49,987 bases of DNA from a virus. A program made the translations under genes and the position numbers. The stretch lies in IMG/VR virus record IMGVR_UViG_3300031603_000007, positions 1 to 49,987 of that record. One strand, 5' to 3'. The notes under the pieces were generated by a model. It did no database searches. It was not told where the DNA came from and worked only from the letters and a program-made list of their open reading frames with translations. The first letter of the stretch is position 1. Every line of letters begins with the position of its first letter. Of this stretch, positions 1 to 49,987 are shown in pieces.

Positions 1-131
1 TTTATCAACCCTTACTCCATTACAAATAATAACCAAAACAACCCCTACTTTGTAACATATCGCATATCGGAATACGGAATATACCTATTCGCGAATCGAG
101 AATCTACCAACTACCGAGAAATCCTCGATAC
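1..131. repeat. Terminal direct repeat, left copy
   Basis: These 131 bases recur at 49857-49987 with a single difference (C at 15, T at 49871). The repeat means the sequence closes into a circle or is terminally redundant. It lies in a non-coding stretch and contains the palindrome ATTCGCGAAT (87-96) and a small CGAG/CTCG hairpin (115-127). Whether it is a true packaged terminal repeat or an assembly overlap of a circular or permuted genome cannot be told here. Confidence 0.95.
58..99. repeat. TATCGCATATCG / ATTCGCGAAT element, copy 1
   Basis: This stretch begins TATCGCATATCG (58-69), continues with ATACG and AATAT blocks, and ends with the 10-bp palindrome ATTCGCGAAT (87-96). The same blocks in the same order occur at 11325-11368, with the AATAT-to-palindrome spacer 4 bases here and 5 there. 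A third copy is in the right terminal repeat (49914-49955). It is non-coding at each place. A protein-binding site for replication, packaging or segregation is possible; this is inference. Confidence 0.7.
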
Positions 132-285
132 ATCAAATAAGGCGTAAGCAACGTCGCATTTTTTTATCCACCCTATTTACCCTCCTAACCGAGAAACAGC
201 CTTAAATAGCATCAGAAACCAACCTTATCACGTAATACAATGCCGTAGAGAAGCAAAATGTTTGAAAAACTCTGAAAATTATTTT

Positions 286-522
286 TTAAGGCAACTTTTC
301 TACCTCTTTTCTAACATCATTCCACCAATTTGTATTCCAAACCTCAACATCATTATACTCACAAGCTTTTATTATTTCATCTATGCAAAAAAAACAATAA
401 TATTTACATATCTCTCTTTGAAATCTATCATTATACAATTCTCTTGGAACTTTATAATACTTACTCCATAATTCTAATGCTTTTTCTTTTGGTGTTATTT
501 TAAATTCTTTTTCTAAATCCAT
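286..522 (-). CDS. Hypothetical protein (78 aa)
   Basis: A 78-residue soluble protein rich in charged and aromatic residues, with paired cysteines near the middle (KYYCFFC). The family is not recognised. It follows the HNH gene at 525-1040 by two bases on the same strand, so it is probably co-transcribed. On the circular map it lies between the small and large terminase genes, among insertions that separate that pair. Confidence 0.7.
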   Translation of the reverse strand: MDLEKEFKITPKEKALELWSKYYKVPRELYNDRFQREICKYYCFFCIDEIIKACEYNDVEVWNTNWWNDVRKEVEKLP

Positions 523-524
523 AA

Positions 525-1040
525 TTATTGTTTTAAATTAGATAATGCTTTTTGATATGCTAAGTGAGCATCGTATTCGTTATCGAAAACCCCTAAATGT
601 TTTCTTTTATTATTTATGGTAATATAAGCCTTCCAATTCCTATCTCTTTTAGAAAAGTGAACACCTGTATATTTTGAGTTACCTCTATTTTCCTTACTTA
701 GATTTTCTCGTTGGCTAATAACTTGCAAGTTTACAAGCCTATTATCCGTACCAACGTTATTGATATGGTCAACCACTATTTTGCTGTCTTTTCTTTCGTA
801 GCTAAGAAATACAAAACAAACTAAATTATGTATAGAAAATCTCTCTGAAAAACCACCCTTGTACAATCGAATATGCTGGTATCTTCCATTTGTAGATAAA
901 CTTAATATCCTTGTTTTTGTTCTGTACAGATAATTATGACCTCTTAAAACTTCCCTACCAATACTTTTTACTCGACCTAAATCGCTTACCTCGTAGATAC
1001 CTTCGTACCCTTTAACTACTTTCCAAATTTCTTTTTGCAT
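525..1040 (-). CDS. NUMOD4-HNH-AP2 homing endonuclease
   Basis: A 171-residue free-standing homing endonuclease. Residues about 4-30 match NUMOD4 (W..VKGYEGIYEVSDLGRVKS). The centre is an HNH core (VDHINN, DNRLVNLQV, REN), and the C-terminus is an AP2-type DNA-binding domain (SKYTGVHF, NWKAYI, KHLGVF). Such enzymes cut intron- or gene-less alleles and spread by repair. Two more of the same design are at 9423-9956 and 47996-48532. It lies downstream of the small terminase gene, behind a 578-base non-coding leader. Confidence 0.9.
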   Translation of the reverse strand: MQKEIWKVVKGYEGIYEVSDLGRVKSIGREVLRGHNYLYRTKTRILSLSTNGRYQHIRLYKGGFSERFSIHNLVCFVFLSYERKDSKIVVDHINNVGTDNRLVNLQVISQRENLSKENRGNSKYTGVHFSKRDRNWKAYITINNKRKHLGVFDNEYDAHLAYQKALSNLKQ

Positions 1041-1618
1041 TACTGTCAGATTAAATTAGTTCAGAAAGAAGAAAATAGCCAATCGCTCTGAACTTACGAC
1101 TGTCCTGAAAAAGCAACTAATCAGTTAGGCTAATGCTAAGTTAATGAAAATTAAACACCTAACCTAATTTATTACCACTTGTGGTCGAATTTTTTTCTCA
1201 TTTCTGCCTTATTATATTATTAGTATCACGTAATCAAAAACCTTTCAAAAACCCTGAAAAATCTTGTGAGGGGTTAAATGCTCTCGTCATTCGCATAGGT
1301 GGGGGGGGCTTATATTTTTTTAGTCTTATATTTGAAGGGTGTTTATACATTCAACCTTATTATCAATAAGCATCACCAGGTTAACCAGCAAATTAATAAG
1401 ATCAAAGTATTTTATTTGTCAAAGTCAGCCTTAATTACGTGCATTTATATTTTTGTCTTCACCCTGTGCATGATGTAGACTCAGCCCTTGCCACCATTGA
1501 GTTGTTGTTTTTCAATATCCAGCCATATTCACCCCTTTTTGGTACATTTGCCGAAAATATACAACTTTTTGCACCTTATTAGGTGATTGATTCCGAACCA
1601 AAGAAGGTAAACTACAAT
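1041..1618. other. Non-coding stretch between terS and the HNH gene
   Basis: About 580 bases without a credible gene. It has an inverted repeat GTTCAGA (1059-1065) / TCTGAAC (1087-1093) just upstream of the HNH start, and a hairpin ACCAC/GTGGT near 1174-1185. A CACCT/AGGTG hairpin lies near the end of terS. There is a run of eight G at about 1303-1310. A plus-strand frame at 1181-1369 runs against the transcription of the area and has no recognisable features. The length and folding may mark a remnant of an insertion. Confidence 0.5.
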
Positions 1619-2020
1619 TTAATCCTCATCTATTATCTGCATTCCTGTGACTGGTGAAACATTAACTTGTATGTTGGTTTGGTTCTGATTAGATCCGTAA
1701 ACCTTGGGCAATAACTTGGACGCGATCCACTTATAACTGTCAATCTCTAACCGTGCTATATCTGTTAACTCCCTGCTCTTTTCAGTACTCTGCTTAAGGT
1801 TTGAGATGGTATTCTCTATCTTTTCAGCATAGAACATGGCTTGATCTTGCCTTGCACGCGTGTAATTATCTTTAAATTCTTTATCTTTATTTAGCCATGT
1901 ATATACAATATTACTATCAGGTATTCCATTTGTCTTTTGTATCTCGTTTAAACTCTTGCCCTCGCTTATTGATTGAAGTACTTTACTTTTAATTTCTTTT
2001 ATCTCTATTAGTGAATACAT
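1619..2020 (-). CDS. terS: Terminase small subunit
   Basis: Probable small terminase, which recognises phage DNA and hands it to the large subunit for packaging. After the chosen ATG at 2018-2020 come 133 residues. An N-terminal helix-turn-helix (SEGKSLNEIQKTNGIPDSN, then YTWL) is followed by a helical oligomerisation region (YTRARQDQAMFYAEKIENTI) and a polar tail. An upstream GTG at 2095 would add 25 residues, but a TAnnTTTG promoter box overlaps that GTG, so the transcript should start inside the extension. On the circular map terL lies downstream across the contig junction. Confidence 0.75.
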   Translation of the reverse strand: MYSLIEIKEIKSKVLQSISEGKSLNEIQKTNGIPDSNIVYTWLNKDKEFKDNYTRARQDQAMFYAEKIENTISNLKQSTEKSRELTDIARLEIDSYKWIASKLLPKVYGSNQNQTNIQVNVSPVTGMQIIDED

Positions 2021-2094
2021 ATAACTTCTTTTTTCATTGGGTTGAATCTTGTTAATCTTATATAGATTTTCTTTATAGATTATATTGATACTCA

Positions 2095-2102
2095 CAAAGA
2101 TA
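2095..2102 (-). promoter_or_regulatory. Probable late promoter (-7 box TATCTTTG)
   Basis: The minus strand reads TATCTTTG, an exact Bacteroidota TAnnTTTG box, 75 bases upstream of the preferred terS ATG. It lies opposite the early promoter at 2289, so the two transcription blocks diverge from this region. No clear -33 TTG box is visible at the usual spacing. Confidence 0.6.
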
Positions 2103-2168
2103 CTAATAAATTATGATTATATAGTAATTTGTTTTTGTTGTTACTTCTTTATAGGTATTTAATAACTC

Positions 2169-2188
2169 TTTTTATCATTGGGCAAAAT
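2169..2188 (+). repeat. 20-bp repeat TTTTTATCATTGGGCAAAAT, copy 1
   Basis: An exact 20-base repeat shared with 2600-2619. Its first 12 bases also occur at 2419-2430 inside the small gene at 2325. The outer two copies are non-coding and upstream of early genes. Function is unknown; regulator binding or a leader motif are options. Confidence 0.7.
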
Positions 2189-2211
2189 ATCATTCATTAA
2201 GCACTTATACC

Positions 2212-2256
2212 GATACTTTTAGTTGAAAATATCCCTTTTGTAGATACTTTTAGTTG
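2212..2256. promoter_or_regulatory. Direct-repeat operator candidate
   Basis: GATACTTTTAGTTG occurs twice, at 2212-2225 and 2243-2256, exactly 31 bases apart (about three helical turns). The core GATACT also occurs at 2087-2092 and 2099-2104 over the late promoter. All copies lie between the divergent terS and early promoters, as expected for sites of a regulator controlling the early/late choice. No regulator gene is identified. Confidence 0.5.
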
Positions 2257-2288
2257 TTATTTATTATATATGGTATTATATAATACAC

Positions 2289-2296
2289 TATATTTG
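2289..2296 (+). promoter_or_regulatory. Probable early promoter (-7 box TATATTTG)
   Basis: TATATTTG matches TAnnTTTG and lies 29 bases upstream of the first early ATG at 2325. The two GATACTTTTAGTTG repeats end 33 bases upstream of it, where a bound protein could control the promoter. Confidence 0.6.
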
Positions 2297-2324
2297 TATA
2301 AGTAATAACATTAACAACAACAAG

Positions 2325-2477
2325 ATGGCAACAAACAAAACATATAAAGAGTTAAGAGCAACAAGAAAACAAGCCTTTGCAAATTTTATGCAAAATAAAA
2401 CATATGCAAATAAAGATCTTTTTATCATTGCTAGAACTAATCAAATTAATTTCAAAACATTAAAACAAACACCATGA
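2325..2477 (+). CDS. Hypothetical early protein (50 aa)
   Basis: First gene of the plus-strand early block: 50 residues, basic, no recognised family. It starts 29 bases after the promoter box, and its TGA overlaps the next ATG (ATGA), which suggests translational coupling. A copy of TTTTTATCATTG lies inside it at 2419-2430. As the first early gene it may act on the host at once, but nothing in the sequence shows how. Confidence 0.6.
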   Translation: MATNKTYKELRATRKQAFANFMQNKTYANKDLFIIARTNQINFKTLKQTP

Positions 2478-2599
2478 AAAACTTAAAAGAGAAATTAATC
2501 GGAATCTTAGCGAATGTAGTTTTAATTACTTTCACTAGTATCTTTATTTATTACTTGGCATTCTATGTAATAGATTTTAAAATCTTATTTTCTAACTAA
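2474..2599 (+). CDS. Small membrane protein (41 aa)
   Basis: A 41-residue protein with one hydrophobic helix at residues about 8-32 (IGILANVVLITFTSIFIYYL) and a short basic N-terminus. It overlaps the previous stop by four bases. No family is recognised. Confidence 0.55.
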   Translation: MKNLKEKLIGILANVVLITFTSIFIYYLAFYVIDFKILFSN

Positions 2600-2619
2600 T
2601 TTTTATCATTGGGCAAAAT
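2600..2619 (+). repeat. 20-bp repeat TTTTTATCATTGGGCAAAAT, copy 2
   Basis: Identical to 2169-2188. It lies between the 41-residue gene and the gene starting at 2641, so it is in the leader of the latter. Confidence 0.7.
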
Positions 2620-2640
2620 TTAACCTTTAAAACTAATAAA

Positions 2641-2850
2641 ATGAATACACAAACAAAAATATATAACAACTTATCAATAAGACAGATATTGAAACGTTTA
2701 CCATTAGGAATAAAAAAAATACATAGAATGCAATATATCAATAATTGTATTTTTGTTTACCAAAACGAGATGGGAAAATATAATTTATATTACTGTCAAT
2801 TAACCAGGAATGCAAATAATAATCTTATAAAATTTTATTTAAACAATTAA
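2641..2850 (+). CDS. Hypothetical early protein (69 aa)
   Basis: A 69-residue basic protein beginning MNTQTKIYNNLSIRQILKRL, with a tyrosine-rich centre. No domain is recognised. It lies 21 bases after the second copy of the 20-bp repeat and 28 bases before the next gene, in line with an early operon. Confidence 0.55.
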   Translation: MNTQTKIYNNLSIRQILKRLPLGIKKIHRMQYINNCIFVYQNEMGKYNLYYCQLTRNANNNLIKFYLNN

Positions 2851-2878
2851 AAACAATTTAACACTTAATACAATCATC

Positions 2879-3274
2879 ATGAAAAATACAACAGTAACAA
2901 ACAGACAAAACAAAATTATCAACTTTTTATCAGGATTAGAAATTTCAAACGAGATTGATTTAATTTACTATGCAAATCACGAAGAAATAAACAGTTTTGA
3001 AGACCTCCAAAATTTATTGGATGATAACGGAGCTTTTAATATAGATGTTATTTATTACGCATCCGCAATGGACTACTTAAGAGAAAATGATCCTTCTTTA
3101 AATGAATCAATGGAAATTGCAAACGAGTTCGGATATACTACCGAAAATTTAAACAGTGAATTATTAGCTTCATTATTAAAAAGTCAAAATGTAAGAAATG
3201 ATTTTTACGAACTTGAAGAAGAAATAAACGACTTCTTTACAGAACTTGAAGAAGAAGAAGAAGAAGACGAGTAA
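2879..3274 (+). CDS. Acidic conserved hypothetical protein (131 aa)
   Basis: 131 residues, strongly acidic, ending in a glutamate-rich tail (ELEEEEEEDE). From memory, proteins with the same core (FEDLQNLLDDNGAFNIDVIYY, NSELLASLL) recur in Bacteroidota mobile elements, but the family is not named here. The charge and early position would suit a DNA-mimic protein that blocks a host DNA-binding enzyme; this is conjecture. Two palindromic structures follow directly. Confidence 0.75.
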   Translation: MKNTTVTNRQNKIINFLSGLEISNEIDLIYYANHEEINSFEDLQNLLDDNGAFNIDVIYYASAMDYLRENDPSLNESMEIANEFGYTTENLNSELLASLLKSQNVRNDFYELEEEINDFFTELEEEEEEDE

Positions 3275-3284
3275 CAAACCAACC

Positions 3285-3306
3285 TAAGCAAGTTTTAAAA
3301 CTGCTT
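3285..3306 (+). terminator. Hairpin after the acidic-protein gene
   Basis: TAAGC (3285-3289) and GCTTA (3303-3307) bracket the palindrome AGTTTTAAAACT, giving one hairpin with a one-base bulge. No T-run follows directly, so it may be an RNA-processing or attenuation signal and not a full terminator. Confidence 0.4.
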
Positions 3307-3307
3307 A

Positions 3308-3359
3308 TACTTTGTTAACTTCTTAATGTGAAGTGTAAAGATCGGATCTTTGCAAAGTA
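3308..3359 (+). ncRNA. Three-way-junction structure in a 5' leader
   Basis: Outer stem TACTTTG (3308-3314) / CAAAGTA (3353-3359) encloses two hairpins. One is ACTTC (3318-3322) / GAAGT (3330-3334) with a 7-base loop. The other is AAAGAT (3337-3342) / ATCTTT (3346-3351) with loop CGG. Junction strands are 3, 2 and 1 bases, so 36 of 52 bases pair. It ends 21 bases before the start codon at 3381, which fits a cis-acting leader element. Junction bases do not match a hammerhead core. Confidence 0.5.
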
Positions 3360-3380
3360 CTAATTTAAAATTTTATTATT

Positions 3381-3731
3381 ATGAACTTATCGCCTGAATT
3401 AAAAGCAAAAAATACATTAAAATATTATTCTGCATTATGTAATATTAGCAATCACATTAATTTAGATGTATTAAAAAATAGATTAAGTGTTTTAGATATA
3501 GAATTAAAATACGATAAAAAAGAAGCGTATTACAATGATTTAAACAAAAGCTATCAATATAATGATTTACAATTATATCCAATTTGCAAAAAATCAAAAT
3601 TAAGCGTTTACAATGTTAAAAGTGATTTTTATAAAAATGAATTAACTTTTAAAACTCAAAAAGCCAACGAATTTAACCTATTAAAAAACAATTATTTTGT
3701 TGTAATTGCTGGAAATATAGCAAATTTATAA
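3381..3731 (+). CDS. Hypothetical protein (116 aa)
   Basis: 116 residues, lysine- and asparagine-rich and probably soluble (MNLSPELKAKNTLKYYSALC). No family is recognised. Its leader contains the three-way junction at 3308-3359, so its expression may be controlled separately from the rest of the operon. Confidence 0.6.
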   Translation: MNLSPELKAKNTLKYYSALCNISNHINLDVLKNRLSVLDIELKYDKKEAYYNDLNKSYQYNDLQLYPICKKSKLSVYNVKSDFYKNELTFKTQKANEFNLLKNNYFVVIAGNIANL

Positions 3732-3777
3732 ACTCTTAAAAATCACAACTAGAAAATTTACTTTAATATTTAAAATT

Positions 3778-3930
3778 ATGCAAACTAAAAAACGTACTAA
3801 ACGAGTTACAAAAAATGTAGATGTTAGGATTTACGATATTTTAACGAAAATATACGGCTCTTACAAAGCTAAAAATAAATATAAGTATCTTATGTTAAAA
3901 ACTGAAATTAATACAATTAACGCATTTTAA
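3778..3930 (+). CDS. Hypothetical basic protein (50 aa)
   Basis: 50 residues with a very basic N-terminus (MQTKKRTKRVTKNVDVRIYD); no domain is recognised. The ATTATG start context is the same as at neighbouring genes. Confidence 0.5.
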   Translation: MQTKKRTKRVTKNVDVRIYDILTKIYGSYKAKNKYKYLMLKTEINTINAF

Positions 3931-3985
3931 AAAACAAATTAGAAAATAATACATATTTTGAAAATAACCTATAAAAAACAATATT

Positions 3986-4174
3986 ATGAAAAAATTAACA
4001 AATTATTTAATTAAAAAAAATATTCCTTTTAGTACTATAAATAATGAAATTTTATTAAATAGAAAATTTTATCATTATGAATTAATTAACTGGATAAAAG
4101 AAAATACAAAACAAATAGATTCTTTTTATTTAGATTCGAATATGATATTATACATTAATAAAAATATAATTTAA
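3986..4174 (+). CDS. Hypothetical protein (62 aa)
   Basis: A 62-residue lysine/isoleucine-rich protein (MKKLTNYLIKKNIPFSTINN). It could be a small alpha/beta fold, but no family is recognised. It lies 12 bases before the next start. Confidence 0.5.
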   Translation: MKKLTNYLIKKNIPFSTINNEILLNRKFYHYELINWIKENTKQIDSFYLDSNMILYINKNII

Positions 4175-4186
4175 AAAACTAAAATT

Positions 4187-4468
4187 ATGACTTCTTATAA
4201 ACAATTTTTAAACAAAGATACATTCAACTCAAAAAGTAATAATTTAAGAGTTACAAAGGTTAAAAAGACTGTTAAAGGTTATACTATTCACTTATTTACA
4301 AATTACATTTGCTTATATTATAAATATGTTACTTTGGGCAAAAAAGGAACGGCAAAAGTAGTTACAAAAGTTAATCGCAATTATTGTGCAAAATACCAAT
4401 TTACTATTTACGAAAATAAAGAAGGCAACGAAATAACACAAAAGGAATTTAAAAAAATAAACTCTTAA
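4187..4468 (+). CDS. Hypothetical protein (93 aa)
   Basis: A 93-residue basic protein with alternating hydrophobic strands (KGYTIHLFTNYICLYYKYVT) that suggest a beta fold. Not recognised. It is tightly linked to the next gene, four bases downstream. Confidence 0.55.
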   Translation: MTSYKQFLNKDTFNSKSNNLRVTKVKKTVKGYTIHLFTNYICLYYKYVTLGKKGTAKVVTKVNRNYCAKYQFTIYENKEGNEITQKEFKKINS

Positions 4469-4472
4469 TATT

Positions 4473-4724
4473 ATGAAAATACTTAATTTAAAGGACTTAA
4501 AAAATTATTGTGATTTATTACCCGAATTAACATTAAACCAGCTTAAAAAACAATTTATATTTGTTTCTTATTGCCAAAATTCAATTCCTGGAGATGGATC
4601 ACCTACATATAAAAGCAGTTTATTAAAGCAAAAAACTATAAAAAATGTAATTAAATTAATATTACACAAAGATAAAAAAGTAACTGCAATTACAAATAAA
4701 GGTTATTTTCAATTTTTTAACTAA
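4473..4724 (+). CDS. Hypothetical protein (83 aa)
   Basis: 83 residues. The N-terminal half has the spacing of a helical pair (KILNLKDLKNYCDLLPELTL); the C-terminus ends with a strand-like KVTAITNKGYFQFF. No known family is seen. It continues the tight early operon. Confidence 0.5.
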   Translation: MKILNLKDLKNYCDLLPELTLNQLKKQFIFVSYCQNSIPGDGSPTYKSSLLKQKTIKNVIKLILHKDKKVTAITNKGYFQFFN

Positions 4725-4738
4725 AAAACACTTACAAA

Positions 4739-4891
4739 ATGAACAATAAAGTAATTACACCAGAAAACAAAGAAGCAGCAAAAAAAGCACTTCAAAAAGT
4801 TTATAATGAAGCTACAAAAAACGAAGATTATAATTTACTGGATCAAGTTTTGATTTTGACTAGTGAATTAGGTATTGAGATATTAATGTAA
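4739..4891 (+). CDS. Hypothetical protein (50 aa)
   Basis: A 50-residue, mostly helical protein (ITPENKEAAKKALQKVYNEA). No family is recognised. It has an ATG with no SD, like its neighbours. Confidence 0.5.
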   Translation: MNNKVITPENKEAAKKALQKVYNEATKNEDYNLLDQVLILTSELGIEILM

Positions 4892-4906
4892 AAAACACAT
4901 AAAAAA

Positions 4907-5119
4907 ATGGAAAATTTAAGAATAGGAACAAAAGTAAAATTAACAGAAGATGCAAAAAATGACACATATTCCGATATGGGTTGGAAAAATGACATATTAA
5001 AAATAACACACAAAGAAGATGACGGCGAAATTATGGGAAAAATATACAGCTTTGACAGTGTTAGCTCTACTAATGAAATTACTTGCAGCTTATATGGTTA
5101 TGAACTAGAACTAATTTAA
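4907..5119 (+). CDS. Hypothetical SH3-like small protein (70 aa)
   Basis: 70 residues opening with a strand pattern typical of small SH3-like barrels (LRIGTKVKLTEDA), then ILKITH and a C-terminal YGYELELI strand. The fold suggestion rests only on this pattern. Its role is unknown. Confidence 0.55.
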   Translation: MENLRIGTKVKLTEDAKNDTYSDMGWKNDILKITHKEDDGEIMGKIYSFDSVSSTNEITCSLYGYELELI

Positions 5120-5124
5120 AAAAA

Positions 5125-5292
5125 ATGCAAACCTTAAAAGAGATTGTAAAAATCATAGCAAATTGCAAAACTGAAAACGACTTGTTAACATTATGTTTAA
5201 TTGTAAGGCAATTTAAACGGCATTTTACGCCTTTAGATTTAAACTTTATAAACATAACAGTTCAACAAAAAATGATTATTTTAAACGCTTAA
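5125..5292 (+). CDS. Hypothetical protein (55 aa)
   Basis: 55 residues, helical N-terminal half (LKEIVKIIANCKTENDLLTL), no recognised family. It starts five bases after the previous stop. Confidence 0.5.
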   Translation: MQTLKEIVKIIANCKTENDLLTLCLIVRQFKRHFTPLDLNFINITVQQKMIILNA

Positions 5293-5310
5293 AAACTAAA
5301 AAATAACATC

Positions 5311-5502
5311 ATGAAAAATTACAATTTAAAATTATCAGAATATCATTTTGAAATAATGACAAATAAATTATTGAATCAACGAAATAGTTTAATAAGAAGC
5401 CAAAAAAGTGACCCAGTTAATAAATTTTATTCTCAAAATGAGATAAATGAAATAAATGATTTTTTTGATTATATCAATCAAAAATTTAAAACTCAATTTT
5501 AA
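5311..5502 (+). CDS. Hypothetical protein (63 aa)
   Basis: A 63-residue polar helical protein (LSEYHFEIMTNKLLNQRNSL). No known domain is visible. It lies inside the early small-gene run. Confidence 0.5.
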   Translation: MKNYNLKLSEYHFEIMTNKLLNQRNSLIRSQKSDPVNKFYSQNEINEINDFFDYINQKFKTQF

Positions 5503-5523
5503 CAAAACCAAAAAATTAAGATA

Positions 5524-5724
5524 ATGAAAAATTTAAAAGAAACAATTAAAGTAACTGCAAATCAAAGTAAGCGAACTTTTACAATTAGAAAAACGTATGT
5601 AGACGGATCAAAAGTAAAGTACAGAACTTCAACAATGAACCAACAAGAATTTGACATTGAAAATATGAATACTGAAAATGATTGGATGCAATTTTTAAAG
5701 TCGGATGATTATTATAAAATTTAA
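5524..5724 (+). CDS. Hypothetical protein (66 aa)
   Basis: 66 residues with a strand-rich first half (IKVTANQSKRTFTIRKTYVD) and an acidic C-terminus (NENDW-type pattern). No recognised family. Confidence 0.5.
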   Translation: MKNLKETIKVTANQSKRTFTIRKTYVDGSKVKYRTSTMNQQEFDIENMNTENDWMQFLKSDDYYKI

Positions 5725-5751
5725 CACCACAAAAAACTAAAAAATAATATT

Positions 5752-6288
5752 ATGCAAAAAATCAAATTTTATACTGAAAAATTAGTACACCAGGAAATTA
5801 AAAACCTATGTGAACGAAATAGCAACTGCACCAATGGAACTATCTTTTACACTTTTGAATTGGGTAAAAGTCAAATTTACGCCGTAGATAGCAGCGAAAA
5901 AAACTTTAGTTATAGCGAAATACTAGAAATTTACGAAAGTCACTTAAAACGTGCTAAAATCGTTGATACAATAGTAAAAAACATTAAAGAGATTGAGATA
6001 AATTTTGATGATTGGGATTATTTGGATAATGGATCAATAACTGGCAGTTATGAAAATGAAAATTTCGAGGTTGAAGTAAAAAACCATTTAATTACATTTT
6101 ACATTAAAGTAGATGAAAATGGCACTTCTTCGGGAGGTTATAATTCGCCCAATGAATACGATAAAAAAGAATCAAGCGTAACAGTTGAAGATATTAAAAT
6201 TGAAGATGAAGAAGGGGATAATATGTATTTAACTGAACAGGACTATAAAAAAGTACTAAAAGAACTTATAAAAAATATTATATTTTAA
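5752..6288 (+). CDS. Acidic hypothetical protein (178 aa)
   Basis: The largest gene of the small-gene run: 178 residues, acidic in the second half with a glycine-rich turn (GTSSGGYNSPNEY). No domain is recognised. It looks like a soluble cytoplasmic protein. It could be a host-takeover factor given its place, but no motif supports a specific job. Confidence 0.6.
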   Translation: MQKIKFYTEKLVHQEIKNLCERNSNCTNGTIFYTFELGKSQIYAVDSSEKNFSYSEILEIYESHLKRAKIVDTIVKNIKEIEINFDDWDYLDNGSITGSYENENFEVEVKNHLITFYIKVDENGTSSGGYNSPNEYDKKESSVTVEDIKIEDEEGDNMYLTEQDYKKVLKELIKNIIF

Positions 6289-6308
6289 AAACTAAAAAAA
6301 CTAAAATT

Positions 6309-6476
6309 ATGAAAATGTTTAAATACTATTTTAAAGTAAAAGAATATAAAGATGGAATTTTAAAAGAAGTTAAAGGAAATTTAATATCTATTGATAACAA
6401 AGATACTGTTTTAATGAACTTAAATAATAAACACTATAACAAATATACGATTACAAAAAAAGTTTGTTTAAATTAA
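6309..6476 (+). CDS. Hypothetical protein (55 aa)
   Basis: A 55-residue strand-rich basic protein (MFKYYFKVKEYKDGILKEV). No family is recognised. The gap to the next gene is 10 bases. Confidence 0.5.
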   Translation: MKMFKYYFKVKEYKDGILKEVKGNLISIDNKDTVLMNLNNKHYNKYTITKKVCLN

Positions 6477-6486
6477 AAAACTAGAT

Positions 6487-6729
6487 ATGCAAAAAAAAGA
6501 AGAATACTTTATATTTATAGACAAGAAAAAACTAAAAGCTGGGCTTGAAAATTCAAGTAAGATAATAGGCAGTATTAGAAAATTAGTAGATGAGAATATA
6601 AAAATTAACAATAAGGTTGTAAAATACGCTACCTTATTCAATTTACTAGGTAGTGATAAGTATTTCGATAATTCAGATTACTACATTAAAAAAACAAAGT
6701 TACAACGATCTAAAATGCAAAACTTATGA
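6487..6729 (+). CDS. Hypothetical protein (80 aa)
   Basis: 80 residues, basic, with mixed helix and strand patterns (FIFIDKKKLKAGLENSSKII). No known family. Its TGA overlaps the next ATG, so the two are probably translated together. Confidence 0.55.
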   Translation: MQKKEEYFIFIDKKKLKAGLENSSKIIGSIRKLVDENIKINNKVVKYATLFNLLGSDKYFDNSDYYIKKTKLQRSKMQNL

Positions 6730-6905
6730 AACATTTACAGATTATAAAATTTACAATTCTCGTTTTATTGCCAATAATAGCATTTATGTATTTTATATAT
6801 CAAAATTATAATATTAATTTAATAGCCTTGAAAATTATAATTGATTTAATGTTATGTTATTACATTGGAATTACAATTTGGATTATAAAAAAGACTAGAT
6901 TATAG
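6726..6905 (+). CDS. Small two-span membrane protein (59 aa)
   Basis: 59 residues with two hydrophobic helices at about 6-24 and 33-55, separated by QNYN, and a basic C-terminus (IIKKTRL). It overlaps the previous stop. The shape would suit an inner-membrane effector or a holin-like protein, though it is far from the other lysis candidates. Confidence 0.55.
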   Translation: MKHLQIIKFTILVLLPIIAFMYFIYQNYNINLIALKIIIDLMLCYYIGITIWIIKKTRL

Positions 6906-7187
6906 GTAAAACTTATTGATTGTTAGTGTATTATAGATATTAACAATTTAGAATATAGTGTTAATAAAAAACTATTTAGTAATTTAGCACTTTAAACTAC
7001 AAAAAGTTCTTGGGTAAAATTCTGACAATTGCATAAATAAATTTAAGCTTCCCTATTTTAGATAGGTTAGGAATTACAGTTTATGTGTTACGCTAAAGTG
7101 GGCGTATTTAATACACTATAAAAAATTAAAAGACTATGAGTGTCTATTTATAGATAACTTGCTTTAGAACGTCTGAAAAGCGAAAAT

Positions 7188-7221
7188 AACTGTATATACG
7201 TAGTGAATATTATATACAGTT
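7188..7221. repeat. Perfect 11-bp inverted repeat
   Basis: AACTGTATATA / TATATACAGTT around a 12-base centre. The arms are perfect. It may be an operator or hairpin upstream of the 49-residue membrane gene at 7318. Confidence 0.65.
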
Positions 7222-7227
7222 TCTAAA

Positions 7228-7293
7228 AAAGTAAGGGTACGGTATTTTATTAATAGGTTAATAATTTTTCATTTTTAGCTGTACTCTTACTTT
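7228..7293 (-). terminator. 13-bp inverted repeat, terminator-like on the minus strand
   Basis: AAAGTAAGGGTAC and GTACTCTTACTTT pair over 13 positions with one G-T, enclosing 40 bases. Read on the minus strand, the stem is followed by a run of six T. No minus-strand gene lies here, so it may end antisense transcription or act in another way. Confidence 0.4.
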
Positions 7294-7317
7294 AAAAAAT
7301 AACTTAAATTAAATATT

Positions 7318-7467
7318 ATGAAATTAAAGGAAGTATTAGGAGCGTTTATATTAGGAATATCAATATCATTAGGTTGGTACTGGTTTGGATATAAATTGCT
7401 AATAGTTATATTTTTAGCTTTATTTGGCAATAATTTAGAAAGAAGTGAAAGATTTAGAAAAAAATGA
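7318..7467 (+). CDS. Small membrane protein (49 aa)
   Basis: 49 residues with a hydrophobic stretch at about 8-36 (FILGISISLGWYWFGYKLLI) and a basic tail (ERSERFRKK). It is isolated between two long non-coding regions, and the promoter box of the first pseudoknot RNA begins two bases after its stop. Not recognised. Confidence 0.55.
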   Translation: MKLKEVLGAFILGISISLGWYWFGYKLLIVIFLALFGNNLERSERFRKK

Positions 7468-7468
7468 C

Positions 7469-7567
7469 TATCTTTGTAACTTGATGTACTAGTACTGCAT
7501 TATAAAATTTACATTATATCCTTTAATTGAACGAGTGTACTAGGCTCAAGTAGATTAGAGGATTTTT
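7469..7567 (+). ncRNA. Pseudoknot small-RNA candidate, copy 1
   Basis: A -7 box TATCTTTG (7469-7476) is followed by interleaved arms: A1 CTAGTAC (7489-7495), B1 ATCCTTTAAT (7518-7527), A2 GTACTAG (7537-7543), B2 ATTAGAGGAT (7554-7563), then five T. A1-A2 is 7 bp. B1-B2 is 10 bp with one G-U and forms a terminator hairpin whose loop contains A2. Spacers are 22, 9 and 10 bases. The order and spacers match 16361-16468 closely and 9306-9414 approximately. No coding frame fits. Confidence 0.65.
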
Positions 7568-7878
7568 GTTTGACATAAGTTAAAAGGTGTTTACAATGGT
7601 TAGACCTTAAAAACTCAAACAACATATAGGAAATTAAAGTACTATAATACGGTCAAACGTTCCTTGCGAAAATCTATGCAATTTGCCACAAGTCAAAACA
7701 TAGTCAAAAGTAAGTATAATGTATATTAGCACCTAATCTAAGTAGGAATAGGAATAGTAGCCAAAAAAGATTCTAAAAGTCTTTAACCTTTTTTAAGTGT
7801 ATTTTAGTTAATGCTATTATATATACTTACTAAGAATAGACTTGAACACACTAATAATAACCTAAAAAACAAATAAAA
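7568..7878. other. Non-coding region with a long-range stem
   Basis: About 310 bases without a gene. AGTAAGTATA (7709-7718) and TATACTTACT (7822-7831) pair perfectly over 10 bp. Just inside, TAGCA and TGCTA can add 5 bp, and a hairpin AAAGATT/AGTCTTT lies in the middle. The 123-base folded unit could be another structured RNA. No promoter box with the TAnnTTTG pattern is obvious directly before it. Confidence 0.45.
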
Positions 7879-8073
7879 ATGAAAAAACTAGATTTAAAAT
7901 TAGTAACCAATTTAACATTTGGCGGGATTAGAATAGATGATAGCCCAAGATTCTGCGATGCTTTTATTGAAACTGCTGACTATAACGGAATACCAGCAAC
8001 GGAAAAACAACTTGATGAAATGAATGAGGATAGTGATTTTCTTCACGAACAGTTACAGATGTTCTTATATTAA
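7879..8073 (+). CDS. Conserved hypothetical protein (64 aa)
   Basis: A 64-residue acidic protein. From memory, the motif around residues 31-45 (ADYNGIPATEKQLDEMNED) recurs in small proteins of Bacteroidota phages and prophages. Function is unknown. It starts a new gene run after the non-coding region, without an SD. Confidence 0.65.
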   Translation: MKKLDLKLVTNLTFGGIRIDDSPRFCDAFIETADYNGIPATEKQLDEMNEDSDFLHEQLQMFLY

Positions 8074-8091
8074 AACCTAAAAAACAAACCA

Positions 8092-8262
8092 ATGGAAAAA
8101 CAAAAAATAATAAATTTGATATTTGACGAAATAAACGAGCAAAGCAAACAATGGAGAATAGCCTACGATAAAAAAGATTTTGATAAGGCTTTACAACATA
8201 ATCACACAGCTAAAGTTTTAACAGATTTTGGAAATAAAATAAACTCAATGAAATGGGAATAA
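8092..8262 (+). CDS. Hypothetical protein (56 aa)
   Basis: 56 residues, helical and charged (INLIFDEINEQSKQWRIAYD). No family is recognised. The next gene overlaps its end by ten bases. Confidence 0.5.
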   Translation: MEKQKIINLIFDEINEQSKQWRIAYDKKDFDKALQHNHTAKVLTDFGNKINSMKWE

Positions 8263-8420
8263 AGAAACTGCAATTTTGGGATTTGAAAATAAATTCTCAT
8301 ACGGGTTGGAGAGAATATACAGTTGGATTCACCGAAAAGAACAACAACGCAAAAAAGCGAAGTAAACTAAGAACAATTGAAAAACAACGATTAAAAAACC
8401 TTGAAAATGGAGTATCCTAG
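8253..8420 (+). CDS. Hypothetical basic protein (55 aa)
   Basis: 55 residues with a lysine/arginine-rich second half (NNNAKKRSKLRTIEKQRLKN). It overlaps both neighbours (8092-8262 and 8407-8631) in different frames, which makes it less certain, but the ATG and full-length frame fit the packed arrangement. Confidence 0.4.
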   Translation: MGIKKLQFWDLKINSHTGWREYTVGFTEKNNNAKKRSKLRTIEKQRLKNLENGVS

Positions 8421-8631
8421 ATATTTAAAATTAGAAACAATGGACTTCTTTGTCAAAATTATTGATGAAGAAAATAACTTGCATATCAGAAAAAATGATA
8501 GTAATTGGCATATAGATTTTAATGGTTCTGCCAACGAAAGTTACGAAAATATGAAAGGATGCTCACGAAATGAATTTGACGAGCATTTTAAATTGATTGT
8601 AGAAGAATTAAACCAGATAACAAAATTATAA
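8407..8631 (+). CDS. Hypothetical protein (74 aa)
   Basis: The ATG at 8407 (MEYPRYLKLETMDFFVKIID) is preferred over a TTG six bases upstream. It is a small acidic, strand-rich protein of unknown family, two bases before the annealing-protein gene. Confidence 0.6.
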   Translation: MEYPRYLKLETMDFFVKIIDEENNLHIRKNDSNWHIDFNGSANESYENMKGCSRNEFDEHFKLIVEELNQITKL

Positions 8632-8633
8632 TT

Positions 8634-9308
8634 ATGGAAAAAAATAAATTACAAACAGTAAGCGATGGAATTGCATTAAAAGATTTAGGACTTTCAGAAG
8701 ATATTGTGCTAAATGAAAAACAATTACAAATACTATTTAAAAAAACACCACCTAAACACGTTTACCAAAGACCTGCCAAAGGCGGTGGTAAATGGGATTA
8801 CGTTACAGGAACTTATGTAAGGAAGGTTTTAAACCTTATGTTTAACTTTAATTGGGATTTTGAGGTGGTAGAGCATAAATTTGATTTGCAGTTAAAACAA
8901 GCCTTTGTATTAGGCAAATTAACGGTAAGAACAAATGAAAAAACTATTGTGAAAATGCAATTTGGCACAAAAGACATTATGTTTAAAAAAGCTGTTGATC
9001 CTGATACAAATATGAGGATGCCTTTAGATTTAGGAAATGATTTGAAAGCTGCAACAACAAATGCTTTAAAAAAGTGCGCAAGTGAGTTAGGTATTGCAAG
9101 TGATGTTTACGCACCAAATGAATTTAAAGAAATTAAAGTTGCTATTCCAATTGATACAATTAGTGATGAAGAAAAGGAACAAAAAATTAAGGCAATTTTA
9201 GATAGTGATGTTGAAATTGAAGAAACAGACAGAATGAGCATTGAAAGGATTTTAGATGAAAAACAGACTTTAAGTTACGACAAAATAATTAAGAGGTTTG
9301 GTAATTAG
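8634..9308 (+). CDS. Rad52-like single-strand annealing protein
   Basis: A 224-residue recombinase that should anneal single-stranded DNA ends for phage recombination. The N-terminal half has a Rad52-type pattern: a basic glycine-rich turn (RPAKGGGKWDYVTG), the helix YVRKVLNLMFNFNWDFEV, strands through VLGKLTVRT, then DLGNDLKAATTNALKKCASELG. The C-terminus is acidic and variable. It pairs with the exonuclease at 9937, as in phage two-component recombination systems, with an HNH gene inserted between. Its TAG overlaps the promoter box of a pseudoknot RNA. Confidence 0.8.
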   Translation: MEKNKLQTVSDGIALKDLGLSEDIVLNEKQLQILFKKTPPKHVYQRPAKGGGKWDYVTGTYVRKVLNLMFNFNWDFEVVEHKFDLQLKQAFVLGKLTVRTNEKTIVKMQFGTKDIMFKKAVDPDTNMRMPLDLGNDLKAATTNALKKCASELGIASDVYAPNEFKEIKVAIPIDTISDEEKEQKIKAILDSDVEIEETDRMSIERILDEKQTLSYDKIIKRFGN

Positions 9309-9414
9309 GTTTGTACGTGTATATTCCGTACATTTACTATAAATCCTGCAAGATTAAAGTTTAATTTAAAGCCCTTTTCTTTGTTTACTTGCAGGTACAT
9401 CGAAAGGGGTTTTT
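9306..9414 (+). ncRNA. Pseudoknot small-RNA candidate, copy 2
   Basis: A -7 box TAGGTTTG (9306-9313) overlaps the stop of the annealing-protein gene. Arms are A1 CCTGCAAG (9345-9352), B1 at 9368-9379 (core CCCTTTTC), A2 CTTGCAGG (9388-9395) and B2 at 9402-9413 (core GAAAGGGG), ending in a T-run. A1-A2 is 8 bp and perfect. B1-B2 is 12 pairs with two G-U. Spacers are 15, 8 and 6. A further hairpin TGTACG/CGTACA (9312-9332) lies upstream of A1. It sits just before the HNH gene, so an attenuator for that gene is the main alternative. Confidence 0.6.
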
Positions 9415-9422
9415 ATATTATA

Positions 9423-9956
9423 ATGACTACAAAAGAAATATGGAAGAATATTCCAAACTACAAAGGTTTTTTTCAAGCAAGTAATTTAGGTAGAATTAAA
9501 AGCCTTAAAAGAAAAGGGGTTAGAAATGAAAGGATAATGAATCCGTCACCGAATAGAGATGGTTATTTAACTGTGTGTTTATCAAAACCTAAAAATTCTA
9601 AAATAAAACACTCTAACGTAAGAACAGTACATCAACTTGTTGCTATTACATTTTTAGATAATAAACCCGATGGCACTAATAAAATAGTTGTGGATCATAT
9701 AAACCGTATTAAAAAAGATAATCGTTTGGTAAATCTACAATTAGTTACTAATAGAGAGAATTGCACAAAGGATATAAATAACACAACATCTAAATACGTT
9801 GGTGTTTGTTATGATAAAAATAGAAATAAGTGGGCGTCTAAAATTAAGATTAATAATAAAACTAAAAATTTAGGTCGTTTTCAAAACGAATTAGAAGCCC
9901 ATTTAGTATATCAAAAAGAACTTAAAAAAATAACAGATGAGCATAATAGAAAATAA
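9423..9956 (+). CDS. NUMOD4-HNH-AP2 homing endonuclease
   Basis: 177 residues from the ATG at 9423; an upstream extension exists but runs through the terminator hairpin. It has NUMOD4 (EIWKNIPNYKGFFQASNLGR), an HNH core (VVDHINR, DNRLVNLQLV, REN) and AP2 (SKYVGVCY, NKWASKI, LGRF). The same architecture occurs at 525-1040 and 47996-48532. It is inserted between the annealing protein and the exonuclease, and overlaps the exonuclease start by 20 bases. Confidence 0.9.
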   Translation: MTTKEIWKNIPNYKGFFQASNLGRIKSLKRKGVRNERIMNPSPNRDGYLTVCLSKPKNSKIKHSNVRTVHQLVAITFLDNKPDGTNKIVVDHINRIKKDNRLVNLQLVTNRENCTKDINNTTSKYVGVCYDKNRNKWASKIKINNKTKNLGRFQNELEAHLVYQKELKKITDEHNRK

Positions 9957-10731
9957 AGAAAGAGTAGGTAGATTTACAAGCTCCCAAGTTTACAAACTTA
10001 TTGGAATGGGAAGTAAACCAATGACAAAAGAAGAATTGGTAGATTTTAAAGTGCAAAATCCAGGAAGTAAGAAAAGAAACAAGTCTTGTGGATTTTCACA
10101 ATTAGGTTTAACATACATTTCCGAAAAGAGATTAGAGAGAAGAATGGGTAGGAGTTTAGATGTTGGTGGATATTCTCAACCTGCGGCTTGGGGAAACTTC
10201 TGCGAGTTTGTTATCTTCAATTTGCTAGGATTAGAATATACAATAGAATCACAAAAAACAGTATTGCATCCTGACAAAGAATTAAGTAAATATTGGGGTG
10301 GTTCAGTAGATTTAACTGTTCCAAATAAAAAAGTAGCAGAAATAAAATGCTACCAACCAAAGAATTTTGGGTTTTATGCAGATTGCCTAATGAAAAAAGA
10401 TATTGAGGTATTTAAGAATGAATTTAGCAGTGAATATTGGCAAATAATTTCTAACTCAATTATACATAATGTTGATATTGGAGAAGCAATACTTTATATT
10501 CCTTATGAATCTGAAATGCCTGAAATTCAAGAAATGGCATATAATTTTGAAGGAGAAGATAAATGGAAATATCGTTTTATTGCTGAAAAACCAATATCTG
10601 AACTTCCCTGCATACCTGATGGTGGTTATTATGAAAATATCGTAAAGTTTGAGTTTGAAGTACCGACCAAAGATAAAACTTTCTTAATAAGCAGAATTAA
10701 AGAAGCTGTTGAATTACTAGTTGAGGTTTAA
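9937..10731 (+). CDS. YqaJ-like recombination exonuclease
   Basis: 264 residues resembling YqaJ/lambda-exonuclease nucleases that resect double-stranded ends for an annealing partner. It shows the N-terminal RFTSSQVYKLIG, a helix with WGNFCEFVIF (catalytic Glu candidate), YWGGSVDLTV (Asp) and the metal-binding KVAEIKCYQP (E..K). Later SEYWQIISNSII fits the usual Q-containing helix. With the Rad52-like protein at 8634 it would form the phage recombination pair. Confidence 0.8.
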   Translation: MSIIENKERVGRFTSSQVYKLIGMGSKPMTKEELVDFKVQNPGSKKRNKSCGFSQLGLTYISEKRLERRMGRSLDVGGYSQPAAWGNFCEFVIFNLLGLEYTIESQKTVLHPDKELSKYWGGSVDLTVPNKKVAEIKCYQPKNFGFYADCLMKKDIEVFKNEFSSEYWQIISNSIIHNVDIGEAILYIPYESEMPEIQEMAYNFEGEDKWKYRFIAEKPISELPCIPDGGYYENIVKFEFEVPTKDKTFLISRIKEAVELLVEV

Positions 10732-10767
10732 AGTAAACAAAGTTGTTTACAAAAAAATTATATAAAA

Positions 10768-10986
10768 ATGAAAAAAATAGATAGTTATAGTAGAAACGCT
10801 GTATTTGCAGAATTAGAACAATTTTGCACAATGGCAAAAGAACACGATTACATAGAAATTACAGAATGGTATAACGGAGAAGGATTTGATGTGAACATTA
10901 ATAGTACAACACAAGCGAGTTTTGAAATGACTTGGGGTCAATATACAGCTTTAAAAAAGTTAATTAAGGAAATCAAGGCTAAATAA
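10768..10986 (+). CDS. Hypothetical protein (72 aa)
   Basis: 72 residues, amphipathic helix then short strands (YIEITEWYNGEGFDVNINS) and a lysine-rich C-terminal helix. No family name can be given. It follows the exonuclease by 36 bases and may belong to the recombination operon. Confidence 0.6.
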   Translation: MKKIDSYSRNAVFAELEQFCTMAKEHDYIEITEWYNGEGFDVNINSTTQASFEMTWGQYTALKKLIKEIKAK

Positions 10987-11002
10987 GATTAAAACGAACT
11001 AG

Positions 11003-11017
11003 GGTACAATTTGTACC
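11003..11017. promoter_or_regulatory. Dyad GGTACAATTTGTACC, operator candidate
   Basis: A perfect 7-bp dyad around one central T, in the 52-base gap between two small genes. The short centre fits a protein-binding dyad better than an RNA hairpin. Its binding protein is unknown. Confidence 0.45.
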
Positions 11018-11038
11018 TAATATTAAAACAAAATACAG

Positions 11039-11182
11039 ATGAAAAAAATAGATTTAGTACAATTAGTAGAAGATGTTAATAGAGAAGAGATAATTGAAGG
11101 TGGTGTACACAAAGTATTTGCCTTGACTTGTTTACATAGGCTTATAGAAATGCAAGAAGAACCTATTAATTTTACAGAATAG
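11039..11182 (+). CDS. Hypothetical protein (47 aa)
   Basis: 47 residues, acidic (MKKIDLVQLVEDVNREEIIE). It starts 21 bases after the dyad at 11003-11017. Not recognised. Confidence 0.5.
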   Translation: MKKIDLVQLVEDVNREEIIEGGVHKVFALTCLHRLIEMQEEPINFTE

Positions 11183-11579
11183 TTGGTATTAGAAGTTGAA
11201 AAAATGAATGGTAATAGTAGATAAGACCATATTCCCGACATCGGGAAAAAGGTATCGTAAACACAAAAAGTCAACAACTATTAATTCTCAACGTGTGGCT
11301 ATATGGTTAGTGCGTTTATAAACGAATATCGCATATCGAGATACGCAATATTCGTGATTCGCGAATTGCAAATAAATACAAGCTTTAAGCATTAATTATA
11401 TGAGTTGTTAACCACTGTTATATTGTTAATTAAGTACCATTATATAGGTTAATACGTAACATATTAATAGTTATATAAGTTAAATGTGATGTTTGTACCA
11501 ATATAATTGTTGTTAACTGACACAATAAAAACATTACGAATAAACACAAAAATAATTTAATAATTAAAAACAAAGTAAA
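11183..11579. other. Non-coding region with a palindromic element
   Basis: Nearly 400 bases without a gene. The main feature is the element at 11323-11368. Other sequence includes CGGGAAA/TCCCG-like short dyads near 11230-11250 and AT-rich DNA leading to the gene at 11580. Frames on the minus strand here are opposite to all surrounding genes and look accidental. Confidence 0.5.
11323..11368. repeat. TATCGCATATCG / ATTCGCGAAT element, copy 2
   Basis: It shares TATCGCATATCG, ATACG, AATAT and the palindrome ATTCGCGAAT, in that order, with 58-99. Here 11323-11354 is also an imperfect palindrome, with 13 of 16 half-site positions symmetric and outer arms CGAATAT/ATATTCG. The conserved block order in two distant non-coding places suggests selection for protein binding or DNA structure. 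Confidence 0.7.
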
Positions 11580-11987
11580 ATGAGAGAAATAGTGAAAATA
11601 GATGTAGAAAAAAATGGAGAAGTAGTTACTAAACAATATAAAATTGATGAAGTAATATTTGATGGTTTGTACTTAACACATACCAAAAAAGATGTAAAGT
11701 ATAACGTTAAAAGTTTTGGAATAATAAAACAACAAGCCAAAACAGAAAAAGACATTGGTATTAAATACTCTACACAAACAGGATGTGTAATAGTAACTTT
11801 TAATGTTAGACCACCTGGAGTTAATTTTTACGGACAATTCTTAATTGGTAAAGACGTAAAACCATTAGATATTTTAGATTGCGACCACCAATCTTTAGAA
11901 GGAATGAAAGAAATTTTATTGGATGGATTAGACTTAGCTAAATGTGTTACTGTAGCTGATTTAATGAAATTAGAAAGATTTAAGTAA
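11580..11987 (+). CDS. Hypothetical protein (135 aa)
   Basis: 135 residues with a strand-rich N-terminal half (IDEVIFDGLYLTHT) and a helical C-terminus (GLDLAKCVTVADLMKLERF). No family is recognised. The structured element at 11995 begins seven bases after its stop. Confidence 0.6.
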   Translation: MREIVKIDVEKNGEVVTKQYKIDEVIFDGLYLTHTKKDVKYNVKSFGIIKQQAKTEKDIGIKYSTQTGCVIVTFNVRPPGVNFYGQFLIGKDVKPLDILDCDHQSLEGMKEILLDGLDLAKCVTVADLMKLERFK

Positions 11988-11994
11988 GTATTAT

Positions 11995-12120
11995 TTTTAT
12001 TGAGAGTTGGTTGTGGGCTTTTTGAAACCTTTACGCATTGAATATTTATAAGACTTTAAAGAAAATAGTATTAAAAGCATTATTATAAAAGTATAAAGAA
12101 AACAAAACTCACTACCAACT
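11995..12120 (+). repeat. Structured repeat element, copy 1 (left of methyltransferase)
   Basis: The first 28 bases, beginning TTTTATTGAGAGTTGGTTGT, match 13252-13279 with one difference. The last 14 bases end CTACCAACT in both. AGTTGGT (12005-12011) pairs with ACCAACT (12114-12120). After a T-T mismatch, GTGGG (12013-12017) pairs with CTCAC (12108-12112). A CGCATT block is conserved inside. The other copy has a compensatory G-C to A-T change, supporting a real structure. It lies directly after a gene stop, like integron attC sites, but lacks the attC boxes. Confidence 0.65.
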
Positions 12121-12189
12121 GCACACGATAAGATTAGCCTTTTAGAAATTTAGAAAGGACATTAAATTGAAAATTTAAAATAATACGAA

Positions 12190-12465
12190 ATGAGTAATTT
12201 AATAAAACAAGGTGAGATAGTTTATTGCAATCTAAAATTTAGATTTAATAAAAAAGTTTATGAATTAAAAGAAGTAGTTTATAAACAAACTGATGGGTTT
12301 TATTACCAAAGAAGATTTTTAGAACCATTAAAAATAAAAGAGAAAGTTAGAGTTTATGATGTTGAAATTTTAGCAAGATTAGGATTTGAAAATAAAAGTA
12401 TAGGATATACTAAAGCAATTAAGAATGAAGAACAACGAAATAAAATAACAGGAACTTATGAATAA
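12190..12465 (+). CDS. Hypothetical protein (91 aa)
   Basis: A 91-residue basic protein with strand-rich first half (GEIVYCNLKFRFNKKVYELK). Not recognised. It overlaps the methyltransferase start by eight bases, and both lie between the two structured repeats, so it may have moved with the methyltransferase. Confidence 0.6.
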   Translation: MSNLIKQGEIVYCNLKFRFNKKVYELKEVVYKQTDGFYYQRRFLEPLKIKEKVRVYDVEILARLGFENKSIGYTKAIKNEEQRNKITGTYE

Positions 12466-13204
12466 TTTAGAACTAAACAAGATTTATTGTGAAAGTAATT
12501 TAGTTACAATGTCTAAAATGAAAGATAATTTTGTAGATATAGTTGTTACTTCTCCACCTTATAATATTGGTAAATCAAGAATTAACGGTGGTTTTAACTC
12601 TAAAAGTTATGATAAATATAATGATAATTTAAGTAAAAAAGATTATTTTAAACAAACTAAAATTTGGATTGATGAAATGATTAGAGTAACTAAACATCAC
12701 GTTTTTTATAATATACAAGAAGTTACAGGTAATAAAGGCATAATAGCTTTTATTATGAATGAATATAATGATGTTTTAAAAGAAACTTTTGTATGGGCGA
12801 AGAAAAACCCACCATCATCTATTGTAGAAACTATGTGTAGTTCTGGTTATGAATATATATTTTGTTTTAGTAAAGATAATCCAGAAAGTAGAAAATTTAA
12901 TTACTGTAATTTTAATAATAGAAACGGTGACTATATGAGAAACATAATTATAAAACCTGTTAATAGTGGTAAAGAAAATGCAGGACATTCTTTTGCTTTT
13001 GGTGATTGGTTGCCAAACCATTTTATAAATTATTTTAGTAAGGAAGGTGATTTAGTTTATGACCCTTTTATGGGGAGCGGAACAACAGCTAAATCCGCTC
13101 ACATTTATAAAAGAAATTGGATAGGAAGTGAATTAAGTGAAGAATATACTAAAATAGCAAACAAAAGATTAAAACCTTATTTAACACAGCAAACTTTATT
13201 TTAA
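12458..13204 (+). CDS. DNA methyltransferase (N4/N6 amino type)
   Basis: 248 residues. Catalytic motif TSPPYNIG lies near residues 31-38, and the AdoMet motif DPFMGSGTT near residue 202 is followed by NWIGSELSEEY. The order catalytic-then-AdoMet is the beta class, which methylates an exocyclic amino group of adenine or cytosine; SPPY is often seen in N4-cytosine enzymes. No restriction enzyme is adjacent, so a protective solitary phage methyltransferase is likely. It lies between two copies of a structured repeat. Confidence 0.9.
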   Translation: MNNLELNKIYCESNLVTMSKMKDNFVDIVVTSPPYNIGKSRINGGFNSKSYDKYNDNLSKKDYFKQTKIWIDEMIRVTKHHVFYNIQEVTGNKGIIAFIMNEYNDVLKETFVWAKKNPPSSIVETMCSSGYEYIFCFSKDNPESRKFNYCNFNNRNGDYMRNIIIKPVNSGKENAGHSFAFGDWLPNHFINYFSKEGDLVYDPFMGSGTTAKSAHIYKRNWIGSELSEEYTKIANKRLKPYLTQQTLF

Positions 13205-13251
13205 CCGTTATAATGCTAAAACAAAGCGCAAAGGCAATTTTAAAAGGTTAA

Positions 13252-13376
13252 TTTTATTGAGAGTTGGTTGTAGGCTTTTGGAGGAACTTGGCGCATTAAC
13301 AACAAATAAGTATTGACGTTGAGGTTTAAAAACAGATATTGTAAACGATTAAAGACAGCCAAACTTACTACCAACT
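13252..13376 (+). repeat. Structured repeat element, copy 2 (right of methyltransferase)
   Basis: Partner of 11995-12120. AGTTGGT (13262-13268) pairs with ACCAACT (13370-13376), and GTAGG (13270-13274) pairs with CTTAC (13364-13368). The third inner pair is A-T here and G-C in the other copy. CGCATT is again conserved inside, while most of the middle differs. It starts 47 bases after the methyltransferase stop. Confidence 0.65.
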
Positions 13377-13401
13377 TTAAATTATAAAAGAAGTAAAGAT
13401 T

Positions 13402-13668
13402 ATGAAACACAAAATTAAAAATTTATTATTAGATTATAGAAAAGGAGAATTAACATTTGATGAAGCAACAGACGCTTTATTACTTTTATGTAATAGTTCT
13501 CTACAGTTTAACGCTAGTTTGAAAATAGGAGATGAAGTAATTTACTGTGGTGAAAAATATATAATAAATTTCATTGATTTAAAAAACCAAATTGTAAATA
13601 TATCTGGAGAAAAAGAAACTGATTGGTATAATCACTTACCTTTAAATTATGTAACAAAAAGCGTTTAA
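13402..13668 (+). CDS. Hypothetical protein (88 aa)
   Basis: 88 residues: an N-terminal helix pair (IKNLLLDYRKGELTFDEATD) then a small barrel-like strand region (IGDEVIYCGEKYIINFIDLK). No family name can be given. It starts 25 bases after the second structured element. Confidence 0.6.
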   Translation: MKHKIKNLLLDYRKGELTFDEATDALLLLCNSSLQFNASLKIGDEVIYCGEKYIINFIDLKNQIVNISGEKETDWYNHLPLNYVTKSV

Positions 13669-13710
13669 TTGTTTAGAACTACTGATAAACAAACAAAAGA
13701 CAAACAAAAA

Positions 13711-13959
13711 ATGGAATCAATAACTATAACATATCCTTTACTATATAGGTTTAAGACACATAGTAATATTTGTAAAAGTGTTTGCAAACGTTATTTTAAT
13801 ATCAGAAACAGTAAAGAAATAATGATTAAAAAAAACGGAGGTAGTAAAGGTATTTGGTTAGATCGTAGAACTTTTATAATAGAAAGTAGGATTGACGATA
13901 ATTTAGAGCTAATACCAAAACACGAATACATTAAAGATGATTTTTTAACTAATTTATAA
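13711..13959 (+). CDS. Hypothetical protein (82 aa)
   Basis: ATG at 13711 preferred over a TTG frame extension at 13669. 82 residues, basic, with two cysteines in a short run (SNICKSVCKRYF). No domain is recognised. Two bases separate it from ninG, so it is probably co-transcribed. Confidence 0.55.
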   Translation: MESITITYPLLYRFKTHSNICKSVCKRYFNIRNSKEIMIKKNGGSKGIWLDRRTFIIESRIDDNLELIPKHEYIKDDFLTNL

Positions 13960-13961
13960 TT

Positions 13962-14654
13962 ATGGAAGTAAAAGCAAAAAAATGTAAAGGTCAAAATAAA
14001 GCATTTGGATTTGAAGGGTGTGGTAAGTTGTCTAAATATCGTAAATATGGATTATGTCCTAGTTGTTTATCTAAATGGTTTAACACTACTAATATTGGGC
14101 GAGAATACTTAAATAGCTTAACTATTAAAAGTAAAAATATTTTAACTAAAGAAAAAAATAAAAATAATAAGAAGTTAAAAGATGAATTAACCGATTGGAG
14201 TAAGAAACTTCAAGTAAAGATAAATTACATAATTAGGTTAATTGATAAAGGTTTACCTTGTTTAGCACGTAATATTAAAGCAAAACAAATACACGCTGGA
14301 CACGTATTTGCAAGAGGTGGAAACCAAACTATAAGATATAATTTACATAATATTCATAGACAATCAGCTCAATCAAATCACTATCAAAATGATGATGGTT
14401 TATTAAGAGAGGGTTTGATTAATGAGTACGGACAAGATTACATGAATTTTATAGGAGAATTAAGGCAAACACCAACTTTAAAATATTCTAATGATCAATA
14501 TAAGGAGTTTACAAAAAAAGCTTCTAAAATAGCACTTAGAATTAAGCAAATAAATGAACCTTATAATAAATTAGAACGCATTGACATTAGAAATAAGGTA
14601 AATATAGATTTAGGTATTTATGATGATAAATTTTGTGAATTTATAAGTGATTAA
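13962..14654 (+). CDS. ninG: NinG-like recombination protein
   Basis: 230 residues resembling lambda NinG, a recombination accessory protein. The N-terminal zinc-type region has paired cysteines (KCKG, EGCG, GLCPSCLSKWF). A basic helical linker follows, then the NinG core HAGHVFARGG, YNLHNIHRQ, SNHYQNDDG with conserved histidines. Some homologues carry a cysteine where this protein reads AQSNH. It fits the nearby annealing protein and exonuclease. Confidence 0.8.
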   Translation: MEVKAKKCKGQNKAFGFEGCGKLSKYRKYGLCPSCLSKWFNTTNIGREYLNSLTIKSKNILTKEKNKNNKKLKDELTDWSKKLQVKINYIIRLIDKGLPCLARNIKAKQIHAGHVFARGGNQTIRYNLHNIHRQSAQSNHYQNDDGLLREGLINEYGQDYMNFIGELRQTPTLKYSNDQYKEFTKKASKIALRIKQINEPYNKLERIDIRNKVNIDLGIYDDKFCEFISD

Positions 14655-14680
14655 TTGTATTTTAATTACTATATTGCACA

Positions 14681-14692
14681 TACATTAATGTA
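14681..14692. promoter_or_regulatory. 12-bp palindrome TACATTAATGTA
   Basis: A perfect 12-bp palindrome 11 bases upstream of the start at 14704, in a 49-base gap. It could be a repressor site for the endonuclease-like gene. Confidence 0.4.
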
Positions 14693-14703
14693 ATATAAAT
14701 ATT

Positions 14704-15348
14704 ATGAGATTAGAAATAAAAGAAGGTGCTAGATTTGGGAAATTAACTATAATTTCAGAAGGGGAAACTTTAAGAATACCATCAGGACAAACAAATAGAA
14801 CTTTAAAATGTTTATGTGATTGTGGAAATATCAAAGATATAAGAATTTCGCATTTAACAAGAAACAAAACTATAAGTTGTGGGTGTGTAAAGAAAACAAT
14901 GAACGGTAAAAGTCAAACAGATATAGGTAAACTTTATAGGTCTATAAAATGGAGATGTAATAAAAATTATACAGAAAAACATTTATATTTTGAAAAAGGA
15001 ATAACTGTTTGTGATGAATGGTTGGAAGATTTTGAAGTTTTTGAAAAATGGTGTTTAAGTAATGGGTATGATAATAAACTACAAATAGATAGGGTGAATG
15101 GAAATAAAGGATATAAACCATCAAATTGTAGATTTGTAACATCTAAAGTAAATTGTAATAATCGGTATAATACTTTTTTTGTAGAATATGAAAATGAAAA
15201 AATACCACTAAAAATGTTATTATTAAGACTTAATTATCCTAATAAATATGATACAGTATTATCAAGGATAAAAAGAGGATGGCAAATAGACTTAGCTTTA
15301 TTTAAAAAGCCAAATAATAATTATTCAAATAGAAGAGGTATTAAATAA
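14704..15348 (+). CDS. Endonuclease-like protein of AP2/HNH type
   Basis: 214 residues. The N-terminal domain has a zinc-ribbon pattern (FGKLTII, CLCDCGN, SCGCVKK). The core has YFEKGITVCDEWL, FEVFEKWCLSNGY and QIDRVNGNKGYKPSNCRFVT followed by a conserved N, a pattern seen in free-standing phage homing endonucleases. The C-terminus (YDTVLSRIKRGW) looks like a DNA-binding repeat. It differs from the three NUMOD4 enzymes and sits alone between ninG and the replication genes. Confidence 0.7.
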   Translation: MRLEIKEGARFGKLTIISEGETLRIPSGQTNRTLKCLCDCGNIKDIRISHLTRNKTISCGCVKKTMNGKSQTDIGKLYRSIKWRCNKNYTEKHLYFEKGITVCDEWLEDFEVFEKWCLSNGYDNKLQIDRVNGNKGYKPSNCRFVTSKVNCNNRYNTFFVEYENEKIPLKMLLLRLNYPNKYDTVLSRIKRGWQIDLALFKKPNNNYSNRRGIK

Positions 15349-15389
15349 TATTAGAAAAATAGCAATTAAAAAACTTAAAAATTTAAAGA

Positions 15390-15827
15390 ATGGAATGTAA
15401 ACTAATCAAAGAATTAGTAGAGCGAGAAAGTGGCATTAGTAATTTAGCCAAAAAATCGAGAATTAGAAGTTTAACAAATTATAGGTTTGTTTATTTCGCA
15501 TTATGTCGTAAGTTTGTACCACAAGCATCACTTCATAAAATAGCTTTAACAGTTGGGCTGAAAAATCACGCTACAACAATTAATGGTATTGAAAAATTTG
15601 AGCAATTAAAAGGTAGTAAATATTTCTCTGAATATTATAGATGTTATTTAAACTTATCAAGTGGGTTAAAAAGGGATAAAGGCTTAGAATATGATTTGTC
15701 TTTCAAATCCGTAGATGAAGTAAAAGATTATTTTAGAGTAAATGAAATATTAAAAACTGCCAAAACTCACGAAATAATAACAAAGTTACAAAACAGAATA
15801 GTAGAAATTAATAAAAACAATAAATAA
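15390..15827 (+). CDS. DnaA domain IV-like DNA-binding protein
   Basis: 145 residues. The middle resembles the C-terminal DNA-binding domain of DnaA: a basic helix with RFVYFALCRKFV, then SLHKIALTVGLKNHATTINGIEKFEQL, where NHATTINGI stands for the DnaA signature DHSTVIHA. No AAA+ domain is present. It may bind origin sequences, recruiting or competing with host DnaA. It heads a replication cluster with the SSB-like and ATPase genes. The exact role is inferred. Confidence 0.7.
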   Translation: MECKLIKELVERESGISNLAKKSRIRSLTNYRFVYFALCRKFVPQASLHKIALTVGLKNHATTINGIEKFEQLKGSKYFSEYYRCYLNLSSGLKRDKGLEYDLSFKSVDEVKDYFRVNEILKTAKTHEIITKLQNRIVEINKNNK

Positions 15828-15829
15828 TT

Positions 15830-16174
15830 ATGAGTGAAGTAATTGGAAAAATTTACAGAAAAGATGAAACTAAAACTTTTGGAGAAAAAGGATTTAGAAA
15901 AAGAGAGTTTATTATAGTTACTGCTGACGAATATCCACAGCATATATTACTAGAATTGATACAAGATAAATGCGACATTTTAGACAGCTACAAAGTTGGC
16001 GACGACGTGAAAGTATCTGTTAATTTAAACGGTAGATTATGGACTAACCCTGAAGGTGTAGAGAAGTGTTTTAATGCTATTCAAGGGTGGAGAATTGAGA
16101 AAGTAACCGAAGAAACTACTAAAAATGTAGATCCAAAACCACTTGGTGATAGTCAAGATAATTTACCGTTTTAA
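15830..16174 (+). CDS. DUF3127 SSB-like protein
   Basis: 114 residues matching DUF3127, an OB-fold-like family of Bacteroidota: VIGKIYRKDETKTFGEKGFRK-type start, REFIIVTADEYPQHILLE, YKVGDDVKVSVNLNGR and GWRIEKV. The C-terminus ends DNLPF, like the acidic tip of SSB proteins that recruits replication partners. A role as phage single-stranded DNA-binding protein is likely. Two bases separate it from the DnaA-like gene. Confidence 0.75.
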   Translation: MSEVIGKIYRKDETKTFGEKGFRKREFIIVTADEYPQHILLELIQDKCDILDSYKVGDDVKVSVNLNGRLWTNPEGVEKCFNAIQGWRIEKVTEETTKNVDPKPLGDSQDNLPF

Positions 16175-16176
16175 TT

Positions 16177-16236
16177 ATGACAGAACAAGAAATCAACGAA
16201 ATTTTAGTAACATTTGAAACAATTGGATATGACTAA
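16177..16236 (+). CDS. Tiny open frame (19 aa), doubtful
   Basis: A 19-residue frame (MTEQEINEILVTFETIGYD) begins two bases after the SSB-like stop and overlaps the next gene's start by eight bases. The packing and ATTATG context resemble real genes here, but the length makes it uncertain. It may only couple translation to the next gene. Confidence 0.3.
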   Translation: MTEQEINEILVTFETIGYD

Positions 16237-16351
16237 ATACACATTTCCACAAGTTAAAAATGATAAATATAACGTTATCATTAAAGCTGAAAACGAAGAA
16301 GTGGCAAAACACAGATATGAAGTTTTATACGGAATCGAGCCTGATGTATAA
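16229..16351 (+). CDS. Hypothetical protein (40 aa)
   Basis: 40 residues (MTKYTFPQVKNDKYNVIIKA). The pattern KYNVIIKAENEEVAKHRYEV looks like one beta-alpha unit. No family is recognised. The promoter box of the third pseudoknot RNA lies nine bases after its stop. Confidence 0.5.
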   Translation: MTKYTFPQVKNDKYNVIIKAENEEVAKHRYEVLYGIEPDV

Positions 16352-16360
16352 TTAATTTCG

Positions 16361-16468
16361 TATCTTTGTAACTAGTTATGCTCTAACATCATAGTAACTA
16401 AAGGAATTATTATAAAGTCTTATTTTGAAAGTGGATGTTAGAGCCTACTTGATAAATAGGACTTTTTT
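16361..16468 (+). ncRNA. Pseudoknot small-RNA candidate, copy 3
   Basis: The clearest member. A -7 box TATCTTTG (16361-16368) precedes A1 GCTCTAACATC (16380-16390), B1 AAAGTCTTATTT (16414-16425), A2 GATGTTAGAGC (16434-16444) and B2 AAATAGGACTTT (16454-16465), ending in a T-run to 16468. A1-A2 is a perfect 11 bp. B1-B2 is 12 bp with one G-U. Spacers are 23, 8 and 9. B1-B2 alone is an intrinsic terminator, and A2 lies in its loop, so both stems together make a pseudoknot. It lies between two genes with no coding potential. Confidence 0.7.
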
Positions 16469-16512
16469 AATTTAATTAACTTTTGTTTGTTTAGTAAAAC
16501 ATTCACAACATT

Positions 16513-16728
16513 ATGCCAAATGTAAAATTATTATTTTGCGGTACAGAACAAAGTGAAACACAAGAACATCAATTACAATGCTATTCAAACACTAATAACG
16601 AGATTTATATAGGGATTGATGGAGATGTAAATAATGATTATTTTAAAGGTTTTCTTTGTTTAGATAAATCAACAGCTATCAAGCTACATAGAGAGTTGAA
16701 AAAACAAATTTCATTCTTAAACGATTAG
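16513..16728 (+). CDS. Hypothetical protein (71 aa)
   Basis: 71 residues, strand-rich (VKLLFCGTEQSETQEHQLQC), with a C-terminal helix (STAIKLHRELKKQI). Not recognised. First gene after the pseudoknot RNA, two bases before the DUF4373 gene. Confidence 0.6.
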   Translation: MPNVKLLFCGTEQSETQEHQLQCYSNTNNEIYIGIDGDVNNDYFKGFLCLDKSTAIKLHRELKKQISFLND

Positions 16729-16730
16729 TA

Positions 16731-17600
16731 ATGGCTAAGGATTTACCATACTTCAAATTTTTCTGCTCAGAGTGGAATGATGGAGATATAACTCTTGAAA
16801 CATACGAACATCAAGGTTTATTTATAAATATTTGCTCTTACTATTGGAGTAATGAATGTAATGTGCCTTATGATAAATTATTAAAGAGGTTTAGGGGTTG
16901 TGATGACCTTTTAAATGATTTGAGTGCTGCTGGTTTGTTTAAAATAGTTGAAGGTAGGTATTTATCAATTAGTTTTTTAGACGAACAACAAGAAGAGAGG
17001 GAAGAAACTTCCAAAAAAAATAGTTATGCTGGTAAATTATCAGCAAAAAAGAGAGCATTAAAGAAGTTAGAAGAACAAAAATCCAACGAACTTACAACGG
17101 AAAATCAACGAGCGTTAAATTTACGTTCAACGGAAACTCAACCATTAAGAGAAGAGAAGATAAGAGAAGAAGAGATAATAGAAGATAATATAGAATTATA
17201 TAGAAGTTTCGCTCATCTTAAATTATCAACAGAAGATTTTAATAAGCTATTAGAAAAATATAATAAAGAACAAATTGATAACATATTAAATAATATAGAA
17301 AACTTTAAAAATAATAAAAAATATAAATCACTTTATTTAACTTCTTTAAACTGGCTAAAAAGAGAATATCCAAATAAAGAAGATTTTGTACCTAAAATAC
17401 CATACCCGACTAAAGATGATGAAGTTTTTAAATATGCAGTTACTGTTTTTAAAACAAAAGAAGAATATTGGAAACATAAAGAAGCTCTAAGAATACAGTT
17501 TGTTTCTTGGTCTGTTAGTGGTTGGAAAGATTACAAAAATCAGCCAATTATTAATTGGAAAAAATCAGTTTGCGATAAAATAAACTTTTTAATAAAATAA
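16731..17600 (+). CDS. DUF4373-type replication protein
   Basis: 289 residues. The N-terminal domain matches the DUF4373 / Lin1244-like pattern seen in phage replication initiators: MAKDLPYFKFFCSEWNDGDI, the helix GLFINICSYYWSNEC, and YLSISFLDEQQEER. A charged linker follows (about residues 85-150), then a C-terminal helical domain (FNKLLEKYNKEQIDNILNNI). It probably acts with the ATPase at 18081 as an initiator or helicase loader; this is inferred from position. Confidence 0.7.
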   Translation: MAKDLPYFKFFCSEWNDGDITLETYEHQGLFINICSYYWSNECNVPYDKLLKRFRGCDDLLNDLSAAGLFKIVEGRYLSISFLDEQQEEREETSKKNSYAGKLSAKKRALKKLEEQKSNELTTENQRALNLRSTETQPLREEKIREEEIIEDNIELYRSFAHLKLSTEDFNKLLEKYNKEQIDNILNNIENFKNNKKYKSLYLTSLNWLKREYPNKEDFVPKIPYPTKDDEVFKYAVTVFKTKEEYWKHKEALRIQFVSWSVSGWKDYKNQPIINWKKSVCDKINFLIK

Positions 17601-17604
17601 AATT

Positions 17605-18099
17605 ATGATAAAACCATTTGAGATAATACAAAGTTTAGACAGAGTAGTTAATAATTTAAAATACCAATTTAAATTTTCAAAGAACAAAAAAGAATCTGAA
17701 AGTATTGTTAAGGAATTAACAAAAGCTAGAAATGATTTTAACACTGTTTTAAATAATACGTTTCAGTCCGATGCTTTAGAAACTTTAATTTTAGAATTGG
17801 TAATAACCAAAATAAAGTTAGAATATAAATCTGATGATGCTAGAGTTTACGATTTAGAATTATATTTATCGCAACTTAGCCAAATAGTAAAAGACGGAAA
17901 AGACGTTAAAGCATCTGAATTAATTAGCGTTTTGAAACTTCCTTACGAAAAAATGATGACTAAAGATTTTGACGAGAAACAAGATTTGTTAAGAGTTCAA
18001 AAGATGATGGAGAAAGTACCAACTAATGATAGCTTTTTGAAAATCATACAAGAATTTATGGATATACTAAAAACTGATATATGTTTAACGAAGAAGTAA
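17605..18099 (+). CDS. Hypothetical protein in the replication cluster (164 aa)
   Basis: 164 residues, almost wholly helical and charged (VVNNLKYQFKFSKNKKESES). No family is recognised. It overlaps the ATPase start by 19 bases, which suggests joint translation and possibly a joint complex. A helicase-loader or adaptor role is a guess. Confidence 0.6.
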   Translation: MIKPFEIIQSLDRVVNNLKYQFKFSKNKKESESIVKELTKARNDFNTVLNNTFQSDALETLILELVITKIKLEYKSDDARVYDLELYLSQLSQIVKDGKDVKASELISVLKLPYEKMMTKDFDEKQDLLRVQKMMEKVPTNDSFLKIIQEFMDILKTDICLTKK

Positions 18100-18881
18100 G
18101 AAAAGAGCAAATTCAACGCCACGCAAGTCTTAAAATAGATAGAAGTAAGAAAATAGATTATCCACCAGTTATGTTATCAATAGGGCAGACTACTTTAGGG
18201 CAAACAATATATCCAATACCATTTGGTAGTTATGGAAACTTCTCAGCATTAAAAGGAGGTACTAAAGTTGGTAAATCTTATTTTAAGAGTTTATTAATTG
18301 CAAGTTACATTGGGGGGAACGCTATAAATTATGCAAGTGATTTTAAAAGCCATAGAGTTGGTAATTTAGCAATATTAGACTTTGATACAGAACAAGGTGA
18401 ATGGCACTCGCAAATGGGCGCAAAAAGAGTTGATACTATTGTTGGGGATAGCTACCAACATTACCATCCGTTTATGTTAAGAGAATTAGACTATAATGAA
18501 AGAGTTGATTTTTTAGAATATGAAATATTTACTAAATTTAAAGATAAAGTAGGTTTAGTTATTATTGATGGTATTGCAGATTTAGTTGCTGATGTAAACT
18601 CACTACAAGAATCAAATGAAATGGTACAAAAATTAATGAGTTGGAGTACTTTAAGCAAAGCACATATAATTGTTGTAATCCATACTAATTTTGGAACAAA
18701 TAAAGCAACTGGACATTTAGGATCTGCAATCGAGAAAAAAGCAGAAACAGTTTGCCAATTAGAAAGAGAAGATGATGCAACAAAAGTTAGTTTTCCTTTT
18801 TGCAGAGGATTTAAGATTGACGAATTTAGTTTTAAATTAGACGAAAACGGATTACCATATACAACAACACTAGAATATTAA
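18081..18881 (+). CDS. RecA/RepA-fold ATPase, probable replicative helicase
   Basis: 266 residues with a P-loop at about 57-67 (ALKGGTKVGKSY), a strand LAILDFDTEQG near 97-106, Walker B VGLVIIDGIADL at about 157-168, and a later HTN motif (IIVVIHTNFGT). This matches hexameric RepA-like or AAA_25 helicases that unwind DNA at phage and plasmid origins. It has no DnaB N-terminal domain. With the DUF4373 and SSB-like proteins it forms the replication core. Confidence 0.75.
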   Translation: MFNEEVRKEQIQRHASLKIDRSKKIDYPPVMLSIGQTTLGQTIYPIPFGSYGNFSALKGGTKVGKSYFKSLLIASYIGGNAINYASDFKSHRVGNLAILDFDTEQGEWHSQMGAKRVDTIVGDSYQHYHPFMLRELDYNERVDFLEYEIFTKFKDKVGLVIIDGIADLVADVNSLQESNEMVQKLMSWSTLSKAHIIVVIHTNFGTNKATGHLGSAIEKKAETVCQLEREDDATKVSFPFCRGFKIDEFSFKLDENGLPYTTTLEY

Positions 18882-18886
18882 AAAAA

Positions 18887-19117
18887 ATGAACAAAACACA
18901 GAAAATACTCGCTTGTGAAGGCAATATAAAATATGAATGTATTCAGCACGTTGTAGGTTGCTCACCTCAAATGGTTTATAGCGTTTTAAATTCTATGCTT
19001 AAAGGTGAAGAATACAAACCAAAACACAAAGGTCGTATTAATGAAACTTCACTAAAAACAAGAGAAATTCAACCGAAAATATTTAGAACTAAATTCAAAA
19101 CTTCACAATTAAGATAA
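18887..19117 (+). CDS. Small helix-turn-helix protein (76 aa)
   Basis: 76 residues. Residues about 15-40 fit a helix-turn-helix (KYECIQHVVGCSPQMVYSVL), followed by a basic tail. It may be a regulator or DNA-binding accessory to the ATPase gene five bases upstream. Family not recognised. Confidence 0.55.
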   Translation: MNKTQKILACEGNIKYECIQHVVGCSPQMVYSVLNSMLKGEEYKPKHKGRINETSLKTREIQPKIFRTKFKTSQLR

Positions 19118-19124
19118 ATTTAAC

Positions 19125-19132
19125 TACCTTTG
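19125..19132 (+). promoter_or_regulatory. Promoter box TACCTTTG before the spanin-like gene
   Basis: An exact TAnnTTTG box ends four bases before the ATG at 19137. Transcription usually starts a few bases after such a box, so this mRNA would be leaderless or nearly so, and the gene could be expressed apart from the replication operon. Confidence 0.5.
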
Positions 19133-19136
19133 AACT

Positions 19137-19583
19137 ATGAGAAACATACTAATATTCATTATGTTAGCTTTATTTGCTTATTTTTTGACAAGTTGTAGAG
19201 CTAAAAGTTACACAACCGATATTCAAAAGGATTCTACAAGCGTAAATACAGTCCTAAAAATCACGCCATCTCAATTAAATAGTTTGGTTATTGATGAGCC
19301 TTGTGATTCGTTAGGAAATATTAAGCCATTTTTCTATACATTCAAAAGTGGCAAAGCAAAGACAATCGTAAAAACTATACATAACAAAATTTACGTTGAG
19401 CAAAATATAGATAGCATTGTAGATTCAGAAGTTACCAAATACAAAAGTACTTTAAAGGATAAAAATGTACGTGTAGAAGTACCTTATATTCCTCGTTGGG
19501 CTTGGTATTCGATAACACTAAACTCACTTTTACTTATTTGGACATTCAAAAAACCGTTACTAAAAATAATTACAGGATTATGA
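19137..19583 (+). CDS. Lipoprotein with C-terminal membrane helix, possible u-spanin
   Basis: 148 residues. The N-terminal signal ends in a lipobox LTSC (Cys20), so the mature N-terminus should be lipidated, probably in the outer membrane. A polar periplasmic stretch follows, then a C-terminal transmembrane helix at about 121-142 (WAWYSITLNSLLLIW) with a basic end. Outer-membrane lipid plus inner-membrane helix is the architecture of unimolecular spanins, which fuse the envelope at lysis. It lies away from the other lysis genes but has its own promoter box. The stop overlaps the next ATG. Confidence 0.65.
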   Translation: MRNILIFIMLALFAYFLTSCRAKSYTTDIQKDSTSVNTVLKITPSQLNSLVIDEPCDSLGNIKPFFYTFKSGKAKTIVKTIHNKIYVEQNIDSIVDSEVTKYKSTLKDKNVRVEVPYIPRWAWYSITLNSLLLIWTFKKPLLKIITGL

Positions 19584-19834
19584 AATATAAATTAATTAGA
19601 GATAGAGATAAATTGACAAAACAATCGCAAGGAATTTTATTCTTAGAATTTAATGAAGATAAAACATTTAAAAGTAAACACGAAGAAATTAAAGTTGGTA
19701 GGAGCTTGTTAATGTCACCATTTAATAAACACTTTACGTGGCTAACTACTTCGATAACTGAAATAACAGAACAAACAGAGGATTATTATCATTTTAAAAC
19801 TGAAAATAGCGAGTATAAACTAACAAAATTATAA
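19580..19834 (+). CDS. Hypothetical protein (84 aa)
   Basis: ATG at 19580 overlaps the previous TGA; a longer upstream frame was not used because it lies inside the spanin-like gene. 84 residues with many strands (HEEIKVGRSLLMSPFNKHFT), possibly a small barrel. Not recognised. Confidence 0.6.
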   Translation: MKYKLIRDRDKLTKQSQGILFLEFNEDKTFKSKHEEIKVGRSLLMSPFNKHFTWLTTSITEITEQTEDYYHFKTENSEYKLTKL

Positions 19835-19837
19835 ATT

Positions 19838-20014
19838 ATGAATATAGATGTAGACAAATTAGACAGAATAGAAATAATTAACCACGCTGGTACAAGTCAG
19901 TTTTTAAATTTTGGTAGATGTTTTGGAGCGTTCAAAGACTTAAACGATTTTAGCTCTTTAGAGTTCAGCTTACAAGACGGAAATAAAACATTAAAAATAT
20001 TTTTAGATAAATAA
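19838..20014 (+). CDS. Hypothetical protein (58 aa)
   Basis: 58 residues, acidic, strand-rich ending (FSLQDGNKTLKIFLDK). No family is recognised. It lies three bases after the previous stop and two before the next start. Confidence 0.5.
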   Translation: MNIDVDKLDRIEIINHAGTSQFLNFGRCFGAFKDLNDFSSLEFSLQDGNKTLKIFLDK

Positions 20015-20016
20015 TT

Positions 20017-20292
20017 ATGAAAATAGAAATATTAGATTTAAAAAAATTAGGTTTTAAAAAAATCCACGTAACAAAATCGGAAAGCGGAGGGAAACCGTAT
20101 GATTATTACACTTTGGAAATTGGAAACGATTATGAAAAACTTTGTTTAATTTCAGATGGCAATAAAAATGATTCAGTTATGATTTTTAACTACGATTCAT
20201 TTGTATTTACAGAAACAACCGAACTAGTACTATTTATTAATATTTTAAGAAATAACTATGAACGACAAAATAAAGTTACAAAATGCAGTTAA
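20017..20292 (+). CDS. Hypothetical protein (91 aa)
   Basis: 91 residues beginning MKIEILDLKKLGFKKIHVTK, with strand pattern YTLEIGNDYEKLCLIS. It may be a small alpha/beta protein of phage type, with no family named. Its end overlaps the next small gene by 35 bases. Confidence 0.55.
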   Translation: MKIEILDLKKLGFKKIHVTKSESGGKPYDYYTLEIGNDYEKLCLISDGNKNDSVMIFNYDSFVFTETTELVLFINILRNNYERQNKVTKCS

Positions 20293-20398
20293 TTTCGTAA
20301 GAAGCGAGTTGCAAATTGCCCAATCAAAAAAAATGGATAAGATTAGAGATTACACAAAAATAATATTTTTACAAAAATTATTAAATAAATTAATTTAA
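20258..20398 (+). CDS. Hypothetical helical protein (46 aa)
   Basis: 46 residues, helical and basic (VNFVRSELQIAQSKKMDKIR). The overlap with the previous gene and the lack of a family make it tentative. The next gene starts 10 bases later. Confidence 0.4.
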   Translation: MNDKIKLQNAVNFVRSELQIAQSKKMDKIRDYTKIIFLQKLLNKLI

Positions 20399-20407
20399 AC
20401 TAAAAGT

Positions 20408-21979
20408 ATGACAAAGAAAAAATTCATAACAAAACTTGAAACTAAAGAATTAATTGAAATATATCATAGGACAAACAACATTACGGAAAGTGCAATGCAA
20501 TTTTGCTTAAATAATAAAAAATATATTTATGATGATAAATTTAGAAGAAGCATATCCAGGGTTTTAGAGTTTGAGAAAATAACTAAAAATAAAATACGTT
20601 TAGAAGATAGTACTGAATTTAAAGAGGCTAAAAAAAGAAAACTTACAGATAGTAAATATTACTTAGTAACGTATGAGCAAAATGAAACACCTATACATTC
20701 TAATTTTTACAATAACATAATAGCATATAAAAAGTATTTAAATGCTGAATTAAGCGTTATTTTAGGTAGATATAAAAATCCAACTTCGGTTTTTACAGAT
20801 TCAAAAAATGAAAATTGGAATGAAATAACTAGACCGTATTGGAGTGCTTCAAGACACGATATTCACGATTATTTAACGGTTTTAGCAGATATTAAAATAA
20901 GCCCAACTAGAAAATATCCTCTTACTGGTTTAGCTGGATTAAGTCAAGGTAAATCAATTATAGTAGGACACCCTAAATTACATTTAAAAACAGAAGCTAC
21001 ATTAAATGGTTATGCTAATAAAACAGTATTAACAACAGGCGCTATTACATTACCAAATTATACAGATTCAGGATTAGGTGGTATTGCAGAAAATAGTCAT
21101 AAGTTTGGATTTGTAATTGTAGAAATAAGAGATAAAAAAATATTTCACATACGACAGGTTGAAGCTGATAATAATGGTGATTTTATTGATTTAATTCACG
21201 AAGTTAAAGACCAAAAAATAACAATAGTTGAAAATGCTAAAGGTTTAGTTTGTGGAGATTCACATGGTAATCAGGTAATACCTGAAATTGATAAAGCAAA
21301 TGATTTAATTTGTGAGCGATTTAAGATTAAACAATTAGTATTACACGATGTTGTCGATGGTGAAAGTTGTAATAATCATATTTTAAAAGATCCAATTCAA
21401 CAATACGAAAGATTAAAAAATGATAGTCATTTAATAGAAAAAGAATTAAATGATTTAAAAAATTGGCTAGAACCTAAATTAAAGTATGGAATAATTATCC
21501 CTTCAGCAAACCATAATGATAGATTTGATAGGATTTTACAACAAGATTGGAGAAAAGATATTCCAAATTCATTATTTTATTTTAAATATACTACTGCTGT
21601 TATGGAAGGCAAGGCTAAAAAAGGTGTAGTTGCTTATTATCTTAAAAAGAAATTTGGAGATGATATAAAAACATTATCTACGCAAGATAGTTGTATTATT
21701 GGGAAGTATGAATGTGCCTTACATGGTGATAATGGTTCAAATGGTTCAAGAGGAAGTGCAACTGGATTTAGAAATTTAGATATACCAATGATTCTAGCAC
21801 ATACACACTCTACTTATCGTGCAGATGATTTAATGTATGTTGGGCATAATATTATACCACAAAAATACGCTTCAAAAGGTGCAAGTAGTTGGAGTATTAG
21901 TGATGTATTAATTGCTAAAAACGGAATAGCACAACAACTTATATTTACTAAAGGTAAATTCACAACATTCGATTTGTAA
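20408..21979 (+). CDS. Metallophosphoesterase-like protein (523 aa)
   Basis: The largest early gene. An N-terminal helical region looks DNA-binding. The second half carries calcineurin-like motifs in order: GDSHGN (283-288), ANHND (367-371), a His at 439 in ALHGDNGSNGSRGS, and AHTHS (464-468). These would bind two metals. Mre11/SbcD-like nucleases and the phage T5 A1 protein share such motifs, so a DNA-degrading or DNA-processing enzyme is possible. Substrate is not shown by the sequence. It ends the early block before tandem terminators. Confidence 0.65.
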   Translation: MTKKKFITKLETKELIEIYHRTNNITESAMQFCLNNKKYIYDDKFRRSISRVLEFEKITKNKIRLEDSTEFKEAKKRKLTDSKYYLVTYEQNETPIHSNFYNNIIAYKKYLNAELSVILGRYKNPTSVFTDSKNENWNEITRPYWSASRHDIHDYLTVLADIKISPTRKYPLTGLAGLSQGKSIIVGHPKLHLKTEATLNGYANKTVLTTGAITLPNYTDSGLGGIAENSHKFGFVIVEIRDKKIFHIRQVEADNNGDFIDLIHEVKDQKITIVENAKGLVCGDSHGNQVIPEIDKANDLICERFKIKQLVLHDVVDGESCNNHILKDPIQQYERLKNDSHLIEKELNDLKNWLEPKLKYGIIIPSANHNDRFDRILQQDWRKDIPNSLFYFKYTTAVMEGKAKKGVVAYYLKKKFGDDIKTLSTQDSCIIGKYECALHGDNGSNGSRGSATGFRNLDIPMILAHTHSTYRADDLMYVGHNIIPQKYASKGASSWSISDVLIAKNGIAQQLIFTKGKFTTFDL

Positions 21980-22019
21980 AATAATAGTGGTTTGTCGCCC
22001 ACTTGATCCGACGACAAAG

Positions 22020-22044
22020 ACAATTTAATAATTGTTGTTTTTTT
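22020..22044 (+). terminator. Terminator hairpin 1
   Basis: ACAATT (22020-22025) / AATTGT (22030-22035) with loop TAAT, followed by TGTTTTTTT. The stem is weak and AT-only apart from its outer pairs; the T-run is strong. Confidence 0.5.
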
Positions 22045-22053
22045 GAGATTAAG

Positions 22054-22093
22054 CCCTATTTGGAAAACGGAATGATGAAAAATAGGGTTTTTT
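22054..22093 (+). terminator. Terminator hairpin 2
   Basis: CCCTATTT (22054-22061) / AAATAGGG (22080-22087), 8 bp, followed by six T. The 18-base loop has no matching upstream arm, so it does not repeat the pseudoknot design. Confidence 0.75.
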
Positions 22094-22172
22094 ATTTACA
22101 CGTTAGACTAATTATAGCACAACATACTAGGCTAATTTAGATACAATATTTTTTGCTAAACATACATTACTT

Positions 22173-22203
22173 ACCACCTTCGTTAATTCGGAGGTGGTTT
22201 TTT
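22173..22203 (+). terminator. Terminator hairpin 3
   Basis: A ten-pair stem from ACCACCTTCG (22173-22182) and CGGAGGTGGT (22189-22198), one G-T, loop TTAATT, then a T-run. It is the strongest terminator of the region. Confidence 0.85.
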
Positions 22204-22209
22204 GCGTTT

Positions 22210-22237
22210 GTCAAGTATCGTGCATAATATACTTGAC
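22210..22237. repeat. Inverted repeat GTCAAGTAT / ATACTTGAC
   Basis: Perfect 9-bp arms (22210-22218 and 22229-22237) around 10 bases, with no T-run on either side. It could be a protein site or a bidirectional hairpin blocking read-through. Confidence 0.6.
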
Positions 22238-22312
22238 GTTTGTAAGTGTATTGTATTATGTTTACTTACCTTATAAAAGACTATACTATTAGTTTACAAA
22301 ATATTAAAAAAA

Positions 22313-22361
22313 TAAACTATACTTTGTCACTAAACACCATTTACCGCCGAAATATAGTTTA
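22313..22361 (-). terminator. Inverted repeat at the end of the late block
   Basis: TAAACTATA (22313-22321) and TATAGTTTA (22353-22361) form 9 bp with a 31-base loop. One arm includes the stop codon of the DUF5675 gene. On the minus strand a T-rich stretch follows, so it may end late transcription. Confidence 0.45.
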
Positions 22362-22766
22362 AACATTTACTATTTTTAAGTTAAAGTCATTTGGCATCAT
22401 TTTAAGCAACTCTTTTAAAGTTTTGGTAGAATTAACTACATCAATCTCATTATCACCGTTAATATAGCTTAAATCATCTCCAACAGCCACACAACCTCTT
22501 AATTGAGTGTAGAAATTTGCACAATGTATCAAAATATAGCTTCTATTTGGCACATCTAAGATATGAAAGTGATTTCCAAACTTTTTTGACCAACGTTTTT
22601 TAACTTTGTAATCTCCAATTGGAACACAACTAATTTGTTTTTGATTATTCTTCCAAGCTAATTCTAAAGTTTTAAACTCAAAATTAATAAAATCGTTATC
22701 TAGCACAAAACCGTTTCCGATTGTTTCGTGTTCTGAACTTGGATATCTTTCAATTAATAAATTCAT
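22359..22766 (-). CDS. DUF5675 family protein, possible lysis enzyme
   Basis: 135 residues matching DUF5675: ERYPSSEHETIGNGFV, the strand-turn CVPIGDYKV, SKKFGNHFHILDVPNRSYIL, the conserved IHCANFYTQLRGCVAVG and a C-terminal helix. The His/Cys cluster (HILDV, IHCAN, GC) resembles an active site, and the family is often next to phage lysis genes. A cell-wall-cleaving role is plausible, especially as no classical endolysin is visible, but it is unproven. It is the last gene of the late block. Confidence 0.75.
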   Translation of the reverse strand: MNLLIERYPSSEHETIGNGFVLDNDFINFEFKTLELAWKNNQKQISCVPIGDYKVKKRWSKKFGNHFHILDVPNRSYILIHCANFYTQLRGCVAVGDDLSYINGDNEIDVVNSTKTLKELLKMMPNDFNLKIVNV

Positions 22767-22769
22767 AAA

Positions 22770-23030
22770 TTATTTTTTCAATAAAATATCTAGTATTTTT
22801 TCTTGTGATTTTTCTATATTATATAATCTTTTATCTAGTTCAATTCTAGGTACAAATATCAACATGTTATTACTAGTTTCTACATGTATTGATTTATCTT
22901 GAATATGTGAATCTACGGTTTGTTGCCATTTCGACTGATAAATAATAAAAGCAACTATTGCTATTAAAGTTGATAGATTTATCCAAGTTGGAATGTTGTA
23001 CTTTATAAATGCTCGGTCAGCTGTGCTCAT
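22770..23030 (-). CDS. Small membrane protein with coiled tail (86 aa)
   Basis: 86 residues: short polar start, a transmembrane helix at about 15-31 (WINLSTLIAIVAFIIY), then a charged region ending in a heptad-like helix (RLYNIEKSQEKILDILL). Located between DUF5675 and a two-span membrane protein, it could be an i-spanin or a holin partner. Not recognised. Confidence 0.6.
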   Translation of the reverse strand: MSTADRAFIKYNIPTWINLSTLIAIVAFIIYQSKWQQTVDSHIQDKSIHVETSNNMLIFVPRIELDKRLYNIEKSQEKILDILLKK

Positions 23031-23054
23031 ATTATTATTATTATTATTATTATT
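23031..23054. repeat. (ATT)n microsatellite
   Basis: About eight ATT units lie just upstream of the 86-residue gene. A similar shorter run occurs before the gene starting at 44485. Slippage here could alter leader length. Confidence 0.8.
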
Positions 23055-23259
23055 TAACTTTATTTTTCAACATTCCGTACAAGTCATCAGGCGCAAGTAT
23101 TAAACCTAATGCTAAAAAACCAACACCCATTAAAATCTTCCAATCGACCTCGTAAGTTTCTTTAAATACATCAATAACTAATAAAAAAGCATCTATTAAT
23201 AAAAATAGCACTCCAAATATTGTTGTAATCTTTTCGTCTTTTGCGTTTCTTAATTTCAT
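23050..23259 (-). CDS. Two-span membrane protein, holin candidate (69 aa)
   Basis: 69 residues with helices at about 12-30 (TTIFGVLFLLIDAFLLVIDV) and 41-57 (ILMGVGFLALGLILA), charged ends and a basic tail. Size and topology fit small holins. It overlaps the metallopeptidase-like gene by four bases. Assignment is by shape and place only. Confidence 0.6.
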   Translation of the reverse strand: MKLRNAKDEKITTIFGVLFLLIDAFLLVIDVFKETYEVDWKILMGVGFLALGLILAPDDLYGMLKNKVK

Positions 23260-23642
23260 ATATATTTTAGAAAACTATACAGCCTTCTCGTTTTTAAATA
23301 TTCTGTATTATCTTGATTACTATAAGCCTCCCTTTCAAAACTTATATTCCTGTAAGCATCCCCTTTCATAAATAGTCTTATCAACCATTCTATAAAGTAC
23401 CATAGGTAGAATACTACTACAAGTAGTTCTTTCTGTTGTTCTATATGGATGCTTTCGTGATTGATTATTGACTTAGCTTTCTCAACGTAGTATGGATTAT
23501 CTCTGTACCTCTCTCTTAGTATTACCCAAGGAAATAATGTTATTCCTCCTACCTTCATAAACCAGCTTATAGCATTTAAAAATTTATCGTTGTATATTAC
23601 TTTCATACCTCTATTACTTCTTAAATTTTTCTTGCTCATCAA
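23256..23642 (-). CDS. Membrane-linked HExxH metallopeptidase-like protein (128 aa)
   Basis: 128 residues. HESIH at 62-66 is an HExxH zinc motif, directly before a transmembrane helix (about 72-91). A glutamate in FEREAY (103 or 105) could be the third ligand. From memory, proteins of this kind occur in Bacteroidota genomes and phages. Cutting a cell-envelope component during lysis is possible but not shown. An internal ATG at 23606 would avoid overlap with the upstream 45-residue gene and may be the true start. Confidence 0.65.
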   Translation of the reverse strand: MMSKKNLRSNRGMKVIYNDKFLNAISWFMKVGGITLFPWVILRERYRDNPYYVEKAKSIINHESIHIEQQKELLVVVFYLWYFIEWLIRLFMKGDAYRNISFEREAYSNQDNTEYLKTRRLYSFLKYI

Positions 23643-23751
23643 TTCGTTTGTGAATATCTTTTAAAGTTTCACCTCTTGTTAAATATTTATAGATGATAGC
23701 ACCTAATACTATAACAATTGCTCCAATTCCTAAATAATGTTCTAAATCCAT
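23614..23751 (-). CDS. Small membrane protein (45 aa)
   Basis: 45 residues with one transmembrane helix at about 7-24 (GIGAIVIVLGAIIYKYL) and a charged C-terminal helix. It overlaps the annotated start of the metallopeptidase-like gene by 29 bases. It may belong to the lysis set. Not recognised. Confidence 0.5.
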   Translation of the reverse strand: MDLEHYLGIGAIVIVLGAIIYKYLTRGETLKDIHKRIDEQEKFKK

Positions 23752-23771
23752 AATTAATTGTTTTTAAGTTT

Positions 23772-24071
23772 TTAACTTATTTTTTCTTTCGTCACTTTCC
23801 ATCCATTCATATTATACCTAATAACATCATCTGCTGCTGTACCAAGCCCCCAATCTACTATAATTAAACCTGATATCACAATTAATAGAAGTCCTGATAC
23901 CCCCATATATGTACCATTGATAATAGTATTAAATGTTTCAATTACACCTGCTGAAACTGTTGCTGCCCCTATAAGGGAATGTGTTTTATAACCAAACATA
24001 GTTTTAATACTAGTTAGTAATGGGGAATAATGTTCTATCATTTCTTTATATGTTTGTATAAGTGTAAACAC
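23772..24071 (-). CDS. Holin-like membrane protein (99 aa)
   Basis: 99 residues with hydrophobic stretches at about 32-52 and 57-76 (GVSGLLLIVISGLIIVDWGL), the last with a DWG motif as in several phage holins. The C-terminus is basic (WKVTKEKIS). It lies first in the lysis-like group after the fibre genes. Holin assignment is moderate. Confidence 0.55.
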   Translation of the reverse strand: MFTLIQTYKEMIEHYSPLLTSIKTMFGYKTHSLIGAATVSAGVIETFNTIINGTYMGVSGLLLIVISGLIIVDWGLGTAADDVIRYNMNGWKVTKEKIS

Positions 24072-24133
24072 TCTTTATGGTTATTAGGTTATTTTAAAAT
24101 ATTAATAAAGGTTATAATTATATATATATATAT

Positions 24134-24796
24134 CTATACAGGACAAGCTAAAATTAATTCCCACCCAGTCTGACTCATAGGAGCGTACACATATACATCT
24201 ACTATTGTAGGGGTAGTTGTGGTCTTTATAAAAGATGCACTTCCTTTTCCCTCATTATTAGAAGCTCCCACTGAAGAGGAAGTTACTCTAGGGTAACCAT
24301 CTTCAGGATAATTAGTATTATTAGGATATGATACCCCACTAATAGGATCTATTTTACCTGTTAATGTTGATGTAAAATCACCCCTATCATTGCCACCAAA
24401 ATCATATCTATCACCCCCTCTATACCCTGTATCTATAACTATATTTCCATTCCAAATTACTATAAACCTATCAGGAAATCCATAGGCGTCATAATCTAAA
24501 ATAGAAGTACCTATATCAGATCCTAGTGTTACATTAAGTACAGAGGGATAGCTTACATTACCATCAAATGAAACACCTCCCCCACAAGGAGTAGGAGGGT
24601 CTACTAAAGTATATCCTACAAAATCTACTAAACTATCTCTTCCAGGGCCATTGTTAAATGTACCTCCTTGAACTATAGCTTGTGAAAAGGCACCTGATAA
24701 ACTCCTCCCATTAGTACCTGCTAAACTCTGCCATACAACCTCACATACTTCCGAGAATTCTATTGGTAATGCTACATCTACACTTTGTTTAGCCAT
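24134..24796 (-). CDS. Probable fibre or tip protein (220 aa)
   Basis: 220 residues, rich in Gly, Ser, Thr and Asn, with a strand pattern and a cysteine pair near TPCGGG. It overlaps the S74 fibre gene by one base and looks like a virion-surface or receptor-binding protein. The ending GWELILACPV is strand-like. No family is recognised. Confidence 0.6.
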   Translation of the reverse strand: MAKQSVDVALPIEFSEVCEVVWQSLAGTNGRSLSGAFSQAIVQGGTFNNGPGRDSLVDFVGYTLVDPPTPCGGGVSFDGNVSYPSVLNVTLGSDIGTSILDYDAYGFPDRFIVIWNGNIVIDTGYRGGDRYDFGGNDRGDFTSTLTGKIDPISGVSYPNNTNYPEDGYPRVTSSSVGASNNEGKGSASFIKTTTTPTIVDVYVYAPMSQTGWELILACPV

Positions 24797-26046
24797 TATA
24801 TTCCTAGTTTAGTCATTATTAAATCTAACTTTTCCTTAAGTTCTTTATTCTCCTGTTTAAGATAAGCTATTTCTGCAGAATGTAAATCAGTATAACTTAC
24901 TGCTTTCATCCCTTCTTTATCTGTTCTAACAAATTCAGGATTAGTAATCTCTAATTCTTGGGCAATTACACCAACTCTTTTTTGCTTATTATCTTTAAAA
25001 TTAAATGATTTATATACTGAATCTATTTCTTTTAATTCTATTGTTCTAATATTTTCTTTTAGTCTAATATCAGAACTACCTATAAAATCATTTGCTGTTA
25101 TAGTATAAGTACTCCCAGCGTTCCAATTAGAAGTTAAAGTAGTTAATTGGATATTGTTTACCAGTGAAGATATTCCATTTCCCCCAATTACATTAAGTGT
25201 CGGATTTATGGTACTAGTTCCAGATTGAGTCATCCCATTTCCAGCTGTTACACTAGTAACTGTACCAGTTCCTCCACCACCCAAATCATTATTAAAAATC
25301 GATAAAGGTATTGAAGAAATTAATTGTCTATTTTCCACACTACCGTTTTGAGCTATTAAGTAATCAGTTGCTACTAAAGTTCCTCCAGCTGAAAATTCAT
25401 TAAAATCTAATGTTATATTTGGTATTGTAGTTCCATTGGTTACATCTAATCCAGTGCCAACTGTTACATTTGTAACTGTACCACTTCCTCCTGCTGTAAT
25501 ATCAGACAATAAAGCTACCGTTCCACTTTTATCTTGTAATGTATATGTGTTTTCTTGTGTGGCTGTTGGAAATTGTAATATACTTTTGAATGCACTTTGT
25601 ACATAAGAACCTAATTGACCAGTGACAGCTTCTAAATACATGAAACCATTTACTCCAGCCGTATTATTTATTACATTAATAATTCCTGTCGGGTATAAGT
25701 TAGTACTACTTGCCCCATCACTCACTGTTATTACATTTGTAGTAGCGTTACCTACATCTGTAACGCTCTGTAAGTCTTGAGAGCCACCGCCTAAACTAGA
25801 TAATAACACAGTACCACCACCGCCTAATAATGCAAATGTATCGTCTGATGTTGTATTTATAAATGAGTTTGCGTTTATATCATTTGTAGTTATATCACCA
25901 GCATCTGTAACCTCTTGCAGTGTTGGCTTATCACTCGTGTTGGACTTCAACGCCAAGGCATCAAATACTGCATTCTCTGTTGGTGCTTTATCTACAACCC
26001 CATTGGTTATATTGTCTTCTAAAATTACTGGCTTAGTATATCCCAT
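24796..26046 (-). CDS. Tail fibre with S74 intramolecular chaperone
   Basis: 416 residues. The N-terminal two thirds hold repeated beta units (GTVTNVTVGTGLDVTN, GTVTSVTAGNGMTQSG). The last 90 residues are an S74 peptidase chaperone: SDIRLKENI with the Ser-Lys dyad, RVGVIAQELE, and a C-terminal coiled coil (AEIAYLKQENKELKEKLD). Such domains trimerise the fibre and then cut themselves off. It is probably a host-recognition or side fibre. Confidence 0.85.
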   Translation of the reverse strand: MGYTKPVILEDNITNGVVDKAPTENAVFDALALKSNTSDKPTLQEVTDAGDITTNDINANSFINTTSDDTFALLGGGGTVLLSSLGGGSQDLQSVTDVGNATTNVITVSDGASSTNLYPTGIINVINNTAGVNGFMYLEAVTGQLGSYVQSAFKSILQFPTATQENTYTLQDKSGTVALLSDITAGGSGTVTNVTVGTGLDVTNGTTIPNITLDFNEFSAGGTLVATDYLIAQNGSVENRQLISSIPLSIFNNDLGGGGTGTVTSVTAGNGMTQSGTSTINPTLNVIGGNGISSLVNNIQLTTLTSNWNAGSTYTITANDFIGSSDIRLKENIRTIELKEIDSVYKSFNFKDNKQKRVGVIAQELEITNPEFVRTDKEGMKAVSYTDLHSAEIAYLKQENKELKEKLDLIMTKLGI

Positions 26047-26059
26047 AGTTGTTATTTAT

Positions 26060-26380
26060 TTATGCAAAAAAATGATTTGGACTCAAGGGTTCAACTTCAA
26101 ACTCTAGCCAATCCTCGTTAGGTAAATTACGCCAAAACACATCGACATCGTATGTTAACCCCTCTTGGATTAATACCCATTCTCTATTTTCTAAATAGTT
26201 TTCGTCATCTTCTGCTAAGTCCCAACCGTATTTATTTTGGAAACCTAAGCAAACAATACCCGCCGTTGTTTTAGTCCCTGTAATTTTATCGAATGTTAAT
26301 TCGTTATCTTCGTGTGCTAAAAGTAATATTAATTCTTTTGCTTCATTTTCCGATGAAAAGCTATATCTCTTTATGCTCAT
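26060..26380 (-). CDS. Hypothetical protein (106 aa)
   Basis: 106 residues, acidic, starting MSIKRYSFSSENEAKELILL, with a tryptophan-rich second half (YDVDVFWRNLPNEDWLEFEV). The start resembles the 24-residue frame at 27141-27215 (MIKRYSFPTEQQADAQADGL). It may assist fibre assembly, since it lies between fibre genes. Not recognised. Confidence 0.6.
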   Translation of the reverse strand: MSIKRYSFSSENEAKELILLLAHEDNELTFDKITGTKTTAGIVCLGFQNKYGWDLAEDDENYLENREWVLIQEGLTYDVDVFWRNLPNEDWLEFEVEPLSPNHFFA

Positions 26381-26395
26381 ATTATTTTAAATTTA

Positions 26396-27136
26396 TTATA
26401 CATAGATTAGTGATGTGTTATTTTTAAGCCCTCCTCTTAATCGAAACCCTAAAGTCCCATTATTTAAATTAAAAGTAAAAGCAGCTTCTTTTAAACTTTT
26501 ATAAAAAATACCAGTACTTATGTCTAAAACGAGTTTACAATGCCCTGATGCACATTTTCTAATGTGTTCTGCTGATTGCTTTACTCCCTTTTTTGATAAT
26601 GACATTTTCCTTACATGTTCTTTAGATAATTTCTTTCCTTTTCTAGCTACTGATAATTTCAACTTTGTTTCTTCTGACATCTTAGTTCCTATTCTAGCTA
26701 ATGACATTTTAAGTCTAGTTTCTTCAGATGGACAAATTCCTAAACTATATTTATTCCCTTTTTTAACTTCACTTATACGTCTCTTTGTCTCTTCCGATAG
26801 CTTTTTACCTTTATTTATAATTGACATTTTCTCCCTTGCCTCTTTAGTATGTGTTCCTCCAAAAAAACCCTCTCCACCATCAGTCATATTAACTAAAATA
26901 CCAGTTTTATTATCTCTTCTTCCATACTCAGATATTAGAAACATTTCTAATTCACAAGCATCTTCCCAAGATAAATCTTTAGCTACTATTTCAACATAAC
27001 AACCATATTTGTTAAATGTTTTTTTCCAAAAATCACTTCTATTAATAAAGTTTTTAGAGCGTTTTTCTTCTTTACCTATCCCAATATAAAAGGGTTCAAG
27101 TTTTTCTTCTTTTCTATGCCTGTATACTACTGCCAT
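26396..27136 (-). CDS. GIY-YIG homing endonuclease with NUMOD3 repeats
   Basis: 246 residues. The N-terminal GIY-YIG-type nuclease reads VVYRHRK, FYIGIGKE and later ELEMFLISEYGR. Next come several NUMOD3 units (THTKEAREKMS, LSEETKRRIS, SEETRLKMSLAR, LSKEHVRKMS), then a C-terminal NUMOD1-like DNA-binding segment (VLDISTGIFYKSLKEAAF). A mobile gene inserted between the two fibre genes. Next to it lies a 24-residue frame resembling the start of the gene at 26060. Confidence 0.9.
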   Translation of the reverse strand: MAVVYRHRKEEKLEPFYIGIGKEEKRSKNFINRSDFWKKTFNKYGCYVEIVAKDLSWEDACELEMFLISEYGRRDNKTGILVNMTDGGEGFFGGTHTKEAREKMSIINKGKKLSEETKRRISEVKKGNKYSLGICPSEETRLKMSLARIGTKMSEETKLKLSVARKGKKLSKEHVRKMSLSKKGVKQSAEHIRKCASGHCKLVLDISTGIFYKSLKEAAFTFNLNNGTLGFRLRGGLKNNTSLIYV

Positions 27137-27140
27137 AATT

Positions 27141-27215
27141 TTATGTTATGTAGGTTAGTCCGTCTGCTTGCGCATCTGCTTGTTGTTCTGTTGGAAATGA
27201 ATATCGTTTTATCAT
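27141..27215 (-). pseudogene. 24-residue remnant resembling the gene at 26060
   Basis: The frame MIKRYSFPTEQQADAQADGL plus four residues ends four bases upstream of the GIY-YIG start. Its start resembles MSIKRYSFSSENEAKEL of the 106-residue gene at 26060, on the other side of the GIY-YIG gene. It may be the cut-off start of a second copy left when the endonuclease gene arrived. A genuine tiny fibre-associated peptide is the alternative. Confidence 0.4.
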
Positions 27216-27225
27216 TGGTTATATT

Positions 27226-30200
27226 TTAAGAGGTTAGCGAAATTAATTCTGCGTCTGTTAAAGCTGTTTTATAAACTTGTAGTTGTTTACATTTTCCGTA
27301 GAAAATCTCTCCCCCATCACCTCTATTAAATTTTAAATCAGTTAAAATACCACTTCCAAATATATTTCCACTTGTAGTTATAGTTGTGATTTCAAAACCA
27401 TTTACCCATAAAGAAAAATCATCAACTTTCCATTTTACTGCCAACTTATTAAAATCGGTTATTGTCGCAGATGTATGTATTATTGGTGTGTACCCAGTGC
27501 CTGAGATAAATATTCTTACATAAATTTCATTAGTGTTTCCATTGAATCCTAATCTAATGGAATTAGATGTAGATTTATCAGATATGGATATATATCTTTC
27601 ACTACCACTTTCAGTAGTTATTAAACTCTCTATCTCAACAAACAAAGTACCCTCCTCACTATTAAAACTATTCACATCACCAGCTCCTGTTATAACATCT
27701 TGAAGCCTCGTTACTTGTGCGCCTTCTGTACCGTTGTAGATTAAAGAAGTTGGGTATGATAGTTGTTCTAATTGCGCTCCGTATATGTAGACTCCTGATG
27801 TTCCATCGCCTGTGTAGGAATCTGAATTATCAGAATCAGCTAAATATACCCTTAAAAAAGCAAAAGTTGATGGCATTGTTTTAGTTATAGAACATCTATA
27901 ATAACCGTTTGTTAATAGTTTTATTTCTGCTGTACAATTTGAAACAGTACCCACAGTGCCATTATTTAAATCAAAATAAGCGTGAGTTGATGATATATTA
28001 GTTTCTACTATTTTTATAAAACTCCGACCTCCTTTTTTAGCATATAGACTTCTTGTTACGGTTGCACCACTTGTTATTGTAATGTCAGCACCTAATGATA
28101 AATAATGATACCCCGTACTCGTGTCCTCCACCAACTTAAAAGCACTTGTAGGATAGTCTACACTTGGTGATGCTTGACCACCTACAACTGTTGTTCCGTA
28201 TTTCCTCCAATAAGCATTATCAAATGATACAGGATAGGTAATAAGATTTCTAGATTGTGGCTCGGTTAATAGAGCGCCATCACCATCTGTAAAGTCTATT
28301 CTTGGTACGTTTGGTAAAGCGTTGGCTATTAGTCCGTCCTCGTTTATGTAACTTGCATTACAGTTTCTTACAACGTCAAAATCACCTACTCTATTTGTTG
28401 GTAAAACGCTATGTAATTTACCCTCACTAACAGCACTAGGTATCATTAGCAAGCTAGGTGTAACACCTGATTGTTTAATTTTACCCATCTCATAACCTCC
28501 GCTATTTGGAAAGTATGTTGCTCCTAAATCTAACATTGTACTTCTAAAGTTAGACATATAGCTTTCACCGTATGAAATCCATTTTTGGAGTACGTTTATT
28601 TCTGTCCTATCAGCTGTGTTAGCCTCTATTTCATTGTACTTCGCTGCACTTAGTAGTCCTGCATTTACTGTAGTTGCTCCAATTAATGTTGCATCAGTTC
28701 CATCTGAACTATCTACATCCATTGTAGTTGGAGTAACCGTACCTAGACTCAGGTTAGTTGTTACATTATGATTTATATCTGATACTAGCCCACTGTATAA
28801 TGTGTTAACAGCGTTGTTGTCAGAGTTGTCTGTTCCTGCAGGGTCAAAGTCTACACCTGTAACTGGTATTACTTGGTCGCCTGTGTTAATACCTGATAAG
28901 TTACCTATGTCTGTTATATCTTGTTCTACTAAACCATCACCTAAACTAACTACATTACTAACTTTTGCGGTGTTTAAAGTTACCTCCGCTTGTATTGCTG
29001 TATCATTGTAAACTGTATCTGTATCGGTAAATAAAGCATTTACAGGAACTGCAGTTTCCACTAAAGGATGAACTAAGTCTGTAACTTTATCATTGTTCGT
29101 TGTAATATCACTTGCCTGTTGTGCTGTGATTCCTGTTTTAGCTGTGTTAGCTACAACATCTGTATTAGCTGAAACTAATGCTTCTGTATAACCAACCTTA
29201 GCAGTATTCAATGCAACTGCTGCTGCATCGGTATAGCTTGTTTTAGCTGTATTTAGATTGATAGCTGTCTGCTGTGTATCTTGTACGTCTTTTAGTACCT
29301 TACCTTGAGCTGCAGTCAGTCCTTCTGTTATTGAAATACTTGTCAATGTATTATTCAAAGTAATTGCATCGAGTAGAGCGCTCATATCTACAGTAAATGT
29401 AGATGCATCGTCTCTTGTAAAAGTTGCAATACCTGTAGTTCCATTCAAAGTACCACTTACAATTCTCGCTAGATTTGTATCATCTAAATATAAAGATAAA
29501 TCTAAATTATGAATTACTCCATTTTCATCAGTATATTTTAATATATTTGTCGCTAAAGATAATGTTGTTAGTGTCTCAGTATCTGTAAAAACTGCATTTA
29601 AAGGTACTGCTGTCTCAACATTTAACCCGTTAACTAATTGAGCATTATCTACAATTCCGTTGTTGTCTGTATCATATATAGATTTTAACATACCACCATT
29701 TATTAGTGTTCTGTTCTCTTGTAAAGCTCCTTCTACTTCTGTAGCTGTTATTAAATCCCCTACGTCTGCTATTGGTACTTGGGATGCTATTACCCTTCCT
29801 AAGTTATTAATAAACGTATATTCTGTTGTAGTTCCTTCTCTAATTAAATAAGAGATACTATTGGTTGGTAAAATATTCCCATCAGGATATATTCCAGTTG
29901 CTGTACCATCTACAAATGTAACGCTTCCAACTCCTTTATTTAAAAAACCACATTTAAAATTATCAGTAGCTAACGTATCTAAAGTTACCGTTACACCTGT
30001 TGCATTATCAAATATTAAAGTATAACTTACGTCAGCATCTAAAATAGTGTAAGTTGCAGCTGTTATTACTTTTTGTAGTAATATATTAGTGTTTGGTAAA
30101 TCGCTTACGCTTATTTTTACAGTTTCATCAGTGCTTGATTTATACAAGGCTACTTTATCTTGTAAATTAACAATTGTAGATAAAGCAGGTAACTGATTTA

Positions 30201-30270
30201 TATTCTTAGAATTATCTATAATAGCGGCTATTGCGTTAGCGTTGTCTATTGTTTGTTGTGTTTCTGGCAT
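27226..30270 (-). CDS. Long tail fibre with lectin-like C-terminus (1014 aa)
   Basis: 1014 residues. The N-terminal half has repeated LNTAK and TAK units typical of trimeric fibre shafts. A change of composition near residue 560 is followed by beta-rich domains. The last 200 residues (about 820-1014) have a concanavalin/LamG-like pattern (EEGTLFVEIESL, FNKLAVKWKVDDFSLWVNGF, GKCKQLQVYKTALTDAEL), which often binds sugars. It is probably the main receptor-binding fibre. Confidence 0.75.
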   Translation of the reverse strand: MPETQQTIDNANAIAAIIDNSKNINQLPALSTIVNLQDKVALYKSSTDETVKISVSDLPNTNILLQKVITAATYTILDADVSYTLIFDNATGVTVTLDTLATDNFKCGFLNKGVGSVTFVDGTATGIYPDGNILPTNSISYLIREGTTTEYTFINNLGRVIASQVPIADVGDLITATEVEGALQENRTLINGGMLKSIYDTDNNGIVDNAQLVNGLNVETAVPLNAVFTDTETLTTLSLATNILKYTDENGVIHNLDLSLYLDDTNLARIVSGTLNGTTGIATFTRDDASTFTVDMSALLDAITLNNTLTSISITEGLTAAQGKVLKDVQDTQQTAINLNTAKTSYTDAAAVALNTAKVGYTEALVSANTDVVANTAKTGITAQQASDITTNNDKVTDLVHPLVETAVPVNALFTDTDTVYNDTAIQAEVTLNTAKVSNVVSLGDGLVEQDITDIGNLSGINTGDQVIPVTGVDFDPAGTDNSDNNAVNTLYSGLVSDINHNVTTNLSLGTVTPTTMDVDSSDGTDATLIGATTVNAGLLSAAKYNEIEANTADRTEINVLQKWISYGESYMSNFRSTMLDLGATYFPNSGGYEMGKIKQSGVTPSLLMIPSAVSEGKLHSVLPTNRVGDFDVVRNCNASYINEDGLIANALPNVPRIDFTDGDGALLTEPQSRNLITYPVSFDNAYWRKYGTTVVGGQASPSVDYPTSAFKLVEDTSTGYHYLSLGADITITSGATVTRSLYAKKGGRSFIKIVETNISSTHAYFDLNNGTVGTVSNCTAEIKLLTNGYYRCSITKTMPSTFAFLRVYLADSDNSDSYTGDGTSGVYIYGAQLEQLSYPTSLIYNGTEGAQVTRLQDVITGAGDVNSFNSEEGTLFVEIESLITTESGSERYISISDKSTSNSIRLGFNGNTNEIYVRIFISGTGYTPIIHTSATITDFNKLAVKWKVDDFSLWVNGFEITTITTSGNIFGSGILTDLKFNRGDGGEIFYGKCKQLQVYKTALTDAELISLTS

Positions 30271-30271
30271 T

Positions 30272-32299
30272 TTATGTTTTTATAAAGTTTGCTCCATCTG
30301 TTATTATTTGAGGAATTTCTAATGTTGAAGTTCCTGCTTCTATTCCTGATTCACCTGGTTTATAATTGTTATAACTAACATTTGTTTTAAGTAATGTTGC
30401 TGTAACTTCGTATAAATTAGTACTATCTATATTTTCACTACTTACGCCTCCGTCTTTAACATATCCCGTTCCGTTTACAAATAAATTTTCACTAGACAAA
30501 GCTACAACTAATTTTCTCATTAATTGGTCTGTTAGCACATCAAATAAAATCTCATTCTTCTCGTGTACAGTCGATTCAACAACTACCGAGCTATCATCGG
30601 TAATATTAATTTCGTTTTCATCTTGCTGAACCGCCATAAATTTAACATAAGGTATTCTAATAAAGTGCATAATTCCATATTTGTAGAAAATATCTTTATT
30701 GTTATTATTTGAGTAACTTATTGCTAAAGTGTTTAAATGCTCTGTTAGTAAACTTATTCTTTCGCTACTATCAGTTACAGTACCATTAATTTCATCTGTA
30801 TTGGTTATTACAACCGTATATTTGCCAATGCTAAATAAACTCCAATCAATAACAAACTCATAAATCTCATAAGGTAAAACATCATAAACAGATTCTACTA
30901 TTGTTGCAACTGGCTCTATACTAGCGTAAACATAATTAACAATCATAACCCTTTTGTTCTTAACCTCATCATACAAAACATCTACTATTTCGTAAATTCC
31001 AAGAGTGTCAATTGATATTTGTTGCCCAATAATAGCAAATTCAGGTAAATTACCGTTTAATGTGTAAGTTTCTATTACAGCACCTTCATCAGTATAAGAA
31101 GTTCCATTCTCAAAGTAAATACCTAATTTACCTTCTCTATATTTATAATACCAAGCACCATCAAGCCTTTTAAACCTACTTAGATTGGCTGATTTTTTAG
31201 TTATGGTTAATGAAGTATCTACATTGTTAGAGTTTCTTAAAACAGCTGAAACCGTATCATAGTTGCTTTTTAATTGTATTGTAGTTGTATCACAAGTTTG
31301 AAATAATGTATCTGTGATATGTTTGTATTTTTGTAAAGTTGCACAAGCTAAAGAATTTTCATCGTTAGCAAATATTGAACAACCATCAACAACCTCAACT
31401 TTAGAGAAATTAATAGAGTTTGCTTTTGATATTCTTAAAAATGGATCACGAGTACCTAAAGCATTAATTATATATTCTTTAGATTTTACACAACCAAATT
31501 GGTCACGCACATATAAAAATTTAGTTCCTTCTTCTTGTCCTGTAAATACATTTGAAGTTTGCCAATTAATATTATCTAAAGAATATTCTAAAGTTAGCCC
31601 AATAATATCAATAACACTAATATTAAGTGTAGCACCTGTTAAATATTGAATAACATCAACTGTTATATTTTCAGTAGTTAAATAATCAAAATATATATTA
31701 TCAATATAAGTTATTACATCTCCTGTTGCATTTTCTAATTTAATAACATTATCAATACCTCTTGTTACTGGAAATACAGCAGGATTAGTTGTATTTGGAA
31801 ATCCACTATAATAATTATTAACCCATACCTTTGTGGTTAATTCAGTAGTTTCAATACTTACATTTACAGTTCTACACTCTTTTGTAGCTTGTGAGAAAGT
31901 AGCACTTCCAACTAATTGAAATGTTTGTACAGTTAAATTTGTAACAACAGCAGTTACCGTTGATGGTAATACAACCGTATCAATTGCCCATAAATCATTA
32001 TTAAACTCTATTGTAACCACATTAGCTGCTGTATAAGTAACTGTATATAAATTATACCCATTATGATCAATTCTAAAATATGTTTGATAAAGTTGAGCGG
32101 AATAAGAACCTGGAATCGAATATGGGGGATCTGTTGTTATTACTTTTGGAACAGTAAAACTAGATACTCTACCTACATCTAAAAAAGTTTCTAATACTTG
32201 TGATTTAGTTGTAGGAGTATCTAATAAATACCTATAAAAAGATATAGTTTCATTATTTACAGGGTCGCCACTAAAGGTTAATACTATTTTACTTGCCAT
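30272..32299 (-). CDS. Tail-associated structural protein (675 aa)
   Basis: 675 residues, almost all beta pattern, Asn/Thr/Val-rich, with short cysteine-containing motifs (FGCVKSKEY, VDGCSIF). It lies between the distal tail protein and the fibre, and overlaps the upstream gene by one base. Probably part of the tail tip or baseplate hub. No family is recognised. Confidence 0.65.
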   Translation of the reverse strand: MASKIVLTFSGDPVNNETISFYRYLLDTPTTKSQVLETFLDVGRVSSFTVPKVITTDPPYSIPGSYSAQLYQTYFRIDHNGYNLYTVTYTAANVVTIEFNNDLWAIDTVVLPSTVTAVVTNLTVQTFQLVGSATFSQATKECRTVNVSIETTELTTKVWVNNYYSGFPNTTNPAVFPVTRGIDNVIKLENATGDVITYIDNIYFDYLTTENITVDVIQYLTGATLNISVIDIIGLTLEYSLDNINWQTSNVFTGQEEGTKFLYVRDQFGCVKSKEYIINALGTRDPFLRISKANSINFSKVEVVDGCSIFANDENSLACATLQKYKHITDTLFQTCDTTTIQLKSNYDTVSAVLRNSNNVDTSLTITKKSANLSRFKRLDGAWYYKYREGKLGIYFENGTSYTDEGAVIETYTLNGNLPEFAIIGQQISIDTLGIYEIVDVLYDEVKNKRVMIVNYVYASIEPVATIVESVYDVLPYEIYEFVIDWSLFSIGKYTVVITNTDEINGTVTDSSERISLLTEHLNTLAISYSNNNNKDIFYKYGIMHFIRIPYVKFMAVQQDENEINITDDSSVVVESTVHEKNEILFDVLTDQLMRKLVVALSSENLFVNGTGYVKDGGVSSENIDSTNLYEVTATLLKTNVSYNNYKPGESGIEAGTSTLEIPQIITDGANFIKT

Positions 32300-34539
32300 T
32301 ATACTATAATATTTTCATTACTTAATTGCATTTTCCACTTTCCTTCTTTATTTGGTTTTAAATTGAGCAAATAACCACGCTCCAATATACCATTTTCATT
32401 TTGATATTCAAACTTAAAATACATATTTGGTATATTTTCTACTTCACCACCATATTCTAACTCTGTTGTTCCGTTTATCCATTCCATTAATTCATCACTA
32501 ACAGCGTGTTCAAATTCTACTATCTCAGGCAAAAATCTTGAACGGTCAACATCGCCTACTTTAATATCTGCGTTTTCTTTGTAAGGTTGAGCATCGTTAA
32601 TCCCCCAAGTTTCCATTTGACTATTAGAAACTGCACTAATATATTTAATATATTTAGATAAATACTTTTCCATTCCACTTCTAAAAACCCAAGCGTGTCT
32701 TAATAACATTCTTAAAGGTGTAAAGTGCATACTTCTATAAGTTTCAGGAGAATGTATTCCTGTTGGTAATGCTTGTAATCTATCCCATTCTGCATCAGGT
32801 GGTGTAGAAACTCCTTCTCGTTGTTCGTAACCTAAACCATCAGTACGTTTTAAATCTAAAAACCACTTACCTTCATCATAACGAGTATCTTCATCAGGAT
32901 AAGTTAATTGTGGTTTTCTACGTGCTAATTCCATACCGTATTCATCAGTACGTACTTTTGATGTTTTTTTATATTTTTTGGTCGATTTTCTTATCGGTGT
33001 AATATAATCGGTTTTTGTATTCGGCTCATCTAACCCCATACTATCTTCGTAATCACCTGCTTTATCGTAACCAAAAGTCATTCCACTAAAGAATAAATCT
33101 TTATCTACCGTTCTTTTTACGTTTTTAATTTGATTTGGTAACCTAACAGCAACCTCATTTTGATAAAAATATTTCAAATCTTCCTCTCTTACTCTTTCTT
33201 GTAAACCTACCGTTTCAATTCCAATACCAGTATTAAAAACAGCGTGATTAGAATTGTTTAAATCTTTCCAAGCTATTGTAAGTGATTTATATTTCTCTGA
33301 ACTTTTATCAAATGCTCTCGCCCATAAACCTGACATAACACCTATTAAACCACCTTCGCCATCTTCTGCGTACATTTGAGAGCCATTAGCATTTAATAAA
33401 TCTGTTCTGCCAAAGTATTTAGAATAGTAAGCGTTATTTCGCCCACTAATAATATAAAGTAATCTACTATTTAAATCGTGGTTAAAAATACAGTCTAAAT
33501 TTGGTGAACTATCGTATTGTGTTTTTTCGCTAACTATTAGAGTGTGTTTATGAAATCTAAACATAGTGTCTGTAATAGGATTTAAAACTAACATAATACC
33601 TTCGTCAAATCCTACATCTAAAAAAGTACTAGTAAAATCTTTTAACTGAAAACTAGAAAAACTATCAATACTTGTATATCTTCCTAATGGATGTGTTCCT
33701 TGTAATATCCAAGCACTACCATTCCATTTATATCTTTCAAAATCTATATTAGCATCTCCTGAAAGCTCCCATTCTAAATCATACTGTACACCCACATTTA
33801 AACCATCTAAAGCTGAATCGTAAACTGCTGTTTGGTCAACATAAAACATATTAGATGCTTTTGTGTCCTCATCTCCAACTATCTTACTATCAACGCTTGA
33901 ATGTCTTTCAGCACCTCTTGAAACTATATCAGTTTCTACCGTTCCTTTTGTACCTGCATAATAAAAATTAAAATTATACCATCCTCCATAAACGAAAATA
34001 TTAGGAGTATATAATGGATCTAAAATACTTTCACCACTTTGAATAATACTTCTACCTTTTATTTCTGTTGTGTCTAAAACTAAAGGAATTAACTCATTAC
34101 CATCAATATCTTCTGCTGTTTCTATTTCAAAGTCATCGCTTTCGTGAGATTTTAATAATTCAGCTAAATCGTTAGAATTAAATTTAATGGTAACTTTATT
34201 TTGCATTTTAACCATTGTGCTGAAATCAGCAATAGCAGTATATCGTGTTTTGAATATTAAATCATCGCCATCTTCAATTAGTATTTCTTTGGTTAAAACT
34301 AGTTTAGCATTAATTCCACCTCTTTCGTAAGCACGTTCAATATAATCTTTAGATTCGTTTATAAATTCTAAATTATTTGTAAAACTTATAAAAATACCAT
34401 GATAATCTTTATGTCGGTCTAATTCTAAATCGTCATCTGACCAACCAATAGGCTCACTAAGAAGTACTAAAGAATCAACATTAGTAGCAGTTAGCCTAAA
34501 TCTGATAGTATCACTATATGCGTTTGATATATTACTCAT
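32299..34539 (-). CDS. Probable distal tail / tip protein (746 aa)
   Basis: 746 residues directly after the tape measure, the usual place of the distal tail and tail-associated proteins in siphoviruses. A strand-rich first half (FRLTATNVDSLVLLSEPIGW) is followed by a mixed second half. It overlaps the next gene by one base. The assignment rests on position and size; no motif was recognised. Confidence 0.6.
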   Translation of the reverse strand: MSNISNAYSDTIRFRLTATNVDSLVLLSEPIGWSDDDLELDRHKDYHGIFISFTNNLEFINESKDYIERAYERGGINAKLVLTKEILIEDGDDLIFKTRYTAIADFSTMVKMQNKVTIKFNSNDLAELLKSHESDDFEIETAEDIDGNELIPLVLDTTEIKGRSIIQSGESILDPLYTPNIFVYGGWYNFNFYYAGTKGTVETDIVSRGAERHSSVDSKIVGDEDTKASNMFYVDQTAVYDSALDGLNVGVQYDLEWELSGDANIDFERYKWNGSAWILQGTHPLGRYTSIDSFSSFQLKDFTSTFLDVGFDEGIMLVLNPITDTMFRFHKHTLIVSEKTQYDSSPNLDCIFNHDLNSRLLYIISGRNNAYYSKYFGRTDLLNANGSQMYAEDGEGGLIGVMSGLWARAFDKSSEKYKSLTIAWKDLNNSNHAVFNTGIGIETVGLQERVREEDLKYFYQNEVAVRLPNQIKNVKRTVDKDLFFSGMTFGYDKAGDYEDSMGLDEPNTKTDYITPIRKSTKKYKKTSKVRTDEYGMELARRKPQLTYPDEDTRYDEGKWFLDLKRTDGLGYEQREGVSTPPDAEWDRLQALPTGIHSPETYRSMHFTPLRMLLRHAWVFRSGMEKYLSKYIKYISAVSNSQMETWGINDAQPYKENADIKVGDVDRSRFLPEIVEFEHAVSDELMEWINGTTELEYGGEVENIPNMYFKFEYQNENGILERGYLLNLKPNKEGKWKMQLSNENIIV

Positions 34540-37500
34540 TTACGACCATCTTGATTGTTCTTGTCTATATAATTCTTGATTTTTGTCAAAACCGTTTAGA
34601 CTTATATTATTATTGAATTTTGCTTTACTCAAAGATTTACCTATCACATTTTCTAAATTTGCATAATTATCATCAAAGATAAGTTTTAATCTGCTACTAT
34701 CTAAATTTTTATTGTCATTTGCTAAAGAGGTCATTATTGAAGCGTTCATTAAAGAATTGTAATCTTTGTGAATTGTATCACCTTTTTGTAAATCTACAAC
34801 TGCATTTTTAATTGGAGAAGATAAAATAACGCCATTTCTCTCAACGTATTCTCTATTTCCACCATCATTAATTAAGGCTTTACCATCGTGCATCATATCA
34901 CCACCTTCTGCAAATTGCGGTATTGGTTGTGCTAATACTGCTGCTGCCTGTAAAGCACCAAGAGCAACTAATACTGGTACTGCCGCTAAACCAAATATCA
35001 AACTTTCTTTAGGAGCATTAGAAATTGCAACTGCTGTATTAATAGCTATATCTATTAAAGCGTTTGCTTTTTTCTGTTTAGCTGCTTTTTGGACTTCTTT
35101 TAAACGTTTCTTTTCTAATTTAACTAAAGCAGCATCTTTTTCCCGTTGTATAGATTCTGTTTGTGCTGCATCATCACTAGCTAATTGTAGTAACTTATCA
35201 TATTTAGCTTCTTCTGCTACTATTTCAGCATCAATATTTTCTATTTTTCTAGCACTTATCGCATCAAACAAACCACCTAAAGCATCGTTAAATTGAGATG
35301 CAGCTTCAAGTATTTCTTGAAATGACTCCTTTTGCTTATCAATACCGTCTGTATCTCCTAATCCAGCTAAAGCTGCCTCTAATTGTAATATTTTTGATTT
35401 AAGCTCTCCAATTGGCAGACCTAAATCTTCCCAAATTAAAATCTTTTTTTTCGCATAATCAATTTCAGATTGTATAATTCTTTTATTAATATCTAAATTT
35501 AATTTTTCTTCTTCCTCTTTTAGTTTTTCAGCATTATCTTTATACTCTGTTCTTAACCTAATTAATTCAGTATTCTTTTCGTCCTCTAAAGTTATTAATT
35601 CTTTATTTTTAAATTCTAATGCTTTAGATTCTTTATCAGAAACTTCATCTTCTTTTGAGCCTGTTTTAGCAAATTTATACTTTTGATTTATTAATATAAT
35701 TTTATCAGCATTACCCTCTGCTAATGCTATTTGCTTATCGTAATTTAATTTTAATAATTCTAAATCCCATTTGTAAAAGTTTTTAGATGCTGTTAATCTA
35801 TCATCCATTTCCCTATCTTTATTATCGGAAATTTCTTTTTCAATTCTCATTTTTTCTTCTAGCTCGATTATAGCCAAATCAAATCCTGAAGTGTTTACCT
35901 TATCTTTATTTAAACCACCTCTACCTTTCTTTTCAATACCAAGTAATGCGTTTAATTCTTTTTGTAACTTATTTACTTCTTTTTGTATTGGAATTATTTT
36001 ACCTCTATCTTTTTCTAATTCAATTAGTGCTTTTGTAGCTGTTATTTGTTTTCTATACCAAGCAACAGTACCTTTGGTTGCATCACTTAACCCTAAATCT
36101 GCATTCTCTAATTTATTTATTAAATCTAATAATTCTAAATATCTTTTAGATTGTATTTTTATAACTGTATTTCTTGTTTCATAAGCAGCAGTACCTTTTG
36201 TGAAACTTTTTAAAGAATTGTTATAAGCTTCTATATTTGTTTTAACACTTTCTAATTCTGCTTTTAGTATAACTAATTTAGTAGCAGATTGTGTTTTCTT
36301 TAGTTCATCTATTTTATTTTCATTTATTGAACCCGCAATTAATCTATCATAATAATCATCTATCGCTTTTAGTTGTGCTTCTCTATTACTTAATATTGTG
36401 TTATTTAATTTTTCTTGTGCTTTTGTTGTTTTTTCAATAGCAGCAGTTAATAATTCTTGTGAATCAGCAGCAAAATCAATTCCACTAACAAATGAATAAA
36501 GTATAGCAACAGCAGCAATTAAAACAGCCACTAAAGCACCAATAGGATTAGCGGCAGTAGCAACATTAAGTTTCCACATTTCTATAACTGCAAGTTTTAA
36601 ACCTTTTGTTCTAATAGTTTCAATTGCTATTAATGCAGCAGTTCTAGCTTTTAATACTTGTAATACAGCAGAGTAACCAAGCATTAATGATTTATATATT
36701 ACAAATGCTTTAATAGATTTATAAGCAAATGAAATTAAATCACCTAAATTTTCTGCCATAAAATTAATAGCAGCACTTAATTTTTTAGATATTTTATTTC
36801 CATTTGTAAATTCTGAAACTAAAATAGTCCAAGAATTTTTAAGCCTTGAAGTTGCAGCAGCTAATGTATCAACTCTTTTAATAGATTCTAAACCAAAAGC
36901 AATTTCAACTTGTTTTGCAAATTTAGGTAATGTTTCAGCAGATAAAACTTCACCTTTTTTAAGCATTTCATCTAATTTAGGTATTGTAACACCTAAAGCA
37001 TCTGCCATAATACCCATAGCGCCTGGCAATCTTTCCCCTAATTGTCGTCTTAATTCCTCTGTTGTTACCTTTCCTTTAGATAACATTTGTTCTAATGCAA
37101 GGTAAATACCACGAAGTTCATCAGTTTTTAATCCTAAAACACCCGCTGCTTTAGTCATCGTTCCAAATATTTCTTGTGTATCTTTTGCTGATAAATTAGA
37201 TTGTATTGCAGCAGCCCTAAATTTTATATATCTTTCAGTAGTATTTACTAATTCAGCACCATAATCGTTAGTTATCTTTTTTAACCAATCTTGTGTTTGA
37301 CCTAATTCAATAGTATCTTTTATAATTGCAGACATAGCAAATCTTAAAGAATCTAAAGTTTTAACTAGTTCAAAAGTATCTTTTACTGTTTGTATAAACA
37401 TTCTAACACCAATGAAAGCAACCATTGAACGTAATAGATTTTTAAAAGTAGCTGTTAATCCTTTACTGGCTTTTTCTTGTGATTTTGTTGCATCAGTAGC

Positions 37501-37836
37501 TTTTTTAGAGGAAACTCTTTGCTTGTCTAATGCTTTTTTATTTTTATCAATAGCATCAGCTTCTTTTAATCTAGCTTTTCTTGCAGATTCCGTTGCTTTT
37601 GTTAATTTTATAGATGCTGCTTCAGCTTTTTTTATTTCTGCAATTCTTTCTTTTTCTAGTTTAGTTAATTCATTTTTTGTAATACCTGCTCTTTTTTCAG
37701 CTTTTGATAAGTCATCTAATGCTTTAGCGATACCCTTCAGTGCTTCTTTAGCTCTTTTTTCTAAGTCTGTATATCCAGATTCAGCACCTTTTTCAACTAA
37801 ATCGACTTTCCTTATTTTACCATCTTCTGAAGCCAT
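34540..37836 (-). CDS. Tape measure protein (1098 aa)
   Basis: 1098 residues. The first 130 form a charged coiled coil. Residues about 254-275 carry the tape-measure signature (KGKVTTEELRRQLGERLPGA), followed by LSAETLPKFAKQVE. Hydrophobic segments lie near 370-460 and about 960-985, with long coiled coils between. It sets tail length and is probably ejected with the DNA. Its presence argues for a long tail. Confidence 0.9.
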   Translation of the reverse strand: MASEDGKIRKVDLVEKGAESGYTDLEKRAKEALKGIAKALDDLSKAEKRAGITKNELTKLEKERIAEIKKAEAASIKLTKATESARKARLKEADAIDKNKKALDKQRVSSKKATDATKSQEKASKGLTATFKNLLRSMVAFIGVRMFIQTVKDTFELVKTLDSLRFAMSAIIKDTIELGQTQDWLKKITNDYGAELVNTTERYIKFRAAAIQSNLSAKDTQEIFGTMTKAAGVLGLKTDELRGIYLALEQMLSKGKVTTEELRRQLGERLPGAMGIMADALGVTIPKLDEMLKKGEVLSAETLPKFAKQVEIAFGLESIKRVDTLAAATSRLKNSWTILVSEFTNGNKISKKLSAAINFMAENLGDLISFAYKSIKAFVIYKSLMLGYSAVLQVLKARTAALIAIETIRTKGLKLAVIEMWKLNVATAANPIGALVAVLIAAVAILYSFVSGIDFAADSQELLTAAIEKTTKAQEKLNNTILSNREAQLKAIDDYYDRLIAGSINENKIDELKKTQSATKLVILKAELESVKTNIEAYNNSLKSFTKGTAAYETRNTVIKIQSKRYLELLDLINKLENADLGLSDATKGTVAWYRKQITATKALIELEKDRGKIIPIQKEVNKLQKELNALLGIEKKGRGGLNKDKVNTSGFDLAIIELEEKMRIEKEISDNKDREMDDRLTASKNFYKWDLELLKLNYDKQIALAEGNADKIILINQKYKFAKTGSKEDEVSDKESKALEFKNKELITLEDEKNTELIRLRTEYKDNAEKLKEEEEKLNLDINKRIIQSEIDYAKKKILIWEDLGLPIGELKSKILQLEAALAGLGDTDGIDKQKESFQEILEAASQFNDALGGLFDAISARKIENIDAEIVAEEAKYDKLLQLASDDAAQTESIQREKDAALVKLEKKRLKEVQKAAKQKKANALIDIAINTAVAISNAPKESLIFGLAAVPVLVALGALQAAAVLAQPIPQFAEGGDMMHDGKALINDGGNREYVERNGVILSSPIKNAVVDLQKGDTIHKDYNSLMNASIMTSLANDNKNLDSSRLKLIFDDNYANLENVIGKSLSKAKFNNNISLNGFDKNQELYRQEQSRWS

Positions 37837-37838
37837 AT

Positions 37839-38429
37839 CTATTTTTTATTATTAGCTTTAATTTTCTTAATCAATTGTTTTCTGTAAAATATGTATTCTA
37901 TTGTAGTTAATTCATTTGCTTTAAATGGCATATCTAAACCTGTAAATAAATTAGTTAAAACATCGTAAATATTTATGTCTTTTTCTTCGCCAACATTTGA
38001 ATATGCTTTTATTTCATCTTCAAGTGCGTCAATTTTGTTTTTTAGATTGGCAACTTGTTTATATACTTGCTCTAATCCACTCCAATACTCTCCTTTAATA
38101 GTATATCCGTAACTGTTTATGATTTTAAGCATATCAGTATCACTTCCATATTTAAGTACTTCTAAAGCGGCTATAATAGCGTAGTACTTTCCTTGCTCTT
38201 TGCTTACCTTTCTTTTAAGTTCATCAACTTTCTTAGATTTCTTATTATCATCGTGCTTTGTGTATTCTTCCGATAATAATTTCCATTTGTTTTCTAACTT
38301 AAAAATCCAAACAACAAACTTTACTAAATGCTTGTTACTCGGATAATGTTTTAATAATCGCTGAATTTCATTAGTTTCTGCAATTTTCACAAAAGTAACT
38401 ATTGGTAATGTTTCAATTGTATAAATCAT
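37839..38429 (-). CDS. Hypothetical tail-assembly protein (196 aa)
   Basis: 196 residues, helical, with charged coiled segments (SKKVDELKRKVSKEQGKYYA). It lies two bases upstream of the tape measure and overlaps the previous gene by four bases, a place typical of tail assembly chaperones. The family is not recognised. Confidence 0.55.
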   Translation of the reverse strand: MIYTIETLPIVTFVKIAETNEIQRLLKHYPSNKHLVKFVVWIFKLENKWKLLSEEYTKHDDNKKSKKVDELKRKVSKEQGKYYAIIAALEVLKYGSDTDMLKIINSYGYTIKGEYWSGLEQVYKQVANLKNKIDALEDEIKAYSNVGEEKDINIYDVLTNLFTGLDMPFKANELTTIEYIFYRKQLIKKIKANNKK

Positions 38430-38887
38430 ATCTTTAATGTTGTTCTTGCAAAATTATTTAATTGTGGTAGTAATTTTGTACGTATTAAGATTTTAAGGCT
38501 TTCGTCATTTAGACCAATAGCATCGCTAGATTCAATAAAAGCTTGTTTTTCTCCGTTCATTCCAGTTGAACCTATAATACCCTCCTCACCACTAATACTT
38601 AAATTTAAACCTAAAAGAAATTCACCACTCCATTCAAAGTTATATTTATTACTAGTTACTTTATAACTAGGGTCTTGTGGTGGGTCAGCAAATCTCCAAT
38701 AGCTTTCAGTTCTTGGTGCATAATTATCAAATAATCCACGTTGATTATCTTCATTATTTTTTAACTGACTTTTATTTAAATCTAATACTAACTTTTGAGC
38801 ATCTTTTAAAGCTTTAAATAGTTCCCTTACTATTGCTTTTTCGTTTAGCCTTTCCAACCTTTTTATCTGCTCTAGTATCGTTGCCAT
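38426..38887 (-). CDS. Probable tail assembly or minor tail protein (153 aa)
   Basis: 153 residues, helical first third (LEQIKRLERLNEKAIVRELF) then mixed. It overlaps the small upstream frame by 74 bases in a different register. The two lie between the tail tube and tape measure, where many phages use programmed frameshifting to make two chaperone forms. The shift needed here would be +1 (or -2). Confidence 0.55.
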   Translation of the reverse strand: MATILEQIKRLERLNEKAIVRELFKALKDAQKLVLDLNKSQLKNNEDNQRGLFDNYAPRTESYWRFADPPQDPSYKVTSNKYNFEWSGEFLLGLNLSISGEEGIIGSTGMNGEKQAFIESSDAIGLNDESLKILIRTKLLPQLNNFARTTLKI

Positions 38888-39020
38888 TTAGCTTGTCGTA
38901 AATCTTTGTTAATTCTTCGTCACTCCCAACGCCTGAATATGTTTTTAAAAATAGAGCTAAGGACTTCGGTTTGAAGCCCTTATTAAACTCTATTCTATTT
39001 TTACCTACGTTAAATACCAT
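38814..39020 (-). CDS. Small tail-region protein (68 aa)
   Basis: 68 residues beginning MVFNVGKNRIEFNKGFKPKS and ending in a lysine-rich tail. It overlaps the tail tube gene by one base and the 153-residue frame by 74 bases. It could be the short form of a frameshifted chaperone pair. No family is recognised. Confidence 0.5.
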   Translation of the reverse strand: MVFNVGKNRIEFNKGFKPKSLALFLKTYSGVGSDEELTKIYDKLNGNDTRADKKVGKAKRKSNSKGTI

Positions 39021-39907
39021 TATGCAGTTGCAAATGCGATTGGTAATGATTGATAATTATCACTTCCTATTGTAATAACACCTTTTAATCCGATAGTACC
39101 AATGGTAGCATCATCAGTTGCAATAATTGTATAAACTCCCGTTGAAGCAGTTTCAGTTACACTTGTAAGAGTTACAACAACACCACTTTCATCTTTCAAC
39201 TCCATATCAGCTAAAACTAATCCTGTTAAAATAGCATTTGTTCCTTTTACAGTAGCGGTAACACTTAAAGTAATATCACCAGTTGCAGTTGCAGCACTAT
39301 TCACAACAACATCAGCTTGGTAAACACCCTCTAAATCTTTCATATCGAAATCAGGCTGTAAAACAGCATATTCCATATCCCAATCTTCTACATCATTTTG
39401 TTCTATGATAACTGGTGTATGAGAAGGGTCAGAGAAATTTTGAGTTGTTTGAGCATTTACATAAAAACGAGATGCTTTTAAACCCTCATAAGAATCAACA
39501 CCTTTTGTATGACATCTTAAATATCCTTTTTCTGTGTAATACCAAATATTCCAACTTCTATTAGCGTGAGATTTCATTCCACTATGAACTACAATATTTT
39601 CGATAAATTGAAACATTGTTTTTCTTTTTTCTTCTTTGACAAGGAAGGTAGAACCTGCCGCTGATTCAAAGTACGAAGCCTCAATATCTTGTGGCTCGAT
39701 TTCTTGCACTGCTGGGAACGGAATAACCGTTTTTGCTATGATAGCAGCATCCCAATGTGCTTTTGTTTTTAGTTGTGCAGCAGTACCTGTAAAAGTACTT
39801 TCAGCTAAGAAAAACTTTACATCAGCACCTAACGATTTAGCACAAACCCCAACACCTGTTCCTAATAAGGCGGCATCGGCTACGCATAATTCACTATAAT
39901 TACTCAT
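39020..39907 (-). CDS. Major tail tube protein candidate (295 aa)
   Basis: 295 residues. The N-terminal two thirds form an alpha/beta protein; residues about 205-295 look like an immunoglobulin-like extension (VTATVKGTNAILTGLVLADM, ESGVVVTLTSVTETASTGVY). Tail tube proteins often carry such extensions, and it stands between the connector genes and the tape measure. Structural role is likely; the exact name is inferred. Confidence 0.65.
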   Translation of the reverse strand: MSNYSELCVADAALLGTGVGVCAKSLGADVKFFLAESTFTGTAAQLKTKAHWDAAIIAKTVIPFPAVQEIEPQDIEASYFESAAGSTFLVKEEKRKTMFQFIENIVVHSGMKSHANRSWNIWYYTEKGYLRCHTKGVDSYEGLKASRFYVNAQTTQNFSDPSHTPVIIEQNDVEDWDMEYAVLQPDFDMKDLEGVYQADVVVNSAATATGDITLSVTATVKGTNAILTGLVLADMELKDESGVVVTLTSVTETASTGVYTIIATDDATIGTIGLKGVITIGSDNYQSLPIAFATA

Positions 39908-39919
39908 TCTTTTTATTTT

Positions 39920-40429
39920 TTAAAATTCTTTAATTATTACTTTTAATTTAAACACAAAATATGGAAATATAAATTGTAATTGACTTATATCAAATCCGTC
40001 TAATGCTTTTTCTCCTTTAGTTACAGTTGTTATTTTATAGAAACTCTTAACAAAAGATTTAATTTGCTCTTTTATTTCTTCGTCTGCATAATGTGTAATA
40101 TCACCTCTAACTTTGGTTAAGTCGTCTATTATAAATATAATATCAACTTCTGTATCTGCCATACAAGTACGTGATACAACTTCCGAAGTATCATCCTCGA
40201 TAAAGAAAAAATGTAAACCACTTATTCTATCATCAGTTAATAACTCTTTGTATTCTCCATTACCAATATAAGATAAGGGTTTTGTTACTCCATTTTTATT
40301 ATCTACATAAGCCCTTCCATAAGCTGTAACATCGCAAGTAAACGCATCATTAATTTTAGTATATAAAACTTCTTGAAGCCTTTGTATTGGCAAATCTACA
40401 CCTACTGGATTTTCTTTTAAATAAATCAT
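39920..40429 (-). CDS. Probable tail terminator / joining protein (169 aa)
   Basis: 169 residues with a helix start (PIQRLQEVLYTKINDAFTCD) and strands (VDIIFIIDDLTKV, FIFPYFVFKLKVII). Size and place just upstream of the tail tube fit a tail terminator or head-tail joining protein. It overlaps the upstream gene by one base. No motif is recognised. Confidence 0.55.
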   Translation of the reverse strand: MIYLKENPVGVDLPIQRLQEVLYTKINDAFTCDVTAYGRAYVDNKNGVTKPLSYIGNGEYKELLTDDRISGLHFFFIEDDTSEVVSRTCMADTEVDIIFIIDDLTKVRGDITHYADEEIKEQIKSFVKSFYKITTVTKGEKALDGFDISQLQFIFPYFVFKLKVIIKEF

Positions 40430-41553
40430 TAAAAAGTAGTATTAGTTACTTCGTACTTATTAAATCCTAATTGAGTGTCAAAAGAACGTTTCATTAACTT
40501 GATAGTTTCTTTTCTCTCATCGTTGTATCTCTTTACAATAGTATCTGCTTTGTCATTTTTAACTTCAGCTATTAATAAATCACTATTCATTTGAATACGT
40601 TGTTGTACATTATTCCTATTACTAGGATTATGTAAAAACATTTGGAAAACCATATATTCAAAAGTAGCTTTTATATAATTAGCAAACTCACTAAATGTAT
40701 TATCAATATAAGTAGTTGAATCTAAAAAAGCAGTAATATTAAACCCTAATCCGTTACCCGTTGTATTGTATGAGTATTCAGCATCTTCAGCAGTATCACC
40801 TGTTCCATTTGCAGTATAAGCCACAAAACCAATATATCTTAAAGGATCGATTGAATAATTGTTAGTTTCAACTTCTGTTGAATCAATAGCAAATATCCAT
40901 TTTCCTTCTCCTTTAAAAGTGTAGTCTAATGTCTTAAATTCCACTATTCCGTTACTTGGTGTTATCGTTAAAGTGTCAATTAAAACACCTTGATTAATAA
41001 CATACAAATTAACAGGAGTTGTAGATTTTTTCTGAAATGAAATCTGATTTAACCGTATTGAAGTGTAATCTGAACCTTTAGGCTCAAATATCCACGCTGC
41101 ATAATCATTTGGTAATTGAACTGTATTTTTACCTACTTCGTATAACTTTTGATTATTAACCAATCTTTTAGTTAATCTCAAATCTGAATATACTCTATCT
41201 TTAACTTGCTTAATAAAATTCTTTAATCTCAAAGATTCTAAATTAGTTTCTAACCAATATGTAGTTTCAGTATCAGGACTTTTCCCAATACCACCTAATA
41301 TTGATTGATATATTTTAGAATTATGTGTAACTAAATCTTTTCTATTTCTAGTAGTATTAAAAACATCATAAGTAGTCGAAACATCCCAATCTTCAGGTAT
41401 AATATCAAAATTAGGTAAGAAATGCAAAAGATTTTCAAGCGTAATAGATGGGTGTACGCCACTATTTAGATACATACCACTTGTTGGTATATCTTTTAAT
41501 TCTGTATCAAGTACTATTTCACTTGAAAAATCCTCTGCTATTCCTAATATCAT
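40429..41553 (-). CDS. Probable head-tail connector-region structural protein (374 aa)
   Basis: 374 residues with a central beta domain (QISFQKKSTTPVNLYVINQG) and a helical C-terminus (FEYMVFQMFLHNPSNRNNVQ). It follows the capsid and decoration-like genes and precedes the terminator candidate. Function is inferred from place only. Confidence 0.5.
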   Translation of the reverse strand: MILGIAEDFSSEIVLDTELKDIPTSGMYLNSGVHPSITLENLLHFLPNFDIIPEDWDVSTTYDVFNTTRNRKDLVTHNSKIYQSILGGIGKSPDTETTYWLETNLESLRLKNFIKQVKDRVYSDLRLTKRLVNNQKLYEVGKNTVQLPNDYAAWIFEPKGSDYTSIRLNQISFQKKSTTPVNLYVINQGVLIDTLTITPSNGIVEFKTLDYTFKGEGKWIFAIDSTEVETNNYSIDPLRYIGFVAYTANGTGDTAEDAEYSYNTTGNGLGFNITAFLDSTTYIDNTFSEFANYIKATFEYMVFQMFLHNPSNRNNVQQRIQMNSDLLIAEVKNDKADTIVKRYNDERKETIKLMKRSFDTQLGFNKYEVTNTTF

Positions 41554-41563
41554 AACTTATCTA

Positions 41564-41995
41564 TTAAACGTCAGTAAAAGTTAAAGCAACAGTTGTTTTA
41601 GCATTACCCTCTACATACCAATTAACTCCATCACAAACTAATCTAACTCTATCACCTATTTCTTCAATAGTAGATACAAAACTAATTGTATTTTCATCTG
41701 CGGCAGGAATAAATCCACCTGCAACTAAAGCACCACCTTGAATAACACTTGTTGAACTTACAATAGTCCAGTCAGTTGTAGCAAAAGCCAAACCAACTAT
41801 AAATTCAAATACCAATCCTTTTTCAAGTGCAGGTAATGTAATTGCAGCACCAGCAGCAGCTTTAAGTGTGAAAATTTTTCCACTATCAACTTCCGTAAGT
41901 ACTTTTGCTGCTGTAATATCTTCATTTCTAGCGATAAAACCACCGCCTTCAGCAGGAACTCTTGTTCCGTCTGCTAATGTTATATAATATTTCAT
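41564..41995 (-). CDS. Capsid decoration-like protein (143 aa)
   Basis: 143 residues, Ala/Gly/Thr-rich, all-beta pattern (GKIFTLKAAAGAAITLPALE) with few charged residues. It lies 11 bases downstream of the major capsid candidate. Head decoration or head fibre proteins commonly have this size and place. Not recognised by motif. Confidence 0.5.
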   Translation of the reverse strand: MKYYITLADGTRVPAEGGGFIARNEDITAAKVLTEVDSGKIFTLKAAAGAAITLPALEKGLVFEFIVGLAFATTDWTIVSSTSVIQGGALVAGGFIPAADENTISFVSTIEEIGDRVRLVCDGVNWYVEGNAKTTVALTFTDV

Positions 41996-42006
41996 CTTTC
42001 TTTATA

Positions 42007-43083
42007 TTATGTAGTTAAACCTGTTATTTTCACAACATCATTTGCTCTTGTGCTTAAATCCGAATTATAAGGATAAACAACATAAAATCTAGTCCAAATA
42101 CCCATTTCCTCGAAATGTGACATAATTGTATTTGAATCCGAACCTGAAGTAATCAAAGCATCTGCATTAGTTGCTTCTTTATTCGTGTAAATATTCGCTC
42201 TCATTCTAGTGAAAGGAATTTCCATATCAGAAACAGACCATTTTTTACCTGCTATTTCTGTTCCGTTAGCAAAGTCAAAAGGATAGTTTTCATAAACCCC
42301 CATTGCACCATCTCTTAAAAACCAACCATTGAAAATATCTGAACCAGCAGCTACATTTCCACTTTCGTGCATCCTATCCATTGGTAAGAAGCCTAAAGCT
42401 TGTAAGTTTTTATCGTTATTAGCACCATACTTTGCAGCTTCTGCTTTTTGAATAGCTAAACCTGCTCTATTAGTAATAATACGATATTGACCACCTAATT
42501 CATTAGATGCCATAAGTTGTTCTAGTTGATAGAACATTGTATCTTTTTGGGCAGCTAATTTAATATTCAGCTTATCAGTACCAGTATCAAAAGCATAATC
42601 ACCTGCTGTTGCAGATACTTGTGCTGTGTTTGCTAAAACTTGTGTTTTTCTAGTTTCTAAAACAGTCGCTAATAAACTTTCAATAGTATTACCCATTGCA
42701 TAGGCAATATTTTTCATTTTTTGATCTCTAGCAAAATCTGAATCAACCATATTGTTTCCATAAGTTGATGGATAATGTCTAAAACCACTAAATACATCAT
42801 ACGCAGTAAATGAATACTTTGCTGATTCTTCTAAATTTGCTGGAATGAAATCGAAACCTGGAGTTTGATTCACAACAACCGTTTGGTCTTTAATAACAGG
42901 TATTTCAACTGCTCTTAAAGACGATGTACTAGCCAACTGTGCTTTTGCACTTGGAGGCATAAAATCTACAAATTGAGTAGATTCTTTAACTGCGTCAATA
43001 ATTCCTAGTTCAGAAAACCTTTTTTCATTGGTAGCGTCTGAAACTTGAATGTTGTTCCACAGAGAAGCATTAATGTAACTCAT
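42007..43083 (-). CDS. Major capsid protein candidate (358 aa)
   Basis: 358 residues, with a long N-terminal arm, TSSLRAVEIPVIKDQTVVVN, a central helix (NIAYAMGNTIESLLATVLET) and C-terminal strands (IWTRFYVVYPYNSDL). Size, place after the scaffold-like gene, and pattern fit an HK97-fold capsid protein. It has the tidy composition of a highly expressed protein. No other gene here is a better candidate. Confidence 0.75.
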   Translation of the reverse strand: MSYINASLWNNIQVSDATNEKRFSELGIIDAVKESTQFVDFMPPSAKAQLASTSSLRAVEIPVIKDQTVVVNQTPGFDFIPANLEESAKYSFTAYDVFSGFRHYPSTYGNNMVDSDFARDQKMKNIAYAMGNTIESLLATVLETRKTQVLANTAQVSATAGDYAFDTGTDKLNIKLAAQKDTMFYQLEQLMASNELGGQYRIITNRAGLAIQKAEAAKYGANNDKNLQALGFLPMDRMHESGNVAAGSDIFNGWFLRDGAMGVYENYPFDFANGTEIAGKKWSVSDMEIPFTRMRANIYTNKEATNADALITSGSDSNTIMSHFEEMGIWTRFYVVYPYNSDLSTRANDVVKITGLTT

Positions 43084-43126
43084 CTTTTATATATTTAAAA
43101 TTAATTATTATTTTAGCGTTCTCTCG

Positions 43127-44005
43127 CTACTTCTTATTCAATATAGCCTTATTAAGTTTGGCAAAACTTGTAGCATAGTCACTATTTGTAACATTGACAC
43201 CTTGCTTAGTTAAATATTCTCTTATTAACTGTGAACGTTGCTCTGCATCAATATTTTCAGGAACTTTAAATGGAACACCCTCTATATCTGCTAAATTAGC
43301 TTGACTAGAATTAGTACCACCTTGCTGTCTACCTTTTAATAAAGTATTTATATTTTCATCTTTACTTACTAAATCTGATAAATCTAGTATTCTATGTTTG
43401 TTTTCTTTGTCAATTGCTTTTGGTTTACCATCAACAATTTCTAAATCATATTTTGCTAAAACACCATCTTTAAATTCACTCCATTTAGCATCTGATTCGT
43501 ATTTATTTACTGTATCAGGAAAATTAGGTTTCACACCATTAAATGCTACTTGTAATTTAGTCGTGTTATATTTCTCAAATAAAGGTTCAAACTTTTCAGC
43601 TTTTTCTTTTAACTCATCAAAATTAGCATACTTTTGAAGTAATGTATCTTTTTCGCCCTCTAAAGTTGTAATCTTAGTAATTAAATCTTTATCACCTTTA
43701 AAATCTTTTATCTTAGTTTCGTACTCTAATTTTGAAGTATCTAATTCAGATAATTTACTAGCATTAAATTCACCCCACGCTCTAGGAATATAATCACCTG
43801 CTTTTTCTCCTTGTGTTCTTGCTATTTTAGTATCTGTGCTTATTTTATTTAAAGCACCATCTAAAATTGCTTCTGCATTTTTATTAGCTAATCCCTCAAA
43901 TTCTTGTTTTGAAGTCGCTATTTGTTCAGAAAGAAAAGTTGAAACTTTCGTTGTGTTTTCTTCTGTTAATCCTAATTCCGTTATTTGTTCTGCTGATAAT
44001 TCCAT
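43127..44005 (-). CDS. Scaffolding-like protein (292 aa)
   Basis: 292 residues, charged and mostly helical, with a coiled coil near residues 100-150 (LITKITTLEGEKDTLLQKYA) and a polar C-terminus. This is the usual make-up of scaffold proteins, and it lies directly upstream of the capsid candidate. No protease domain is visible. Confidence 0.65.
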   Translation of the reverse strand: MELSAEQITELGLTEENTTKVSTFLSEQIATSKQEFEGLANKNAEAILDGALNKISTDTKIARTQGEKAGDYIPRAWGEFNASKLSELDTSKLEYETKIKDFKGDKDLITKITTLEGEKDTLLQKYANFDELKEKAEKFEPLFEKYNTTKLQVAFNGVKPNFPDTVNKYESDAKWSEFKDGVLAKYDLEIVDGKPKAIDKENKHRILDLSDLVSKDENINTLLKGRQQGGTNSSQANLADIEGVPFKVPENIDAEQRSQLIREYLTKQGVNVTNSDYATSFAKLNKAILNKK

Positions 44006-44017
44006 AATATTCTTTTA

Positions 44018-44485
44018 TTATTTCGTTAATTCTTCTTTTAGTTTTTTAACGCCCATCTTGTGATGTGGCTTTTTGTTAAACTTAGCTTCGTATTTAGATT
44101 GTAATTCAGCTAACTCATCGTCATCTTCCTCTACTACAAGTTTCTTATCTTTATTCATTAGAAGTTCTATTTTCGCTTCTAGGTCTGCTATTCTTTGTTG
44201 TTCAGGTGTCAATCTTACAGTTTGGTCGCCTTTATGTGCAAATTCAACTTCTTCTTCTATGTTTTTTGGAATATCAGATTTAATATATTTATCCCCTTCC
44301 CATTCCAAAACTTTCTCAACACTAACTTTGCAAAATCCATTGGCAACTAATCGTTTTAAATAATTGTGCCATTCTAAAGTATCATAAATTAATGCTACTT
44401 TATTGTTTTCATTTTCTACTTTGTTATTCTCGTCTTTAAGAATCTTCGTCCCTCGGTAAACTCTCAGGTGTACTACTTTTTTCAT
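44018..44485 (-). CDS. Hypothetical protein between portal and scaffold (155 aa)
   Basis: 155 residues: a beta start (VVHLRVYRGTKILKDENNKV), then an acidic middle and a helical lysine-rich end with ELAELQSKYEAKF-like segments. Its start overlaps the portal end by 50 bases, next to an (ATT)n run. Many phages carry a small protein here; its role is unknown. Confidence 0.55.
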   Translation of the reverse strand: MKKVVHLRVYRGTKILKDENNKVENENNKVALIYDTLEWHNYLKRLVANGFCKVSVEKVLEWEGDKYIKSDIPKNIEEEVEFAHKGDQTVRLTPEQQRIADLEAKIELLMNKDKKLVVEEDDDELAELQSKYEAKFNKKPHHKMGVKKLKEELTK

Positions 44486-46178
44486 AATTGTCCTTAATTA
44501 TTATTATTATTAAATTATTTATTAAAACTACTTTCTCATTTTCTGTTCCACTAAGCAAATTCCAAAAACTAAAAATATCACCATACAAAGATTCAAATAA
44601 ACCAACCCAATAATTAAATCGTGTTTGGTATTGGAAAGTAATATCTCCAACTTGATTCTGTGTTACTGCAATATCAAAATCTTCTTTAATAGCATAAGGA
44701 AGTAAATGTAAAAGTATGTATTCTCTTGTAAAATTATCTTTGTTAAATCTATTTCTGTTTCTAGCAGATTTCAAAAGCAAACTTCTTGTTTCAATAGGAT
44801 TAGGCGAAACCTTAATCATATCGTAAATAGACTTCTGCGTATCTAAGAAAAAGTCTGAACCATAAAATGCTTCATTTGATATGTTATCCTTACCAAATTG
44901 TAATGCCAAAAAATTATAATCGCTTCTCGTTCTTAATCTACTTAATTGCATTGATAAATCTCTCAACTTATCTTGCCTTGATACAATCGTTACTTTATTT
45001 ATTTCTGAATCACTTTTAGATCCTTCAGGAGTACTTCCCTCTGAATAGTCGCCAATGACATTAGAAATAATACTCGCTCTAACTTCTTTAATTCGTGAAT
45101 TAAGATAAGTCAAAGCTTCTGTTGGTATATAAAAGAAATTAAGATAGTTGGTTACAACATCCATATCAACACTACCATCTTCTTTTAAAACTAAAGGAAC
45201 TTTTACTCTTGTTCCAGTTTGCATACCACTATCTTGTGAATCAACATTACCTTTTACTTCAGGAGATTGATTCTTTAATGTTTGTAAAGACATTGGCTCA
45301 CCATCTTCTCCAACACCATCTTTGTTTTCATTTACAACACCTGTATCTAATTGGGTTACGATTGGAATAGCACCATTAGGCTCTACCATTCGTTGCATTG
45401 TTTTTAAGAAAACGTATTCTTCTAATTCTTCTCTAGTGAAAGAAAAAATTGATTTTCTAATTACATCGCTTTCAGAAAATGATTCTGAACTTATATAATC
45501 AGCAGGACATCTACCTAAATCGTGTGGAACTTCTACTGTTGGTATTTCTTCTATTAATCCTTGTTCGTTGTATTCATAAAATTGATAACTAACATCATCA
45601 ATATATAAAACACCTTTCTTTAATTCGTTTTCGTGTGGTATTTGTGCTGAATACGCAATACGATTAATCACACTATTGTTAGAATCTATTGAAATAACAT
45701 TATCAATAGAAATTATTGATTTGTATGGGGAATTAATATCTTTTAAATCTACAACGCAAATATCATTATGTCTAAATAGTAAAGCGTTAAACATTTGATT
45801 ATCAAACTCGCTTACATCTAAAGATTTAGGGTTTTTGACCAATTCACCATTAACTTCATACTTGAAAAATGAATCTTCAGAAAAGAATACACGACCTAAA
45901 GGTGTTTTTATCTTATCATTAACTAATCTCGCAGAAGGTAAAGGGTGTCTTAAATACTTATATATTAAAAGGAAATTTTCTGTTTTGAAAACACTTTTAA
46001 CGAAGTTTAGGAAATAATCGTTTCCTTGATATTTTCTTTCAGCCCATTGTTTGATATTCGCAGAACTAACTTCCTCTTGTACTTTAGATTCAGTAAAGTA
46101 TGAAAGTTGTTTCTGTTGCCTACAGGCAATCATCAAATCGTTGCTATTATGTTTGCTTTGAATGAATTTTCTTGGCAC
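44436..46178 (-). CDS. Portal protein candidate (580 aa)
   Basis: 580 residues from a GTG start. It lies between the large terminase and the scaffold and capsid genes, where the portal belongs, and has a fitting length and mixed alpha/beta pattern, with a long helical C-terminal half (EINKVTIVSRQDKLRDLSMQ). The C-terminus runs through an (AAT)n tract that encodes a run of isoleucines. A TACCTTTG box at 46200-46207 lies 22 bases upstream of the start. Assigned by position. Confidence 0.65.
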   Translation of the reverse strand: MPRKFIQSKHNSNDLMIACRQQKQLSYFTESKVQEEVSSANIKQWAERKYQGNDYFLNFVKSVFKTENFLLIYKYLRHPLPSARLVNDKIKTPLGRVFFSEDSFFKYEVNGELVKNPKSLDVSEFDNQMFNALLFRHNDICVVDLKDINSPYKSIISIDNVISIDSNNSVINRIAYSAQIPHENELKKGVLYIDDVSYQFYEYNEQGLIEEIPTVEVPHDLGRCPADYISSESFSESDVIRKSIFSFTREELEEYVFLKTMQRMVEPNGAIPIVTQLDTGVVNENKDGVGEDGEPMSLQTLKNQSPEVKGNVDSQDSGMQTGTRVKVPLVLKEDGSVDMDVVTNYLNFFYIPTEALTYLNSRIKEVRASIISNVIGDYSEGSTPEGSKSDSEINKVTIVSRQDKLRDLSMQLSRLRTRSDYNFLALQFGKDNISNEAFYGSDFFLDTQKSIYDMIKVSPNPIETRSLLLKSARNRNRFNKDNFTREYILLHLLPYAIKEDFDIAVTQNQVGDITFQYQTRFNYWVGLFESLYGDIFSFWNLLSGTENEKVVLINNLIIIIIKDNYEKSSTPESLPRDEDS

Positions 46179-46199
46179 TATAAAATATATTTATAAACA

Positions 46200-46207
46200 C
46201 AAAGGTA
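46200..46207 (-). promoter_or_regulatory. Promoter box TACCTTTG before the portal gene
   Basis: The minus strand reads TACCTTTG. With the usual start a few bases downstream, the portal mRNA would have a leader of only about 15 bases. It would allow structural genes to be expressed apart from the terminase. Confidence 0.5.
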
Positions 46208-46264
46208 AGAATAAATAATGATATAACAATAATTTATAGAAAAAATAATTTATATAGAGAAAGT

Positions 46265-46438
46265 TTATAAGAATATATCTTCGGAAATCTTATCTTGAAG
46301 TTGCCCAATTTCAGTATCTAGCGATTCTAATTTTAGTTTAAAACTACCATCAGTATCTAGCCCAAAAGTATTATTTTTAATATTAGAATGAATTAACCTC
46401 ATTCTTTCGAGTATTTTATCCTCTAATTCTTGTTCCAT
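46265..46438 (-). CDS. Small charged protein, module copy 1 gene Y (57 aa)
   Basis: 57 residues, helical, with the core SNIKNNTFGLDTDGSFKLKL. It is clearly a paralogue of 48814-48984, which reads SNIKNNTFSFDTDGSFKLRL at the same place. It follows the 57-residue gene X three bases upstream, as in the other copy. Function is unknown; it may form a coiled coil. Confidence 0.65.
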   Translation of the reverse strand: MEQELEDKILERMRLIHSNIKNNTFGLDTDGSFKLKLESLDTEIGQLQDKISEDIFL

Positions 46439-46441
46439 AAC

Positions 46442-46615
46442 TTAATTATAGTAAACATTAGCATTATACCCAAGATGCCTTAAAATAGCCTTAATATGGT
46501 CGCCATCGCTATCCACTCTCTCGCCATTGATAATCAAATAGCTATTCCTACAAACGCAATTACCATCGTCATCATCTTGCTCAAAAGTTTCTATAATAAT
46601 GTCTAAATCATCCAT
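46442..46615 (-). CDS. Small acidic protein, module copy 1 gene X (57 aa)
   Basis: 57 residues with a run of aspartates and the C-terminal core INGERVDSDGDHIKAILRHL. Paralogue of 48987-49169, which has INGELVDSDGNHIEAVLRHL. It is the first gene of a two-gene module downstream of terL. Confidence 0.65.
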   Translation of the reverse strand: MDDLDIIIETFEQDDDDGNCVCRNSYLIINGERVDSDGDHIKAILRHLGYNANVYYN

Positions 46616-46665
46616 AATAAATATTTATAGGTTAAAATTAAACATAATTAACCAAATAACCAAAT

Positions 46666-48006
46666 CTAACACCATTTAACAACCAAATCTTTGAATGTCT
46701 TTACTTCAGTGAGCATACGCATCATCATCATATCTGCAAAATCAGGACTACGACCTAAACGCTCTTTCAAAACAGACTTTTTTTCCAACCTTATTTTCCC
46801 ATCATCTTCAAGTGGTTGTTTCTTAATTTGCTCCAATTCTTCAAGTATTTGTTTAGAATATGATTTTTCCTCAATCATAATTTCATTCTTATTAACCATT
46901 TCTGATAACTTAAAGTAGCATTGAGTTTTTAGATTGTTATAATTATCATTACCAAATGCCTTTCCATTATTACGAAATGCTTTAGCCCCCTTTAAAAACC
47001 CAGTCTTAGTTGATTGTACTACGAATTTTCTAATACCATCAGCATCATAAATCACATTCCGAATAGGTATTCCGTATTTCAGCCTTAAATCATTAATCTT
47101 TTTACTTACTTGTGTTTCATCAATTTTATCTATGGCAATTATTTTCTCTAAAACAAATCCGTTCCATATCCCAATAGCGAATATATCACTTCCTTGATAA
47201 GCTATATCTGCTGTTAAGTATTTAGTACCATCTTTAACAATATGGTCGTTAATCCATAAATCAGTTATTTTAGCGTAGTCAAATAATCTAGTTGGATCAT
47301 TATCGAATTCCCAATTCCCGAAGATAAGTCGCTGTTTTCCAGACTCATCTAAAGTATCTAATAAACCTTGGTAGTATTCTTCAGACATTGTTTTGTTATC
47401 TTTCGGCAACGCTTGAATAAACTTTTTATAAGGCTCTAAAGTTCCGTCTTTATCTTTTTTGTAATATTTTGTATAAAGGTAATTATGGCTAGGATTACAA
47501 ACTTCTAATAATTTCTTTTTCAATCCAAATTCTTCATTCTTCCAACGACCTAAACTAATAAATAAATTATTCCTACATTCTTCCTCAAATTCACCAGCTT
47601 CCTCAATTGCTCCTCTTGTCATCTGCATCGAACCAAATCTTGTATATAAAGGATCAGAAGGTAAATATTTTGCATCTAAAAATAATACTTTACTACCATT
47701 ATGCAAGTGCCAAGTATTATGCTTCCCATCATATCTGTACATTTGGTCTGTAATACCCCAATGGTCGAAAACTTCATAAATTGAAGGTGTAGTATGCTTT
47801 ACTAAATCAGCAAGTGTCTTACGTGCGATAAAATATCTAGTATTTGGGTACATAAAAGCATCACCGAAAATAAGTGAGCATAAAAGATACGATTTTCCAC
47901 CTCCTTTTGCTCCACCATACACTATACTCGTAGTTTCATCATCTATCCAATACTTTATAGCTTGTAACTGCTTTTTATTACCTCTGACGTTAAATTTAAC
48001 TTCCAT
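46666..48006 (-). CDS. terL: Terminase large subunit
   Basis: 446 residues; the ATPase-nuclease that pumps DNA into the capsid and cuts it. Walker A is GGAKGGGKS (31-39), and the Walker B region is around RGAIEEAGEF (131-140). The RNase H-like nuclease has Asp267 in LTADIAYQG, Asp321/323 in IYDADG, and Asp422/425 in PDFADM. Length and motif order are complete. An HNH gene overlaps its start by 11 bases, and a duplicated two-gene module flanks the pair. Confidence 0.95.
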   Translation of the reverse strand: MEVKFNVRGNKKQLQAIKYWIDDETTSIVYGGAKGGGKSYLLCSLIFGDAFMYPNTRYFIARKTLADLVKHTTPSIYEVFDHWGITDQMYRYDGKHNTWHLHNGSKVLFLDAKYLPSDPLYTRFGSMQMTRGAIEEAGEFEEECRNNLFISLGRWKNEEFGLKKKLLEVCNPSHNYLYTKYYKKDKDGTLEPYKKFIQALPKDNKTMSEEYYQGLLDTLDESGKQRLIFGNWEFDNDPTRLFDYAKITDLWINDHIVKDGTKYLTADIAYQGSDIFAIGIWNGFVLEKIIAIDKIDETQVSKKINDLRLKYGIPIRNVIYDADGIRKFVVQSTKTGFLKGAKAFRNNGKAFGNDNYNNLKTQCYFKLSEMVNKNEIMIEEKSYSKQILEELEQIKKQPLEDDGKIRLEKKSVLKERLGRSPDFADMMMMRMLTEVKTFKDLVVKWC

Positions 48007-48532
48007 AATGTAGTTTTTTTAATTCTTTTTGGTAAGCCTCACTTGCTTTTAACTCATCAGTAAAATAGCCTAAGTATTTTTGTTTACCATTTATTCTTAT
48101 GCAAGATTTCCACCTTTTATCTTTCTTATTCCAAGTAACCCCAACATATTTTGAAGTACCGTTAATTTTATCCTTAGTAGTATTTTCTCTTTGGCTAATA
48201 ACTTGCAAATTATCTAAATGATTATTCTTCTTATCATTGTCGATGTGGTCTATTACTAATGAGGTGTCTAATTGTGATTTATAAGATAAGCTAAATCCTT
48301 TAAACACAAACATAACTAATCTATGCACTCTAAATGTTTTCTTTGAGTTTTCAATACTTAAATTAACTATCTGATAACCATCTTTATCATTTCTATTTTT
48401 AAGTAGTGTTTCTTTTATCTTTAAATCAAAATTACCTCTTTTTACACTTCGTTTTAATCCTTTTACATTACCAAAGTTACTAACTTGGTAAAGTCCTTCA
48501 TAACCTGGAATGTCCTTAAATATTTCTTGCAT
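47996..48532 (-). CDS. NUMOD4-HNH-AP2 homing endonuclease next to terL
   Basis: 178 residues with NUMOD4 (EIFKDIPGYEGLYQVSNFG), HNH (VIDHIDNDKKNNHLDNLQVI, REN) and AP2 (SKYVGVTW, RWKSCIRINGK, YLGYF). It resembles the enzymes at 525 and 9423. It sits directly upstream of terL and overlaps its start by 11 bases, so terL may depend on its translation. Its leader contains an AGTGTG/CACACT stem. Confidence 0.9.
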   Translation of the reverse strand: MQEIFKDIPGYEGLYQVSNFGNVKGLKRSVKRGNFDLKIKETLLKNRNDKDGYQIVNLSIENSKKTFRVHRLVMFVFKGFSLSYKSQLDTSLVIDHIDNDKKNNHLDNLQVISQRENTTKDKINGTSKYVGVTWNKKDKRWKSCIRINGKQKYLGYFTDELKASEAYQKELKKLHYGS

Positions 48533-48648
48533 AATTTAACATTTTTTATCTACATTATTAGAAATAGTGTGCAGGAATGTAGAACCTCATTGAATTAAGT
48601 CGCTAAACTTAAACACACTACTAATATACGATATTTTGGCAAGAATAC

Positions 48649-48656
48649 CAAATTTA
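48649..48656 (-). promoter_or_regulatory. Promoter box TAAATTTG upstream of HNH-terL
   Basis: The minus strand reads TAAATTTG, matching TAnnTTTG, and overlaps the stop codon of the 55-residue gene. Downstream lies a folded leader of about 110 bases (TAGTGTG/CACACTA stem) before the HNH start at 48532. Confidence 0.45.
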
Positions 48657-48821
48657 TAAACTTTGCGGTGCGATTATTCTAAAGAAACGTAAAAATCTAT
48701 GCCAAGTTGAATCATCTTTCCTAAGTGCTATAAATGTTTTTTTAGCAAAATCATCAGCATTTTTCAAAGCACTTAATCTTACCTTTATATCGCTACTCTT
48801 TCTTGTTCTAAAACTACTCAT
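48654..48821 (-). CDS. Hypothetical basic protein (55 aa)
   Basis: 55 residues, very basic (MSSFRTRKSSDIKVRLSALK), with a C-terminal RFLRFFRIIAPQSL that could be an amphipathic or membrane-active helix. It overlaps the upstream gene Y copy by eight bases. The corresponding place after the first module copy has no such gene. Not recognised. Confidence 0.5.
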   Translation of the reverse strand: MSSFRTRKSSDIKVRLSALKNADDFAKKTFIALRKDDSTWHRFLRFFRIIAPQSL

Positions 48822-48984
48822 AGTCGTCTTTTATTTTACACTTTAATTGTTCTATTTCATTATTCAGCAACTCTAATCTTAGCTTAAAACTGCCATCAGT
48901 ATCAAAACTAAAAGTATTATTCTTAATATTTGATTGAACTAAAACTAATCGCTCTAAAATATTTTCTTCTAATTCTTCTTCCAT
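48814..48984 (-). CDS. Small charged protein, module copy 2 gene Y (56 aa)
   Basis: 56 residues, paralogue of 46265-46438; shared core SNIKNNTF, FDTDGSFKL and a glutamate-rich start. It begins two bases after gene X of the same copy. The upstream position relative to terL mirrors copy 1, which lies downstream. Confidence 0.65.
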   Translation of the reverse strand: MEEELEENILERLVLVQSNIKNNTFSFDTDGSFKLRLELLNNEIEQLKCKIKDDYE

Positions 48985-48986
48985 AA

Positions 48987-49169
48987 CTATTCGTAATAAA
49001 CTTTGGCATCATACCCTAAATGTCTTAATACTGCTTCAATATGGTTTCCGTCTGAATCAACTAGCTCACCATTTATATAAATATATGAACTTGAAAATAT
49101 AACCTTACCATCATTATCCGTACAAGTATCTACACTATCTATAACTATTTCTAATATCTTTTCATCCAT
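48987..49169 (-). CDS. Small acidic protein, module copy 2 gene X (60 aa)
   Basis: 60 residues, paralogue of 46442-46615; C-terminal core INGELVDSDGNHIEAVLRHL and final VYY. Preceded by a TACATTTG promoter box (49187-49194) 18 bases upstream. No function is known. Confidence 0.65.
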   Translation of the reverse strand: MDEKILEIVIDSVDTCTDNDGKVIFSSSYIYINGELVDSDGNHIEAVLRHLGYDAKVYYE

Positions 49170-49186
49170 AATACTTATTTATATAC

Positions 49187-49194
49187 CAAATGTA
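49187..49194 (-). promoter_or_regulatory. Promoter box TACATTTG before module copy 2
   Basis: Minus-strand TACATTTG matches TAnnTTTG. A TTG lies 23 bases further upstream, a possible -33 element. A terminator directly upstream ends the previous unit, so this box probably starts a new one. Confidence 0.55.
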
Positions 49195-49207
49195 CAACTT
49201 ATAAATT

Positions 49208-49240
49208 AAAAACCTTGCAACTAAATTAATAATCGCAAGG
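49208..49240 (-). terminator. Intrinsic terminator
   Basis: On the minus strand CCTTGC (49240-49235) pairs with GCAAGG (49218-49213) around 16 bases, followed by five T. It lies after the frame at 49251 and before the promoter of module copy 2. Confidence 0.7.
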
Positions 49241-49250
49241 AAACCTAAAA

Positions 49251-49415
49251 CTAAACATGAAAAAAATAAATTATTCTGAAGGTTTTAATAACCCCATCAT
49301 TCAGCAATTTATTATCGAAATACATATATGCTGATACTTCATCAACTTCTATTTTAGAGGTAATTGTATCTTGTACTTGTAATGAGTTTCCTACAATCTT
49401 AATTCTCTTTGCTAT
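49251..49415 (-). pseudogene. Frame without a canonical start (54 aa)
   Basis: A protein-like frame (AKRIKIVGNSLQVQDTITSK, then EVDEVSAYMYFDNKLLNDGV) runs to a TAG but has no ATG, GTG or TTG at its head. The best start position holds ATA (49413-49415), one base from ATG, and the frame is closed upstream by TAA. It could be a gene that lost its start, use of a rare start codon, or a sequencing error. It ends just before the terminator at 49208-49240. Confidence 0.45.
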
Positions 49416-49463
49416 ATTATAAATTTATGTAAAATTACGAAATAATTAAGCAATATACAAATT

Positions 49464-49736
49464 CTAAATCTTATTTACAAATCTTTTATCTAAATAGTCT
49501 AGTAAATGCTTTTCCTGCTTTAACGTAAATGTACTCTCCGCAAGTAAAATGTTTATACTAGATTCTATTACATCATCACTATCAGGCAAATAAAACCCAA
49601 TAATCTTACTCTCATCAATATATAAATCCCTCCACTCAATAATTGTATCATCATCATCAAAATCACTAACCAAAAACTGTACTAGCATATCTATTTGTTT
49701 TAAACCCAAAGATAGTAAATGTTTAACACATAACAT
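49464..49736 (-). CDS. Hypothetical acidic protein (90 aa)
   Basis: 90 residues with an aspartate run (SDFDDDDTII), strands (IIGFYLPDSDDVIESSINIL) and a helical C-terminus. Not recognised. On the circle it follows the junction gap and is the first gene before the terL region. Confidence 0.55.
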   Translation of the reverse strand: MLCVKHLLSLGLKQIDMLVQFLVSDFDDDDTIIEWRDLYIDESKIIGFYLPDSDDVIESSINILLAESTFTLKQEKHLLDYLDKRFVNKI

Positions 49737-49856
49737 TGAATTACTCGATTAATTACCCGATAAACCAATTTAACCCCTACAAAACTAAATTTACCCCAGT
49801 AGATACCATAGTAACGATATTTACCCAAATCAATAAAGAATAGCTATCAGAGTAGC

Positions 49857-49987
49857 TTTATCAACCCTTATTCCATTACAAATAATAACCAAAACAACCC
49901 CTACTTTGTAACATATCGCATATCGGAATACGGAATATACCTATTCGCGAATCGAGAATCTACCAACTACCGAGAAATCCTCGATAC
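49857..49987. repeat. Terminal direct repeat, right copy
   Basis: Matches 1-131 at 130 of 131 positions. It includes the third copy of the TATCGCATATCG element (49914-49955). See the left copy for what it implies about genome form. Confidence 0.95.

Follow-up and report, generated by a model that had tools for sequence, protein, structure and literature searches.

We describe a family of phage RNAs that was previously uncatalogued and has no entry in Rfam. The reading that best accommodates the observations, to which we assign a probability of roughly 60%, is that these are leader RNAs of a new type, in which a promoter is followed by an RNA of about 100 nt that folds into two hairpins with kissing loops, ends in a terminator and gates the gene behind it. 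At the level of the sequence, direct support for this reading comes from the promoter, four helices, the terminator signature, covariation, the position of the RNA before start codons and the exchange of genes behind a conserved RNA. The family adds a widespread and strongly covarying RNA to the viruses of Flavobacteriia, in which gene control is poorly known; through one module, it would tie together how these phages control replication start and homing endonucleases. Its members also form a natural series, tens of terminators whose kissing loops match perfectly, in which one can test whether a tertiary contact with the transcript's own 5' end tunes a terminator.

Three copies of the RNA in the analyzed window

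The window, that is, the whole stretch of DNA that was analyzed, is a 49,987-base IMG/VR virus record (29% G+C) with a gene content that points to a tailed phage of Flavobacteriia-type hosts. The first-pass annotation had singled out three intergenic loci with a TAnnTTTG box followed by four arms in the order A1-B1-A2-B2. Coordinates, arms and boxes proved accurate, as did the perfect A helices of 7, 8 and 11 bp (Table 1). The B helices, each with one or two G-U pairs, had been given as 10, 12 and 12 bp, which is correct except for the first (11 bp). The loci are indeed intergenic, with one small overlap: the 9306 box begins with the three bases that also serve as stop codon of the Rad52-like gene at 8634-9308. 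Copy 9306 is the weakest of the three, with a box 31 nt before A1 and with only about 3 bp in stem D and 3 bp in stem C, the two additional stems described below.

These features were turned into a descriptor (TAnnTTTG, then A1-B1-A2-B2, with a T-run ending B2; one G-U pair tolerated in A and two in B) that was scanned against both strands. In the window, it matched exactly three times on the plus strand and never on the minus strand, compared with a single match in 20 dinucleotide-shuffled strands.

Table 1. Features of the three RNA copies and of the adjoining genes in the window.
Feature	Coordinates	Strand	Description	Basis
Copy 1 (locus 7469)			box TATCTTTG; A = CTAGTAC/GTACTAG, 7 bp; B = ATCCTTTAATT/GATTAGAGGAT, 11 bp, 2 G-U	
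Copy 1 -7 box	7469-7476	+	TATCTTTG	sequence
Copy 1 5' hairpin	7482-7502	+	7-bp stem D; 7-nt loop exactly A1 (CTAGTAC, 7489-7495)	fold
Copy 1 terminator hairpin	7518-7567	+	B 7518-7528 with 7553-7563; U-tract	fold
Copy 1 inner stem C	7533-7536 with 7544-7547	+	7-nt loop exactly A2 (GTACTAG, 7537-7543)	
Copy 2 (locus 9306)			box TAGGTTTG; A = CCTGCAAG/CTTGCAGG, 8 bp; B = AAAGCCCTTTTC/GAAAGGGGTTTT, 12 bp, 2 G-U	
Copy 2 -7 box	9306-9313	+	TAGGTTTG; unusually far from A1; may not be the true box	
Copy 2	9345-9415	+	A1 9345-9352 (CCTGCAAG), B1 9368-9379; U-tract at the end	
Copy 2 3' arms		+	A2 9388-9395 (CTTGCAGG), B2 9402-9413	
NUMOD4-HNH homing endonuclease gene	9423-9956	+	start codon 9 nt after B2 of copy 2	
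Copy 3 (locus 16361)			box TATCTTTG; A = GCTCTAACATC/GATGTTAGAGC, 11 bp; B = AAAGTCTTATTT/AAATAGGACTTT, 12 bp, 1 G-U	
Copy 3 -7 promoter box	16361-16368	+	TATCTTTG	sequence
Copy 3 5' hairpin	16373-16400	+	stem D 16373-16379 with 16394-16400	minimum-free-energy fold
Copy 3 A1	16380-16390	+	GCTCTAACATC; entirely inside the D-hairpin loop	
Copy 3 terminator hairpin	16414-16470	+	B 16414-16425 with 16454-16465; U-tract to 16470	fold
Copy 3 inner stem C	16429-16434 with 16445-16450	+		fold, covariation
Copy 3 A2	16434-16444	+	GATGTTAGAGC; in the terminator-hairpin loop	
71-aa ORF	16513-16728	+	start codon 47 nt after B2 of copy 3	
Replisome-organizer/primosomal-type replication gene (organizer)	16731-17600	+	MAKDLPYFKF..	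PHROG 29280, 9327, 13246

Distribution of the RNA family

Applied to 2.23 Mb of DNA from Flavobacterium, Cellulophaga and uncultured phages, the descriptor recovered the same architecture at 84 places; in each of the two scans, a matching amount of shuffled DNA yielded 0 matches. The family, which had initially been taken to have three members, comprises tens of lineages across many phages. Most of the set consists of uncultured contigs, and the IMG/VR sequences were retrieved through relatedness to the organizer, to DUF3127 or to a terminase; given that sampling began from replication genes, the share of copies located before those genes is biased upward. The segment analyses below used 49 nonredundant RNAs, with one doubtful match (L012:23584) omitted.

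In Flavobacterium phage filifjonk9-1, an RNA of the same layout but with different letters occupies the intergenic stretch that separates the DUF3127 single-strand-binding gene from its next neighbor. Similar copies lie 5' of replication genes in mumin9-1, morran9-1, Nekkels_1, phi18:3 and phi19:1, and elsewhere in the genome in FL-1. In phi18:3 (NC_021794), the RNA is on the minus strand, at about 3183-3072. By BLAST, 46 Flavobacterium phage records contain the filifjonk RNA; in the sampled rows, it falls in unannotated sequence or beneath a hypothetical gene. No copy was detected in Gundel_1 (43.8 kb of 78.8 scanned), Arctus_1, P12024L or FpV9, or in the first 50 kb of crAss001. When bacterial hosts were searched, the organizer was found in only one bacterial contig; the class II covariance model described below had no match in 395 genomes of the class of that contig, a weak negative result because few candidates per genome were scored.

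Several divergent elements were also observed. Flavobacterium phage 11b (L176:33621) has one looser intergenic copy with a 9-bp A helix and an 8-bp B stem. An odd copy in Cellulophaga phage Nekkels_1 (L006:43431), with a 21-bp B stem, no clear D and a box 33 nt before A1, is either a divergent member or a chance variant. Larger variants that the descriptor missed are located 5' of the organizer (L097, ~2800-2980; L024, ~9850-9990; L026, ~3690-3860; L037, ~9860-9990); these contain inserted extra hairpins, and their loops are complementary by eye.

In agreement with the first-pass annotation, which knew of no described family of this kind, no Rfam 15 family scored above the gathering threshold for the window and 16 further loci, and a search of a small region by E-value returned only sub-threshold matches to microRNA models. 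No description of the RNA was found in the open literature, an earlier one being possible in the subscription papers and preprints outside the search, and a keyword search of a 2010 survey of 104 structured RNAs (PMC2864571) gave no match.

Two hairpins with kissing loops

The interleaved pairing of A and B is real, but the simple A-B-A-B pseudoknot originally proposed lacked two stems, C and D, which were never required by the descriptor and were noticed by reading the copies side by side. Stem D encloses A1 and stem C encloses A2, so that A becomes a loop-loop kissing interaction. The RNA consists of a 5' hairpin (stem D) that presents A1 and a 3' terminator hairpin (B and the inner stem C) that presents A2, and A1/A2 is a kissing helix of 7-11 pairs (about 8 Watson-Crick pairs) with almost no G-U pairs (5 of 390, versus 59 of 582 in B). 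When copies 7469 and 16361 are folded without pseudoknots, A1 and A2 end up in apical loops, one in each of the two hairpins.

Both additional stems stand out against a control in which arms were exchanged between unrelated copies: stem D has 5.27 native versus 3.60 swapped pairs (z 9.8) and stem C 3.5 versus 2.43 (z 9.2), values unmatched in 2000 swaps, and two control pairings gave z 0.2. Among 45 segment pairings examined across the 49 nonredundant RNAs, only B, A, C and D exceeded the swapped controls (z 30, 28, 9.5 and 6.0, respectively); the signal for A and B is partly by construction, these having been selected by the descriptor, whereas C and D were not selected.

The linker between D and B has at least 9 nt in all copies except 9306, for which the assignment of D is doubtful, and its median length is 16. 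Linker length shows only a lower bound and no positive correlation with helix length, which rules out the use of such tracking as proof of cis stacking; the length is compatible with bridging inside one molecule and is no proof of it.

Two loop arrangements exist, in which the purine-rich strand is either A1 (GTGAGACG type) or A2 (GAAGTGAGACG, GAAGTCAGAAG). In either hairpin, a short A/G lead tends to mark the 5' side of the purine-rich loop, and the opposite loop tends to have a few unpaired bases on its 3' side, a tendency only, with some 15 of the 49 copies fitting neither signature. Given that these flanking features follow the purine-rich loop, whichever hairpin carries it, the two arrangements suggest one three-dimensional contact reached in two orders.

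The first-pass claim of covariation rested on differing arm sequences, and the alignments bear it out with genuine compensatory changes. In the class II alignment (14 sequences, including copy 16361), only 7 of 110 columns are invariant, yet 94.8% of the cells are paired, both partners have changed in 24 of 30 pairs, and doubly changed cells number 101 versus 30 in shuffles. Annotated as a pseudoknot, helix A reaches 99.1% pairing in this alignment; 6 of its 8 pairs show compensation, and none has changed on one side only. The other loop arrangement, aligned from 13 sequences, gave an agreeing result, including compensatory changes in stem D. Between filifjonk and mumin, which are 91.5% identical here, two adjacent A pairs are changed on both sides, from GTGAGACG/CGTCTCAC to GTGGAACG/CGTTCCAC.

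Covariance models point the same way. The class I model, built without the A pairs and without copy 16361, matches 16375-16471 with E=0.0057; the class II model matches copy 16361 at 7e-16, with that copy in its training set. Models without the A pairs also recovered two more copies, L053:6683 and L060:9181, and in both of these A1 and A2 match perfectly over 7 nt.

Promoter and terminator

A scan independent of the descriptor, in which neither promoter nor T-run was asked for, was run upstream of 58 nonredundant organizer genes. It yielded 36 copies, of which 33 have TAnnTTTG at most 38 nt upstream and 32 have TTTT ending B2; six shuffles of the whole input gave 2 matches, with neither box nor TTTT. 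TTG at 19-nt spacing is enriched, with 13 of the 49 copies having it at precisely this distance upstream of the box; TTG is the -33 element of Bacteroidetes promoters. Stem D mostly starts 2-8 nt after the box, and from this distance, together with the box and the TTG spacing, the D hairpin would form the 5' end of the transcript. At the other end, counting from the last G/C of B2, positions 2-4 have a T fraction of 0.92-0.98. By these signals, the RNA appears to carry its own Bacteroidetes-type promoter and an intrinsic-terminator 3' end, as had been proposed from the three window loci.

Genes behind the RNA

A same-strand start codon follows the RNA within 7-53 nt in 83 of the 84 copies. The exception is copy 7469, with no ORF of at least 45 aa starting within 60 nt and the next ORF 315 nt on; the roughly 310 nt after it without such an ORF (7568-7878) may be what is left of a lost gene, or may hold another non-coding RNA. 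Of 73 copies checked, 70 lack a promoter box in the gap between RNA and gene, and in 49 copies the gap is only 7-25 nt, too short to hold one.

The downstream genes form more than 20 clusters of unrelated families; several of their names reflect the look of the sequence, Pfam and PHROG matches having been obtained only for the genes of the window itself. The organizer is the commonest second neighbor or direct neighbor of the RNA: 31 of the 84 copies precede an ORF of about 70 aa that is followed by the organizer (the commonest context; gap 43-53), and 20 precede the organizer directly (gap 7-21). Other copies stand before genes for HNH-type and GIY-YIG endonucleases, a primase-size gene and others. 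In the window, the homing endonuclease gene behind copy 2 matches NUMOD4 and HNH_3 in Pfam, with a sub-threshold AP2 match, and the 71-aa ORF behind copy 3 has no Pfam or PHROG match; the family of ~70-aa proteins adjoins the organizer-type gene on its 5' side in the aligned phages. A second small hairpin, GGT-ATCTTAAA-ACC (e.g., CGGTAATCTTAAAACCG; L002:6015-6060, L013:10458-10494), is often located just before the ATG of the ~70-aa ORF and may be a translational operator; the window has GTTTGTTTAGTAAAAC instead.

Gene exchange behind the RNA is documented by two related phages (L168 and L169), whose sequences agree at 88% identity up to the end of the ATG behind the RNA, diverge into different endonuclease-type genes, GIY-YIG in one and HNH-type in the other (L168:3200-3784 and L169:475-987), and then become similar again. 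The differing genes occupy one site, directly upstream of a common gene resembling the large terminase, and are exchanged exactly at the ATG behind the same RNA, which indicates that the RNA is a module to which genes attach at the start codon.

A proposed kissing-loop terminator leader and its alternatives

The reading as an attenuating leader follows from the combination of a host-type promoter, an intrinsic terminator and a start codon directly behind. RNA polymerase would start at the TAnnTTTG promoter; the D hairpin would fold at the 5' end and offer loop A1; and once the terminator hairpin of B and C formed, its loop A2 would dock on A1. Most transcripts would then stop as a compact RNA of ~100 nt with both ends in structure, and a fraction would read into the gene, the leader thereby setting or gating replication-initiation genes, homing endonucleases, primases and others, as a module with different genes attached.

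None of the 45 segment pairs tested provides an alternative antiterminator pairing. A classical two-state attenuator is therefore not at hand, and a trans factor or plain leakiness must be assumed. The kiss with the 5' hairpin is the only feature beyond the terminator, and we infer that it would set how readily or how lastingly the terminator forms, that is, the efficiency or the permanence of termination. Conditional termination, its tuning by the kiss and a kiss within one molecule are thus predictions from sequence. Partners might be a protein that binds kissing loops irrespective of sequence, as Rom recognizes the kissing loops of RNAI/RNAII, or the released short RNA itself. A bolder version, in which the RNA is a portable gate whose terminator is controlled by the kiss with its own 5' hairpin, with re-codable loops that sense a sibling RNA in trans and give each gene a private orthogonal channel, is possible but tentative, at odds clearly below even.

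The chief competitor is a free-standing, trans-acting phage small RNA in which the kiss would lock the ends, confer nuclease resistance and leave the molecule to act on a host target or protein, with expression of the gene behind being mere leakage. An independently transcribed RNA was also the view of the first-pass annotation, and the RNA's own promoter and terminator agree with it, as do the sequestration of both the 5' and the 3' end, the lack of any alternative fold among those sought, the persistence of the RNA while the gene behind is exchanged, and copy 7469, which has no close gene and is a counterpoint to the leader reading. Moreover, phage genes are packed and co-directional, so that a free-standing small RNA would also often lie just before a start codon. 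An orphan RNA is nevertheless hard to reconcile with a same-strand start codon within 53 nt of nearly every copy and with the lack of an intervening box, since the genes would then be left behind a terminator. Nor do the arms suggest targets: in seven phage sequences, those of 8-11 nt occur nowhere else and those of 7 nt about as often as base composition predicts, which also speaks against the decoy role once suggested, and loops that vary freely leave no fixed host target sequence. Nothing found supports the other proposed role, as partner of a defence or counter-defence system. On balance, we consider a free-standing small RNA unlikely, if still a contender.

Loop-loop control in trans, with the released short RNA kissing nascent leaders of the same locus in the manner of RNAI/RNAII or P4 cI RNA, would provide feedback that depends on copy number or is specific to superinfection, and the diversity of the loops would then reflect selection for orthogonality. 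The scarcity of G-U pairs in A compared with B fits this scheme, as do arms that are never common to two copies of one genome, the textbook 7-nt loops of copy 7469 and the prominence of replication genes among the targets. Against it, pairing in cis has the advantage of concentration, and the linker of at least 9 nt suits bridging in cis; the orthogonality within genomes is not significant, all 20 directed pairs being complementary over at most 3 nt, an outcome that by our estimate chance gives ~6% of the time. We regard this scheme as improbable.

A feature of the DNA, in which a replication or regulatory protein would bind a pair of inverted repeats with an unrelated terminator between them, would account for A arms that are perfect inverted repeats almost without G-U pairs, often beside a replication gene. 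Yet the arms differ between copies of one genome and between phages while complementarity is kept, and stems C and D, the U-tract, the promoter position and the orientation all belong to the RNA level, so this explanation is very hard to sustain. Chance pairing, for which one could cite the low G+C of the window, where T-runs and weak stems are common, is refuted by the shuffled controls, the arm-swap tests and the compensatory changes.

Comparison with known systems

With attenuators that use intrinsic terminators (trp-type, T-box, pT181/pIP501 type), the proposed leader shares the promoter, the structured leader, the terminator directly upstream of a close start codon and the service of many kinds of genes by one leader type. 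It differs in that no mutually exclusive antiterminator pairing was detected and in that its terminator loop kisses the 5' hairpin; the highly conserved ligand-binding core that marks riboswitches is likewise not seen in its few invariant columns or in Rfam.

RNAI/RNAII of ColE1 and the cI immunity RNA of phage P4 act by loop-loop kissing, and the phage RNA resembles them in its fully complementary apical loops (7 nt in copy 7469), its variable loops and its association with replication genes. It differs in carrying both loops in one RNA on one strand, and the seven phage sequences revealed no antisense transcript or second target with the complement.

The pRNA of phi29 is also a small phage RNA with two complementary loops and low sequence conservation. 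The leader RNA, however, has 7-11 pairs rather than 4 and an intrinsic terminator, and its neighbors are replication, homing and other genes rather than a packaging ATPase. ToxI, the RNA antitoxin of type III toxin-antitoxin systems, is likewise small and pseudoknotted, with a terminator and then a gene behind it; it comes as tandem repeats beside a ToxN-like gene, whereas the leader RNA occurs in single copies before genes of many families that are not a toxin family.

Finally, hairpins before free-standing homing endonuclease genes in T4-like phages similarly place an RNA structure near the start codon of a homing gene. Those hairpins hide the ribosome site, whereas the leader RNA combines a putative promoter, a kissing pair and a terminator and serves many non-homing genes.
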